Origin: an uncultured bacterium | GTDB lineage: Bacteria > Pseudomonadota > Alphaproteobacteria > Rs-D84 | Assembly (NCBI GenBank): GCA_950096895.1 | Contig: CATNBF010000005.1 | Location: 1 to 61,225, forward strand | Length of the DNA stretch: 61,225 bases | Direction: 5' to 3' | Shown: positions 1 through 61,225 of the stretch, piece by piece | Layout: the number at the start of each line of letters is the position of its first letter | Numbering within the stretch: position 1 is the first letter of the stretch | The notes under the pieces: generated by a model | What the model was told of the DNA's origin: nothing | What the model saw: the letters and a program-made list of their open reading frames with translations, nothing else | Databases searched by the model: none | Made by a program: the position numbers and the translations under genes

Positions 1-461
1 ACATTAAACCAAACATTCCAATTTTTATTCTGGCGGATAATATATCGATAGTAATTCATCATCTGGCGAACATCAGCATCCAGATCACGGCCCGCCATGG
101 CCAATCGCATGTGATAGTCGGCACGCCGCCACTTTTTCAAATGCATATAGCATAGGGCCAGTTCAAATCGCACACGGGCCAAATTCGGCTGGGCATCCAG
201 GATTTTATGATAGATTTTTGCGGCACCGTTCCAATCATTATTCTTTTGCGCCATTTGGGCCAATAAAAACCAGCGTTCAATTTCCAGTGCACCCCCCAAG
301 GTTGGTGTCTGGGTTAAAATTTGGGCGGCATGATCAAAATCACCCCGTTCAACCAGATCCCCCGCCAGTTGTATTGCCGCCGTTGGTGTCATGGTGACTG
401 ATTGTGTGGCGGCCAATGCCGATCCACCCAGCCCCAGAAAAATAATAACCCATTTTACCAT
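1..461 (-). CDS. TPR-containing Slam-like (DUF560-type) outer-membrane protein, N-terminal part, truncated by window edge
   Basis: Manual minus-strand translation MVKWVIIFLGLGGSALAATQS...ARVRFELALCYMHLKKWRRADYHMRLAMAGRDLDADVRQMMNYYRYIIRQNKNWNVWFN; signal peptide plus TPR followed by a Slam-like junction to a beta-barrel. Confidence 0.6.
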   Translation of the reverse strand, partial: MVKWVIIFLGLGGSALAATQSVTMTPTAAIQLAGDLVERGDFDHAAQILTQTPTLGGALEIERWFLLAQMAQKNNDWNGAAKIYHKILDAQPNLARVRFELALCYMHLKKWRRADYHMRLAMAGRDLDADVRQMMNYYRYIIRQNKNWNVWFN

Positions 462-742
462 CGCAATGCTTTTGGAATATTGATGACCCTGGGGGCATTA
501 TAGCATAAGCAAAAGCTATGTGAACAGTTTTTTTTCATTTGTATCTGTGGGATAATTTATTCTTTACTTTTTTATTTTTTTATTCATAATAGATGCGGTC
601 AGTCCCACCAGGGATCCAACAGGGAATAAATTATGAATAACATGAAAAAATCGATTTTGTAATTGTGCGACCATCAAATTTAACGACGGGCGCACATTTT
701 TGCGTCCGTTTTTTTTTAACCGTGTCGATCAAAGGGAAAAAG

Positions 743-2209
743 ATGTCTGAAAACACGAATATATCAACCAATGAATTACAGGCCCGTCTGCAAAAGACGG
801 AAAACATCCGTGCACGTGATGGGGTTGTTTGGAAAGATAAATTTGATCGCACACATACCATTGTGGCGGCGCGTGATCTGGCGGATGGAACATCGGTCAA
901 ATTGGCGGGACGTGTAACGGCGTTGCGTTGGTTGGGAAAATTAATGTTCGGACGCATTTACGATATTGATGGTGAAATTCAATTTTCAATGTCACGCGAA
1001 GAAATGGGCGAAGAAAATTACAAGTTTTTTAAGGCCAATGTCGATTTGGGGGATTTTGTCGGGATTACCGGTGAACTGTATCATACAACGGCCGGTGAAT
1101 TGACTGTACGGGTTTCGGCCTATGAAATTTTGGCCAAGGCGTTGCGTCCTTTGCCGGAAAAGTTCCATGGATTAACCGACACCGAAACCCGTTATCGCCA
1201 GCGGTACCTGGATATCATTTCCAATCCGGATGCCCGTGCGGCATTGTTGGGCCGGTTCAAGATGACGCAATATTGGCGTGATTTTATGAACAAGAACGGA
1301 TTTCTGGAAATTGAAACACCCATTATGCAGAATGTCGCGTCCGGCGCGGCGGCAAAACCCTTTACCACGCATCATAATGCCTTGGATGCCGATTTCCAAT
1401 TGCGGATTTCGCCAGAATTATTCTTGAAACAGGCAATTGGTGCCGGATTTGATCGTGTTTATGAAGTGGCCAAGGATTTCCGTAACGAAGGCATGGATGC
1501 CATGCATCTGCAAGAATTTACCATGGTTGAATGGTATGCGGCGTATTGGGACTTTGAACGCAATATGAAATTTACGTGGGATTTAATCCAAGACCTGTTG
1601 ATGAAAACCCGCGGTACATTGAAAATTGAATACCAAGGAACGCCCCTGGATTTCACATCGTATGAAACAATGGATTATACGGCCAAAATGAATGAATTTT
1701 TCGGATGCAATATTCTGGACTTTGATGACGTTGATGCGTTGCGTGCGCGCCTGGTCGAAAATGGCATGTTCCCGGCGGGTGAATTGGATGACTTGAAATC
1801 CATCCCGACACTGGTTGATTATGTCTATAAACGTAAAATCCGCGGTAATATTATCAATCCGACATTCTTGTACAATTATCCGGCATATATGGTTCCACTG
1901 GCGCGGCGCAACAATGATGACGACCGGCGGATAGATATGTTCCAATTGCTGGTATGCGGGGCAGAATTGTGCAAGGGTTATTCCGAATTGGTGAATCCCA
2001 TTCAACAATTGGCGGCATTCGAAGAACAGGCAAAGAATATCGCCCATGGTGACGAAGAAGCCTTTAACCCCGACAACGATTTCGTGCGTGCGATGGAACA
2101 TGGATTCCCGCCGATTTCCGGCGTTGGTATGGGGGTTGATCGTTTGGCCAGTATTATTTTCGATCAGCCGACCCTGCGCGATGTTATCTTGTTCCCGATT
2201 ATGAAGTAA
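743..2209 (+). CDS. lysS: Lysyl-tRNA synthetase (class II)
   Basis: Class II LysRS motifs (YRQRYLDIISNP, FLEIETPIMQ, RISPELFLKQ, GMGVDRLASIIFD). Confidence 0.95.
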   Translation: MSENTNISTNELQARLQKTENIRARDGVVWKDKFDRTHTIVAARDLADGTSVKLAGRVTALRWLGKLMFGRIYDIDGEIQFSMSREEMGEENYKFFKANVDLGDFVGITGELYHTTAGELTVRVSAYEILAKALRPLPEKFHGLTDTETRYRQRYLDIISNPDARAALLGRFKMTQYWRDFMNKNGFLEIETPIMQNVASGAAAKPFTTHHNALDADFQLRISPELFLKQAIGAGFDRVYEVAKDFRNEGMDAMHLQEFTMVEWYAAYWDFERNMKFTWDLIQDLLMKTRGTLKIEYQGTPLDFTSYETMDYTAKMNEFFGCNILDFDDVDALRARLVENGMFPAGELDDLKSIPTLVDYVYKRKIRGNIINPTFLYNYPAYMVPLARRNNDDDRRIDMFQLLVCGAELCKGYSELVNPIQQLAAFEEQAKNIAHGDEEAFNPDNDFVRAMEHGFPPISGVGMGVDRLASIIFDQPTLRDVILFPIMK

Positions 2210-2222
2210 GGAAATAAAAAAA

Positions 2223-3623
2223 ATGCCAAAAATGACATCCGAAGATTATGTCAGTATAATGACCGCCGATCTCGATCGGAAAAATTTGGATACGATCCGG
2301 CGGGCATGCGCCACGGGGCGTATTAATGACGCGGCGGCAACCTATTTAACCACACTGTATTCCGACAGTATGAAATGGGACCGCGAAATGTTTTATTTCT
2401 TGGGCAAGTGCTTTGGTGCGCCAAAGGCGGCTGTTATGCGTTATGATTACGCCACCGACAGTGCAATTGATGAACCCATAAAAATTTCGGATATAACGCC
2501 GTTGGTCCCTTATATTGTTCAGCATCGTCTGGACGCAGATCCCATGCGGAATCAGTTCTTTGACAGTCATGCCGGGCATCGAATTGACCTGGCGGTGTCA
2601 TCAATTGTGACGGTTATCGTCGGTGCCCAGAAAAGTGTAGAGCGCGCTTTGGATAAAATCACGGGCAAGTATTATAAAAAATATGTGACCGAGGTGACAG
2701 ATACCGTCTATCGCATTATTTCTGGGTATGAATCTGCGGCATTGGCCACAACAATTACCGATCAGGTACGGGAAAAATTATCAGAAAAATATAATTCTTC
2801 GGCGTCCGAATTGGTTTTGCAAATCATCGGTTCTGGGCATGAAAAGATTGCGGTTGAATTGGTGCGGGCGTTGGATCGGATCAAGCGGCCGCGTATGCGT
2901 CTGCAAGACGTCTGGCGGGCCAAGTGTTTGTTTGATTTGGTGCCCCAGGCACGAACTTTTATCGAACGGGTTCGGGATATGATGCCGGAACGTATTTTAT
3001 CAATACGTGACAGCTTTTATGACATTGATAACCCGCGTAATTATCGGGATGCCAAATTTATCATTAATATCGGCACAGATGGCGTGGTGGTGCCGATGGA
3101 AATTATATGCCAGGTTCGAACATTTTTTGATTTTGAACGGCGTACCCATGACACGTATGAAGTGGCCCGGCGTATCGATGACAAAGAAAATATCAATGTT
3201 GAACATGCCGTTGCATTAATGCACGAAGATGGGGTCAAAGAATACAACCTGTTGGTGGTGCGATGCCTTGAAGATTTGTTCGAACGCGTGGGATGGAATA
3301 TTTTATACAGTCATGGATTAAACACACCGTTATTCGATGGTTTTCCCAAAGATTGCACCATGCATTATCCACAAAAAATGGTTGATACCATCATGGATAA
3401 ATTAGACAACGCGACCGAGAACGAGGTCTTTCATGTCACATCTGCCCCGGCGAAATTGACCGTTGCCCAAGAAACAGAAATCTTTCGGTGGTTGGCGCGG
3501 TTTATTCTGGTGACGGCCATGCCGTATGCCGATAAAGACTGGTCGGTACCAACCGATACAATGGCGGGTAAACTATTTAACTTTGTTATGAAAGAAGTGC
3601 AACGTTATTACAACAAAGATTAA
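2223..3623 (+). CDS. Hypothetical protein (466 aa) directly downstream of lysS
   Basis: Long ORF, consistent codon usage, co-directional with lysS. Confidence 0.75.
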   Translation: MPKMTSEDYVSIMTADLDRKNLDTIRRACATGRINDAAATYLTTLYSDSMKWDREMFYFLGKCFGAPKAAVMRYDYATDSAIDEPIKISDITPLVPYIVQHRLDADPMRNQFFDSHAGHRIDLAVSSIVTVIVGAQKSVERALDKITGKYYKKYVTEVTDTVYRIISGYESAALATTITDQVREKLSEKYNSSASELVLQIIGSGHEKIAVELVRALDRIKRPRMRLQDVWRAKCLFDLVPQARTFIERVRDMMPERILSIRDSFYDIDNPRNYRDAKFIINIGTDGVVVPMEIICQVRTFFDFERRTHDTYEVARRIDDKENINVEHAVALMHEDGVKEYNLLVVRCLEDLFERVGWNILYSHGLNTPLFDGFPKDCTMHYPQKMVDTIMDKLDNATENEVFHVTSAPAKLTVAQETEIFRWLARFILVTAMPYADKDWSVPTDTMAGKLFNFVMKEVQRYYNKD

Positions 3624-3628
3624 GATTG

Positions 3629-3657
3629 ATGGCCGCCCCATGCGGCCATTCTTTTTA
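3629..3657 (+). terminator. Rho-independent terminator
   Basis: ATGGCCGC-cccat-GCGGCCAT followed by T-run. Confidence 0.8.
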
Positions 3658-3773
3658 TCCCTAGGAAATCAAACTATTGAAAAACGCTTGATTTTATCAC
3701 GCATTTTCGTCACAATGATCCCAGGTTCTTGTATTGCATGGGAACTGTAACTGCATAACATAAGGACACGATT

Positions 3774-4121
3774 ATGCGTCAAGGTAAAGTAAGATGGTAC
3801 AACGGTAAAAAATGCTTCGGGTTTATTATGCCTGATACACCGAACGAAAATGGAAATACAGATGATGTGTTTGTTCATTCCAGCGCGTTAAAGGCTGCGG
3901 ATATTCGATTCTTGAATGAAAACGACATCGTCGAATTTAATGAAGAAGTGCGTGGTGATGGCAAGTTGTCTGTCACGGAATTAAAGTTGGTACAACGGGA
4001 CGAAGAATCTGCCCGCCGTTTCCAAGAACGTCGTGCACAATATCGTAATCGTCGCGATAATGATGATGCCCCACGTGAAGAACGTCCGGCCCGTCGCGGA
4101 TTCGCATTTTGGAAAAAATAA
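3774..4121 (+). CDS. Cold-shock domain protein with basic C-terminal tail
   Basis: CSD motifs GKVRWYNGKKCFGFI and DVFVHSSAL; Arg-rich tail. Confidence 0.9.
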   Translation: MRQGKVRWYNGKKCFGFIMPDTPNENGNTDDVFVHSSALKAADIRFLNENDIVEFNEEVRGDGKLSVTELKLVQRDEESARRFQERRAQYRNRRDNDDAPREERPARRGFAFWKK

Positions 4122-4127
4122 AAATTC

Positions 4128-4148
4128 CCCCGTTTGGGGGATTTTTTT
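4128..4148 (+). terminator. Rho-independent terminator
   Basis: TCCCCCgtttGGGGGA followed by T7. Confidence 0.85.
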
Positions 4149-4252
4149 AATCTTGTAATTGCTACGTAACATATGATGGGGCGGGGCGTTTTGGTGTGAT
4201 GCATGCCGGGCAATGTTTTTCTATCGTGACGTTGGCGGATTATACCGCTTTT

Positions 4253-6106
4253 TTATTGCCCGATAAACCCGCAACTTTGCATTTTCCATAACTTGGCATA
4301 GACGCCGCGGTGCCCAATCAATTGCGCGTGCGTGCCGGTTTCAACAATTTTTCCCCCGTCCAACACCACAATCTGGTCCATGTGTTTCAATGTGCTTAGC
4401 CGGTGGGCAATCACCAAACATGTCCGACCATGCGTCAATTGGGTCAATGATTTTTGAATGACGTCTTCGGATTGCGAATCCAGGGCGGATGTCGCCTCGA
4501 CCAGGATTAAAATCGGTGCGTCTTTGACAAAGGCGCGGGCGATGGATATCCGCTGTCGCTGGCCGCCGGACAGTTTGATGCCCCGCGTTCCGACCATGGT
4601 GCGGAATTTGCGGGCGGTTTTGGCAATGAATTCAAATGAATTCGATTGATGCGCGGCGGTGGTAATTTGTTTCATTGTGGCACGGTCGCGGCCATATCCG
4701 ATATTTTCGGCCAATGTCCGGTTGAACATGGTTTCATCCTGGGGGACAAAGGCAATCGCGCGGCGCAGCGAATCCTGGGTCACGTCGCGGATATCAGTGC
4801 TGTCAATTTTAATGGCACCATTTTGGGGGTCGTAAAACCGCATAATCAACCGCGCCAGCGTAGTTTTCCCATTTCCCGACAGGCCGACAATCCCCACCTT
4901 TTCCCCCGGGGCGATGGTCAAATTAAAATTGTGTAATACCCAATCATGCCCATCGTCAAAGCGGAACGACACGTTATCGACGTCAATTTGGCCCGCTGTG
5001 ACGCGCAATGTGTCGGCGTCCGGTTTATCGGCCAGGGCAATAGGCTGGATCAATTCACGCCATGCGCCGCGGGCACTGCTGAATGCCTTGATAATGGTCG
5101 GGATATCCAACAGTGTTTCGAATATATAATCGGACACTGTCTTAAAGGCGACAATTCCAAACACCGCGTCGGGGATGGTAATCGCGCCCGTTGTTGCCAG
5201 ATAAATTGATATGCTAAATCCCACAATAGTGACGCAATCTGACAAATACGAAAACGGTGCCCAGAACCACAGGTCCGCCCGTTCGTTGCGCATCCCGTCG
5301 CGATACAGGCGTCGCCGCAGGGGCATCAATGCCAACCGTTCACGCGTGCGCCCGGCAAACAGTTTGACCGTAATAAAATTCGACAGGGAATCGTTCAATT
5401 TCCCTGATAACTCAGAATCTGTGTCGGCATAGCTTTTGGATGCGCGGACCAATTGGGGGTTCGACAAAAACGCCCAGATGGCCTGAAGTATCGTGGATAC
5501 GACCAAAGCGGCACTTAGCCATATGTTAATCTATAACAATAATCCCGCCGATAATAAGGTGACAACGGTGCTGGTGATAATGGCGGGGATGCCAACCAAA
5601 CAGACCTGGTAAAACCCGGTATGGATATAATCGATATTGCGGGCGATTTTGCCGGGTTCGGTCTGGGCATAGAATTGGATGCTTTGCTGGTTAACATAAT
5701 CTTGCAGTGTTTCGGAAATTTTAATCTTGCTGAACTCTTCGATTTTCCGTTGGTACCAATATCGCGTAATCCACGCCGCCAACACGACCAAGACGACGCC
5801 GGCGAACATCCACAGGTACGGCATCGCATAGCCCATCAAATCGGCCGCCGGGGGATTTTCAATCCATGATATAACATATTTGCTGGCTAACGGGTAGAGG
5901 GTGTATTGCACCACACACGCAAACATCAATGCGCCAAAGAACATAATCAGCCAAAATGGCCGGGCAAACAGATTCTGGCAATAAAAACGGGCCAATGAAT
6001 GCGGCATATTATTCCACCATTTGTTTAACAAATAGCACAGGAATATATACCACACATATGTTGCCCGGACAATAAAAAAGGCCGCGATGGCGGCCCGATG
6101 TGTCAT
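4253..6106 (-). pseudogene. ABC transporter permease/ATPase (exporter type) interrupted by in-frame TAG at 5531-5533
   Basis: ORFs 5531..6106 and 4253..5506 are in the same frame; continuous reading ..LLSAGLLL*INIWLSAALVVSTILQAIW..; Walker A GLSGNGKTT, signature LSGGQRQR. Confidence 0.8.
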
Positions 6107-7191
6107 TTGATTTCAATGGGGATAACGGTTTGCGTTTTATCCTTGTCCATGGGATGCACCTGGTATGTAACATTATCCCAATCAATTGTTTTCATGTCGA
6201 TTGATCGGATGACACTGTTGTTCATGGTGCGGTAATAAATTTTGCGCCCGGTCATATCCATAACGGCGGTCCACTGGGTTGCGGATGGCATGTTAACAGG
6301 AACCTGGCCGATGGGGAATTCCACCCCGACCGGAATATCAAAATTGTTCAGGATATGAAACGCCTGCATTACGCCGGCATATGCCGTCTGTTGCGGAACG
6401 GCCGTTGTTTGATAAAACGCCGCACGCACAAATCGCGACGGGGGTGTCACGTCGCCAGGAATCCCCAGCATGCCGGAACCACTGCCAAATGCGGCCAGTT
6501 CAATATTGCCCAATTTTGTCGGCCCCGCCGTCCCAGGATACAGATTGACGTAATTATTCAGATTGGTCATCTGCCATTCAAAGCCGGGCGAATTGGTCAA
6601 TACCCCCAACTTGTTTTCATAAAAATGCGGTACGCCATCAACGATTTCTAAGACCACTTGGCGGCCGGTGGAATCTGTGATGCGCCAATGTACGGTTGAT
6701 GACCGTGGGTCAATTCCAACAACGCGAATATCATCAATGGCATCTTGGATTTGATCAATATCCGAGAAATTAGACAGCATCCACGACACCAATTGGAAAT
6801 CAGATACCGTCCGGTCGGCATATGCCGAATCGTATTCAACATATTGGCCGTATCCCGGAAAATAGAACAGTTCTGCGACCAGGCCGGCTTCGTTCATGCC
6901 TTCGACGACATATTCGGGTTCTTCGACCGCCAGACCGATATAACCGTATGTGGCGGTGAATTCCAATCCATCCTTTTTCCCACCGGGAACAAATGACCGC
7001 TGGGTATATCCATGCGGGATGACGGTATATAGGTTGGTCATCTCGCTGCCGCCCCATTCAATGGTGCGTGCAACAATTAATGAATTATCTTTGGGTTTTA
7101 GGGTGATACCCGTACAGGCATTTGCCCCGTTTATTCCCAGCCCCAGTCCCAGAATCAGTCCCGCGGCGGTTAAAATATTTTTTGTCTTCAT
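6103..7191 (-). CDS. Linear amide C-N hydrolase (choloylglycine hydrolase / penicillin V acylase family), secreted
   Basis: Signal peptide followed by CTGITLKPKDNSLIVARTIEW; candidate N-terminal Cys nucleophile of the Ntn fold. Confidence 0.85.
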   Translation of the reverse strand: MKTKNILTAAGLILGLGLGINGANACTGITLKPKDNSLIVARTIEWGGSEMTNLYTVIPHGYTQRSFVPGGKKDGLEFTATYGYIGLAVEEPEYVVEGMNEAGLVAELFYFPGYGQYVEYDSAYADRTVSDFQLVSWMLSNFSDIDQIQDAIDDIRVVGIDPRSSTVHWRITDSTGRQVVLEIVDGVPHFYENKLGVLTNSPGFEWQMTNLNNYVNLYPGTAGPTKLGNIELAAFGSGSGMLGIPGDVTPPSRFVRAAFYQTTAVPQQTAYAGVMQAFHILNNFDIPVGVEFPIGQVPVNMPSATQWTAVMDMTGRKIYYRTMNNSVIRSIDMKTIDWDNVTYQVHPMDKDKTQTVIPIEIK

Positions 7192-7335
7192 AACGATAAT
7201 CATATCAAAATTTGCACGCAATCGCCATAAGAATAATCCCCGTCATCCCCTGTAAAATTTTGTATGATAAAAATCTGCTTTACTTAAAATCCGATATTGA
7301 ATACAATATACCTGTAAAAACAAAGGAAAGGAATT

Positions 7336-7833
7336 ATGGCAACAAAAACAACAAAAAAAGCACCGGCCAAGAAAGCGGCAGCAACCAAAAAAGCAGCCCC
7401 GAAAAAAACGGTTCGTCCGGCCCCGGTTGCCGAAGATATCATTATCATGGATGCCCGTGATATGCATCATGCCCATCATGCGGGCCATGGCGATCATGGA
7501 TGCGGATGTGGTGGAAACTGTGGATGCGGATGCCATGATGGGGCATGCAAATGTGGTGGCGGATGCTGGGGCGTTATCAAGAAAATCTTTTGGTTCTTGG
7601 TTGTCTTTGCATTGGGCTTTGCCGCATGCATGTTCTTGTGCAATGGGTCATATAATGGACGTCGTGGACCGAAAATGCCGGTTGAATTTGTTAATGGATG
7701 TCTGGATGTTGCCCAGATTAAATGCCCTGAATTTGCCAAGCGTGTCATGATGGCCGATGCCAATCGTGATAATTGTATCACCCGTGATGAATATCGCGCT
7801 TTCAAAAAGCAGGCGCGTTCGCCGCGTCAATAA
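7336..7833 (+). CDS. Lys/Ala-rich, His/Cys/Gly-rich single-TM protein with EF-hand-like loop
   Basis: MATKTTKKAPAKKAAATKKAAPKK..; HHAHHAGHGDHGCGCGGNCGCGCHDGACKCGGGC; TM; DANRDNCITRDEY. Confidence 0.8.
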   Translation: MATKTTKKAPAKKAAATKKAAPKKTVRPAPVAEDIIIMDARDMHHAHHAGHGDHGCGCGGNCGCGCHDGACKCGGGCWGVIKKIFWFLVVFALGFAACMFLCNGSYNGRRGPKMPVEFVNGCLDVAQIKCPEFAKRVMMADANRDNCITRDEYRAFKKQARSPRQ

Positions 7834-7836
7834 TTA

Positions 7837-7859
7837 AACCGCCATTTGGCGGTTTTTTT
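7837..7859 (+). terminator. Rho-independent terminator
   Basis: AACCGCCatttGGCGGTT followed by T-run. Confidence 0.8.
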
Positions 7860-7900
7860 ACAATTGAAAATAAAAAATTCCGGCCGCACCGGAATTTTGT

Positions 7901-8467
7901 TTATCGCATCTTGCCCGTAATTTGTTTTTGAATTAGTTCAAAGAATTCATTGCAACATGTGGTCATTTTTTCTGGTTCGGCACATTGGTCAACAGGCATC
8001 GCGGAATGTTTTTCGCAGACTTGTTTCGCGGTGAATTCTAAATAAATGCGAAATTTCGGGTCATTCAAATTCGATACATGAAACGCCCGCAGCATTTGGA
8101 TTGGACACTGATAAGGATGTTTTGTGTGATTGCTATTGATAAAACGCTGTAATTCAAACGTGTTGCCGGAATGATAGCAATCTTGGGCCAAGAAATGCAC
8201 ATCTATGATCAATTTCAATTGCTTTTGACACTTGTTTGCCGTTAATATATCGCAATTTCCTGGGCATGAATACGGCCGGTTTGGACAGAATTTGGGAAAA
8301 ACATCTTCGTTTAAGTATTTTGTTAAATGATGCAAACATGGGTTAACCATAACACGGTAATGGGACGCGTTCGGAATCATGGACCGGGGGCAAGATAAAG
8401 GCATGTTTCTTATTGTTTCCCGAAAGGTATCCAGCAGTTTTTTTATTTCATAGTACTTTAAGTTCAT
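7901..8467 (-). CDS. Hypothetical Cys-rich protein (188 aa)
   Basis: ORF with consistent codon usage. Confidence 0.65.
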   Translation of the reverse strand: MNLKYYEIKKLLDTFRETIRNMPLSCPRSMIPNASHYRVMVNPCLHHLTKYLNEDVFPKFCPNRPYSCPGNCDILTANKCQKQLKLIIDVHFLAQDCYHSGNTFELQRFINSNHTKHPYQCPIQMLRAFHVSNLNDPKFRIYLEFTAKQVCEKHSAMPVDQCAEPEKMTTCCNEFFELIQKQITGKMR

Positions 8468-8516
8468 TATTCTTCCTTTGATTTATATATTTATACATTA
8501 TATAAAATGACATTTA

Positions 8517-9740
8517 TTATGCCACATGCCCCACAAATACATCCCCATCAATATCGGTTAATTTAATGTCACAGACGGTTCGTGGCAGAATTGGGGCCCC
8601 AACAATACGAACCGCGATGTCGTGCGGGTCGCGCGCCATATTATGTGATTCAACCAGGACCTGGGCCGTGGTGCCAATGCGCGTGCGCATATATGCCATG
8701 CGATTTTCATCGGCAATCTGGGTTATTTGGGCCACGCGTGCCTTGGCAATGGGGCGTGGTACCTGGGGCGACATTTGGGCGGCAACTGTGCCGGGGCGGG
8801 GCGAAAAGGGAAAGGCATGAATATGGATCGGCCCCAGTTCCCGCGCCAGATTTATCGTTTCGGCGAATAATTCATCGCTTTCCCCGGGAAAACCACAAAT
8901 GATGTCCCAGCTGAACGTTACGTCCGGGGCGGCCGCAACCAGTTGGCGAACCATTTCGGCCGTGTGTCGACGATGCATTTGGCCCAAAATGGTGTCAGAA
9001 CCCGATTGCATGGACAGATGGATGTGTGGCATCATGCGGGCATCTGTGGCCATTAATTCAAAGATTTTATAAATTTGTGGCGATGCCGGATCCAATGACG
9101 ACAGACGCAGACGCTTTAATCCCCCGATGTCCTGTAACAATCCCCGGCATACATCGGATATCAGCATGCCGTCACGCGCATAACTGGCGGTATCAACCCC
9201 GGTCAGAACAATTTCTGAAAAACCGTTTTCAATGGCCATGTTTGCATCTTGGACGATATCTGGGTAATTAAATGAAATACCCGCACCCCGAACCAGACGC
9301 GTCAGACAATAGGTGCAATCATGATTGCATCCGTTTTGGACCTGGATAAATTGCTTGGATAAACGGGGACTATGATAATCAAAACAATCGATGCATGGCA
9401 ATTGTGTCATAGTGGACATTTTGTTTTGAATTTCCCGAATATAGACGTCGCGATTCAGTTTGTCTTGGTTATGGATAACGATAACATTGGGGATCTTTGA
9501 AAACAGTTCCGGTACACGCGTGGCGGCACATCCAGTAACGAAAATCAGTGCATTTGGGTTTTCGCGGGATACTTTTCGGACGGCCTGGGCGGATTGGCGT
9601 TCGCCTTCGTGGGTGACGGCGCATGTGTTAATGATAATCGCGGCGTCAATGACACCGTGCAGCATGCGGGCAATCTTTTCGCATTCCAGTGCGTTCAGAC
9701 GGCATCCAAAAGATAATGTTTTAATATTTTCTGCTTGCAT
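8517..9740 (-). CDS. mtaB: tRNA t6A37 methylthiotransferase MtaB-like (radical SAM)
   Basis: SFGCRLNALE, INTCAVTHEGERQS, QVQNGCNHDCTYC, EIVLTGVD. Confidence 0.9.
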   Translation of the reverse strand: MQAENIKTLSFGCRLNALECEKIARMLHGVIDAAIIINTCAVTHEGERQSAQAVRKVSRENPNALIFVTGCAATRVPELFSKIPNVIVIHNQDKLNRDVYIREIQNKMSTMTQLPCIDCFDYHSPRLSKQFIQVQNGCNHDCTYCLTRLVRGAGISFNYPDIVQDANMAIENGFSEIVLTGVDTASYARDGMLISDVCRGLLQDIGGLKRLRLSSLDPASPQIYKIFELMATDARMMPHIHLSMQSGSDTILGQMHRRHTAEMVRQLVAAAPDVTFSWDIICGFPGESDELFAETINLARELGPIHIHAFPFSPRPGTVAAQMSPQVPRPIAKARVAQITQIADENRMAYMRTRIGTTAQVLVESHNMARDPHDIAVRIVGAPILPRTVCDIKLTDIDGDVFVGHVA

Positions 9741-9797
9741 TTTTTTTATCTATGGGGCATTATATCGTGGTTTCAAATGATTTCAACAAAGGAATTA

Positions 9798-10184
9798 ATG
9801 ATGGCCCGTACAACAAATTCAGATACATTACCATTCGTCGATAGTCGTTATGAGCTGGGGATGCTGGCATCTCAACGGGTTCGTGATCTGAACGGTGGGG
9901 CGGAATCTGTCGTGGAAAAAACAAATGACAAGATGACGGTTGTTGCCTTGCGTGAAATCGCCACGGGTAAATTGGATATGACCGGCGTTCGCCATGAATT
10001 TGTCCAATCATATAAAGAATCGCCAGTATTGGAAAGTTCTGACGAAACGTTAGAGGTTGGCAGCGAAGATCCATTACTGCGTGAAATTGATGCAGAACTT
10101 GAAAATGCTTTGGCCGATGAACCTGCTGATGCGGCAGAATTGGTCCAAGAAACAGAAATCGCCGCAGACGAGATTGAAGACTAA
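9798..10184 (+). CDS. rpoZ: DNA-directed RNA polymerase omega subunit with acidic C-terminal extension
   Basis: RYELGMLASQRVRDLN..VVALREIATGKL. Confidence 0.85.
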   Translation: MMARTTNSDTLPFVDSRYELGMLASQRVRDLNGGAESVVEKTNDKMTVVALREIATGKLDMTGVRHEFVQSYKESPVLESSDETLEVGSEDPLLREIDAELENALADEPADAAELVQETEIAADEIED

Positions 10185-10204
10185 AACAATCATCGTTTGC
10201 AAGG

Positions 10205-10295
10205 GGAGACGTCGCATAGTTGGTCTAGTGCGCTACATTGGAAATGTAGTATACCGGCAACGGTATCAAGGGTTCGAATCCCTTCGTCTCCGCCA
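10205..10295 (+). tRNA. tRNA-Ser(GGA), CCA encoded
   Basis: GGAGACG/CGTCTCC acceptor, loop TTGGAAA, long variable arm, TTCGAATC T-loop. Confidence 0.95.
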
Positions 10296-10345
10296 GAATT
10301 TTACCCGCCCAATGGCGGGTTAATTTTTTGGTATAACCATGGCCT

Positions 10346-10573
10346 GTGGATTGTACGCAATTGGTCACAGGCCGGGGTTATTGCCAAAAGAAATGGGTTA
10401 CGTTCGGGGATCGTGATAATGATATCGAAATGTTAAACTATGTTGGGGCCAAGGTTGCGATGGGAAATGCAAATCCGGCGTTGAAAAAAATTTCCAACTT
10501 TGTTACCGCATCATATAATGACAATGGTATCGTCATCGCGTTAAAGCACTTATTTTCAGAAAATAAGTTTTGA
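10346..10573 (+). pseudogene. C-terminal fragment of a Cof-type HAD-IIB hydrolase
   Basis: VTFGDRDNDIEMLNYVGAKVAMGNANPALKKISNFVTASYNDNGI; only the C-terminal motif is present. Confidence 0.7.
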
Positions 10574-10643
10574 AAAAAATACCGAAAGATTAATCGTTAA
10601 TTCTTTTCTAACATGTATCCATCCTTTTGATAAAAAATGTACA

Positions 10644-11514
10644 TTATGCCAGCAAGCGACGCCAATTATTAATGGCCAATTGCTCTATCAGGCCATAGTT
10701 CTGATAGGTACGGCCGAACCAATAAAGTTGCATTTCAAGATAATATAAAACATATATCTCGTTTTTTTCTGCGGCGGCCCGTCCACCTGTTACGTCGGCC
10801 AACTGTTCATCGCATAGAATACGTAATAAGTCAAAATTTGGATCGCCCACCATAACAGATTCGAAATCGATCAGATGAACCTGGCCATCATGTCGGTCAT
10901 AGACGACGTTATGACAACGCAGGTCGCCATGGATGACACATGGGTCGACATCTTTTAGATATGTTTTACATTGATTAAACAGGCCCCAAATGCGATTGCG
11001 TAAATGATCATCCAAGAATTCAGATGGAACCAAATCCATTGATTTTTGTAATTTATATTGAAATAAATCATGCCATGTTTGAAAGTCTTGATGTCCGGGA
11101 TAATCAGAAACATTTGCACGGACGGCATGTAATTTACGGACATTATCCAAAATACCAGAATAAATTTTATGAATTTGGGCGGTATCATAATTGAAATAGG
11201 TGTTTAATGCATCCCCATCAATCCATTCCGAGACCAAAATACCCGCATCAGAATTAAAATAGTGCAATTTTGGCAGTACCCCCCAGTGCAGGTGTATCTT
11301 TCAAAAACTGATAGGCTGCAAATTCGCGATCGGCATTGTCGGGATTTCTAAACAGATTATTCCGCAGCTTGTATTTATTTCCGGTATTTTGATCAATGAC
11401 CAAAAAGCATTTATCTTTGGTTTGTATTTTTTTCAAAACCAAGTCCATATTTTTGAAAAAGTCCAGATTTTCTATACGTCTGTATAAATCTGTTTCGATA
11501 CCATCGTATGCCAT
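10644..11514 (-). pseudogene. APH/choline-kinase-like phosphotransferase, frameshifted at a G6 run
   Basis: C-terminal ORF has VIHGDLRCHNVVYD and LIDFESVMVGDPNFDLL; N-terminal ORF 11254..11514 joins in another frame at GGGGGG. Confidence 0.75.
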
Positions 11515-11560
11515 TTTTTACCCTTTGCGTTTCAATTCATTATGTCGGGATATTTATTAT

Positions 11561-11678
11561 GCGCACAAAAAACCGACGTTTTTCTGGCATAGTACGGGGG
11601 ATAAAAAAGTGGAGAAATCCGGGATTTTTAATGTTCAAAAACTATGCCAGAAAAACGTCCCTTTGGATTAGGCATAGT
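11561..11678 (-). repeat. Three-arm leader repeat, copy A
   Basis: About 115 bp near-identical in reverse complement to 47532..47652; perfect 18-bp inverted arms ACGTTTTTCTGGCATAGT/ACTATGCCAGAAAAACGT. Confidence 0.9.
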
Positions 11679-11700
11679 GTTTATGTCCAAAAGCCCGCAG

Positions 11701-11730
11701 ATTATATGACATAGGGCGTTTTTTTTGCAA
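11701..11730 (-). promoter_or_regulatory. Sigma70-like promoter preceding repeat copy A
   Basis: On minus strand TTGCAA-N18-TATAAT. Confidence 0.6.
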
Positions 11731-11833
11731 GTTAAAATTATGTATTTTTATTCGCCCCCAGATGGCGTCAAAATATCATATAAATACGGGCGTTTATCAA
11801 CGCCCGTATACATCGCGTATGTCGTTATAATTT

Positions 11834-12583
11834 TTAGAACGAATAGCGGGCACCCAACTTTAATTCATGGGCATAGACGAATTCGCCACCCACTGTTGAT
11901 GAATTAAAGCGATATGCCACATCGGCTGCCCAGTTCGGGGTAAAGTGATATGCCGTCCCCAGGGCAACTTGCCATTCGAATTCGGTCTTGTCGTGGGTTA
12001 CGCGGATGGGTTCGGTTGGTAACTGGCTTAGCATTGGGCCAACCAATCCCGCCAGTGCCGGGTTGATGTCCAGATTGATATCGACCTTGGCCTTTTGCTT
12101 GTACGTACCGACACCAATACCGGCCCCGATATAGGGTTGCCATTTGGAACCTGCAATATCAAAATCGTAATAGGCATTGAACATGTACGAGTTATGCTTT
12201 ACCGAAACAGATGTATTCGCGTTCAACGTTGCCATTCCTTCGCGTAATGCCGGGATCAGATGGCTGGCATCGCCATGAAACAGGTTATAATCATCTTCGG
12301 ATGCGCTGCGCAGTGCGAATTCGAATTCCCCGCGCAGGTGGCCATATTTAATCCCGGCGGTAAATTCCCCGGAGATGGCCGTATCAAAATTCATATCACC
12401 GCCAGCATCTTGGACAAAAATGTCGGCCATGCCGGTTGGATTCGGATTGATTCCCATACGTTTGGCCGATGTATTCGCGCTATCGATAACGACCCCCAGA
12501 CCAACGTATGGCGTCAAATCAGCCGCAACGGCACCGGTGGTGGCCATTGTTGCCAACGCAATGATACCAATTGATTTTTTCAT
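11834..12583 (-). CDS. Outer-membrane beta-barrel protein
   Basis: Signal peptide MKKSIGIIALATMATTGAVAA; alternating beta-strand pattern; terminal ...LKLGARYSF. Confidence 0.8.
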   Translation of the reverse strand: MKKSIGIIALATMATTGAVAADLTPYVGLGVVIDSANTSAKRMGINPNPTGMADIFVQDAGGDMNFDTAISGEFTAGIKYGHLRGEFEFALRSASEDDYNLFHGDASHLIPALREGMATLNANTSVSVKHNSYMFNAYYDFDIAGSKWQPYIGAGIGVGTYKQKAKVDINLDINPALAGLVGPMLSQLPTEPIRVTHDKTEFEWQVALGTAYHFTPNWAADVAYRFNSSTVGGEFVYAHELKLGARYSF

Positions 12584-12678
12584 ATGTTCTCCTTTCCTTG
12601 AACTTAACAGTACATGGGAAGATTATCCCATGTTGTATCGATGATGTCAAACATAATCGATCATCGCGACACATTTCG

Positions 12679-13218
12679 ATGGGAATAGGTGCCCGTGGCA
12701 ATTTCATCCCCCAGATAATACAATTCAATACAACCAAGGGGGAGAAATCAATATTTGTCATTGCATGTGCAATCTGTGGATTTCGCGGCGCAGCTATCGC
12801 TGCGACAGTTACAGGAAACGCATCTGTGATCATCCAGCGGGCCATTACCGCCACCCAGACCCAACAAATGAATTTTGGTATTGTTAATCCGGCGGCAACA
12901 GCCGGGGTGGTCACGTTATCGCCCGCGGGTACCGCATCATCGGCAACGTTGACCACATATGGAACCGCGGCGGCGGGACATTTTGATATTACTGCGGCCC
13001 CATCGACGGCATTAAATATATCTTTTACAAATGGTACGGTGACCAGTGGATCAAACACCATGACGGTTGACACATTTACATCCACCACAACGCCAACCAG
13101 TAATACAACCGACGCATCAGGAAATCTGACATTAAATGTGGGGGCCAATCTGAATGTCGGGGCGAACCAAGCCCCGGGGACATACAATGGGACATATACG
13201 GTGACGGTTAATTATTGA
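12679..13218 (+). CDS. DUF4402-domain pilin-like protein 1 (start uncertain)
   Basis: MNFGIVNPAATAG..LNVGANLNVGANQAPGTYNGTYTVTVNY; SD AAGGGGGAG precedes an ATA codon, not ATG. Confidence 0.7.
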   Translation: MGIGARGNFIPQIIQFNTTKGEKSIFVIACAICGFRGAAIAATVTGNASVIIQRAITATQTQQMNFGIVNPAATAGVVTLSPAGTASSATLTTYGTAAAGHFDITAAPSTALNISFTNGTVTSGSNTMTVDTFTSTTTPTSNTTDASGNLTLNVGANLNVGANQAPGTYNGTYTVTVNY

Positions 13219-14123
13219 TGCGTGTTGTTTGGGGTTTTATTTGCGGTCTTGTGATAATCGGTTCGGCATCTGGGGCAACGTTTACAGCGGTTAAAAACCT
13301 GTCATTCGGAACCTAGGTGCCAACCGCCACATCGGGCAATGCGGTTGTTGCATTGAACGGGAACATTACCCGTACTGGATTAACCGCTGCGCCCAGCGGT
13401 ACATTACATTACGCCGGCCAGGTAAATTTTACAGGCAGTGGTCTGTCCGCTGTTGCAGACGTTGTAAATATGACGTTTTTGAATTCATCTGTCACGTTAA
13501 GTGATGTGACCGGGGGCACGGTAACTGTTAACAATTTTACAATTACACCCAATTTACAAATATCAATCGCCAATCCAACAGCGGTGGCGGCGGTGGGCGG
13601 AACAATGACGTTTACATCTGCATCGACACCCGGCAATTATACCGGCAGTGTTCAGATCCGTGGAAATTCGTTGTTGGGGGGAACGGCCACAGTGACATTA
13701 CCAATAACATTAACGCTGTGGCGGACATTGGGGGTAACCCAGACGCGGGCATTGCATTTTGGCGCACTAGAGGTCACAGGTGGCAATTCCGTTGTGGTCA
13801 TGTCACCTGGGGGTGCACGGCATATTGCGTCGGGAACATCGGGGGTGCGCTTGGTTGCTTCGGTGCCGGGGACATCTGCAATGTTTACAGTCACCGGCAA
13901 TCCCAATACACCTGTTACAATAACATTGCCGGCATCGGCCACATTATCTGGGCCCGGTGCGGCGATGACGGTCAATAATTTTGCGCGGACCCCGGCGGCA
14001 CCAACCCCCAATCTGGATGCATCGGGAAATTTGACATTTAATGTGGGGGCATCGTTGGCGGTCAATGCGTCCCAGGCCACCGGGACATACAACGGAACCT
14101 ATACCGTGACAGTTAATTATTAA
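13218..14123 (+). pseudogene. DUF4402-domain pilin-like protein 2, in-frame TAG at 13314-13316
   Basis: MRVVWGFICGLVIIGSASGATFTAVKNLSFGT*VPTATSGNAVVALNG...TYTVTVNY. Confidence 0.75.
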
Positions 14124-14149
14124 TAATACACAGGGAAAAAGAGAGATAC

Positions 14150-14881
14150 ATGCGGCATTTCTTGTTTTTGTTTTTTGGATTGATGTTACCCATGACGGCC
14201 ATGGGCAATATTTCATTGACCACATTTTATATGGAATTCGATGCCGACAGTCCGCGTCGCACAGATAACTTGCGTTTTACAAATACATCAGATTCGCCCA
14301 AGACATATGACATTTCTATGGTCAATTTTGCCCAGAATTCTGATGGTGAATATCGCCCCATTGAAACACCAATGATGGGAAATCCCTTTGCAGATTCTTA
14401 TTTAGATTTTGCGCCGCGTCGTGTGACGTTGGCCCCATCCCAATCCCAGGTTGTTCGTGTTGTGCGCCGCCCCATGGCCGGGGCCGAAAATGGGGAATAT
14501 GTATCACATCTAAAAATTCAAGAATTACCCGATCAAACAATGATGAATTCAGGGGCAACGAACAGTAATGGGATAAATATTAATTTGCGCCCCCTGTATG
14601 CTGTAACAATTCCGGTGATGATTGAAAAAGGATCCCCCCGTGCATCGGCGTTAATTCGCAGTGTTGAAATCTATAACGCCAAAACGAATCCAATTGCCGC
14701 CGTAATGGTTGAACGTGGGGGAAATCGATCTTTTTATGGGACATTGGTTGTGACAGATGATGGTGTCGAATTGGGGCGTGTTTCCAACTTTCGTATTTTT
14801 ATGACGACGTCGGCACGCGTGATAAAGATCCCGCTTAATCGACGTCCTTTGCCAGGCAGTATGGTTACCCTTTATGACTAG
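14150..14881 (+). CDS. Fimbrial periplasmic chaperone (PapD-like)
   Basis: Signal peptide; RRVTLAPSQSQVVRVVRR; position between pilins and usher. Confidence 0.8.
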   Translation: MRHFLFLFFGLMLPMTAMGNISLTTFYMEFDADSPRRTDNLRFTNTSDSPKTYDISMVNFAQNSDGEYRPIETPMMGNPFADSYLDFAPRRVTLAPSQSQVVRVVRRPMAGAENGEYVSHLKIQELPDQTMMNSGATNSNGININLRPLYAVTIPVMIEKGSPRASALIRSVEIYNAKTNPIAAVMVERGGNRSFYGTLVVTDDGVELGRVSNFRIFMTTSARVIKIPLNRRPLPGSMVTLYD

Positions 14882-17414
14882 ACAACACATGAAATCGTGG
14901 ATGCGTGGCGCATATAGTCTTTTGTGTGGCGTATTTATTGTGTCACCTGGGGTGGCGGCGGAAATGCTGCTGGAACCGAATATCGGGGGTGTGCCGACCG
15001 GTGATGCGGTGCATGCCATCGATTTATCTGGGATATATATGCTGGATTGGGGGGACATGCTGGGGGCGATGCGTGTTCGTTATGATGATGCCACGCGCCA
15101 GGGTAATGTATCTGAGCATTCGTTTCAATTGGCCCAAGATATGCCGGTACGCACGTTTGATGGTCGTGATTTTTATTCTATTGCGGTTTATGAAAAAATA
15201 TTACCCATCCGCTTAAACGTTGATTTATCAGAAATGCGGTTAAATGTCGCATCAGATATTATCTTGCCAGTGGAATTAGAATCCAGAAATATGGCGCGGC
15301 GGCAATCAATGCCCCGGGCACCAATGTCAGATACATTTGCAGATTATCAATTTGATAATCGCTGGTTTACATTTCCTGTGGTTGACTTTATTTATCGTTA
15401 TAATCATAATTTTCGCCATATTAACCGGGATGATTATGGGCATGTTGGCGGAAATTATTACCAGGCGAACCTGGGGATGATCTTGGCCGGCCAAGATGCC
15501 CGTATTATCCTGTTTGGGGACGATATGGGAAATGCCCATTTGGGTGATATGCGTGCCCGGATAACAGTGGGGCGAACATTGCTGGACGAACCGGGAAATG
15601 CATTAAACTTGGTCCGGTATGCGGCGGGTGATATTACCGGTGTCCAAGGCAATATGTTCTATGATGCGCCAATTGGACGTGGGGCGTTGTTCAGTTCGTT
15701 CAAAGACCTGGTGACATCGGCCGACAAGACCATTGATATCACCGGGCCATTGCCCGCTGGATGGGATGCAGAACTGTATTTGAATAACCAATTGATTGGA
15801 TTTCGTCAATCGTCCATAACAGGGCGGTATGAATTTAAGAATGTACCGGTTAATTATGGGTTGAATGATTTTCGGGTGGTGCTCTATGGACCATACGGCG
15901 AAGTTCGTGATATCCCCCGTCGATTTTATTCTGGAACATCACCTGTGGGGGCGGGACAGCTGGGCTATAACATCGTTGCGATGCAGCCATATCGATATAT
16001 GATTGAAACCAATGAACCGATGCATCATTCGTCGGATCATGTTGCAGGCGACGCGACATTTTATTACGGGTTAACCGATCATATCACATTGATATCTGGT
16101 CTGGTTAATGCATTGGATGTTACAGAACCATTTCATGTTAACCAGTTTGGGACCGTCGGGGCCCAATTGGCGTTAAATGGATTATCGGTTCAATATAATA
16201 CAAATATGAATCTGAACAATGGTCACATCGGTCATCATATCGATGCCCAAGGGGATGTGTACATTGGGACTTTGTTTGGGCGATACGAGTATTATGGTGA
16301 CACCATGTCCCCCATATCCTATTATGCGGGGGGATATTTACGTGATTTATTCGAAGCGCGTCTGACCGGAAATATTCCCTGGATTCAAATGCCGTATTAT
16401 GTTGCCTATACGGCACGGGGCGGACATGATAATCATACCATGCAAGAGATTGTAACGCGCCTATCACCGAATTTTCTGCGTTATTATAATATTACCATCG
16501 AAGATACATGGCGACGTGATCATTTGAATACAGAAAACTATATTGATGTCATGTTCCAGGCAACATATGGACGCATGCGTGGGAATGGCCGTGCCCGCTA
16601 TCAAACGACCCCAGATAGTGTCTTGCGTGATTACGGGGCCTTTGCCGAATATCGTTGGGACAAGAACACTTTTGTTACAGCGACATGGACACATGATTGT
16701 CGATCGAATTATAGCGATGGCCCGGATATCGATACCTTTGGAATGGGGGTGGGGCGGTTGTTTCGTTTTGGGGGAATTAACCTTAGTGCCGCAATCGATA
16801 CCGATCGTAATTTGTCTTTTGGATTGACGTATAACATCAGTATGGGACGTGTCCCTGGGGCGGCGCGTCTGTTTACCAATTCAGAAAACCAGATGATTGA
16901 TTATGGAACGATCTATGCCCGTGTGCGCGATGACACCGGTGCCCCGGTTCCGGGTGTAACATTAATTGTTAATGGCCGCGAGGCCCCATCCCTGACCGAC
17001 ATCAATGGGGATGCCATTATTACCAATTTGGAACCATATCAAAAATCATCCATTATTGTTGATGAACAAAATGTGGCAGATTTATCACTGGTGCCCGAAT
17101 GGACATCAGAAAAGTTGGTCTTGCGCCCAGGGGTGGTGCGGCCTGTGGATGTTATATTTAATCATTTGGGGGCGGTCGAAGGCCAGATTTCGAATCCTGG
17201 GGTTGGATCCGGCTATATGATTTATCTGCGTGATGATCATGGTGAAATCGTGGCAACACGACGTGCCGATTCAAATGGTTGATTTATATTTGATGGGATT
17301 AAGTATGGTGATTACAACCTGTGTGTCGTTAATTCCTGTGGTGTGGTTGTTTCCCGCATGAATATCAAGATTGATCGTGCATTCCAGACCATAAAAACAT
17401 CTGTTGCGTCATAG
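14874..17414 (+). pseudogene. Fimbrial outer-membrane usher; in-frame TGA at 17280-17282 removes the last 43 codons
   Basis: 802-aa usher-like ORF; after the TGA the same frame continues FIFDGIKYGDYNLCVVNSCGVVVSRMNIKIDRAFQTIKTSVAS then TAG. Confidence 0.75.
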
Positions 17415-17462
17415 GGGGTAAATCGTGTACAATGTGTTTTATCCAAGGGGGGAAATGACGCC

Positions 17463-18569
17463 GTGGCCATTCGTATTTCTGTTTCAGATCGCACACTGCA
17501 TATCATTGTAACGGGTGATGTGCGTACTGTTCGGGCCGATACATGGCATGCAGCATTATGGCGGGTGACAGATGCCCATGTTGGGGCGGTGGTCGTTGAT
17601 GGAACCGATATCACTATGTGGGATAGTGTGCTGATCGTCTTTCTGCGTCGTGTGATGGCGGTATGCGCCCAGAAAAATATTCGTGTTCAAATTAAAAGTA
17701 TGCCGGCCGGCGTTGGGGCATTGTTAAAAATGTCTGGGACGGCGGCATGCACAATGCCAGATGTTCGGCCCCAATTAACCTGGGTCGAACAGATGGGGGA
17801 TTGGGGATGGCGTCTGTCCGGGGCGGTGCGTCATGGGATTTCTTTTATTGGATCGGTTGGGGCATCGGTTGGACGTATGTTTCGTGGCCGTGCCCAGACC
17901 CGCATGACAGATTGGTGGTTTGCCTTTGATGATGTTGGGCCCCGGGCAATTTTAATTGTATCGTTAATCAGTTTTTTAATCGGCTTGATTTTGGCCTTTG
18001 TTGGCGCGGCCCAGTTAAAATTATTTGGCGCACAGGTATATGTCGCCAGTTTGGTTGCCATTGCGGCAATTCGTATTATGGGGGCGATGATGACCGGCAT
18101 TATTATGGCGGGGCGTACCGGTGCATCTTATGCCGCGACCATCGGGACAATGCAGACCAACGAAGAACTGGATGCCTTGCGCACCATGGGGATCAGCCGG
18201 ATTGACTTTCTGGTGTTACCGCGAATTATCGCCATGGTGGTATCTATGCCGATATTGACGCTATTGGCGGATGCGATGGCCATACTGGGGGGAATGGCGG
18301 TTGGGGTGTTGATGTTTAATATACCCTTGGCGGAATATATGTCATATACGATTGATGCCTTGGGGATCCAGAATTTTATGGTTGGGATCTTTCATGGGTT
18401 CGTTTATGGCGTGATTATTGCGCTGTGTGGATGTTATTACGGGATTAATTGCGGGCGTAATGCCAACGCGGTTGGGTCGGCCACAACACGGGCGGTTGTG
18501 ATGTCAATTGTTTGGATGGTTGTTGCCACTGGGATTATCACTTTTGTATTCGAGGTGCTGGGCATATGA
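17463..18569 (+). CDS. mlaE: MlaE-family ABC transporter permease with N-terminal STAS-like domain
   Basis: GRTGASYAATIGTMQTNEELDALRTMGI; next gene overlaps at ATGA. Confidence 0.88.
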   Translation: MAIRISVSDRTLHIIVTGDVRTVRADTWHAALWRVTDAHVGAVVVDGTDITMWDSVLIVFLRRVMAVCAQKNIRVQIKSMPAGVGALLKMSGTAACTMPDVRPQLTWVEQMGDWGWRLSGAVRHGISFIGSVGASVGRMFRGRAQTRMTDWWFAFDDVGPRAILIVSLISFLIGLILAFVGAAQLKLFGAQVYVASLVAIAAIRIMGAMMTGIIMAGRTGASYAATIGTMQTNEELDALRTMGISRIDFLVLPRIIAMVVSMPILTLLADAMAILGGMAVGVLMFNIPLAEYMSYTIDALGIQNFMVGIFHGFVYGVIIALCGCYYGINCGRNANAVGSATTRAVVMSIVWMVVATGIITFVFEVLGI

Positions 18570-19321
18570 CGCAAAAGAAACCAATTATTTCTGCGACAAA
18601 TTTAACCATCGGTTATGATGATGTGCCTTTGATGGAAAACATGACCTTTGATGTCAATCGTGGGGATATTTTTGCCATCATGGGTGGCAGTGGTTCCGGC
18701 AAGAGCACTTTGTTGCGTGCCTTGACCGGGTTGGTTCCCCCACTATCGGGGCGAATTATGATGGCGGGTCATGACTTTACCGCGGCGTCGCCGGATCTGC
18801 GGGCACGAATAATGCGTGGTGTTGGCGTCTTGTTTCAATCAGGGGCATTATTCGGATCAATGACGGTTGGGGAAAATATTGCGTTGCCATTGCGTCAGTA
18901 TACAGATTATTCAAACGAAATGATTGATGATATCGTGGCGTTAAAGCTGGATTTGGTCGGATTGAATTCATGTGCTGATTTTTATCCATCGGAATTAAGT
19001 GGCGGTATGAAAAAGCGGGCTGGTTTGGCGCGGGCATTGGCACTGGATCCAGAAATTGTCTTTTTTGATGAACCATCGGCGGGCTTGGACCCGGTATCAT
19101 CGCGGGCACTGGACGATTTGATTTTACAGATTAATCGATCAATGGGGACGACGATTGTCATCGTCTCGCACGAGTTGGAATCAATTTTTACCATTGCCAA
19201 TAATTCAATCTTTATTGATCGGACATCGCGGGGAATCATTGCACATGGAAATCCGCATGATTTACGGCGCAATCCGCCCAACGATATCGTACAACAATTT
19301 TTAACCAGGGGAAAGGCTTGA
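18566..19321 (+). CDS. mlaF: MlaF-family ABC transporter ATPase
   Basis: GGSGSGKSTLLRAL, LSGGMKKRAGLARALALDPEIVFFDEPSAGLDP. Confidence 0.9.
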   Translation: MTQKKPIISATNLTIGYDDVPLMENMTFDVNRGDIFAIMGGSGSGKSTLLRALTGLVPPLSGRIMMAGHDFTAASPDLRARIMRGVGVLFQSGALFGSMTVGENIALPLRQYTDYSNEMIDDIVALKLDLVGLNSCADFYPSELSGGMKKRAGLARALALDPEIVFFDEPSAGLDPVSSRALDDLILQINRSMGTTIVIVSHELESIFTIANNSIFIDRTSRGIIAHGNPHDLRRNPPNDIVQQFLTRGKA

Positions 19322-19325
19322 AAAA

Positions 19326-20075
19326 ATGAAACGACAACCAAACAAGAAGACAATCGGGGCCTTTATATTGGCCGGTATTATAACGTTCTTGGTCATTGTG
19401 GGCATCGCATTGGGGATCGGATCGCGTGGAACGCGTCATGATTTGTACGTCATGTATTTTCATGAATCGATCAAGGGACTATCGGTTGGATCACCGGTTG
19501 TCTTGAACGGGGTAGAAGTGGGCAAGGTCGTCAAAATCGAAATTGTGCCCAACGTGACCACATATGAATTTACAATTCCGGTCTATGTGACGTTTAATAA
19601 TATATCCAAGAGTATTTCTGCCGCCGCCGATGGTCATCACTGGGATGAAGAGAAAATGGTGACCGCATTAATTGAACGGGGACTGTATGGTCAATTAATT
19701 AACCAGAGCATATTGACCGGCCAATTAATGATTGAATTGAATGTAAATCCATCGCGTGGCAAGACGGTTATTGGCGATGCCCCGGACGGCATTCTGGAAA
19801 TACCGACAGTATTGTCGTCGTTGGGGGAACTGTCGGCGAACGTATCGGATATTCCCATCCGCGAAGTGGTGGATAATTTGAATCAGACATTGATTGAATT
19901 AAAGGATGTCTTGGCCCCCGCCGTCCGGGTCAGCCAGGATTTAGCCGCCAAGTCCACGTCAACATTAAATAACTTTAACGCGGCGGTTGATGATATCAGT
20001 CGTGCCGCCAATGCCATACGAAATCTGGCGGACTATTTAGAACGCCATCCAGAATCTTTGATAAAGGGGAAATAG
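19326..20075 (+). CDS. mlaD: MlaD/MCE-domain protein
   Basis: FHESIKGLSVGSPVVLNGVEVGKV. Confidence 0.9.
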   Translation: MKRQPNKKTIGAFILAGIITFLVIVGIALGIGSRGTRHDLYVMYFHESIKGLSVGSPVVLNGVEVGKVVKIEIVPNVTTYEFTIPVYVTFNNISKSISAAADGHHWDEEKMVTALIERGLYGQLINQSILTGQLMIELNVNPSRGKTVIGDAPDGILEIPTVLSSLGELSANVSDIPIREVVDNLNQTLIELKDVLAPAVRVSQDLAAKSTSTLNNFNAAVDDISRAANAIRNLADYLERHPESLIKGK

Positions 20076-20077
20076 AC

Positions 20078-20635
20078 ATGAAGCATGTATTTGGGTTTAT
20101 GACGATCTTGTTACTATCAGGTTGCATAGGGGGACGGACACCAGAAGCGTCTTTTTATACCTTTGCGCCACGTGGGGATGTGGTGCCGGTTTCTGAAATG
20201 AACAGAACCATTGATGTTGCGCGCGTGCGCGTGGCCGAATATATTGACAGACCACAAATGGTGACGGTTGATGGGACGCATGTTAATATCGCCCAGGATC
20301 ATCGCTGGGTTGCGGGTCTGGGGCAAATTACTGGGGGACGTGTGATTTCAAATCTGGCCCAGGTGTTTCCCAACGCTGTGGTGAAAGATTCGAACTTTGG
20401 ATCGGTGGGTGATTGCAATGTGTTGATCGAACTGCGTGAATTGAACGGTAACTTGGGATCTGGTGTGCGTATGGATGCGCTGTATACAATTGCGTGCGGC
20501 GAATACACTAAAACGCGTCGTATTGATTATGTTATGCCGGTCGGGGATAGTTATTCAGACTATGCACGGATTGTTGGGGATATGGTTGACCAGATGTCAG
20601 ATCAGATTGCCCGTGATTTAGTTGCGGCCCAATAA
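20078..20635 (+). CDS. ABC-type transport auxiliary lipoprotein (PqiC-like)
   Basis: Lipobox LLLSGCIG; RTPEASFYTFAP; end of mla-type operon. Confidence 0.75.
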   Translation: MKHVFGFMTILLLSGCIGGRTPEASFYTFAPRGDVVPVSEMNRTIDVARVRVAEYIDRPQMVTVDGTHVNIAQDHRWVAGLGQITGGRVISNLAQVFPNAVVKDSNFGSVGDCNVLIELRELNGNLGSGVRMDALYTIACGEYTKTRRIDYVMPVGDSYSDYARIVGDMVDQMSDQIARDLVAAQ

Positions 20636-20640
20636 CGCAT

Positions 20641-21570
20641 TTAGATATCGAAAACGATTTCGCAACGATTGATGCGGTCGGCATTTTTGCGGGCCGCATT
20701 TATAAATTCCAAAAAGTCATCCATTACATCGGCATAATTTAATTCCAATAATAATTCATGGCGTGCATCCGGATAGATAAACATAGATGCATTTCGCACC
20801 CGCATGACATATGTTTCATAAATGCGAAACGCATATTTTCCATACCCACCAACCGCGTCTTGGTCCCCAGCCATAACAAGCAATGGAATATCTGGATTCG
20901 CGCAATAGCGCATGGTTATCAAATTCTTGAACAATGATTTATAAAATCCATATGAAAAGTGTTTTGACCGCATGGGATCGCGTTCATGGGCGATAACCTG
21001 GGCCGGGTCACGGGTTAATTTATTGGGCCGGCCGGGTCGTGACCGGATCGGTGAAAACAGTTCCAAGAACCGGGCAGGGGCCTTTTTCCCCATAACCCAG
21101 GTACCGATTGACGCCACCGCATGGGCCATATGTAACGCCATACGGGGATATCGCGCGGTCCCAGACATACAGACACCCGAATGGGCCCGCGTTTGCGAAA
21201 TTACAGATTGGGTGATAAAGCTGCCATAACTATGCCCGAATAAAAACACCGGCACATTAAACCGACCCCGTAAATAGGTCAAAATTTCAAGTTCATCGGA
21301 TACGATGGCGGAAAACAGATCTTCGGATCCCGTTACACGCCCAATATTCTTTGGATCACCGGCGGTTCGACCATGCGCCCGATGATCATCCCCCCAGACG
21401 ATGTAACCGTTTTTGTTCAAAAATCGGGCAAAGCGATCATATCGACCGACATGTTCATCCATGCCATGAATAATCTGAACAACGCCACGTGGGGTACCGG
21501 TGACCCGATCCCACAGACTGCATACTATTTTATGACCGTCAGATGCGGTGAATATTTGCTCTCTCATCAT
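20641..21570 (-). CDS. Alpha/beta hydrolase, monoglyceride lipase/lysophospholipase-like
   Basis: QIIHGMDEHVGRYDRFARFL, FLFGHSYGSF. Confidence 0.85.
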   Translation of the reverse strand: MMREQIFTASDGHKIVCSLWDRVTGTPRGVVQIIHGMDEHVGRYDRFARFLNKNGYIVWGDDHRAHGRTAGDPKNIGRVTGSEDLFSAIVSDELEILTYLRGRFNVPVFLFGHSYGSFITQSVISQTRAHSGVCMSGTARYPRMALHMAHAVASIGTWVMGKKAPARFLELFSPIRSRPGRPNKLTRDPAQVIAHERDPMRSKHFSYGFYKSLFKNLITMRYCANPDIPLLVMAGDQDAVGGYGKYAFRIYETYVMRVRNASMFIYPDARHELLLELNYADVMDDFLEFINAARKNADRINRCEIVFDI

Positions 21571-21614
21571 ATGGGGGATTATATGCGTATCACGTGTTCC
21601 CCGCCATAGGTTTA

Positions 21615-22793
21615 TTACCCTATGGTATAATCGGTGGCGGATTGGCCGGCGATGCGTCCGGTGGCCCATGCCCATTGCAAATTAAATCCCCCCAGATCAC
21701 CGGTGATATCCAAGACTTCGCCCGCAAAGAATAATCCTGGGCATCGTTTTGATTCCAGTGTTCGTGGGGATATATCTTGGGTGTCAATGCCACCATATGT
21801 CACTTCGGCGGTGGCAAAAGATCCACGATTTAATTGATCGCCGGTAATTGTGAAATTTTCAATACGATCAACAATGTCTTTGATCTGGATGGTGGATAAA
21901 TCCGCAATACGTACGTCGGCATATGGCCCCGCGATCCATCGGGCCAAACGGGCGGGTATAATCGTCCCCAACCATGTCGATACCGATCGGCGACCATTTT
22001 GTTGACGCGCCGTGGTAATGTGGGCGCGGATATCTGTGCCAGGACAGAAATTAATGCGTATCCCATCCCCCAGATCATGCAACGATGCCCGATATGCCGC
22101 CGGCCCGCCAATCCCATTGTGTGTCATCAGCATGGCATCAGTAATCACATACTGGGCCACAGAAATGGCTACATTTAATGATATGCCCGCCAATTCTGGA
22201 TCCATAACCGGTGTGATTATCGCCCCCAATCCGGGACGCACAGGAATGATTTTATGTCCGAATTGCTTGGCAATTTTATAGCCCAAATCAGACACACCCA
22301 GATTGGCATAGGATACACCACCCGTTGCAACAATTAAACACCGGCCGGTAAAGTTTCCACGTGCCGTGGTAACGGTAAACAGATCATCGGATCTGGAAAC
22401 CGATACGACCATTGTGTTGAAAATAAATTTGGCCTTTTGCGCATCTTGCCACAGTGCATCCACCACCGCCGCCGCCCCGGCATCACAGAAAAAGCGACCC
22501 GGACTGGATTCCCGTGGGGCAAGATTATGTTGGTCTGCCCATGCCAAAATATCCGATGGGGAAACGCGGGCCAAAATACCACGAACAAAGTCCGGATTTA
22601 TACCAAAATATCGATTTCTTGATGCCGCCATGTTTGTGATATTGCATCGACCCCCGCCCGAAATACGAACCTTGCGGGCCGGCGCATCCCCCATATCCAA
22701 CACCAATGTCCGTCGTCCGGCGGTGACGCATTCTGATGTCGCCATTAATCCCGATGCACCGGCACCAATAATAATTACATCAAATATATTCAT
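21615..22793 (-). CDS. HI0933/YhiN-family FAD-dependent oxidoreductase
   Basis: DVIIIGAGASGLMA, KVRISGGGRCNITN, GFNLQWAWATGRIAG. Confidence 0.9.
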   Translation of the reverse strand: MNIFDVIIIGAGASGLMATSECVTAGRRTLVLDMGDAPARKVRISGGGRCNITNMAASRNRYFGINPDFVRGILARVSPSDILAWADQHNLAPRESSPGRFFCDAGAAAVVDALWQDAQKAKFIFNTMVVSVSRSDDLFTVTTARGNFTGRCLIVATGGVSYANLGVSDLGYKIAKQFGHKIIPVRPGLGAIITPVMDPELAGISLNVAISVAQYVITDAMLMTHNGIGGPAAYRASLHDLGDGIRINFCPGTDIRAHITTARQQNGRRSVSTWLGTIIPARLARWIAGPYADVRIADLSTIQIKDIVDRIENFTITGDQLNRGSFATAEVTYGGIDTQDISPRTLESKRCPGLFFAGEVLDITGDLGGFNLQWAWATGRIAGQSATDYTIG

Positions 22794-22866
22794 GAATTTA
22801 TTTATAGCATTGGGGGACATAAAAATCCATCAGATTTTCGCCGTGCCAGATGGTAATCGATGCATT

Positions 22867-22893
22867 AAAATCCCGCCATTTGGCGGGATATTT
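22867..22893. terminator. Rho-independent terminator
   Basis: AATCCCGCCatttGGCGGGATATTTTT. Confidence 0.7.
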
Positions 22894-25884
22894 TTACCAC
22901 ATTGCATAGCCTGGGTTACAGATACGTTCACACTTTTTAGTGGCCGGATTCCATTTCATGGTACCTGTTTCGTCCGAATGATTTTCGCAAATCGGGCGGC
23001 ATTCGTTGCCATCTAAAATATACTTTTCGCCACTGTACAGACATGATGCCAATTCACATCCTTGGACATAACTGGATGCCGCCGGTTCACCCAAGATACT
23101 GTAATAATTCCGGCAACGGCCACACGGGGCATTGGGTTCGTCAGATTCGGCCGCAATATCCGTGTAACCCGGATCGCAATAGATCGCAATGCATGGCCCC
23201 CATGTTCCCGATGCCATATCCCATTCGCGCACGCCGACGCCATGTGCCACCGTACAGGATTGTTCGTCTGTGACGCATGCACCGTTCAAGACATGATATC
23301 CAGATTCGCATTCTGTGGCGGTACAATTAGAATAGGTCTTTTTGGCATTATTCCATATGCGAACCGCAGTAATGGTATTCGGCGCGGTGCATTCGATTTC
23401 ATCTGGTTCACACGCCAAACCACCAGTATTGGGGTGATAACCCGCGATACAGTTTGTGATCTTGCAATTGGCATTGGCCATGTATTCCAACGCAAATTCG
23501 CGATCGCATGGTTCACAAACGCCATTGATCAATTCGAAATCCGGCCGGCAGAATTTTTCAACGCACACGCCATCAACGACATCACATGGATTTCCACTGT
23601 CGGATGTTCCGGTAAATGAACATGTGTTTGGATAGAATTCTGTTGAATTAACCGGGTTGGCAATTCCGCCCACAATTGTGTGTCTGTCACAGCGGGCAAA
23701 GCATTCTGTTGGCGCACCGGCATCTTGTGATGATGTCCATTGGCCGTCGCCCAAATCAACGCACGGATTCAAGCCTTGGGTTCCGCCATTGGTTTCAAAA
23801 TCACCACCCGGGCAATAATTGTCGTTCAGACATTGTCTGCATCCCAATCCATCGGCATAATATTGACCAACCGAACATGTTGTTTTTCCTGCGATCCAGT
23901 ACGCATAGATCTTGGTCGATGCGATCCCAGCAAAGGTCAGGGCTTCTTGGCTGAACACAAAATCACCATCTGGGTCGACAATTTGTATACCGGCCCCTTG
24001 GGGTTGGGTATAGTATCCGCCAAAGTCATAACCAATTTTGGTCGGCAATACGGCGATCCCACTGATAGGACTTGTCATTTCAAAATCTTCGTACCAACGT
24101 TTACCATATTCCAGATAAAGGTTTTTGATTCCAGCCGGGGTGCTTGGCTTTTGATCGTCCAATACCACCAGACGGCGTATGTCACGACATACCGGTAAAT
24201 GTGTTTCGATATCGATTTCATCAATATAGCCATTGCGACATGTTACAGTGTATGTACATGTTGGATACGCATCTGGGCTTTCCGCATAAACACGGTCGAC
24301 GTCTGGTTCAACACGAACCGCAAATTCAACATCTTTGACCTGAAGATCACATAATTGATAACATTTACCCAATGAATCACGCGGCACATCGGTTCCGTCG
24401 CCATCCGCCGGGCATTTCACCGGCGCAGCATCTTCACCCGGGCAATACGATCCATCATCACAGATTGGACACGTCAGCCCTTCGACATAATATCCAGGCT
24501 TGGCCCAAACACCAATCAGGTCGGCATAAAAAGTATTTTCATTTGTTGTGCATCCGGATTTGATCACCCCATCACCCGTGCCATAGGCATTGGAAAAGGC
24601 CACGTATTCACAGTCAGTCTTCGGAACTGATGTCCATTGGCCGTCACGGCAATTTTGAGGTATATTTTCAAATATTATTGATCCTGACCATGAGCGTAAT
24701 TTGGTATCACTGAAACAATCTGTAATGGCAATAGAATTTGCCAACGCGTTGGGATACCCTGTGGGGCATACCCGACAGGCCAGCCCATCGGCATAATGTC
24801 CCGCATCTGAAACCACAGAAACCCTGTCTTTGGTACAATCTGTTGGGGTGCAATCCGGACCGACCAAGGTTCCGTTGTATTGCTTTTTATAACTGCATTC
24901 CCCGGGTGTACAGGCCACAGTTGTCTGGTTTATACAACCGGCTGGCAATGCTGGCTCGATCTGATCACCATATTTTTTGAATATCCCAACGCAGCTATCT
25001 TGGGTTGCCAATCCAGTTCCGCCATCACGATAGTCGGCCGGACACGCGTTTAATCCTTTGTCCATAACCGCACTAAAATCCAGATCGCCCCCCGGACAGT
25101 AATTGCCCGCCGTACATGGTTTACATGTCTGTTGTCCCATGGGCAAATATTGACCCGCCGGACAGTGGAATGTATTTAGCTGGCATTCGTTACCGTTCTT
25201 GACGTATCCGTCTGGGCATGTAAAGTCGAGCATCGGGCATAACCCACCGGTATTACAATTTCCGCCATAATACTGGGTTGCGGTATATTGGTATGTGGTG
25301 TTATACGTACATGTTGCATGTTCGGGACATTGTGCGATGTTATTCCCACTGCATGTTACAGAACAAGGTTTAGAGCATGCAGACCCTTGGTTTGCGGTAC
25401 ATTCATTATACGTACCGGTCCAACCGGTACCCAGTGTGTTACACGCCTTGGCCACCTGACAGCATGAACATGTGGATCCGCTGCCCTTGACTTGAAACCC
25501 GGTATTACAGGTGCACGCATAAGACGTTGCAGAACATGAATTCCAGTCAGAACATCCGGTACAGGTTCCTGTGCCGATTTTACCAGTGGAACCATCACTG
25601 CCGTTACCGCCGGTAAATTTACCTTTGCATGATCTTGATCCAGTACCCACACGTTTCCCACCGGTTATTGCGGTTTCTGTGGTACATGTTTCGGTTATGC
25701 TGCTGTTTACCGTGCTGCATAAAATACAGGCATTGCCAACGCCAGCCTTGTTCATATAGTATCCAGAATTACACGCGGTGTATTCTTTATCAGAACATTC
25801 ATACCCCGCGGCATAAAGCGTTGTTGAAAATAACAACAACGCCAAAGTCTTAAAAATATGCAGAAAATGTGGACTTTTTCTCAC
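22894..25884 (-). CDS. Giant secreted Cys-rich (GCC2/GCC3- or VSP-like repeat) surface protein, 996 aa
   Basis: Signal peptide; repeated CxxC and CPAGxYxxxGxxxCxxCxxGxYCPGG units. Confidence 0.85.
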   Translation of the reverse strand: MRKSPHFLHIFKTLALLLFSTTLYAAGYECSDKEYTACNSGYYMNKAGVGNACILCSTVNSSITETCTTETAITGGKRVGTGSRSCKGKFTGGNGSDGSTGKIGTGTCTGCSDWNSCSATSYACTCNTGFQVKGSGSTCSCCQVAKACNTLGTGWTGTYNECTANQGSACSKPCSVTCSGNNIAQCPEHATCTYNTTYQYTATQYYGGNCNTGGLCPMLDFTCPDGYVKNGNECQLNTFHCPAGQYLPMGQQTCKPCTAGNYCPGGDLDFSAVMDKGLNACPADYRDGGTGLATQDSCVGIFKKYGDQIEPALPAGCINQTTVACTPGECSYKKQYNGTLVGPDCTPTDCTKDRVSVVSDAGHYADGLACRVCPTGYPNALANSIAITDCFSDTKLRSWSGSIIFENIPQNCRDGQWTSVPKTDCEYVAFSNAYGTGDGVIKSGCTTNENTFYADLIGVWAKPGYYVEGLTCPICDDGSYCPGEDAAPVKCPADGDGTDVPRDSLGKCYQLCDLQVKDVEFAVRVEPDVDRVYAESPDAYPTCTYTVTCRNGYIDEIDIETHLPVCRDIRRLVVLDDQKPSTPAGIKNLYLEYGKRWYEDFEMTSPISGIAVLPTKIGYDFGGYYTQPQGAGIQIVDPDGDFVFSQEALTFAGIASTKIYAYWIAGKTTCSVGQYYADGLGCRQCLNDNYCPGGDFETNGGTQGLNPCVDLGDGQWTSSQDAGAPTECFARCDRHTIVGGIANPVNSTEFYPNTCSFTGTSDSGNPCDVVDGVCVEKFCRPDFELINGVCEPCDREFALEYMANANCKITNCIAGYHPNTGGLACEPDEIECTAPNTITAVRIWNNAKKTYSNCTATECESGYHVLNGACVTDEQSCTVAHGVGVREWDMASGTWGPCIAIYCDPGYTDIAAESDEPNAPCGRCRNYYSILGEPAASSYVQGCELASCLYSGEKYILDGNECRPICENHSDETGTMKWNPATKKCERICNPGYAMW

Positions 25885-25984
25885 TTTCTTCCTCTCTTTT
25901 GTATGTCATTCTAGAAAAAAGCGGCCAATTGATGCAAGAGAAAAATAACCATAAAATAAAAAAAACGCCATACGCGGTATTTTG

Positions 25985-26061
25985 TGGTGGGTTAGGTAGG
26001 ACTTGAACCCACGACCAAAGCGTTATGAGCGCTCCGCTCTAACCAACTGAGCTACTAACCC
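25985..26061 (-). tRNA. tRNA with CAT anticodon (Met elongator or Ile2), CCA encoded
   Basis: GGGTTAG/CTAACCC acceptor; loop CTCATAA; TTCAAGT T-loop. Confidence 0.92.
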
Positions 26062-26150
26062 ACGCGGGCCATTATACATAAATTATGATGTGATTCAAGA
26101 TAAAAATTTTTTGTCTTTTCTTTTGGTGGTGAATATGGCATGATCCCGTC

Positions 26151-27431
26151 ATGACATCAATGGTACCAATTTTGAATGAAACCCAGATGGCGGCATTTAA
26201 TGCCATTGAAAAATCCCATGGGAATATCTTGATCCTGGGCCAGGCGGGAACCGGAAAATCAACATTTGTAAATTTTTTGAAATCCGCATCCAGCAAGCGC
26301 GTTATTTGCGCATGTCCCACCGCGGTTTCGGCATTGAATATTGGTGGACAAACCATTCATTCGATGTTCCAGATCCAGCCGCGGGATTTCATTATGCCAG
26401 AACTTCTGAAACTAAAGGCCAAGACCCGTAATATTTTAACCGCTGCTGATATTCTGATCATTGATGAAATTTCTATGGTGGCCCCAGATTTATTGGATGC
26501 GATGGACATATTGGCCCGCCAGGCCCGGCGAAACGATGCCCCCATGGGCGGATTACAGATCGTGGCCATTGGGGATCTGTTTCAGTTACCACCGGTGATC
26601 ACGCGTGATGCCATTGCATATTATTCTGGTGAATACGGGCATTCCAACGCGTATTTTTTTGATAGCCATGTATATCGTCGTGCCCATTTTGAAAAATATG
26701 ATTTTGATTTGGTTTATCGCCAGAATGATACGGAATTGTTGGATAATTTGATGCGGTTACGCGATAACGATACAGGGGCCTTGGAATTTTTCAATCGGTG
26801 CCAGATCTCTGATCCCGGCCGTCGGTCAAATGCGGTTATTATTACGCCTTTTCGGGCGGTTGCCGAACGAATAAATGCGGATCGATTGGGGCAAATTAAT
26901 GCGCCCATTGTGGTGTATAACGGTGTTTTATCTGGTACATTTCCCGAACGGGATACGCCGGCCCCGCTGGCCCTGGAATTAAAAATTGGGGCATTGGTTG
27001 TTTTTGTGAAAAATGGGGATAAATGGCATAATGGTTCAATGGGAATCGTGCGCCATTTGGGGGCGCGTGAAATTATAATCGATCTGTTGGGGGATGGCCA
27101 AGAAACGGTGACGGTCAAACCGGAAAAGTGGGAGAAAATCGAATACACCCGGGATGAAAACGATCGGTTAATTGAAAACGAAGTCGGCAGTTTTAAGCAG
27201 TTTCCATTAACCTTGGGTTATGCCATGACGATCCACAAGGCCCAAGGCAAAACATTAGATGCCGTTGTGGTGGATATTTCCCGTGGGGCCTTTGCACATG
27301 GGCAAACATATGTGGCCTTGTCCCGAACCAGATCGGCGGCAGATATGCATATAACGGCCCCGCTGCGCCCACGTGATGTTATTTTTGATGGGCGCGTTTT
27401 GGACTTTGTTTCCGGTGACGCAGATCGTTAA
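26151..27431 (+). CDS. PIF1/RecD-like SF1 DNA helicase
   Basis: ILGQAGTGKSTFVN, LIIDEISMVAPDLLDAMD, GYAMTIHKAQGKTLDAVVVD, YVALSRTRS. Confidence 0.9.
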   Translation: MTSMVPILNETQMAAFNAIEKSHGNILILGQAGTGKSTFVNFLKSASSKRVICACPTAVSALNIGGQTIHSMFQIQPRDFIMPELLKLKAKTRNILTAADILIIDEISMVAPDLLDAMDILARQARRNDAPMGGLQIVAIGDLFQLPPVITRDAIAYYSGEYGHSNAYFFDSHVYRRAHFEKYDFDLVYRQNDTELLDNLMRLRDNDTGALEFFNRCQISDPGRRSNAVIITPFRAVAERINADRLGQINAPIVVYNGVLSGTFPERDTPAPLALELKIGALVVFVKNGDKWHNGSMGIVRHLGAREIIIDLLGDGQETVTVKPEKWEKIEYTRDENDRLIENEVGSFKQFPLTLGYAMTIHKAQGKTLDAVVVDISRGAFAHGQTYVALSRTRSAADMHITAPLRPRDVIFDGRVLDFVSGDADR

Positions 27432-28461
27432 CCATGTGGTCATAAACCGCCTGGCCGGATTGACGCATTTTTTCAAAATCAACCGTTGGACCAGATACCA
27501 ATTCGGCCACCGATGGAATTTCCCCGGCGGTAATGGTGTTGTGTGCTGCGGCAACAATGGCGTTACGTTCGGCATCAAAGACCACGTGACCATTTGGTGT
27601 TAATTGCTTGTCCCAGTTGGGATCGATACGCAATTGACATGTATCATGTTCATCCCCGCCATCGATGATCAAGTTGCTGGCGATGATCAAATTTCCTGAG
27701 GCGACTGACATATACATGGGGGGATAGTTTTTTGTTTTTGTGAAAAACCAATCGGACATATTATTATTCAGATCCATCATATAATCAGATATTGATGCAA
27801 AGCTTAATGTATTAAATCGCACATGATGCAGTGGGGTTATAGGGGCATGCTGGATCACCAAGACATTTTGCTGGATCTGGGTAATTTCTGTGTTTGAAAA
27901 TCCCATGTCGCGCATCTGGTCGGCCATGTAATCTGATACTTGGCGAATAATCGCGGCCCCATGTGAATGTGCCCAAAGGCAAATCCGTCGCATATTTGTC
28001 ACCACAGAATTAATATCACGACGATGCCCGGTGGCGTTAACCAGGCGCGGCTTGAAAATCAAATTAAATGCCCGTTGGACAATATTGGGGATTGGTTCAT
28101 TGGCGTTCATATTGGCCAGCTTGCATTCATTCGCCGCTTTTAGAGTGACGCGATCACCCGCCCGACGAAAGATATTAACGCGGTCTAAAAATGTGTTTCG
28201 ATCCCCAAACATATAATATGCCGAATAAATCTGGACATCATGAATGTTGGCGTTTTTCAAAATGCTTTCCATCATGGATGCATAGTTATTGGCAACACGG
28301 GGAAAATCTGTACAATCGCCACCAAACAAAATCATCGCCGGTTGATTAATCGCGATGCGTGTCACATTTGTCACGCCATAGGGATTGAACGCTGATTTTT
28401 GTACACGACGGATAAGGCGAAGGTGACTGGGGCAATAGGGCTTAGATGGCGTTTCAGACAT
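27379..28461 (-). CDS. Hypothetical protein, tandem paralog 1, alpha/beta-hydrolase-like elbow (AHSHGA)
   Basis: 360 aa; similar throughout to 28464..29546. Confidence 0.8.
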   Translation of the reverse strand: MSETPSKPYCPSHLRLIRRVQKSAFNPYGVTNVTRIAINQPAMILFGGDCTDFPRVANNYASMMESILKNANIHDVQIYSAYYMFGDRNTFLDRVNIFRRAGDRVTLKAANECKLANMNANEPIPNIVQRAFNLIFKPRLVNATGHRRDINSVVTNMRRICLWAHSHGAAIIRQVSDYMADQMRDMGFSNTEITQIQQNVLVIQHAPITPLHHVRFNTLSFASISDYMMDLNNNMSDWFFTKTKNYPPMYMSVASGNLIIASNLIIDGGDEHDTCQLRIDPNWDKQLTPNGHVVFDAERNAIVAAAHNTITAGEIPSVAELVSGPTVDFEKMRQSGQAVYDHMVNDLRHRKQSPKRAHQK

Positions 28462-28463
28462 TT

Positions 28464-29546
28464 TTATTTTCCACGTTTTCTGTTGATGCGAATATCATTT
28501 AACATGATTTGATAAAACCTGGTGCCATTTTTGCGTAACGTGTCAAAGTCCACACTGGGGCCATCCAACATTTCCCGCACCGATGGCAGCTTGGATCCAT
28601 CAATGGCACTTTTGACAGCGGTGATAATGGCATTGCATTCGGTATCGAAAACCAGTTTGCCTTCATCGGTTAATGTTTGATATTCTGCAGAATTCTGGGC
28701 CAAGTATCGGGCATCGTGTTCGCGCGTGTAATCCGGACGAAATTGACCCGTGGTAATCAGGTTTCCCAATCTGTTACCAAAATACATTGGGGTAACATTG
28801 GCGGCATTCGTGGATAGATAATCTGACATATGATTTACATTTTCCATGACGGTATCACTGCACGATGCAAAGTTTATGTGATAAAAGGTATTATAAAACA
28901 TAGGGGCGGTTGGGGCATGGCCGATCACCAACAGATTTTTACACACCAAATCGATTTCGTATTTGGTAAATCCCATCGCAGACATTTCTTGACGCATATA
29001 ATCCCCCATGTAATGGATAACGGCCCCACCATGCGAATGTGTCCATATACGTAACCGGCGCATATATTTCAGAATTGTATCCATATCTCTTAATCGATTA
29101 TCACGGGTGATCAAACGTGGCCGGATAAAGATATTAAATGTACGGATGGCGGTGTGTGGAATGGGTTCATTGACACACATCCGCGCCAGTTTTAATTCCA
29201 GACGATCATTATCTGGGGGATAATAGCTAAGTTTAATCGTATATCCCATCTGGCGAAAAACATTTGCCCGATCCAGTCCTGGGATTCGATCCCCAAAGTT
29301 ATAGTGGGCAGAATATAAATCAAAATCCCGTACGTTATTGGTGTACAGTATTTCTTGGATCAATGATGCGTAATAATTTGCATCGCGTGAACGAACCGTT
29401 GCCCCACCACCCAATAGCAGTAAAGACGGCCGCGTCAATGGGATTCTGGATATAGTTTGTGCACCATGGGGATACGCATCCGAACGGGGAACACGTTTGA
29501 TTATTCTAATTGAACTGGGGCAATAATCGGTATTTGATTGTGTCAT
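28464..29546 (-). CDS. Hypothetical protein, tandem paralog 2 (THSHGG)
   Basis: 360 aa; same N-terminal YCPS..RxIxRV and HSHG motifs. Confidence 0.8.
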   Translation of the reverse strand: MTQSNTDYCPSSIRIIKRVPRSDAYPHGAQTISRIPLTRPSLLLLGGGATVRSRDANYYASLIQEILYTNNVRDFDLYSAHYNFGDRIPGLDRANVFRQMGYTIKLSYYPPDNDRLELKLARMCVNEPIPHTAIRTFNIFIRPRLITRDNRLRDMDTILKYMRRLRIWTHSHGGAVIHYMGDYMRQEMSAMGFTKYEIDLVCKNLLVIGHAPTAPMFYNTFYHINFASCSDTVMENVNHMSDYLSTNAANVTPMYFGNRLGNLITTGQFRPDYTREHDARYLAQNSAEYQTLTDEGKLVFDTECNAIITAVKSAIDGSKLPSVREMLDGPSVDFDTLRKNGTRFYQIMLNDIRINRKRGK

Positions 29547-29932
29547 GATAATTTCTTTTCCATCAAAATGGCATCAATACCGTCATAGTATTTTGGCCGT
29601 CGCCCGATTTCACAATATCCATTTTGTTCGTACAGGGCGCGGGCCGGGGTATTGTTTTCGGCCACTTCTAAAAATACTTTTTTTATGCCACCGCGCCGCA
29701 ATTCGTTTTCAACGATTCCCAACATGGCCGCGGCAATACCGGTCCGACGCGCATTGGGCGCAACGCCGATGGTGATAATTTCTGCTTCGTCCAGGACAGG
29801 GCGATAAACGATAAATCCATTATCACTGGCGATGATTTCACAACCACTGTTTTTCAATTCCGCAAATTCATTCGCATCCCATGGGCGATGGGGAAAGCAT
29901 TGGGCGTGCAGATGGGCAATTTTATCGAACAT
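29543..29932 (-). CDS. rimI: Ribosomal protein alanine N-acetyltransferase (GNAT)
   Basis: IGVAPNARRTGIAAAMLGIVENELRRGGIKKVFLEVAENNTPARALYEQNGY. Confidence 0.88.
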   Translation of the reverse strand: MFDKIAHLHAQCFPHRPWDANEFAELKNSGCEIIASDNGFIVYRPVLDEAEIITIGVAPNARRTGIAAAMLGIVENELRRGGIKKVFLEVAENNTPARALYEQNGYCEIGRRPKYYDGIDAILMEKKLS

Positions 29933-29943
29933 GTTTAATCCTT

Positions 29944-30549
29944 TTAATGCACGCGCGTAGATAATGCCGCAATAATCCGTTGGGCAAATGCGTTATCATC
30001 GCTGTTGATGGTGTCATAGTATTTGGGAAAGGGACTGATCCCCAGTTTATTTTTTATCGATGCGCGGCAATATAAATCGTCGATTTGGGCATTGTATTCT
30101 TCGGTGGCAACAATCTGGATCGGCCGTGTAATCAGACGATACGTGTTGATAAAGTTAGGGCCATTTGTTTCACGGGAAAATTTTGCCCCCGCACGCATTT
30201 TATCAATGGCGTTAATAACCAAGTCCTGTTTTTTTTGCGACAACGGCTGGGTTAAATTCATGGCAACCGATGCCTTTTCCATGCAATTAAAAACGGCCTG
30301 GGCAATTTGACCAACATCATAAAAGTGCACTGGCATTGTGCGCAGGATTAGATTCTTGGCAATATTCAAAACATATGTTTCACGCGGGAATAATCCATCT
30401 GTGGGCATATATCGTGTGGCGGTTATGTTTAATCCCCGAATTGTCAACACATGCTGGGTCATAATGTCATCGGCAATCCGCACCGCACGATTAGATGGTG
30501 TTTGATACAGCGCATCCAAATCAGACATGAATTTGGCAAGCGTGCTCAT
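29944..30549 (-). CDS. Hypothetical protein (201 aa)
   Basis: ORF overlapping tsaB start; operonic. Confidence 0.7.
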   Translation of the reverse strand: MSTLAKFMSDLDALYQTPSNRAVRIADDIMTQHVLTIRGLNITATRYMPTDGLFPRETYVLNIAKNLILRTMPVHFYDVGQIAQAVFNCMEKASVAMNLTQPLSQKKQDLVINAIDKMRAGAKFSRETNGPNFINTYRLITRPIQIVATEEYNAQIDDLYCRASIKNKLGISPFPKYYDTINSDDNAFAQRIIAALSTRVH

Positions 30550-31085
30550 TTCTTATTCTCTTCGGCATAGCTGGGGCGCAGATACATGGGAACCGCCGGT
30601 TCAATGGCGTGGGAATCTAATTTTTTCTGGACAATGTCTGGGCCATATCTTAAATCAAATGGTCGATGGCCAACGGTGCGGGGACATTCCATCTGACGCG
30701 TTTCTAATTCATCAATGGTCATAACGCATGGATCGGTCTTTGGGGATGCAACAAAGAAATCCCCACGTCCAGAATCAATCGCAACAAAGGCATCTGGGGT
30801 CGCGGCCAAATACAGTTCAAATGCATTAATCGGCACAACAGGAATATTCAGCCCCATCCCCAATCCCTTGGCATAGGCGATGCCCAAACGGATTCCGGTA
30901 AAGCTGCCGGGGCCAACAACGACGCCCACCGCGGTCAGATCACAAAATTTGACCCCACATTCATTCATGAATTTTTCGCATTCGATGGGCAATGCCACCG
31001 ATTGCTTTTCCACGGAAATAGATTTGTAATGGTTCCCCAAAACAAATTCTAAACCTGGGCCAGATGTATTAATAATCAGAATCAT
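30546..31085 (-). CDS. tsaB: tRNA t6A biosynthesis protein TsaB
   Basis: ILIINTSGPG..VGVVVGPGSFTGIRLGIAYAKGLGMGLNIPVV. Confidence 0.88.
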   Translation of the reverse strand: MILIINTSGPGLEFVLGNHYKSISVEKQSVALPIECEKFMNECGVKFCDLTAVGVVVGPGSFTGIRLGIAYAKGLGMGLNIPVVPINAFELYLAATPDAFVAIDSGRGDFFVASPKTDPCVMTIDELETRQMECPRTVGHRPFDLRYGPDIVQKKLDSHAIEPAVPMYLRPSYAEENKK

Positions 31086-31376
31086 TTATGAACGCTGTTC
31101 CTGGTTAAGGTAATTGAACACTTGCTGGGCCAACTGTGTATTGTATTCCGTTGCCTCGATATGTTTGGTTAAATCAGACGTTGTCATTTCGTATTCATGT
31201 TCCCGTTTGGCACAAAAATACATCCGCATTGTCCGTTTGACCGAAATGCAATACTTGTCGTTGTTCAAACAAAACTTATACGAAATACCCCCGATATGAA
31301 ACAGGTAAGTGTTCTTGATCCGATGCGGGCCGGATATAATTTCGTTAAAGATTAAGATTTTATCCTTGTTATTCAT
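31086..31376 (-). CDS. Small hypothetical protein
   Basis: ORF directly upstream of tsaB, MNNKDKILIFNEI start. Confidence 0.5.
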   Translation of the reverse strand: MNNKDKILIFNEIISGPHRIKNTYLFHIGGISYKFCLNNDKYCISVKRTMRMYFCAKREHEYEMTTSDLTKHIEATEYNTQLAQQVFNYLNQEQRS

Positions 31377-31380
31377 ACTA

Positions 31381-31665
31381 TTAACGTGTTTTATCAACTT
31401 TGAAGGCCTTTTTGCGCATTTGTTCTTGCAAATTATATATTTTTTTCGCCTGGTCTCTGTGTATAGTGACTGTATTGTTTGTCCCCTTATCAAAAATTTT
31501 GGTACGGAATTTATAACGCCGGTTTATATAGATCTCAAAGGATTGAATAATAAATCTGTCTGTCTCAAGTCTATAAACACTGCCAGAAGGTATAAAGGAA
31601 AAACTTGGGGTAACGCCGCATACTTTTATCAGGCAACGAAAAGCATAGTATGTCAATATATTCAT
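31381..31665 (-). CDS. Small hypothetical protein (94 aa) in AT-rich segment
   Basis: ORF only. Confidence 0.4.
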   Translation of the reverse strand: MNILTYYAFRCLIKVCGVTPSFSFIPSGSVYRLETDRFIIQSFEIYINRRYKFRTKIFDKGTNNTVTIHRDQAKKIYNLQEQMRKKAFKVDKTR

Positions 31666-31728
31666 TTTTTACTCTATTTATATAACATATTAAATTATTA
31701 TTCAAAATCTTTAATTTGTCAATAATTA

Positions 31729-33483
31729 TTATGCCTGTGCCCGAAAGCCGATGCGTTTTGCAATCCCCGCGTTATTGTGGATCGAGAGCAGCTCATCAAT
31801 TTTTTCGATGGTGAATTCCGTTGGCGCATCATCGCAATTATTCGCCAATAATTGGCGACGTAAAATCGCGGTCAGTTCCCGTTGCAGTGTACGAACCCCG
31901 TCTTCGGCCGTATAATTACGAATGATGTGGCGCACGGCATCGTCGGATATTGTGATATGATCCGGATTCCATCCGGTGTCGCGGGCCGCACGGCCGATTA
32001 AATGTTCGCGTGCAATTTTAACCTTGTCTTCTTCACTATAACCCGGGATTTCAATAATTTCCATCCGGTCTTTTAGGGCGGCGGACAAGTTCAAACTGTT
32101 TGCTGTTGCGATAAAGACCACATTCGATAGGTCAAAGTCCACCTCTAGGTAATGATCGCGAAATGTTTTGTTTTGTTCTGGATCCAGAATTTCCAGCAAT
32201 GCAGATTCTGGGTCCCCGCGCCAATCGCGTCCCATCTTGTCAATTTCATCCAAGACAATAACCGGATTATTCGCATGACAGCGTTTTAAGGCATCCATAA
32301 TGCGGCCTGTTTGGGCCCCGATATAGGTCTTGCGGTGACCACGGAAATGCGCTTCGTCGGAAACCCCCCCCAGCGAGATTCGGTGATATTTACGCCCCAG
32401 TGCCGCCGCCACAGATTTCCCCAGTGACGTTTTACCCACACCCGGTGCCCCAACCAAACACAAGATTGTACCATTACGGCCACCGGTCTTTTTCATCACG
32501 GCAATATGTTCCAGAATACGTTCTTTGACCGCGTCCATCCCAGAATGTTGGGAATTTAAGATATCGCGTGCCGCCGTTAAATCAATGGGGGCGGCATCTG
32601 ATTTATCCCATGGCATGGCCAACAATTCATCCAGGTACGCCTTTAACAATGCGCCTTCGTTTGACATGGGTGACATGGATCGCATGCGCTTCCATTCAGA
32701 CAAGGCTTTTTCCTTGGCCTCTGGGGTCATTGCACTGCGCGTAATGCGGCGACGCATGTTTTCTGTATCAACTTCGTCACTGTCGCCCATTTCACGTTGA
32801 ATGGCCCGCATCTTTTCTTGCAAAATCGCTTCGCGGCGGCCAGATTCCATCTGTTGATGAACGCGCCGATTAATAGAATCTTCGATTTTGGCGGTTTCAA
32901 TCATCAAATTAACCTGTTCCAGCAATTGGGTTAATTTATCTTGCCATGTGTTGGCCATTAAAATGCGAACGGATATCTCTGGCTCGATCTCGGTCATTTG
33001 GACAACCGCATCAATAAACGCAGGCAGGGGATAGTTCTGGACAATATTACGTAATTTATCCACCTTTAATCGTCGCATAGTGGCCAGTGATTGCATGTTT
33101 TCGGCAATCTTGTCCCGTAATGACATGTTTTGGTCTGTTTCCATGTCGTCAATGACATCTATCGCATCGACATTGGCGGTAAAGATCCCATCTTCGATTG
33201 CAATCTGGTCCATACGAACCGCCGCGGTTGTGCGGAATATGGCGTGAATGGCCCCGTCGGGCATGCGTAACACCTGGGCAATATCGCCAATGGTGCCGAC
33301 ATTAAAAATATCATCTGGGGCGGTGGGATAGTTCCATGAATGCTGTGGCACCAGGACAATTCGTCCTGTATTTTTTGCCGCTGTTTCAACGCATGATACC
33401 GACACTGGGTTATCCAGATAAATCGGTACGGTTAATCCCGGGTGTACAACCAATTCTCGGACAGGTAAAATATATTCTTTCAT
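31729..33483 (-). CDS. lon: Lon-like protein: LON N-domain plus AAA+ ATPase, no S16 peptidase domain
   Basis: LPVRELVVHPGL..; GAPGVGKTSLGKSVAAALGR, HRKTYIGAQTGRI, VVLDEIDKMGRDWRGDPESALLEILDPEQN; ends ..AGIAKRIGFRAQA then TAATAA. Confidence 0.88.
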   Translation of the reverse strand: MKEYILPVRELVVHPGLTVPIYLDNPVSVSCVETAAKNTGRIVLVPQHSWNYPTAPDDIFNVGTIGDIAQVLRMPDGAIHAIFRTTAAVRMDQIAIEDGIFTANVDAIDVIDDMETDQNMSLRDKIAENMQSLATMRRLKVDKLRNIVQNYPLPAFIDAVVQMTEIEPEISVRILMANTWQDKLTQLLEQVNLMIETAKIEDSINRRVHQQMESGRREAILQEKMRAIQREMGDSDEVDTENMRRRITRSAMTPEAKEKALSEWKRMRSMSPMSNEGALLKAYLDELLAMPWDKSDAAPIDLTAARDILNSQHSGMDAVKERILEHIAVMKKTGGRNGTILCLVGAPGVGKTSLGKSVAAALGRKYHRISLGGVSDEAHFRGHRKTYIGAQTGRIMDALKRCHANNPVIVLDEIDKMGRDWRGDPESALLEILDPEQNKTFRDHYLEVDFDLSNVVFIATANSLNLSAALKDRMEIIEIPGYSEEDKVKIAREHLIGRAARDTGWNPDHITISDDAVRHIIRNYTAEDGVRTLQRELTAILRRQLLANNCDDAPTEFTIEKIDELLSIHNNAGIAKRIGFRAQA

Positions 33484-33580
33484 AGCCACATTAATATAGG
33501 TTATTTTTTTCATTTTTCAAGGTAAATAAAAATCCCACCCATTGGGCGGGATTTCATCGGTAAAAACCGAAATGTTATCT

Positions 33581-33808
33581 TTAGCGGCGGCGGTTAAAGT
33601 TGCCGTGTTGGGCCGCGCCACTGGACCGTTTTGATAAATAACGGGCCGCAATTAACGCCAACCATTCAAACGCCAGTAATCCCATATAACCAACTTTCAT
33701 GTCAATACCGTTAACCCAACCCAAAATATAAACAATCTGGGCCAAGAACGAGATATACAAAATCCCAAATACGCCGGTAAAGAATACTTTTTTAACTTTT
33801 CCAAACAT
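33581..33808 (-). CDS. Small membrane protein
   Basis: MFGKVKKVFFTGVFGILYISFLAQIVYILGWVNG..; hydrophobic helices. Confidence 0.55.
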   Translation of the reverse strand: MFGKVKKVFFTGVFGILYISFLAQIVYILGWVNGIDMKVGYMGLLAFEWLALIAARYLSKRSSGAAQHGNFNRRR

Positions 33809-33837
33809 TTTTTTGCCTTTCCATTCATTAATATTCA

Positions 33838-34135
33838 ATGTCCGGTTTCTGGTGCCAGGTACCGGACAAACCCCGCAATCGCTAAAACGAATACAATCAA
33901 CAATTGCCAACTGTATTCAACGCCACATTAGGCAGCCATTGCAAGACGAACATTATCGTTCGCATTCATTTTTTATTTGGTCTTTTACGACACCACGTCG
34001 GATTCAGCCATATACCTTTATTACGCCTGTCGAAACTGTATCATCCCCATGATTTTTTAGTGGTGGAGATGCCGGGTACCGCCCCCGGGTCCAAAACGTC
34101 TATTCCGTAAAGGGTTCAGAATCATCACCGTTTGC
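33838..34135 (-). ncRNA. ssrA: tmRNA, circularly permuted (alphaproteobacterial two-piece type); ends approximate
   Basis: Minus strand: acceptor piece ..GGACCCGGGGGCGGTACCCGGCATCTCCACCA, short spacer, then GGGGATGATACAGTTTCGACAGG and tag GCGAACGATAATGTTCGTCTTGCAATGGCTGCCTAA = ANDNVRLAMAA* (33928..33963). Confidence 0.9.
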
Positions 34136-34189
34136 ACGGCACATACATTATAATCTTTCCGGTGGAAATTGCAAGTTTTTAAGTTATAA

Positions 34190-35708
<1,519 letters not shown>

Positions 35709-35773
35709 AAATTTTGCTTTTTACTTTCACCTGTGATAGTATTCTGCACAGAAATAACAAAGGAGAAAAAAAT

Positions 35774-36397
35774 ATGCCCGTATCATTAAAAGGCACACAA
35801 ACAGAAAAGAATTTGTTGATGGCATTTGCCGGTGAATCCCAGGCACGTAACCGCTATACCTTTTTTGCGTCCAAGGCCAAAGACGAAGGATATCAGGCAA
35901 TCGCCAAAATCTTTCTGGAAACCGCAGATCATGAAAAAGAACATGCGTCACGCTTGTTCAAGTTCTTAGAAGGTGGCGTTCTGGAAATCACAGCGACATT
36001 CCCGGCGGGAAAAATTGGCACAACGCTGGAAAATCTTCAGGCATCTGCATTTGGTGAAAATGAAGAAAACACAGAAATGTACCCGAAATTCGCGCAAATT
36101 GCCGCCCAAGAAGGTTTTGATGCCATCGCAGATATTTTCAAAAACATCGGCTATGCCGAACGGTATCACGAATCACGGTTCAAGGCCTTGGCCGAAGCCA
36201 TTGAAAACGGCACCTTGTTCAAGTCAGATCGGGTTGTTATGTGGCGGTGCACAAACTGTGGAAACTGGCACATCGGGACCGAAGCCCCATCCGTATGCCC
36301 GGCATGTTTACATGCCCAAGGTTATTTCATCAGCGAAGGTATTGCCGCCCGCTGTGATACGAACGAAGGTTTTTGTGAATACACAACCATTGATTAA
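35774..36397 (+). CDS. Rubrerythrin
   Basis: GESQARNRYTFFASKAKDEGY; rubredoxin-like WRCTNCGNWHIGTEAPSVCPAC. Confidence 0.93.
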   Translation: MPVSLKGTQTEKNLLMAFAGESQARNRYTFFASKAKDEGYQAIAKIFLETADHEKEHASRLFKFLEGGVLEITATFPAGKIGTTLENLQASAFGENEENTEMYPKFAQIAAQEGFDAIADIFKNIGYAERYHESRFKALAEAIENGTLFKSDRVVMWRCTNCGNWHIGTEAPSVCPACLHAQGYFISEGIAARCDTNEGFCEYTTID

Positions 36398-36398
36398 G

Positions 36399-36424
36399 AA
36401 AATCCCCCATTTGGGGGATTTTTA
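36399..36424. terminator. Rho-independent terminator
   Basis: AATCCCCCATTTGGGGGATTTTTAA. Confidence 0.8.
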
Positions 36425-36442
36425 ATTGGGTATCTTTGAAAT

Positions 36443-37511
36443 TTATTGTTGCAACAGGGCCAACATAAAATCATCCAGATCCCCATCCAAAACCGCATCA
36501 GAATCTGTCTTTTCAACACCCGTGCGTACATCTTTGACCAATTGATATGGATATAAGACATAGTTTCGAATCTGGCTGCCCCATTCGATCTTTTTTTGGG
36601 CCGCCTTGGCCGCGTCTTCTTCGGCCGCGCGTTTTTGCATTTCCAGTTCGTACAGTTTACTGCGCAGCATTTTCATCGCCATTTCGCGGTTTTGAATTTG
36701 GCTGCGTTCATTCTGGCATGTAACAACGGTATTGGTGGGGATGTGCGTGATGCGAACCGCGCTATCGGTTTTATTAACGTGTTGTCCGCCCGCGCCCGAT
36801 GCCCGGTATGTATCAATCCGCAGATCTTTGTCATTGATTTCGATTTCAATTGTATCATCAATGTCTGGCCATACGTCAACGGACGCAAAGCTGGTCTGGC
36901 GTTTTCCATTGGCATTGAACGGTGAAATTCGCACCAGACGATGAACCCCAATTTCATTTTTCAACCATCCATACGCCCGCAGTCCTGATATGCGATAGGT
37001 AATGTTCTTGATGCCGGCGGTGTCGCCTTCGTGTTCTTCAATAATTTCCACAGAAAATCCATGCCGTTCGGCCCAACGGGCATACATACGTGACAGCATT
37101 TGCGCCCAATCTTGGGCCTCGGTCCCGCCGGCACCGGCCTGGATAAATAAAAATGCCCCATTGTTATCCGCCGGATCCCGGAACAAAGTTACAAACTTTG
37201 CCCGATGGGCTGCATCCCGAAGTGTTTCAATCGCCGAAATCACATCCCCATCATCGGGGGCCAATTCATACAATTCAACCAGGTTGTTGTATTCTGATTC
37301 CAGCGCGTTCAGTTCGCCTAGTGATTTTTCCAATGCGGATTTTTTTTGTAAAACTGTTCGCGCCGTATCCGGATTATCCCATAAATTGGGATCATTTACC
37401 GTGATATCCAGATCGGCAATTTCGGATTTTAATTTATCTGGGTCAAAGAAACCCCCTGACGGCAGAAATGTCGTCGTGGATTTGTGTTAAAACGTCGTTT
37501 GGTATAATCAT
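36443..37511 (-). CDS. prfB: Peptide chain release factor 2, with programmed +1 frameshift
   Basis: MIIPNDVLTQIHDDISAVRGFL(TGA) then +1 DPDKLKSEIADLD...; site AGGGGGTTTCTTTGAC; GAGGQHVNKTDSAVRITH. Confidence 0.95.
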
Positions 37512-37619
37512 GATTGATTATGGTACCAAGTTATTTGATTAAATCAATAGATAAATGATTGCCTTTTGTTCGCCAATGTGTTAAAATTTATTGTAATTAA
37601 GTAGAGAGGGGATCCAACA

Positions 37620-38849
37620 ATGAAGAATATTGCATTCGCATTTGGTTTAATTGGTGCCTGTTTTACCGCACCGATGGCCATGGGGGTGTCTGTGACGGGT
37701 GATACCATGTCACGCGCCGGAATCACCACGCCAACCAATAATCGCGGATACCAAGGCGCGGCCAACGCCTATCGCGAGAATCAGCGGAACACATACTTTA
37801 TGGTGACCCAGCCCGATGTTGACACCGCATGCCGGGAAAAAATTTACAAGTGTTTGTCGGATTATTGCGGCGATGTGACGGTTGTTCCTGGTCAACGATC
37901 GGGACGTTGCACCTATGCCACAGAGAGCGAGCTGTATAACTACGCCTTACTCTGTCTGCAAAAGGATAACAGCATTTTGTTACCGCAATACGGTGCCAAT
38001 ACCAAGAATTCTGTGGGGGGAATGAATACGGCGGCGCGTCTGTGCCCATCATACGTTCAACAAGAATTAATGTCTTATTTATCCATGGCAAATATGGCTA
38101 ATCAGTTAAGCAAGTCGCATTCTGATCTGTGTTTGAAACGTCGCCAAGAATTAGAAGCGGCAATGTCGTGCCATTCGGTGGCATTAGCATACGGTAACGA
38201 AACGACCAGTATGTTAACAACGCAATTAACCGACGCATGCGGTTCGGGTGTCCCTGGCGGCAGTGCAGAAATGGTCAGCCGCTTTGCCAATGCGGGTAAT
38301 ATCGGTGCCAATGTATGGGGATGGGCCGAACAAATTGTAAACTTGAACCTGAATCAAAAGGGTTCTGGGTGGCAAGCGTCGGTGGATGCCGTCCTGGCCA
38401 GTTATACAAATCGGATGAATTTGGCCTGTGGTGATGATATGCAAATGAATACGGCCAATTATCCCACCGCGTCGGCATCACAACCAACAACATTGCAAAC
38501 TGCGGCCACTTTGGCCCTGGGGGTGGCATTCCCGACGGCAAATGCACCGATTGTTGAAAATCCATACGAAAACTGGTCTGTGTGGCAAGAAATAACCAGT
38601 ATGTCTGAAATCTATGATTTCCCAACCGCGCGCCAGGTTGTCAATGCCGGTCTGTCGAATGCGGCAACAACACAAAATGCGTTCTTAACATCGGCCCAAA
38701 TGGACGCCATGCAAACGGCGTATAAACGGGGTACCAAGGTGTTTATCGTTCGGGACAGTGCACGGTGCTATATCGTACCAGTGGCCCAAATGACGGACAA
38801 GGAAACATCCCAAGTGGCCCAATCTTTTGCCAATTGCATCAGCAAATAA
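37620..38849 (+). CDS. Secreted hypothetical protein (409 aa)
   Basis: Signal peptide MKNIAFAFGLIGACFTAPMAMG; Cys-containing. Confidence 0.75.
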   Translation: MKNIAFAFGLIGACFTAPMAMGVSVTGDTMSRAGITTPTNNRGYQGAANAYRENQRNTYFMVTQPDVDTACREKIYKCLSDYCGDVTVVPGQRSGRCTYATESELYNYALLCLQKDNSILLPQYGANTKNSVGGMNTAARLCPSYVQQELMSYLSMANMANQLSKSHSDLCLKRRQELEAAMSCHSVALAYGNETTSMLTTQLTDACGSGVPGGSAEMVSRFANAGNIGANVWGWAEQIVNLNLNQKGSGWQASVDAVLASYTNRMNLACGDDMQMNTANYPTASASQPTTLQTAATLALGVAFPTANAPIVENPYENWSVWQEITSMSEIYDFPTARQVVNAGLSNAATTQNAFLTSAQMDAMQTAYKRGTKVFIVRDSARCYIVPVAQMTDKETSQVAQSFANCISK

Positions 38850-39369
38850 AATTCCCCGCCGCATGGTGGGATTTTTTTATCATTGCCCAGATGATAATTT
38901 ATGCGCCCCCCGGCATTTTGAATTGGGTGCCGCCCCCCCTTTGTCGCCGCGGCGGTGGCGTTACACCGTCATGGCGGGACAGTGGCCCTTTATTAATAAT
39001 ACCATTATGCTTATACACATTGTTATCGGTTGTGGGGCCTAATACCACCGTATCCTTGCAATGGCACATGCATTTGGGTGTAATCACAACGCAGCGGTCA
39101 TTCCCGAACACTTGGTGTTATTTGTTTACCGCACCAGCCCCAGGCCGGCCCACATGCATCCGGTTTCATGGGATTGATCGCCGGTCTGGGATGATGCGAT
39201 GCCGTCGTCACATCCCGATCATGCCAGACCGCTATGCAATGTGTGATGCGTCATGGACGTCAAGCGGGCGTCAGTTTTTACGATTTGAACGCAGAATCCA
39301 CGCAAAAAAACGCATCAAAACATGGATCGAATGTGATGCAAAAAAATGGCAAACAGCGTGAAAATTCAC

Positions 39370-39398
39370 TTGTAAAAAATCGCGGAACCGGTTATAAT
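39370..39398 (+). promoter_or_regulatory. Sigma70-like promoter preceding repeat copy C
   Basis: TTGTAA-N17-TATAAT. Confidence 0.65.
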
Positions 39399-39419
39399 TC
39401 CTGGCGTAGAACAAAAAAG

Positions 39420-39527
39420 ACCTATGCCTAATCTAAACCACCCTTTGGATTAGGCATTTTTTTTATTTTCAAAAACACCGGATTTCCGCCATTTCTGAAA
39501 GTGCCTACTATGCCTAATCCAAAGGGT
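39420..39527 (+). repeat. Three-arm leader repeat, copy C, including hairpin plus T8
   Basis: ATGCCTAATCTAAACCACCCTTTGGATTAGGCATTTTTTTT then ACTATGCCTAATCCAAAGGG. Confidence 0.8.
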
Positions 39528-39613
39528 CAGTTTCATCCTGTGAAACCCTTCCTTTTGCATTTGGCACGATGTAATGGAATCTTTACATCATAAATATAAA
39601 GGAGCAGATAATC

Positions 39614-40495
39614 ATGAAAAAAGTTGCGATTCTATACATTGCCTTGGGTCGTTACATTGTATTTTGGCGGGATTTTTATGAATCTTGCGAACGATACTTG
39701 GGGCCTTGTGAAAAACATTATTTTATCTGGACAGATAATCAAGAATTTGATTACTGTGATGCGCCCAATGTGACGGTTATCCCGGCGACACGTCGGGGCT
39801 GGCCGTATGATACATTGATGCGGTTCGAAATGTTTTTGGGCCAAGAAAGCGCATTGAAAAACTATGATTACGTTTATTTCTTTAACGCCAATATGGAATT
39901 TATCGCCCCTGTGGATTTGGCCGAAATTATACCATGCCCGTGGCACGATGGACTGGTTGCGGGATCGCATCCTGGGCGTTGGGGGGCGGGGGATACCTTG
40001 GCACACGAAATCGACAGCTTTCCCTATGAACGTCGTCCAGAATCAACCGCCTATATTCCCTTTGGGGCGGGGCGTTATTATGTCTGTGGGGCGTTTAATG
40101 GGGGAACGTCCGCGGCCTATTTGACGATGTGTAAAACACTGGCCCAGAATATACAAACCGATTTACAGCATGGCATTGTTGCACGTGTTGATGACGAAAG
40201 TCACTTGAATGCGTATTTATTAAATCGAAACTTCCGCTTGTGCGGGCGGGCCTATGGTTTTCCCGAAGGTAAGTTAAAACACATTCCGTCTATTGGGATG
40301 CCGATGGTAAAAATTATCAGTCGTCACAAAGACAGTCCGAAATACGGTGGGGTGTCATGGCTGCGGGGGAAAACAGATAAAAAAATGCCCAACAATTGGT
40401 TTACCCGGAACGTAATGCGGGGATGCGCCCGTGTGGTTGCCGTGTTTATACCGGTGCGTTCTGTGCGTCAACGTGTTCGAACCTATTTTGGGTAA
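39614..40495 (+). CDS. Glycosyltransferase family 6 (ABO / alpha-1,3-Gal(NAc)T-like)
   Basis: KVAILYIALGRYIVFWRDFYESCERYLGPCEKHYFIWTD; YVYFFNANMEF (NXN); HPGRWG; ERRPESTAYIPFGAGRYYVCGAFNGGTSAAYLTM; DDESHLNAYLL. Confidence 0.92.
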   Translation: MKKVAILYIALGRYIVFWRDFYESCERYLGPCEKHYFIWTDNQEFDYCDAPNVTVIPATRRGWPYDTLMRFEMFLGQESALKNYDYVYFFNANMEFIAPVDLAEIIPCPWHDGLVAGSHPGRWGAGDTLAHEIDSFPYERRPESTAYIPFGAGRYYVCGAFNGGTSAAYLTMCKTLAQNIQTDLQHGIVARVDDESHLNAYLLNRNFRLCGRAYGFPEGKLKHIPSIGMPMVKIISRHKDSPKYGGVSWLRGKTDKKMPNNWFTRNVMRGCARVVAVFIPVRSVRQRVRTYFG

Positions 40496-40547
40496 ATGGG
40501 GTATTGTGCGGCTTGCATATGGGGGGAAATTTTGGTATAATTTTCAT

Positions 40548-41693
40548 ATGCAAATATCCAGACGCAGTCTTTTAAGAATAACAGGGATTGGGGTTTTATT
40601 GATTGGCAATTTGCCCCGTGTGGCGTTTGCGGCACGAAATTCACTGAAATCTATGCGCACAGGGGTTCAGCCTGGAAATAAAAGCCGCCTGGTGATTGAA
40701 ACCGCGTTGCGTCCGTCATACACGCTAAGCTATCTGGAAAATCAGCTGGTGGTTAGTATTGCCAATACACCCGCCAATCAATCGGTGCGGGCCAAATTGG
40801 CAGATTCCGCATTGGTAAAATCTGTATCCCAGGTTCAACACGGCGATCGTTTGCAAATTATTGCCAACTTGCGTCAATCAATCGGCCAAATTCCCAAGAA
40901 TCAAATTATGATCTTGGAACCTAATGGGGATAATGATTATCGGTTGGTGTTGGATTTCTCGGTTGGGAATCCCATTACGATTGCCGCTGACACCACAGTG
41001 GCCAAGCCTGCGGCGGAAAAGCATGTGATTGTCATTGATGCCGGCCACGGGGGCAAGGATCCTGGCTGTATCGGCAAAGGGGGAACCAAAGAAAAAACTA
41101 TCGTTTTGGCGGTGGCAAAGAAATTGAAAAAGCAATTAGATGCGGCCGGATTCAAAACATATTTAACACGCAGTACGGATGAATACTTAAAATTGGGTGA
41201 ACGTGCGGCGATTGCCGAACGGCGCAAGGCGGATTTATTCTTGTCGTTGCATGCCAATGCAAACCCCAGCCGTGCGGTCAAGGGCTTTTCAATTTATACA
41301 TTATCAGAAAAGGCATCTGACGAAGAAGCCCGCAAATTGGCAGAGGCAGAAAATGCCGCAGATAAAATCGGGGTCAAGGGATTTGGTGGCTTTGAAAAAG
41401 AAGTGCGTGCGGCATTGTCTTCGTTGCAACAACATGCGGTCGCAGAAATGAGTGAAGAATACGCCACAAGCTGTTCTAAATCTTTCCGCAGTGCCAGTAT
41501 CACCGCGCAACCCGGGCCCGGCGTGCGCCATGCCCCATTTGCGGTCTTGCGGTCAACGGTGCCTGGGGCGTTATTAGAACTGGGGCATTTATCAAATGCC
41601 GCCGAAGAAAAATTATTATCATCCGATGCGCATCAAAACAAACTGGTTAATGCGATTGTGAAATCGGTTAAAAACTATAACTTTGACGTATAA
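40548..41693 (+). CDS. N-acetylmuramoyl-L-alanine amidase (Amidase_3 with AMIN-like domain)
   Basis: Twin-Arg-like RRSLLR signal; VIVIDAGHGGKDPGCIGKGGTKEKTIVLAVAKKLK; LFLSLHANA. Confidence 0.9.
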   Translation: MQISRRSLLRITGIGVLLIGNLPRVAFAARNSLKSMRTGVQPGNKSRLVIETALRPSYTLSYLENQLVVSIANTPANQSVRAKLADSALVKSVSQVQHGDRLQIIANLRQSIGQIPKNQIMILEPNGDNDYRLVLDFSVGNPITIAADTTVAKPAAEKHVIVIDAGHGGKDPGCIGKGGTKEKTIVLAVAKKLKKQLDAAGFKTYLTRSTDEYLKLGERAAIAERRKADLFLSLHANANPSRAVKGFSIYTLSEKASDEEARKLAEAENAADKIGVKGFGGFEKEVRAALSSLQQHAVAEMSEEYATSCSKSFRSASITAQPGPGVRHAPFAVLRSTVPGALLELGHLSNAAEEKLLSSDAHQNKLVNAIVKSVKNYNFDV

Positions 41694-41796
41694 AAGACCG
41701 GGTCAAAATGCCCCGATAATTTTATTCATTCATCCCTATGGCGTGGGTGAATGCTGGTGTGATAGAATAAGGGGTGCAACCAAAAGGAATCATAAA

Positions 41797-41973
41797 ATGC
41801 CATTGATCAAGGGATGTTCGCGCCGCGCCATTTCTGAAAACATTCGAACCGAAACCCGCGCAGGTCGACCCCATAAACAGGCGGTCGCCATCGCATTATC
41901 CATTGCCGACAAAAACGCCGCGAAATGCAAGGCACGTACGCCGAAAACCAAATCCACGAAATCGTCGCGATAA
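41797..41973 (+). CDS. Small basic phage-associated protein (DUF6496-like)
   Basis: MPLIKGCSRRAISENIRTETRAGRPHKQAVAIALSIADK. Confidence 0.7.
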   Translation: MPLIKGCSRRAISENIRTETRAGRPHKQAVAIALSIADKNAAKCKARTPKTKSTKSSR

Positions 41974-42001
41974 TCCGCGTGTCCGGGCATGTGGACGTTC
42001 C

Positions 42002-42492
42002 TTACATTGTAATGGCACCGCCCGTGTTATTGATATGAAACGTGTTGCCAAATTCAAACTCGTCCGGGCGGCACCATTTGTCACATCCGGATTGAATGGA
42101 TATTTTCATAAGATTTTCGGCGATGTCAAAATTTAATTCACAATCTTCGAATTCGCGACGGTCCATGTTACGCCGCCGATACTCTGCAATGGCAAGACCG
42201 GATGCATGTTTGTCATTATCAATATGTAATTTACCCCACATGATACACACCGAATGAAACGGTTTGCCGTGTTCCATTGTCATTTGAAAAAGCATACGTT
42301 ATCGTGACAACTTGAAATCTTTATTTTGACCGGTTCACAGCCCTCATCAACTATTTCTTGGCGGATGTCATCATAATAATAACATGATTCCCATTTGTTT
42401 TCTTGTAAAAACAGATTATCTTTTGCACTACAAAAATCAGGGAAAACAGTGCAGAATACAAAACAAATTATTAAACCACGTTTATATCGCAT
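42002..42492 (-). pseudogene. Secreted hypothetical, probably one gene split by a T5 frameshift
   Basis: ORF 42280..42492 (signal peptide) ends CHDNVCFFK*; overlapping frame continues QMTMEHGKPFHSVC.. in ORF 42002..42295. Confidence 0.5.
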
Positions 42493-42663
42493 TATTGCCC
42501 CCGTTTGATTATATTATAACCCTTGCATAAAATGTTCATATGTCCAAAGATTAGTTGGGCATTATACTTTTTTATTGATTGATTCATGATGCCGCCGCAT
42601 AATTTATCCCATGAAGTTTATTAAAGCGTTATTTGGAAATTTTTTCCTGGGGTAAGTGATAAA

Positions 42664-43038
42664 ATGCTAAAAAAAATTTTTCTTATATTTCTTGTGCTTT
42701 TAAATATTAATCCAGTGGGTGCGGACACGTCCCAAAATATATTACGTCTGCAAACGGATACGTATTTTATAGAGATTCATGGCCGTGCAGATAATGATTT
42801 TACCTATTATTCATGGAAGAAGAAAAGTTACAATAAAGATAAACCGGATTTAATTCTATTAAATGGCGCGATGGATTATGACGGCAGTGGGGGAAATATA
42901 TCATATACGTTCCGGAACGGTACCTATACATACGAAATATATCAACATGTCATAGGTACCGAATTTACACCCCCTTATTCGTTAAGCGTTTATGATAATA
43001 ATAAATTAATTTTGAATCAGCCTGCACACCCCCTTTAA
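42664..43038 (+). CDS. Secreted hypothetical protein (124 aa)
   Basis: Signal peptide MLKKIFLIFLVLLNINPVGA. Confidence 0.6.
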   Translation: MLKKIFLIFLVLLNINPVGADTSQNILRLQTDTYFIEIHGRADNDFTYYSWKKKSYNKDKPDLILLNGAMDYDGSGGNISYTFRNGTYTYEIYQHVIGTEFTPPYSLSVYDNNKLILNQPAHPL

Positions 43039-43040
43039 TA

Positions 43041-44190
43041 TTAATAGAAATAATAATAGTTATTGTTAAACATTTCCCATTCATAGTTTCGGCGATTTAT
43101 TAATCCTGTTGAAACTTTGCCATTGCTGCGATTCCATGCTTTCCAAGCTTTTTCTTGTGTGGGATAAATATTACTAACATAATTTTTATCATTTATATAT
43201 TTTACAATTGTAGAATTTTTGAAATTTCCAGCCCCAATATTGAATGCAAGTGATACCAATGCATCATATTGATTCTGCGATAGGGGGTGCGTAATATTCT
43301 CTTGAACCACACGCTGCGCTTTCGCGATATCATTCATTAATAATTCCGTTGCCTGTTTTTCGGTTAAGCCTTTGGAGAAATCTTCGCCCGGCTTGATTAA
43401 ATGCCCGTATCCGATTGTCGCCCCTTTGGGCAAAGGACCATCGGGCAGAATCGGAAATTTGGTTCTGTCGTCATAAATTATATGTTTGTCGTTTTGCTTA
43501 ACGCATCCTTCTTTGTCTTTTAACCATTCAATACCGCGGTCACTTATTTTCATATCTTTTGCTTCCTTTTCTTGTGGTTCATTTGTTTTTGTCATGTATT
43601 TTTTGCTTTGCAGGGTGCGGCCATCTTCGTCGACAATATCTTGGGTTATATAACATTGACAGTTGGGATGGACCGGCATCTCTGGAATGTCTGCAACATC
43701 AAAAAAGACTGCGCCGTCACGTGCACCGCATTTTTCGCACATGTTGTGGCCATTTTCGGCGTGCCAAATCCACACGCGCATAACTTTGCGAAAGTCGGGC
43801 AGGTCCAAATCATATGTTTCTAAAAATCGCTTTTGAACATAACCGCCTGGTTCCAGAACGTGAACGGGAATGCGTTCATCGGTGACAACAAAATCTTCGA
43901 TATCAAAATCGTACCCTAATATTTCAAAGGATTCCCCGTATTCGTCCAAGATTTCTTTTCATCCTTGTATTCTTGAAATTTGCTGTCAATTTTGTTTTGG
44001 GCATCGATAAACTGGGGGGGCGGGTCATATCATATTCCGGATCCACCATGCGGCCTGTGGCATCGTATGTTATTTGGCCAGGCTACAGCATCCGCATATA
44101 TTCCTCAACACGTCGGACGATCGTGTCATGGTTGGGGTTCATTTTATTGGCATAGGCGTCTGATTGCATTAATCGCGCCACTAAAGTCTG
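43041..44190 (-). pseudogene. Degenerate prophage gene: head-morphogenesis-like N-terminus fused to GH24 lysozyme
   Basis: CEKCGARDGAVFF..PVHPNCQCYI, then lysozyme GYGHLIKPGEDFSKGLTEKQATELL; upstream in-frame TAG and shifts at C7 and near 43955. Confidence 0.7.
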
Positions 44191-44381
44191 GGATTTTTGG
44201 CATTGTTTACTCTCCGTCTGGGTGTTAAAAAAAACGCCCACATGGGGCGCATAATAAAAAGGGAAACGGCGGGAAATCCCGCCGTAATCATGAATTTATC
44301 ATAACACAAAACGGCATAAAAATCAATAGAAAACATAAACCCCTTGCAAAAAGAAACAAAACCTGTATAATGCCCATCCGT

Positions 44382-44471
44382 GGAGACGTGGCAGAGTGGT
44401 TGAATGCGCGCGACTCGAAATCGTGTATACGGGCAACCGTATCGGGGGTTCAAATCCCTCCGTCTCCGCCA
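44382..44471 (+). tRNA. tRNA-Ser(CGA), CCA encoded
   Basis: GGAGACG/CGTCTCC; loop CTCGAAA; long variable arm. Confidence 0.95.
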
Positions 44472-44743
44472 TTATTATAAAATGCGCCAACGGTGTATTT
44501 TATAATAATGCTGGCACAGGGGATGCAGAACACCCGATACGGGGGTTCACTATGAGTAATCGAAACCGAGTGATAACGAAGGTTGAGAGCTAACGAATGC
44601 CGCGCATGCACCATGAAATGGTGACAAGTGACTACGACTAGGCGAGACAAGTGAAGCATAGTCGAGCCGTTAGGAGTGCTGCGCAGGAACCATGAAATGG
44701 TGCCCAGCGAAATCCCTCCGTCTCCGCCATTATTATAAAATGC
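44452..44743 (+). repeat. 34-bp direct repeats of the tRNA-Ser(CGA) 3' end flanking a unique insert of about 224 bp
   Basis: AAATCCCTCCGTCTCCGCCATTATTATAAAATGC at 44452..44485 and 44710..44743. Confidence 0.95.
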
Positions 44744-44801
44744 CCATGGATATGGCATTTTAATTTTATAATTTATATATTCATTATATCGGTGGTAAAA
44801 A

Positions 44802-45146
44802 ATGAAAACGTTTAACGAACAGGTTTACGATATTGTGGCGCGCATCCCATCCGGGCGCGTGGCGACGTTTGGGCAAATTGCCCGTATGATTGGGCGGCCA
44901 CGGATGGCACGCTTTGTCGGGTACGCATCGAATAACAAGGCGTCATGGCATCTGCCGTGGCATCGCGTGGTGTTCAAGGATGGATCCCTGTGCGGTGCGG
45001 GATTCTTTGAACAACAATTAAAAGCCCTGAAAGCCGAAGGTGTCAAGTTCGACGCGGATCACAAAGTCATCATGGAACAATTTCAATGGGACCCGGACCG
45101 TGACGGCATGCCGATGGACATTCGGGATTTACCGTTGGTGTTTTAA
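44802..45146 (+). CDS. Alkyltransferase-like protein (ATL)
   Basis: MGMT-fold VPSGRVATFGQIARMIG pattern; PWHRV in place of PCHRV. Confidence 0.9.
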   Translation: MKTFNEQVYDIVARIPSGRVATFGQIARMIGRPRMARFVGYASNNKASWHLPWHRVVFKDGSLCGAGFFEQQLKALKAEGVKFDADHKVIMEQFQWDPDRDGMPMDIRDLPLVF

Positions 45147-46296
45147 GAGACGCGAACGCGCCGGTTGACCCGCATGGCAACCAGGGTGGCCCCTAGGTAA
45201 ATCAACACCAGTCCAATGGTATACCACGTTAACCCCAGGGGAATGTTGGGCAAAAACGCAACACCAATCAATCCGACGAACATCACAATGCGCCCCAAAT
45301 CAATCGAAAATTCGCGCAGGGTCAGGAATTCTTTTTCATATGATGGGATAACGCGGAACAACGTATAAGTGATGGGTTCGTACACCAATTTTAATAATTC
45401 ATGACCCAATGTAAAGCAAAGGCAGTAAATCAAGAAGTTTAATTCGGTTAAGTTCATCAAGGCCCATAAACAGATTCCCAACAGAATCAGACCAATCATA
45501 AAAATAGAGCGAAAATGCTTCTGCGACCCAAATCGGCCGAATAAAAATCGAAAGACAATCAATCCGAGCATCAATCCTGAATTAATCAGTCCCAGACTAA
45601 GATCCGTTTTGAATAAATAGACGATTAGCATGGTCTGGACAACGGTCAAAACCATGATAGACCCATATAAAAATTCCCCCAGCAAAAACAGGCTAATCGC
45701 CCGATGATATTTGGACTTTTTATACGCGGCATAAAATTCTCGTATATTAAACACCGGACACTGGATCGGGGTGGGTGGTTCCTGAATCCATGTGGATATC
45801 AACATTATCCCCAGGCATACAATCAAAATGACAATCGCCATCTGGGATACGAATATTGGCCCAGCAAGAATCTGCACAGTGCCGGAAAACATACCTTGAC
45901 CAGTGATCCAAAAATAGTGCGGTAACTGCTGAACTTTATTTGGTTCTTTATCAGGGATGTCTGCATATAGTTAAGTCCCAACGCTATCAACCCGATTGCC
46001 AATCCATAGACGGTACCCATAATCCAAACAAAGTTCAAGGCATCTGTTCCCGTCACGCCAATCACCGCCATCAATCCCATGCAAATAATTAATCCCCACC
46101 GATAAATCCGGGCGATGGATACGGATTTGAAAAAACAACATGCGAAATAGAATGACACAAAAACGAATATAGAAAAAAAGATATTATAGATGGTCACCGA
46201 AATAATAGGATTGGCATAGATACGCATAATATACGATGTCATAAATACGTTAAGAAACGAATCAGGAATCCAGCTTAGGGACTTTAGCGCAACCAA
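45143..46296 (-). pseudogene. MFS-type transporter split by a frameshift near 45890
   Basis: ORF 45823..46296 ends ..GSLVKV; overlapping ORF continues MFSGTVQILAGPIFVSQMAIVIL. Confidence 0.7.
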
Positions 46297-46357
46297 CGGC
46301 CAAAATTTTTACCAAGTTGTCCAAGTTTCTTCATTTTTATTCTCGTTTGTTTTTTTC

Positions 46358-47374
46358 TTATATTATTCCGGCGCGACTAAGGGCGGCAAATGCCTTTTTC
46401 ATTAATGTTGATGTGGGATACACACCCAAATCGTCGGGCGATACAAAGACACCGTCGATGCCGGGCGCGTCACATTCAATAACATGCAATTCCAAGGTCA
46501 ACTTAAAATGTGTAAAGGTATGCATAACGCAAATGCCGGTGTCTGTTCCCGGTGTGTCAATGACCGGGGTACCGTCGTCGGTCCAGGGGGCTTCGTACAA
46601 TCCGGCCAACAGGCCACGTCCCGTCCGCCGGCGGATAAAGATTTGACCACCATGGTTTTTGATGATGTATGCCCGACCGATTTTTTCTTTCTTTTGTAAT
46701 TTAAGAATAACTGGAATACGGTCAACCGTACCATCCTGGTGCGTCATACAATGATTTCGTAATGGGCATGTATCGCATGATGGATTTTTTGGTGTACATA
46801 CAGTTGCACCAAAGTCCATAATCGCCGATGCATAATCGGCCGGGCGATCCCGACTGGTTAATGTATCTGCGGCGGCACGAATTTGATCCATGATTGTTGC
46901 CACAGGCACATCCCATCCATTCAGACGACATATGACACGCACCACATTCCCATCAACCACAGGTTCAGGTTGGTTGAACGCCAATGACAAAATACTGGCC
47001 GCGGTATACGGACCAATTCCCGGCATGCGGATTAATGCGTCACGTGTGGATGGAAATTGTCCATCCAAATCATGGGCAATCATTTGGGCGGTGCGATGTA
47101 ACGATCGGGCGCGTGAATAATATCCCAATCCAGCCCACAGCGAATAAACATATTCATCCGACGCATTGGCCAAATCTTGTATTGTTGGACACGCATCCAT
47201 AAACCGTGAAAAATACGATTCTACGGTGGCAACTGTTGTCTGTTGCAGCATGAATTCAGAAACCAACACATGATATGGGTTGGGATGCGCACCGCCCCGA
47301 TGTCGCCATGGTAAATCACGGCCACATTTATCGAACCAGTCCAGTAATAATTGTGTTTCTGGGATTAATGACAT
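46358..47374 (-). CDS. mutY: A/G-specific adenine glycosylase
   Basis: LPWRHRGGAHPNPYHVLVSEFMLQQTTVATV; MPGIGPYTAASI; C-X6-C-X2-C-X5-C FeS motif. Confidence 0.93.
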   Translation of the reverse strand: MSLIPETQLLLDWFDKCGRDLPWRHRGGAHPNPYHVLVSEFMLQQTTVATVESYFSRFMDACPTIQDLANASDEYVYSLWAGLGYYSRARSLHRTAQMIAHDLDGQFPSTRDALIRMPGIGPYTAASILSLAFNQPEPVVDGNVVRVICRLNGWDVPVATIMDQIRAAADTLTSRDRPADYASAIMDFGATVCTPKNPSCDTCPLRNHCMTHQDGTVDRIPVILKLQKKEKIGRAYIIKNHGGQIFIRRRTGRGLLAGLYEAPWTDDGTPVIDTPGTDTGICVMHTFTHFKLTLELHVIECDAPGIDGVFVSPDDLGVYPTSTLMKKAFAALSRAGII

Positions 47375-47480
47375 GAATTAAATCATGGGTAAAAGTCGCA
47401 TAAATGTCAATAAAAAATAGAAATAAATCCCCAATCAATAATCCCAAGGAATACAAAAGAATAAAAGCCCAAAATCATGC

Positions 47481-47509
47481 TTGTAAAAAATTGATGAATA
47501 CTTTATAAT
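47481..47509 (+). promoter_or_regulatory. Sigma70-like promoter preceding repeat copy B
   Basis: TTGTAA-N17-TATAAT. Confidence 0.65.
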
Positions 47510-47531
47510 CCGTGGTGTTGCGGGAAATTTA

Positions 47532-47652
47532 CCTATGCCTAATCCAAAGGGACGTTTTTCTGGCATAGTTTTTGAACATTAAAAATCCCGGATTTCTGCA
47601 CTTTTTTATCCCCCGTACTATGCCTAATCTAAACGTCGGTTTTTTATGCGCA
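47532..47652 (+). repeat. Three-arm leader repeat, copy B
   Basis: Near-identical to reverse complement of 11561..11678 except arm 3. Confidence 0.9.
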
Positions 47653-49347
47653 ATAATCATGACCACGGCATCGGCATATGCCACAGGATACACATGTCTC
47701 ACATCAAAAAGATACACATCATGCAATACCGGTTATTACATGACGGGTGGAACCGGGGCCGGAAACGCATGTACCGCGTGTCCCGCGGGATGCACGTGTT
47801 CTGATAATACAACACCCACGTGTTGCAGCACGTCAAAGTCATGCGCCAGCCTGGGTACCGGTTGGACCGGTACGTATAATGAATGTACTGGAACCCAAGG
47901 ATCTGCATGCTCTAAACCTTGTTCCGTAACATGCAGTGGGAATAACACCGCACAATGTCCCGCAAATGCCAATTGTACGTATAACACCACATACCAATAT
48001 ACCGCAACCCAGTATTATGGCGGAAATTGTAATGCGTCTGGCACATGCCCAATGTCAACATTTACATGCAATTCTGGATTTCACCCAGATGGGAACACCT
48101 GTGTTTCAAATACCAAGCCGTGTTCTGGCAATTTAACCGATGCCACAGGCGGAAACATCGTATGGAATGGATCAAAATGGGATTATTCTGGGTGCACAAA
48201 ATCATGTGACGGGAATGGTATTGCACATGGTCTGGCGTATTTCGATGGTGATGCATGGGGCACATGTCGTCCAGAATCAACAACATACGGATGTCATTGG
48301 GGATATTACAACGACAATGGACAATCATGTAAAACATGCCCCGCAGGATCTTGGTGTTGGAATTATACGCAGCCATGTCCGGCGGGCTATTTCTGTCCAG
48401 TGGGGATATATGATCCCACATACGATGGATATAATGATAAATATAAATGCCCCCCAGGATATACCAGTGATGCCGGCGCAAAAGGTTCTGATAAATGTTA
48501 TAAATCATGTACCCGTTCATGCACACCCCAGACATGTCCCGCCAACGCCACATGTACACACCAAGAAACATCCCCAACATCTGGGATCGAGTATAATGGC
48601 GGTACATGCGATGCCCCGGCGTCGGCATGCCCCATGACATTTACGTGCAATCCCGGCTATTACGGCAGCAGTGCGAACAACGACACATCTTGTGCCGATT
48701 GTGGCCCCGGCAATTATTGTACCGGCGGCACCCATCGCGCCACATGCGAATCAACCATCCCAGATAACGCACCAGAACCACGTAAAATTAGCACCCTATA
48801 TAACGGCAATTGGGATGATCGTGATAAACATGGCACAAAAATCAGTGATTACATCTGTGATTGGTATTTTGACGATGAAACACGTACAGAATATTTACAA
48901 CAGGCCCGATGTTCGGCCGGCCCCGAAGGGTACAAATACACACATTACTATTGGTGCCGCCCGGGATATTATGCATCGGGGCCATTGACATGGGGAAACT
49001 GGTACACGGAATGTCTTGCGTGCACAAATAAACCTGATCATGCACACTTTACCAATTATGGAACCCCGTCTGCCGCAAGTGCAGTCGAAGACAATTGCCC
49101 ATGGGCATGTGATGCGGGATATGGTAAAACATCAAATAATACATGTGCCCAAATGTGTATGTCGGGAATTACATACTTAAAAAGTAATGGAATCAGTGTG
49201 CCGTTATACGCCACCCCACAAACCAGTCCCGCCAACAATGTTCAATTACCGGGTCAAAGTATCTGTTATGGGTCACTGGCAACTGGGGGCGGGGCGGATG
49301 CGATCAATATCCAATTTAATGGCACAATATATCATTCGATACAATAA
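47620..49347 (+). CDS. Secreted Cys-rich (VSP-like) surface protein; likely start inside repeat arm 3
   Basis: MPNLNVGFLCAIIMTTASAYATGYTCLTSKRYTSCNTGYYMTGGTG...; repeated CxxC units. Confidence 0.8.
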   Translation: MPNLNVGFLCAIIMTTASAYATGYTCLTSKRYTSCNTGYYMTGGTGAGNACTACPAGCTCSDNTTPTCCSTSKSCASLGTGWTGTYNECTGTQGSACSKPCSVTCSGNNTAQCPANANCTYNTTYQYTATQYYGGNCNASGTCPMSTFTCNSGFHPDGNTCVSNTKPCSGNLTDATGGNIVWNGSKWDYSGCTKSCDGNGIAHGLAYFDGDAWGTCRPESTTYGCHWGYYNDNGQSCKTCPAGSWCWNYTQPCPAGYFCPVGIYDPTYDGYNDKYKCPPGYTSDAGAKGSDKCYKSCTRSCTPQTCPANATCTHQETSPTSGIEYNGGTCDAPASACPMTFTCNPGYYGSSANNDTSCADCGPGNYCTGGTHRATCESTIPDNAPEPRKISTLYNGNWDDRDKHGTKISDYICDWYFDDETRTEYLQQARCSAGPEGYKYTHYYWCRPGYYASGPLTWGNWYTECLACTNKPDHAHFTNYGTPSAASAVEDNCPWACDAGYGKTSNNTCAQMCMSGITYLKSNGISVPLYATPQTSPANNVQLPGQSICYGSLATGGGADAINIQFNGTIYHSIQ

Positions 49348-49348
49348 A

Positions 49349-49375
49349 AAACCCGGTTAAAACCGGGATCTTTTA
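49349..49375. terminator. Rho-independent terminator
   Basis: AACCCGGTTaaAACCGGGATCTTTT. Confidence 0.7.
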
Positions 49376-50161
49376 TTTACCAGACTTTTTGGTGCCTTTG
49401 CTTTTCTTGGGTGAATGCGCGTCGGTTGATTTTGAACGAATTTTGTTAAAGATCATATCGGCATCCAGTGCCCGAAACGTCATAAACCATGCCGGGATAT
49501 GCCATTCTGGATTCGTATTGGCGATACGTTCCCGGACACCGGCTGTCGTATTTGGGGCCGCCACCAGGACTTCGTCGCCCGGCACCCAATCGGCCGGCGC
49601 AGAAAACCCAAATGCATCCGTCATCTGTAATGCGATCAGGGCGCGTTTAATTTCTGCAAAGTTTCGTCCCAATGACGGCGGATAATAAATGATCGCCCGT
49701 ATTTTAGATTTCGGATCAATAATAAAGACCGCACGAACAGCGGCATTTGCCATGGCATTGGGGTGTACCATTCCATATTTCTTGGCAATTTCCATGGTTG
49801 GATCGGCAATCACCGGAAATGTGATTTCCATGTTCTTCCAACCACGAAAAACAACCTGGTTCTTGATGGCCTGGATCCATGCCAAGTGCGATGGAATTGT
49901 TCCGACCGACAGTCCCAATAATTCCGTATTCAATTCATTAAATTCAGACTGCATGGCCTGGAACGTCATAAATTCCGATGTGCACACAGATGTAAAGTCA
50001 GATGGGTGCGAAAACAAGATTACCCATTTACCGCGATAATCATCGGGAAATTTAATTGGCCCATTTGTCGTTTCGGCGGTAAATTCCGGGGCCATATCCC
50101 CAATCAGCGGCATTTTTGCCGTCACCACATCATCCCCACATATGTTAAATATATCATCCAT
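49373..50161 (-). CDS. Peroxiredoxin (AhpC/TSA, Prx6-like)
   Basis: HPSDFTSVCTSEF; ELLGLSVGTIPSHLAW; FPVIAD. Confidence 0.9.
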   Translation of the reverse strand: MDDIFNICGDDVVTAKMPLIGDMAPEFTAETTNGPIKFPDDYRGKWVILFSHPSDFTSVCTSEFMTFQAMQSEFNELNTELLGLSVGTIPSHLAWIQAIKNQVVFRGWKNMEITFPVIADPTMEIAKKYGMVHPNAMANAAVRAVFIIDPKSKIRAIIYYPPSLGRNFAEIKRALIALQMTDAFGFSAPADWVPGDEVLVAAPNTTAGVRERIANTNPEWHIPAWFMTFRALDADMIFNKIRSKSTDAHSPKKSKGTKKSGK

Positions 50162-50310
50162 TTTATCTCTCCGTTAATTTAATTAAATGCGCATATGATA
50201 TTTTATCATGACCATCGACGGCATCGTACAGGATAGACTTCATAAAACTTTGTTCTTGAAAAAATGCGCAATGAATATAAAATAGAGTCGAAACAAGAAA
50301 GGGGAAAACG

Positions 50311-50589
50311 ATGAAACGTTCAGATGTTGTTCGTTCAATTCAGGTTCAATTCAAACATATGCGCACCACGGACGCGGCCGCAATGGTTGATACTGTTATT
50401 GATCACATCATTCAATCCATCGCCGATGGTCATCGTATAGAGGTTCGCGGTTTCGGCACATTTCAACCACGCGTTCGCGCCCCAAAGGTTGGGTATAATC
50501 CATGCACGGGGCAACCAATGCATCTGGATGCAGGCAAAACAATTTTGTTCAAGCCCAGCCGTGAATTAACAAAAAAAATGAATGGATAA
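50311..50589 (+). CDS. ihfB: IHF/HU-family DNA-binding protein (IHF-beta-like)
   Basis: RIEVRGFGTFQPRVRAPKVGYNPCTGQPMHLDAGKTILFKPSREL. Confidence 0.88.
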   Translation: MKRSDVVRSIQVQFKHMRTTDAAAMVDTVIDHIIQSIADGHRIEVRGFGTFQPRVRAPKVGYNPCTGQPMHLDAGKTILFKPSRELTKKMNG

Positions 50590-50592
50590 CAA

Positions 50593-52335
50593 ATGTTATT
50601 TGGTAAAAAATCTGGGATTAAAAACAAGAATCGCGAACGCTATGAACGCGTGCGCCGCCTGATGTGGTTAAAGTGTGAATCGTGCGGAAAACTGGTCTAT
50701 TACCGGGATTATAAAAATAATCTGTATATTTGCCCGAATTGCAATCGTGCCTTTATCATGACGCCAAAGCAGCGATTTGACCTGTTATTTGATGACAAGA
50801 ATTGGGAACGGTTTACATTACCGACCGTTACCGATGATCCGTTAAATTTTGTTGACCGGGCGGCGTACAAGGATCTCTTGGCCGAAGCACGTGCCGACAC
50901 AGGAACCTTTGATGCGATTTCGACCGCAGATGGCAATATCGGGGGCGTGCCGTCAACCGTATGCGTGTTGAACGGTGAATTTATGATGGGATCTATGGGC
51001 CGTGCCGCCGGGGATGCCATCGTGGCCAGTATGGAACACGCCATCGAAACACGGCGTCCGTTTATCATGGTGACATCCAGTGGCGGTGCCCGTATGCAAG
51101 AAAATATCTTATCATTAATGCAAATGGCCCGCACAACTGTTGCTGTCAATAAATTGCACGCCAATGGTATTCCGTATATCGTTGTCTTAACCGATCCGAC
51201 ATTTGGGGGCGTTACGGCATCGTTTGCCATGTTGGGGGATATCCACATTGCCGAACGGGGCGCGCGCATTGGCTTTGCCGGTCGACGTGTAATCGAACAA
51301 AACATTCGTGAAAAATTACCGGCAAATTTCCAAACCGCAGAATACCTGTACGAACATGGTATGGTGGATATGGTTGTGGCACGAAATGAATTAAAAGGCG
51401 CGTTGGAAAAAATCTTGCATGTTTTAACCAAACAGCCGCGCGACCCAAAACCTATTTCGGTTGTAACCCCAGAATTTGATACATCCAAAAAAATTCGCGG
51501 TATGGGTGAAAATGATGCCTATGACAAAGTTTTGTTGGCCCGTCATGAAAACCGCCCGCATTTCTTGGATTATATTAACGGGATTGTCGATGAATGGACA
51601 TACTTGGCGGGGGATCGCCTGTATGCCGAAGATCCTGCGATGGGCAGTGGTATCGGATATTGGCGTGGCATCCCGGCGGTTATCATTGGGCAAGAACAAG
51701 GGCGCACCATTGAAACCCGCCAAAAGCATCGCTTTGGCATGGCCAATCCCGATGGATATCGCAAGGCACAGCGCATGATGCGCTTGGGCGAAAAATTCGG
51801 ATTGCCGGTGATTTCACTGTTTGATACGGCGGGTGCTTTTGCCGGCCGCGAAGGTGAAGAACGCGGTCAATCCCAGGCGGTTGCCACATCGATTTCAACT
51901 GGATTGGATATCAAGACACCATATGTCGCCGTCAATGTTGGCCAGGGTGGTTCTGGTGGTGCCATTGCCATTGGAACGGGGGACCGGATATTAATGCTGG
52001 AAAATGCGATTTATTCGGTAATCGCCCCGGAATCCTGCGCCAGTATTCGTTGGCGTGATAACAAGTTCAAGGCCGATGCCGCGGCCGCGATGAAGCTGAC
52101 GGCGCGTGATATGGCCGACTTGAACGTCATTGACCAGATCATCAGCGAACCGGCCGGTGGGGCCCATACAGACTGGCAGACCACAATGGAACTGCTGGGG
52201 GCGGCAGTGGCGGATAATATCCGTGATCTGGAAAAAACACCACGAAACGAATTACCGGTCCGTCGTGCAGATAAATTTATCGCCATGACGCGTGATGTAG
52301 AAATCTATGGCCCGGAACACAAAACCGAACAATAA
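50593..52335 (+). CDS. accDA: Fused acetyl-CoA carboxylase carboxyltransferase beta+alpha (AccD-AccA)
   Basis: AccD zinc finger CESCGKLVYYRDYKNNLYICPNC and TSSGGARMQE; then AccA YINGIVDEW..HRFGMANPDGYRKAQRMMRLGEKFGLPVISLFDTAGAF. Confidence 0.93.
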   Translation: MLFGKKSGIKNKNRERYERVRRLMWLKCESCGKLVYYRDYKNNLYICPNCNRAFIMTPKQRFDLLFDDKNWERFTLPTVTDDPLNFVDRAAYKDLLAEARADTGTFDAISTADGNIGGVPSTVCVLNGEFMMGSMGRAAGDAIVASMEHAIETRRPFIMVTSSGGARMQENILSLMQMARTTVAVNKLHANGIPYIVVLTDPTFGGVTASFAMLGDIHIAERGARIGFAGRRVIEQNIREKLPANFQTAEYLYEHGMVDMVVARNELKGALEKILHVLTKQPRDPKPISVVTPEFDTSKKIRGMGENDAYDKVLLARHENRPHFLDYINGIVDEWTYLAGDRLYAEDPAMGSGIGYWRGIPAVIIGQEQGRTIETRQKHRFGMANPDGYRKAQRMMRLGEKFGLPVISLFDTAGAFAGREGEERGQSQAVATSISTGLDIKTPYVAVNVGQGGSGGAIAIGTGDRILMLENAIYSVIAPESCASIRWRDNKFKADAAAAMKLTARDMADLNVIDQIISEPAGGAHTDWQTTMELLGAAVADNIRDLEKTPRNELPVRRADKFIAMTRDVEIYGPEHKTEQ

Positions 52336-52366
52336 AAAATCCCCCAATGGTGGGGGATATTTTATT
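52335..52366 (+). terminator. Rho-independent terminator
   Basis: AATCCCCCAatggTGGGGGATATTTTA. Confidence 0.75.
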
Positions 52367-52433
52367 CAATCTGTAACAAAATGCACCGATTTTTTTTGAA
52401 AATTGGTTTTATTGGGGGTATAATAAAGTCGCT

Positions 52434-52991
52434 ATGAAAAAAGATATGATTATTTTAATGGGTGGCCAGGGCGTTGGCAAAGGCACATTTTCTAAAATGC
52501 TGCGCGAACGTCGTGACTTGGATTATATTGAAACAGGGGCCATGTTGCGCGAATTGCCGTCGGATTCGGTTATTGCACAAATTATGGCACGTGGTGAATT
52601 GGTTCCAGATTCAGAATTATTAAAACTGGTGGAATCAAATATTAGCGGGGATCGGGATCTGTTAATTGACGGATTTCCACGCACACTGGCCCAGGCGCAA
52701 TGGTTGGTGGAAAAATTTGCCGATCAATTTAACGTTCGCGTTATTTATTTGAATGTTCCCGAAGAAATTATGGTGCAACGTATTCAAAAGCGGATGAATG
52801 ATGGCGGCGGCCGGGCCGATGATGCCGATGCTGCGGCGGTTCGGCGGCGTCTGGATACATTCTGGAATGTCACAATGCCGGCGATTGAATGGTTGCGTCA
52901 TGCATCGGGAATTCATTTCTGTGATGTTGATGTTACCAATCCATCCGCAGATGAAAATTTTGTAAAAATATTGGCTGCATTGGCCGAATAA
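52434..52991 (+). CDS. adk: Adenylate kinase-family nucleoside monophosphate kinase (short form)
   Basis: GGQGVGKGTFSKML; LIDGFPRTLAQAQWL. Confidence 0.85.
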   Translation: MKKDMIILMGGQGVGKGTFSKMLRERRDLDYIETGAMLRELPSDSVIAQIMARGELVPDSELLKLVESNISGDRDLLIDGFPRTLAQAQWLVEKFADQFNVRVIYLNVPEEIMVQRIQKRMNDGGGRADDADAAAVRRRLDTFWNVTMPAIEWLRHASGIHFCDVDVTNPSADENFVKILAALAE

Positions 52992-53020
52992 AAAAATCCC
53001 GCCCCGGCGGGATTTTTTTA
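52992..53020 (+). terminator. Rho-independent terminator
   Basis: AATCCCGCCccGGCGGGATTTTTTT. Confidence 0.85.
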
Positions 53021-53027
53021 TAAACCT

Positions 53028-53498
53028 TTATCGACCACCACGACATAGTTTATAAATATAATCTTTTATTGCCACATTGGTATATCGATCAATAGATGCC
53101 TTGGGATCTTTATAAACATGGGCCTGGGCCAACTTTATCAATCCATCTTCGGTTATCAGTTTTTGTAACTTAATCCCCCGTGCCCCACATTGATACAATC
53201 CGTTTTGATCATTGCATTTTTCCCGAAAGACCTGGCCAATGGGTTCAATCTCAAACACATATCGAACATGCCCGAACAATCCCCGCCAGAGCAAGGCATC
53301 CAACGCATTATCACAAAAATGAATCACAGGATACGGGGCCTGGATCATACATTCTTGGGATCCAGACATGCATATATTTGTTGCTTCGAAACATCGTCCG
53401 GTCCATAAATCGGACAAGCCCCGAATATGAAATTGATCAACAAAAAATGATGTATTCTGGGCATCTCCAATATAAATAATTTTATAAAAAGTATCCAT
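53028..53498 (-). CDS. Hypothetical protein
   Basis: ORF, MDTFYKIIYIGDAQNTSFFVDQ start. Confidence 0.55.
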   Translation of the reverse strand: MDTFYKIIYIGDAQNTSFFVDQFHIRGLSDLWTGRCFEATNICMSGSQECMIQAPYPVIHFCDNALDALLWRGLFGHVRYVFEIEPIGQVFREKCNDQNGLYQCGARGIKLQKLITEDGLIKLAQAHVYKDPKASIDRYTNVAIKDYIYKLCRGGR

Positions 53499-53598
53499 AA
53501 CGGCCCATATCTTAACCCAAAATATCATCAAATCAATTAAAATTCTAAAATTCCGACTTGCAATTAACAAACGCTTTCTATATAATACGTTCCGCAGC

Positions 53599-53641
53599 GG
53601 AGCGTTGGCAGAGTGGTAATGCAGCAGATTGCTAATCTGCT
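53599..53641 (+). tRNA. 5' half of tRNA-Ser(GCT), truncated after the anticodon stem (integration scar)
   Basis: TATAAT just upstream; GGAGCGTTGGCAGAGTGGTAATGCAGCAGATTGCTAATCTGC then TTTTTTCTTTTT; no 3' half follows. Confidence 0.88.
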
Positions 53642-53915
53642 TTTTTCTTTTTAAAAACCTCATAAAATCAATAATTTATCAATTATGTGCGCACGCCGTG
53701 GTACACCCATGGTACAAAAATCATCATAATTTACAAAAAAATACCACTAAACACCCCAAATTCTATGGTCGATATTGGTATTATATTATGTTGATGCACA
53801 AAAACTGTACCAACACCGAATTGAACGCACCCAAAAGTGCAGAAATTCAACCGACAAATCGACCTTGGACACAGATTATTTATCTGATGATCCAAAAACA
53901 GACGGGGTGTTAGCA

Positions 53916-55025
53916 ATGGCTACGTACCAAAAAAGAATTGGCCGGGACGGCACGGTATCATACCGCGCCCTGGTGCGTATTATCGGATTCCCGCCCCAGT
54001 CTGCAACATTTAAATCCAAGACCAAGGCCGCCGAATGGGCCATGCGTACAGAAATCGCCCTGCGTGACGGCAAGTATTTGCCGCAAATGGAATCCAAACG
54101 CCGTACCGTCGGCGAATTAATCGACCGGTATCTGAACGAAGAATTGCCCAAGAAACAAAACAAAAGCCGGGACATTCGTGTCCAACTGGGGATATGGCGG
54201 GATTTAATCGGTCAATATTCATTAACCGCGATCAAGACGGATATTTTAACCGCCGCCTTAAACAAAATTCATGATATGCCAACGCCCCGCGGGCGCACCA
54301 AATCGGCCGCAACGATGAACCGCTATATCGCGGCAATATCGGTTGTGTTTTCTTATGGGTACAAAAGTTTGGACTGGCTGTCCCATAATCCAATGGAAAA
54401 GATACGCAAATACACCGAACCCCGCGGCCGCCAGCGTTATTTGTCGGATGATGAACGTGACCGTTTGCTGGCGGCATGCCGGGAATCTAAAAATCTCATG
54501 CTGTACCCGGTGGTGTTGCTCGCGATTACAACCGGTGCCAGAAAGAACGAGATTTTATCCCTTAAATGGTCGGACGTTGATTTATATGTGCGCCCGGACG
54601 CCGGTATTGCGGTATTACAGGATACGAAAAACGGCGAACGTCGCACCATTGCGATTGTAGAGCCTGCGCTGTCCATTCTGCGCGATATGGCGCGGGTGCG
54701 CGGTGCGGCGGAATATTTGTTTCATGCCTCGCGCCCGGATGCCGCAACCGGACACGCAAACATTCATCACGCGTGGTATGCGGCCCTGCGCCGGGCAGGA
54801 ATAAGTGATTTTCGCTTTCATGACCTACGCCACACGGCCGCGTCATACTATATTCAAAATAATACGTCATTGCGCGAACTGGCGGATATTTTGGGGCATA
54901 AAACCATGCAAATGACACAACGATACGCGCACCTGGCGTCGGATCATCAAATTACCGCGGCCCAGCGTGTGATGACCGACCAGATATTTAAGATAAATTC
55001 CGCCACCACAACCCCCCAAAATTAA
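53916..55025 (+). CDS. Tyrosine recombinase / phage integrase
   Basis: TGARKNEILSLKWSDVD; FRFHDLRHTAASYYIQN; LGHKTMQMTQRYAHL. Confidence 0.95.
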   Translation: MATYQKRIGRDGTVSYRALVRIIGFPPQSATFKSKTKAAEWAMRTEIALRDGKYLPQMESKRRTVGELIDRYLNEELPKKQNKSRDIRVQLGIWRDLIGQYSLTAIKTDILTAALNKIHDMPTPRGRTKSAATMNRYIAAISVVFSYGYKSLDWLSHNPMEKIRKYTEPRGRQRYLSDDERDRLLAACRESKNLMLYPVVLLAITTGARKNEILSLKWSDVDLYVRPDAGIAVLQDTKNGERRTIAIVEPALSILRDMARVRGAAEYLFHASRPDAATGHANIHHAWYAALRRAGISDFRFHDLRHTAASYYIQNNTSLRELADILGHKTMQMTQRYAHLASDHQITAAQRVMTDQIFKINSATTTPQN

Positions 55026-55043
55026 AAAAATTGGGGGATTTTT
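55013..55043 (+). terminator. Rho-independent terminator
   Basis: CCCCCCAAAATTAAAAAAATTGGGGGATTTTT. Confidence 0.7.
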
Positions 55044-55170
55044 AATAAAAAATGAAATTTTTTTGCAAAAAAGTGCCGTTACGCACAAAAAACAGGGGGA
55101 GATATTGGTATTATTATAAGGAACGCCAAAAAAGCGATTCCGTAAATTAATACAAATATGGAGCATCATC

Positions 55171-55401
55171 ATGCAACATCAAACTTTGGGGACACCCAAT
55201 TTAAAAACGGTTTCGCAGTTTTGCGAAGCCAATCCGGCCTTTACCCCGGGCAGCATGCGTAACATGCTGTTCTATCGGGATATGAACGGCTTAATTGAAT
55301 GTGGGGCGGTTGTTTGCCTGGGCAAACGGATCTTTATCGATTGCGACCGCTTTTTTACTTGGTTACGGGGTAACCCGTCCATAACCGGCAGGGGGGAATA
55401 G
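55171..55401 (+). CDS. Small AlpA/excisionase-like DNA-binding protein
   Basis: 76 aa between integrase and DUF3631 ATPase; LGKRIFIDCDRFFTWLRG resembles pocket-type wHTH excisionases. Confidence 0.55.
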   Translation: MQHQTLGTPNLKTVSQFCEANPAFTPGSMRNMLFYRDMNGLIECGAVVCLGKRIFIDCDRFFTWLRGNPSITGRGE

Positions 55402-55403
55402 AT

Positions 55404-56573
55404 ATGACAAACAAAAATAATGTTGTTGCACCTTTTCCTGTAATTGAACCGTGGGACAGTCCTGTTGACGGGGCTGTCCTTGCGGATGAAATTACGGCCG
55501 TTTTGAACCGCTTTATCTACTTGCCGGCCGGCGCGGCGGACGCAATCGCCATGTGGATATTGCACACATATAATGTCAATATGTTCGATTTTACACCGCG
55601 CCTGTGCGTCCTGTCGCCCGAAAAGCGCTGCGGCAAGACGTCGTTGTTGATGCTGATAGAACAGCTGTCGTTTAATGTTTTGAACGTCAGCGGTATTACC
55701 GCGTCCGCGATGTTTCGCAGTATTGATATGTGGCATCCCACCATGCTGGTGGACGAAGTTGATACATTCATCCGCGGCAATGACGAATTTCGGGGGATTA
55801 TCAATAACGGCTATAAAAAGGGTGGCATGGTTATCCGGACCGAGGTGGTTAATAAAACGTTTGTTCCGAAACCGTTCGCGTGCTATGCGCCTGTTGCCTT
55901 GGCTGGTATTGGCAATCTGCCCGACACAATCACAGACCGCGGGGTTATTATAACCATGCGGCGGCAATCAGGTAAAGCACCATTGCCCAAAATCCGCACA
56001 CGTGAAATCGCTCCGCTTATGCTGGAATTACGGCGCAAATGTCTGCGGTTTATTAAAGATCATGCGGATGAAATATCATCGCGGCGCCCCCGTATGCCGG
56101 ACAGCTTTAATGACCGTGCGGCGGATATTTGGGAACCACTTTATGCAATTGCGTCTGTTGTTTCCCCCGAATGGGAACGCCGAATCCGTGCCGCGTCAAT
56201 CGCATTGATACGAGCGAGCAGGGCAGACGACGGAATGTCCGACACGGAACAGCTGTTATCGGATATTCGCAAGATATTCGCGCAAGAAAACACGGATTGG
56301 CTATCATCGGAAAGCCTTATCGCACGACTGAAAGAAATCGAAGACAGTCCGTGGGGCGAATGGAACCGCGTCGGGTTGAATGTTCATTCATTGGCTGGGC
56401 TTTTGAGTAAACACGGAATACGGCCGAACCAATCACGCGTCGGGGGCAATCGGTCGCGGCGTTATAAATTGGAACAATTCCGGGACGTGTTCGAACGTTA
56501 TTTGCCACCCTTTACCCCGCCAGATTGTGCCAGTGTGCCACCTGATGACGAACTGGCACAGTTGCCTTATTGA
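55404..56573 (+). CDS. DUF3631-domain ATPase/primase-helicase-like mobile element protein
   Basis: RLCVLSPEKRCGKTSLLMLIEQL; MLVDEVDTFI..EFRGIINNGYKKGGMVIR; GNLPDTITDRGVIITMRRQ. Confidence 0.85.
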   Translation: MTNKNNVVAPFPVIEPWDSPVDGAVLADEITAVLNRFIYLPAGAADAIAMWILHTYNVNMFDFTPRLCVLSPEKRCGKTSLLMLIEQLSFNVLNVSGITASAMFRSIDMWHPTMLVDEVDTFIRGNDEFRGIINNGYKKGGMVIRTEVVNKTFVPKPFACYAPVALAGIGNLPDTITDRGVIITMRRQSGKAPLPKIRTREIAPLMLELRRKCLRFIKDHADEISSRRPRMPDSFNDRAADIWEPLYAIASVVSPEWERRIRAASIALIRASRADDGMSDTEQLLSDIRKIFAQENTDWLSSESLIARLKEIEDSPWGEWNRVGLNVHSLAGLLSKHGIRPNQSRVGGNRSRRYKLEQFRDVFERYLPPFTPPDCASVPPDDELAQLPY

Positions 56574-56665
56574 TTCTTGTTGCCACTTGTGACGAATTGT
56601 GCCGGATTAATGTGTTGTAATCACTAATAAAAATCCAATCCGGCACAGTGGCACAATTCAATTAC
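56524..56665. repeat. Cluster of TGTGCC/GGCACA words plus inverted repeat, iteron-like
   Basis: GAATTGTGCCGGATT...AATCCGGCACAgtggCACAATTC and several further TGTGCC/GGCACA copies. Confidence 0.5.
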
Positions 56666-56794
56666 CTAAGCCCTAAAAGATGCGAGCCAATTTACCCCCA
56701 AACCCGTATTATTTCCCCGCAAGCGAAATCTTCGCAATGAATCGGAAATCCTAATTTTTTACCCCATTTCCCCGATTAGACCTTATTTTTATAA

Positions 56795-58069
56795 CTATTC
56801 CGGATTTCGTAATTCTTTAACCTTTTGAAAGACTTCCGTACCGGGACCACATTGATAATCCAAACCCTTATAAAATCGCCATGCAACAATTTTCTCTAAT
56901 AAATGTTTAATCGTTTTATTCTCTATTTTGGCAAGATCTCGAACGATATCTGTAACGAACCCAGCATAGCATTCGCACATTAATTTATCGGCTTCTTTAT
57001 TGTATTTTGAGGAGTTTTTTGCCCTTTGAATACACCCATTATAAGTTTCATTATATCGATATTGATAACCGTTTTCCGTGAATATACTATATTTAGTTCC
57101 TTGACCTAATATCTTTACGGACTGTCTTTTTCCGTTTACTATAATGTCTAAATTTGTATCAGCGTAATAGATAAAACATTCGTCGTTTGCTGGCAAAAGT
57201 CTTTGTCCAACTTGGATATTCGTAAATGCGTCACCAGGAATAACTACGTATTCACCCAGACAAAAGCCTTGGTCTCCTTCTTTTTGACGGCATATAGCTC
57301 CCATCCAATGATTAAAATCACCTTGTGTTCGTTTAGCTAGCACATGTACGGAATGAATATCTTTTATACATGCCGAGTTTTCGCTATTGTCAGGTTGGAC
57401 CTCGGTAGTCTTTTTGGGGTTGTTTCGGATGACTTTGCGATTGAGCGTCTTTTTAGGTATATTTTGTAAAACATTACTTGGTATTGCCCTACATTTTGCC
57501 ACTGTTTTTGAATAGAAATCAATATCGTCAAGTTTATTATGATTGTTTATGTACATATCGAGAGTTTTTTCCATGAGATCATTTGTTATGCATGTACATA
57601 AATATTTTGTATCAAATTGGGGCTCGTTTGAATATTTTTTCAAACAACTATCATATGCAAAATTATAAAAATAATTATAACCCCTGCGCGTTGTTATGCT
57701 GTATTTTGACGTAATATCTACCAACGGCCAAAAGTTTTCTATTTTGCCAACAAGTGTCGTTTTTGTTGGCATTTTATTGAGTGAAAAATCAAAGTAAAAG
57801 CACTCGTCTTTCGGGATTTTTATTATTTGACCGATTTTTATATCTGGCATTTGTACCATTGAAATAACAACCCTGCCACCGATACATTTATTTGTATCAA
57901 CATTTTTCACATTGCACGTAGAAGCCCAAGCATATTTTCCGTCTGTATATTCTTTAATGTCATAGACTTGAACCGCGTCAACATTTTCTATACACCATGG
58001 ATCAATATCAGATTCGCGCTCACACGCCGCACACAGTAACGCGGGCAATATCAGTAATGCTTTTTTCAT
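56795..58069 (-). CDS. Secreted lipoprotein-like hypothetical (424 aa) with two related halves
   Basis: MKKALLILPALLCAACERESD; CxxNVDAVQVYDIKEYTDG and CIKDIHSVHVLAKRTQGD segments are similar. Confidence 0.7.
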   Translation of the reverse strand: MKKALLILPALLCAACERESDIDPWCIENVDAVQVYDIKEYTDGKYAWASTCNVKNVDTNKCIGGRVVISMVQMPDIKIGQIIKIPKDECFYFDFSLNKMPTKTTLVGKIENFWPLVDITSKYSITTRRGYNYFYNFAYDSCLKKYSNEPQFDTKYLCTCITNDLMEKTLDMYINNHNKLDDIDFYSKTVAKCRAIPSNVLQNIPKKTLNRKVIRNNPKKTTEVQPDNSENSACIKDIHSVHVLAKRTQGDFNHWMGAICRQKEGDQGFCLGEYVVIPGDAFTNIQVGQRLLPANDECFIYYADTNLDIIVNGKRQSVKILGQGTKYSIFTENGYQYRYNETYNGCIQRAKNSSKYNKEADKLMCECYAGFVTDIVRDLAKIENKTIKHLLEKIVAWRFYKGLDYQCGPGTEVFQKVKELRNPE

Positions 58070-58103
58070 TGTTTTTTCCTTCTAGTTTTACATTTTAAAC
58101 TGA

Positions 58104-58403
58104 TTAAATAGTGCCTTCCATGAACTTTTGTTTTAATATATCTTGTTTTATTTGTTCTTTTTCTGTGGCTATAATTTCTCTTTCTTTATAGTCGCCAGGC
58201 TTAATCATTTTTTGTTGCCGTTCACTCCAATACCAACAACCAGAAAGTACATTATAATGTGTTTCCGTCCCGGGATACTTTTTTAGGCATTCAATTTTTT
58301 CATTTTTGTATCTGCCACTGAGAAACCAGCCACCATAAATAAAGGGTAAAACAATCAATATTCCATAGCCTATCATAGTAACATATTCGAAATACTTTTT
58401 CAT
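58104..58403 (-). CDS. Small membrane protein
   Basis: Single N-terminal TM; overlaps next gene at ATG. Confidence 0.6.
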   Translation of the reverse strand: MKKYFEYVTMIGYGILIVLPFIYGGWFLSGRYKNEKIECLKKYPGTETHYNVLSGCWYWSERQQKMIKPGDYKEREIIATEKEQIKQDILKQKFMEGTI

Positions 58404-59227
58404 TTTTTCACCCCTTTGTCTTGAATATAACCGTCACGAACAAATTTAAATGGCAGTACGACTAAAAATGGAAAATAGAACCAAAATATAATCCATAAAT
58501 AATTCAGCATAGAACAGGGCGGATTCGCATTTAATACCAACCCGCTTATCAGCGCACAGATCGCCCCTAAGATTAACAATAATCTAATATTGCCAGTTTT
58601 TTGTATATAATTAAAATAAATACTAGCCAATAATCTATTTAAGGTAAGTTTATTTTTATTCGTTTTGTGTTTTAATGTTACGACATTTGGTACTTTCCCA
58701 TATTTATTTGTAAAGGGATCTGATGCCCTAAATACAACCCAAGCCGAAACAGCCATACAAATTAATCCTGCAAGACCAAACCACAATACCCAACCCCCTA
58801 TAAAATTAGCTTTACCGATAAATTCTATTATGGGTCTAGCAATATAAATAATAATTGCAAATGTAGGGTTCAAGCCCACATCTCGAAAACGTCGTGCAAA
58901 CAATGCCATAGACGGCAGAAAAAGCAATATCCACAAAATTAGCCCGGCCCATTCGTATACCTGCATTATTATAGCGACAGGAATCATAATACAAACGGCC
59001 GCCCACCAGTATTCTGATAGGGAAGAACGAGTCGAAAAATCAAAATAACCCGAAAAGTAACGACGAAGTGCTACTCTGCATGAAACTTGTTCTTGTCGCA
59101 AACCCTTTTTTGCAAGAATCGCTGCTGTTTTTTTCAAAGTTTTTTTGTTATATCGAACAAGCAAATAAAAGCCCAGTAAAAATATCCCCAAAAATATACC
59201 AAAAATTAAAAATTCCCATGCCGGCAT
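58400..59227 (-). CDS. DUF805-like membrane protein
   Basis: YFDFSTRSSLSEYWWAAVCIMIP..FLPSMALFARRFRDVGLNP. Confidence 0.75.
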   Translation of the reverse strand: MPAWEFLIFGIFLGIFLLGFYLLVRYNKKTLKKTAAILAKKGLRQEQVSCRVALRRYFSGYFDFSTRSSLSEYWWAAVCIMIPVAIIMQVYEWAGLILWILLFLPSMALFARRFRDVGLNPTFAIIIYIARPIIEFIGKANFIGGWVLWFGLAGLICMAVSAWVVFRASDPFTNKYGKVPNVVTLKHKTNKNKLTLNRLLASIYFNYIQKTGNIRLLLILGAICALISGLVLNANPPCSMLNYLWIIFWFYFPFLVVLPFKFVRDGYIQDKGVKK

Positions 59228-59339
59228 TTTTTCTCCTTTTGTTTATCGTAAAAAATGTTTAACAGGCTTTATTCAAGCGGAATCCCGTAGACATAATTGC
59301 GTTGAACCAATGCAAACGGGTAAACAATCCATTGGGTAT

Positions 59340-59606
59340 TTACCCCTGTAATGGTCTTGAATTGTCGATACTTGGCACGTTCATCGGGGAGCACCCGTGA
59401 TTTAACTTAAATATGCCAAATAAATAGACGCACGACCCATAATCGCCCCTTTGTAAAATACTCGGGGCATAATAAGTTGGCGCGGTTCCTATATTATCCG
59501 CCGTATAATTCCATGGAATATATTTATCGCTTATTGTGCAACCTGTCATAAATAAAAGACATATAAATAAACAAATTCGTTTTTTCATTTCAACTCCATA
59601 ACGCAA
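59340..59606 (-). CDS. Small lipoprotein
   Basis: MKKRICLFICLLFMTGCTIS lipobox. Confidence 0.6.
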   Translation of the reverse strand: MRYGVEMKKRICLFICLLFMTGCTISDKYIPWNYTADNIGTAPTYYAPSILQRGDYGSCVYLFGIFKLNHGCSPMNVPSIDNSRPLQG

Positions 59607-59904
59607 TAAAAATAAGACCGTCAGGAAATTGACGGTCGGGGAGTTTGCAAATCAATTTATCAGTGATTCCGCCAGCCTTCCGGATAAACCGTATTTTATA
59701 ACTGGCAGCTCCCCGGCACGAAGTCGGGGGGAATTTTGTAACGACGCAATGTATCGGAATTAATAGATTACGATACCACCGCACCGGATAAATTAGGCTT
59801 GCAACAGCCCCGAACCCAATTCCCATTGGATTCAAAATTATTTTACAATGACGTTTCTTGAAAAGCAAATAAAAATAAGCATATATTCAAAAAAGGATTT
59901 TCTA

Positions 59905-60378
59905 ATGAAAACAGCTTTATTTATAATTGGTCTTTTGTCCTCAGTCCTATTTGTTATGCTTCTTTTATTTAAAAGATTCTATCTTGCCAGAGATAATGCC
60001 GCACGATCAAAAATCCAATATTTGGATCCCATCACATCTAATTTGGCAATTATAACATTTATAGCTCTGGGCTTTGTTTTCTTTGGCCAACATACATACA
60101 AAATTGCCACATTACTTTTTGGATTATTTATATATCTTGGTGCAAAAGAAATCTCCGGTACAAAATTAACGCGTTGGAGTGGGACAACACAATTTGATGT
60201 CAATCCGAATAAATGTATATTTTTTCGTGGTCGACTTCAACCCGAAGCCATTAAACTATATTTTACTAGATCTGGTTTAGCTCAAAGTGGCACACAATAT
60301 TTTGTTATTGGTTGGCTTAAATGTTGGGGGACTATACTCATGACAGGTGTTATTCCAGAATTGCTTTATTCAATATAA
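59905..60378 (+). CDS. Membrane hypothetical protein
   Basis: MKTALFIIGLLSSVLFVMLLL..; two or three TM segments. Confidence 0.6.
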   Translation: MKTALFIIGLLSSVLFVMLLLFKRFYLARDNAARSKIQYLDPITSNLAIITFIALGFVFFGQHTYKIATLLFGLFIYLGAKEISGTKLTRWSGTTQFDVNPNKCIFFRGRLQPEAIKLYFTRSGLAQSGTQYFVIGWLKCWGTILMTGVIPELLYSI

Positions 60379-60406
60379 AAAAAGCCCAAATACGGGCTTT
60401 AAATTC

Positions 60407-60495
60407 TGGCGGAGCGTATAGGACTCGAACCTATGCATGAGTTTAACCCCATGACGGATTAGCAATCCGCTCCATTACCACTCTGGCAACGCTCC
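60407..60495 (-). tRNA. tRNA-Ser(GCT), complete, CCA encoded
   Basis: GGAGCGT/ACGCTCC acceptor, loop TTGCTAA, long variable arm, TTCGAGTC. Confidence 0.95.
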
Positions 60496-60694
60496 GAATA
60501 ACGATTTTAAGGGGAATTTTTAGCAAACTTGCTATCGTTCGCCTATGGCTCGCTACGCCAATTACAAATATGAGTATACATTACCGCAAAACAAAAAGCA
60601 AGATATAAATTATAGTTTAGCACTTTTGTATTGAAAAAACTGATTAATTTATGCTAAAGCTATAAAGCTCTTAATCAAAAAGGAAGGATTTGTT

Positions 60695-61225
60695 ATGACG
60701 ACAAATAATGCAATTGCATCTATGGCTTTATTTAGTCAACTATATGATAATAATAAAAATATTTATTCCCTGATTTATGAATTTATTAAAATTGCTATAG
60801 CCGTGCAGCGTGTTCATTCGGCGAACACTGCAGAAATTGTTCGTTATGTAAAAGAATATTATGGGTTTGATATGCCAGAATCGCTTTTTAAGACAGCTCT
60901 TGCCCAGGCCATACGAGACACAACAGAAGTAAAATATGATAAACTAAGAAAGCTGTATTTATTTGATCTAGGGGCTATTAATATTGCAGATAAACTGCAA
61001 GAACATGAAGAATTGAAGCAAAGTTATAACTATATATTTATAGAACTTACCAAATTTATTGAAGAACAAACAAAACTTAGTGCTGATATAAATACGGTTG
61101 CTGGCGAATTAGCAGATGTTTTGTTAGATAGGCCTAATGCTGGAATGTATACAGAATTTATATTAAAATATATCGTAGATTTAGAATCTCAAAAAAAAGA
61201 GCAATTAAATAATATTTTAGCAGGT
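60695..61225 (+). CDS. Hypothetical island-borne protein, truncated by window end
   Basis: SD AAGGAAGG; MTTNNAIASMALFSQLYDNNKNIYSLIYEFIKIAIAVQRVHSANTAEIVRYVKEYYGFDMPESLFKTALAQAIRD...; open to window end. Confidence 0.7.
   Translation, partial: MTTNNAIASMALFSQLYDNNKNIYSLIYEFIKIAIAVQRVHSANTAEIVRYVKEYYGFDMPESLFKTALAQAIRDTTEVKYDKLRKLYLFDLGAINIADKLQEHEELKQSYNYIFIELTKFIEEQTKLSADINTVAGELADVLLDRPNAGMYTEFILKYIVDLESQKKEQLNNILAG

Follow-up and report, generated by a model that had tools for sequence, protein, structure and literature searches.

Most DNA-inversion switches described so far flip promoters or recode genes. The sites of the Hin/Gin type are dyads with a 2-bp core, and serine invertases (Hin, Gin, Mpi) need identity beginning at that core. 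Promoters are the elements inverted by Mpi. Inversion that alters coding sequence is attributed to Chanin et al. 2024 and to Milman et al. (both cited in PMC11892184). Such intragenic or gene-altering invertons reportedly recode or truncate genes. In Clostridioides difficile, cwpV has its promoter upstream of the inverted repeats, and an intrinsic terminator is created or lost as the segment in the 5' UTR inverts, the gene being mostly OFF; the 195-bp segment contains neither promoter nor ORF and serves a single gene through the tyrosine recombinase RecV (PMC2784873). In Bacteroides fragilis, one trans-acting serine invertase, Mpi, acts on at least 13 dispersed regions, including polysaccharide loci (cited in PMC5903667). 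In Ureaplasma, inversion at the inverted repeats of mba/UU172 switches expression of surface proteins (PMC3047005).

Here, a family of short elements was analyzed, starting from three copies (A, B and C) in a 61,225-nucleotide stretch of DNA from an uncultured alphaproteobacterium, hereafter the window. As judged from sequence, the elements are very probably invertons, switches for phase variation, and a single conserved small serine DNA invertase most likely operates them in trans. Type I, to which copies A and B belong, carries an invertible translation start with part of a signal peptide, while type II (copy C) carries a predicted invertible terminator. For type II the logic proposed is that of cwpV, so that the terminator design is already known in principle; however, the segments described here are of ~87 bp, have serine-type sites and occur at many loci, and type I moves the SD and the coding start. 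As with Mpi, one trans-acting serine invertase, here a candidate, would serve many dispersed regions, but what inverts is the translation start or terminator, the promoter staying in place. The dyad sites with a 2-bp core resemble those of Hin/Gin, which are also the best PDB relatives of the candidate enzyme; the differences are that the segments are shorter than 90 bp and contain no invertase gene, and that no enhancer was identified. Inversion alters coding sequence as in the intragenic invertons, yet here it is the start codon and signal peptide that flip, regulon-wide, behind a fixed promoter. Ureaplasma mba likewise depends on DNA inversion at inverted repeats or sites, but there inversions produce chimeric genes within a locus, whereas every locus of the present family inverts a short start cassette of its own. 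The open literature searched yielded no regulon-wide switch of start codon and signal peptide behind a fixed promoter.

The three copies were located where the original prediction had placed them, at approximately 39.4, 47.5 and 11.7 kb (the last on the minus strand), with promoter hexamers exact in each. The earlier description also holds for the arms, for the CCGGATTTC spacer and for the T8 of copy C, and the assignment of the copy C gene to glycosyltransferase family 6 was borne out by its Pfam match. The features are as follows.

39370-39398, + strand: copy C promoter, with -35 TTGTAA at 39370-39375 and -10 TATAAT at 39393-39398; the family-wide spacing is TATAAT-23 nt-CTATGCC
39422-39459, + strand: copy C site 1 (type II), with fixed half CTATGCCTAATCTAAACC, core AC at 39440-39441 and moving half CCTTTGGATTAGGCAT
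39457-39464, + strand: copy C T8 run, directly 3' of the hairpin in the assembled (predicted OFF) orientation
39440-39527, + strand: 88-bp segment of copy C predicted to be invertible, with cores AC/GT
39508-39540, + strand: copy C site 2, with moving half CTATGCCTAATCCAAAGG, core GT at 39526-39527 and fixed half CAGTTT
39614-40495, + strand: copy C gene, family 6 glycosyltransferase (Pfam PF03414, E=2.6e-22), with its own SD AAAGGAG and ATG
47481-47509, + strand: copy A promoter, TTGTAA at 47481 and TATAAT at 47504
47551-47637, + strand: 87-bp invertible segment of copy A with cores GA/TC, OFF in the assembly
47638-49347, + strand: fixed coding part behind copy A, belonging to a Cys-rich protein of 569 aa that is predicted to be secreted
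11701-11730, - strand: copy B promoter, TTGCAA at 11730 and TATAAT at 11706
11575-11659, - strand: 85-bp invertible segment of copy B with cores GA/TC, OFF in the assembly
10644-11514, - strand: gene downstream of copy B, choline kinase/APH-type kinase (PF01636, E=6.3e-16), split over two frames

Each of the three window copies is seen in one orientation only. Flipping copy A in silico brings an SD, a GTG and the signal-peptide start MQKSGIFNVQKLCQKNVGFLCAIIMTTASAYA in frame with the fixed part, which has no Pfam match. Flipping copy B also yields an SD and GTG, with an ORF that ends after just 22 codons, suggesting that this copy is either degenerate or acts via its hairpin and T5. The kinase gene behind it consists of two overlapping frames with a six-G run (about 11279-11284) at the junction; the split may reflect phase variation by slippage, decay or a fault of the assembly. 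An Opacity/OMP_b-brl porin gene (11834-12583, - strand; PF13505, PF02462) lies immediately upstream of copy B, and an amidase gene (PF01520) is next after the glycosyltransferase gene of copy C. The window also contains an alpha-tmRNA (33837-34178, - strand), which matches the permuted-tmRNA model as well, and an integrase-type tyrosine recombinase (53775-55025, + strand; PF00589), which has no close relatives in other element-bearing genomes and probably comes from a mobile element.

The family was originally taken to have three copies, a number that proved far too small. There are 43 matches to CTATGCCTAATC in G000, the assembly that contains the window (998,742 bases in 41 contigs; sequence was read in the regions surrounding elements), and 41 in a congener, G020; a reversed-pattern control gave 0 matches in both. 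Gut alphaproteobacteria would carry at least 20 such tiny DNA switches per genome. The 19-base arm is present in many copies in a second MAG (G184; JAAVBR, Mgla_MAG_4-bin_5), which we take from its name to originate from termite gut, in several copies in JAIRLB (a Rickettsiales bacterium) and in single copies in a few other genomes. The layout recurs with diverged arms in other genus members, some with one copy found, and both ON and OFF states are represented there. An IMG/VR scan with the 19-mer arm found none, and the elements are hence not evidently phage-borne. One element of JAIRLB (L226, about 907-1060) has both sites in the same orientation, with a palindromic core GC and promoter-like sequence between them, and is located ~0.5 kb upstream of the serine invertase gene. 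In another congener (G101), a repeat different from the family, TATAATCAATAACTTGCGCATTCTTTCTCCTCTGCCTAAT, is present in ~17 copies and is possibly another multi-copy switch or repeat; a multi-copy TATAAT..CCTCTGCCTAAT repeat of that genome was set aside as unrelated.

In each element, a sigma-70-like promoter is followed after 23 nt by site 1; next come the invertible segment, 85-89 bp long, then site 2 and the gene. A spacing of about 22 nt from the -10 to arm 1 had been predicted; the spacing is real, with an exact value of 23 nt in nearly all copies. Promoter scores at site-1 arms are mostly 8-11, values of at least 8 being reached at ~2% of random positions. Two inverted sites flanking segments of 85-89 bp were parsed in 64 elements. 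Each site is a dyad about a central dinucleotide: site 1 joins the fixed half CTATGCCTAATCYAAASS to a half that moves with the segment. At site 2, a moving half meets one that stays in place; the latter is usually GG(T/G)TTT and, in type I, codes for a portion of the signal peptide. With the register of the site-2 core set by the first G of the run (GGT/GGG wobble), the core dinucleotide agrees between the two sites in 64/64 elements, compared with 32.9 on average and 45 at most in shuffles; at positions -2/-1 before the core, the sites agree in only about 20%. The cores are GA (44), AC (12), GT (4), AA (3) and TC (1, which looks spurious), and the AA/TT and GT/AC types imply that the match is not merely constant sequence. 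The original prediction also held that arm 2 had changed while complementarity to arm 3 was kept. This stands as a description of recombination sites, not as general RNA pairing, since type I copies of G184 have no long arm2:arm3 pairing. The different arm 2 reflects a difference of class (core GA in copies A and B, core AC in copy C), and complementarity is kept because two recombination sites need just a matched 2-bp core and half-sites. In copy A, arm 3 and arm 2 differ outside the core, leaving the site unbroken.

Evidence for inversion, an option that the original prediction had raised, is provided by the opposite spacer orientations among copies, by the matched cores and by single loci assembled both ways. 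BLAST of copy A on its own genome returned split hits (C17, C16) in which the middle, at 93-97% identity, lies on the strand opposite to the promoter. At the ends of G000 contigs C20 and C21, the first 126 nt upstream are identical, after which C20 is ON and C21 OFF; the last 141 nt of C20 equal C21 inverted in silico at the cores (141/141). Similarly, the start of G020 contig C10 (OFF) equals inverted C5 (ON) over 86/86 nt, and a 55-mer common to C5 and C10 occurs nowhere else within the sequence examined. Both orientations of one locus are hence present in G000 and in G020 at assembly level, at loci other than the window copies. As these are contig ends of metagenome assemblies, misassembly between paralogues could in principle contribute; the locus C1:34525 has a site-2 variant in common with C21, and the branch k-mer core also occurs in C16. 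In G020, 10 of the 20 contig ends fall inside elements, 5 of these at the arm end, as is expected if both orientations coexist, although repeats also break assemblies.

In one orientation, a type I segment provides the SD, a GTG, ATG or TTG and the signal-peptide start (for a G184 copy, MRKTGIFILGILSYANVGLFSAPTMA), all in frame with the fixed part. In 43 of the 45 type I loci with a gene, an in-frame start with an SD energy at or below -7 kcal/mol is found in exactly one orientation, and in none is it found in both; the exceptions are two G020 loci. With shuffled interiors the proportion is 5.7%. The assembled states in the parsed type I set are 36 OFF and 7 ON. In the ON state, the constant promoter would read into site 1 and onward through the SD, start codon and signal-peptide N-terminus, fused in frame with what remains of the signal peptide and with the mature protein. 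When the two sites recombine at their 2-bp cores, the ~87 bp between them would be inverted and these parts placed on the other strand, resulting in an OFF mRNA without an SD-linked start. An in-frame ATG in site 2 is still present in the OFF copies, which makes some SD-less initiation possible. The downstream proteins are diverse, Cys-rich and mostly without domain match, a few being similar to ephrin-receptor-like, TNFR-like or Giardia VSP-like Cys-rich repeats; the products are predicted from sequence to be secreted. A paralogous exported family (AEMVNVEYIHNAIKQKWDITVPYN...) lies behind both type I and type II switches (G000 C14:11153, C8:42626, C9:27023, C21:6536, C36:681, C17:17313, C40:4371).

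In type II, the gene of copy C has its own SD and ATG, 3' of site 2. Site 1 doubles as the stem of a terminator-like hairpin, and in-silico inversion replaces the T8 by AGTAGGCACTTT. As in cwpV, the promoter is outside the segment and the hairpin is followed by a T-run one way only (T8 versus none when flipped). The arm1:arm2 hairpin exists in both orientations, with 5-7 T in the following 8 positions one way and 1-2 the other in 13 of the 14 true type II elements. It looks like a terminator that is switched by DNA inversion and not by alternative RNA folding. Inversion would set the U-tract behind the hairpin in the OFF state and take it away in the ON state, when the gene would use its own start. 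Copy C, assembled with hairpin and T8, is predicted to be OFF.

The candidate serine invertase is a small PF00239 protein of about 215 aa (G000 C1:42634-43275), with orthologues at 73-88% identity in the element-bearing G020, G184, G185 and G186; its best PDB relatives are the DNA-invertases 4m6f and 3uj3 (E about 1e-12). It is the single small serine recombinase of G020. At an identity of at least 75%, below which there is a clear gap, it is present in 33 of 96 genus genomes. These comprise 11/11 element-bearing genomes (those with an element at no more than 1 mismatch) and 22/85 others, which have no element at that cut-off (p=2.2e-6, kinship ignored). Dyad sites with a matched 2-bp core are taken here as a hallmark of a serine invertase.

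The inversion could instead be the work of a tyrosine recombinase, either a XerC/D-like protein or an integrase like the one in the window. Tyrosine recombinases are present in all the genomes, and C. difficile RecV is itself one (PMC2784873). Only two, both Xer-type, are common to all element genomes, and that family is genus-wide; no element-specific tyrosine recombinase of the RecV kind common to the element-bearing genomes was found, and a tyrosine recombinase was rejected as the specific enzyme. Moreover, between-site identity begins at the 2-bp core, which suits serine invertases, and the serine orthologue tracks the presence of elements, making this alternative unlikely. It is less probable still that the spacer orientations are old fixed rearrangements, produced by repeat recombination during gene duplication, in segments that no longer flip. 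The single orientation of the window copies and the association of elements with duplicated genes would fit such a history. Against it, one locus is assembled both ways in each of two assemblies, exact to the base, the core dinucleotides co-vary between sites, and SD and frame are intact on the non-expressed strand in nearly all OFF copies.

The other option raised in the original prediction was an attenuator, considered here together with a riboswitch-like leader, in which arm1:arm2 and arm2:arm3 pairings exclude each other. Its hairpin and T-run are indeed found in copy C and other type II copies, and the arms are complementary. As a general mechanism it is very improbable: type I copies of G184 retain the 2-bp cores and half-sites despite lacking long arm2:arm3 complementarity, spacers occur in both orientations, and in-frame signal peptides on the opposite strand are left unexplained. 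The Rfam scan of the window gave only tmRNA and tRNA matches, none at an element. A MITE/REP-like repeat spread near genes with no regulatory role, named earlier as the fallback should copies lie in random orientation without promoters, would likewise be multi-copy with inverted arms. Its probability is negligible, since copies are anchored to promoters at a fixed 23 nt and co-directional with genes, and the segment is kept at 85-89 bp.

The elements are read as a real and large inverton family of two switch designs, most likely worked by the serine invertase. On the broader scale, it seems reasonably likely that one serine invertase runs a genome-wide bet-hedging secretome, in which dozens of unrelated, mostly Cys-rich exported proteins lie behind invertible cassettes of translation start and signal peptide, with sister invertible terminators for glycosyltransferases and others, and that this is common to mouse- and termite-gut alphaproteobacteria with ~1 Mb genomes. 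Such loci would help to explain breaks in metagenome assemblies, and where the genes are assembled OFF, annotation pipelines will overlook most of them or place their starts wrongly. The switch is compact and testable. By flipping the translation start together with part of the signal peptide, a type I cell would pay for a short transcript and make no protein. Whatever new exported domain came to lie behind the cassette would become phase-variable. A regulon of this kind in reduced-genome gut alphaproteobacteria points to strong pressure on the surface, from host immunity or phage.
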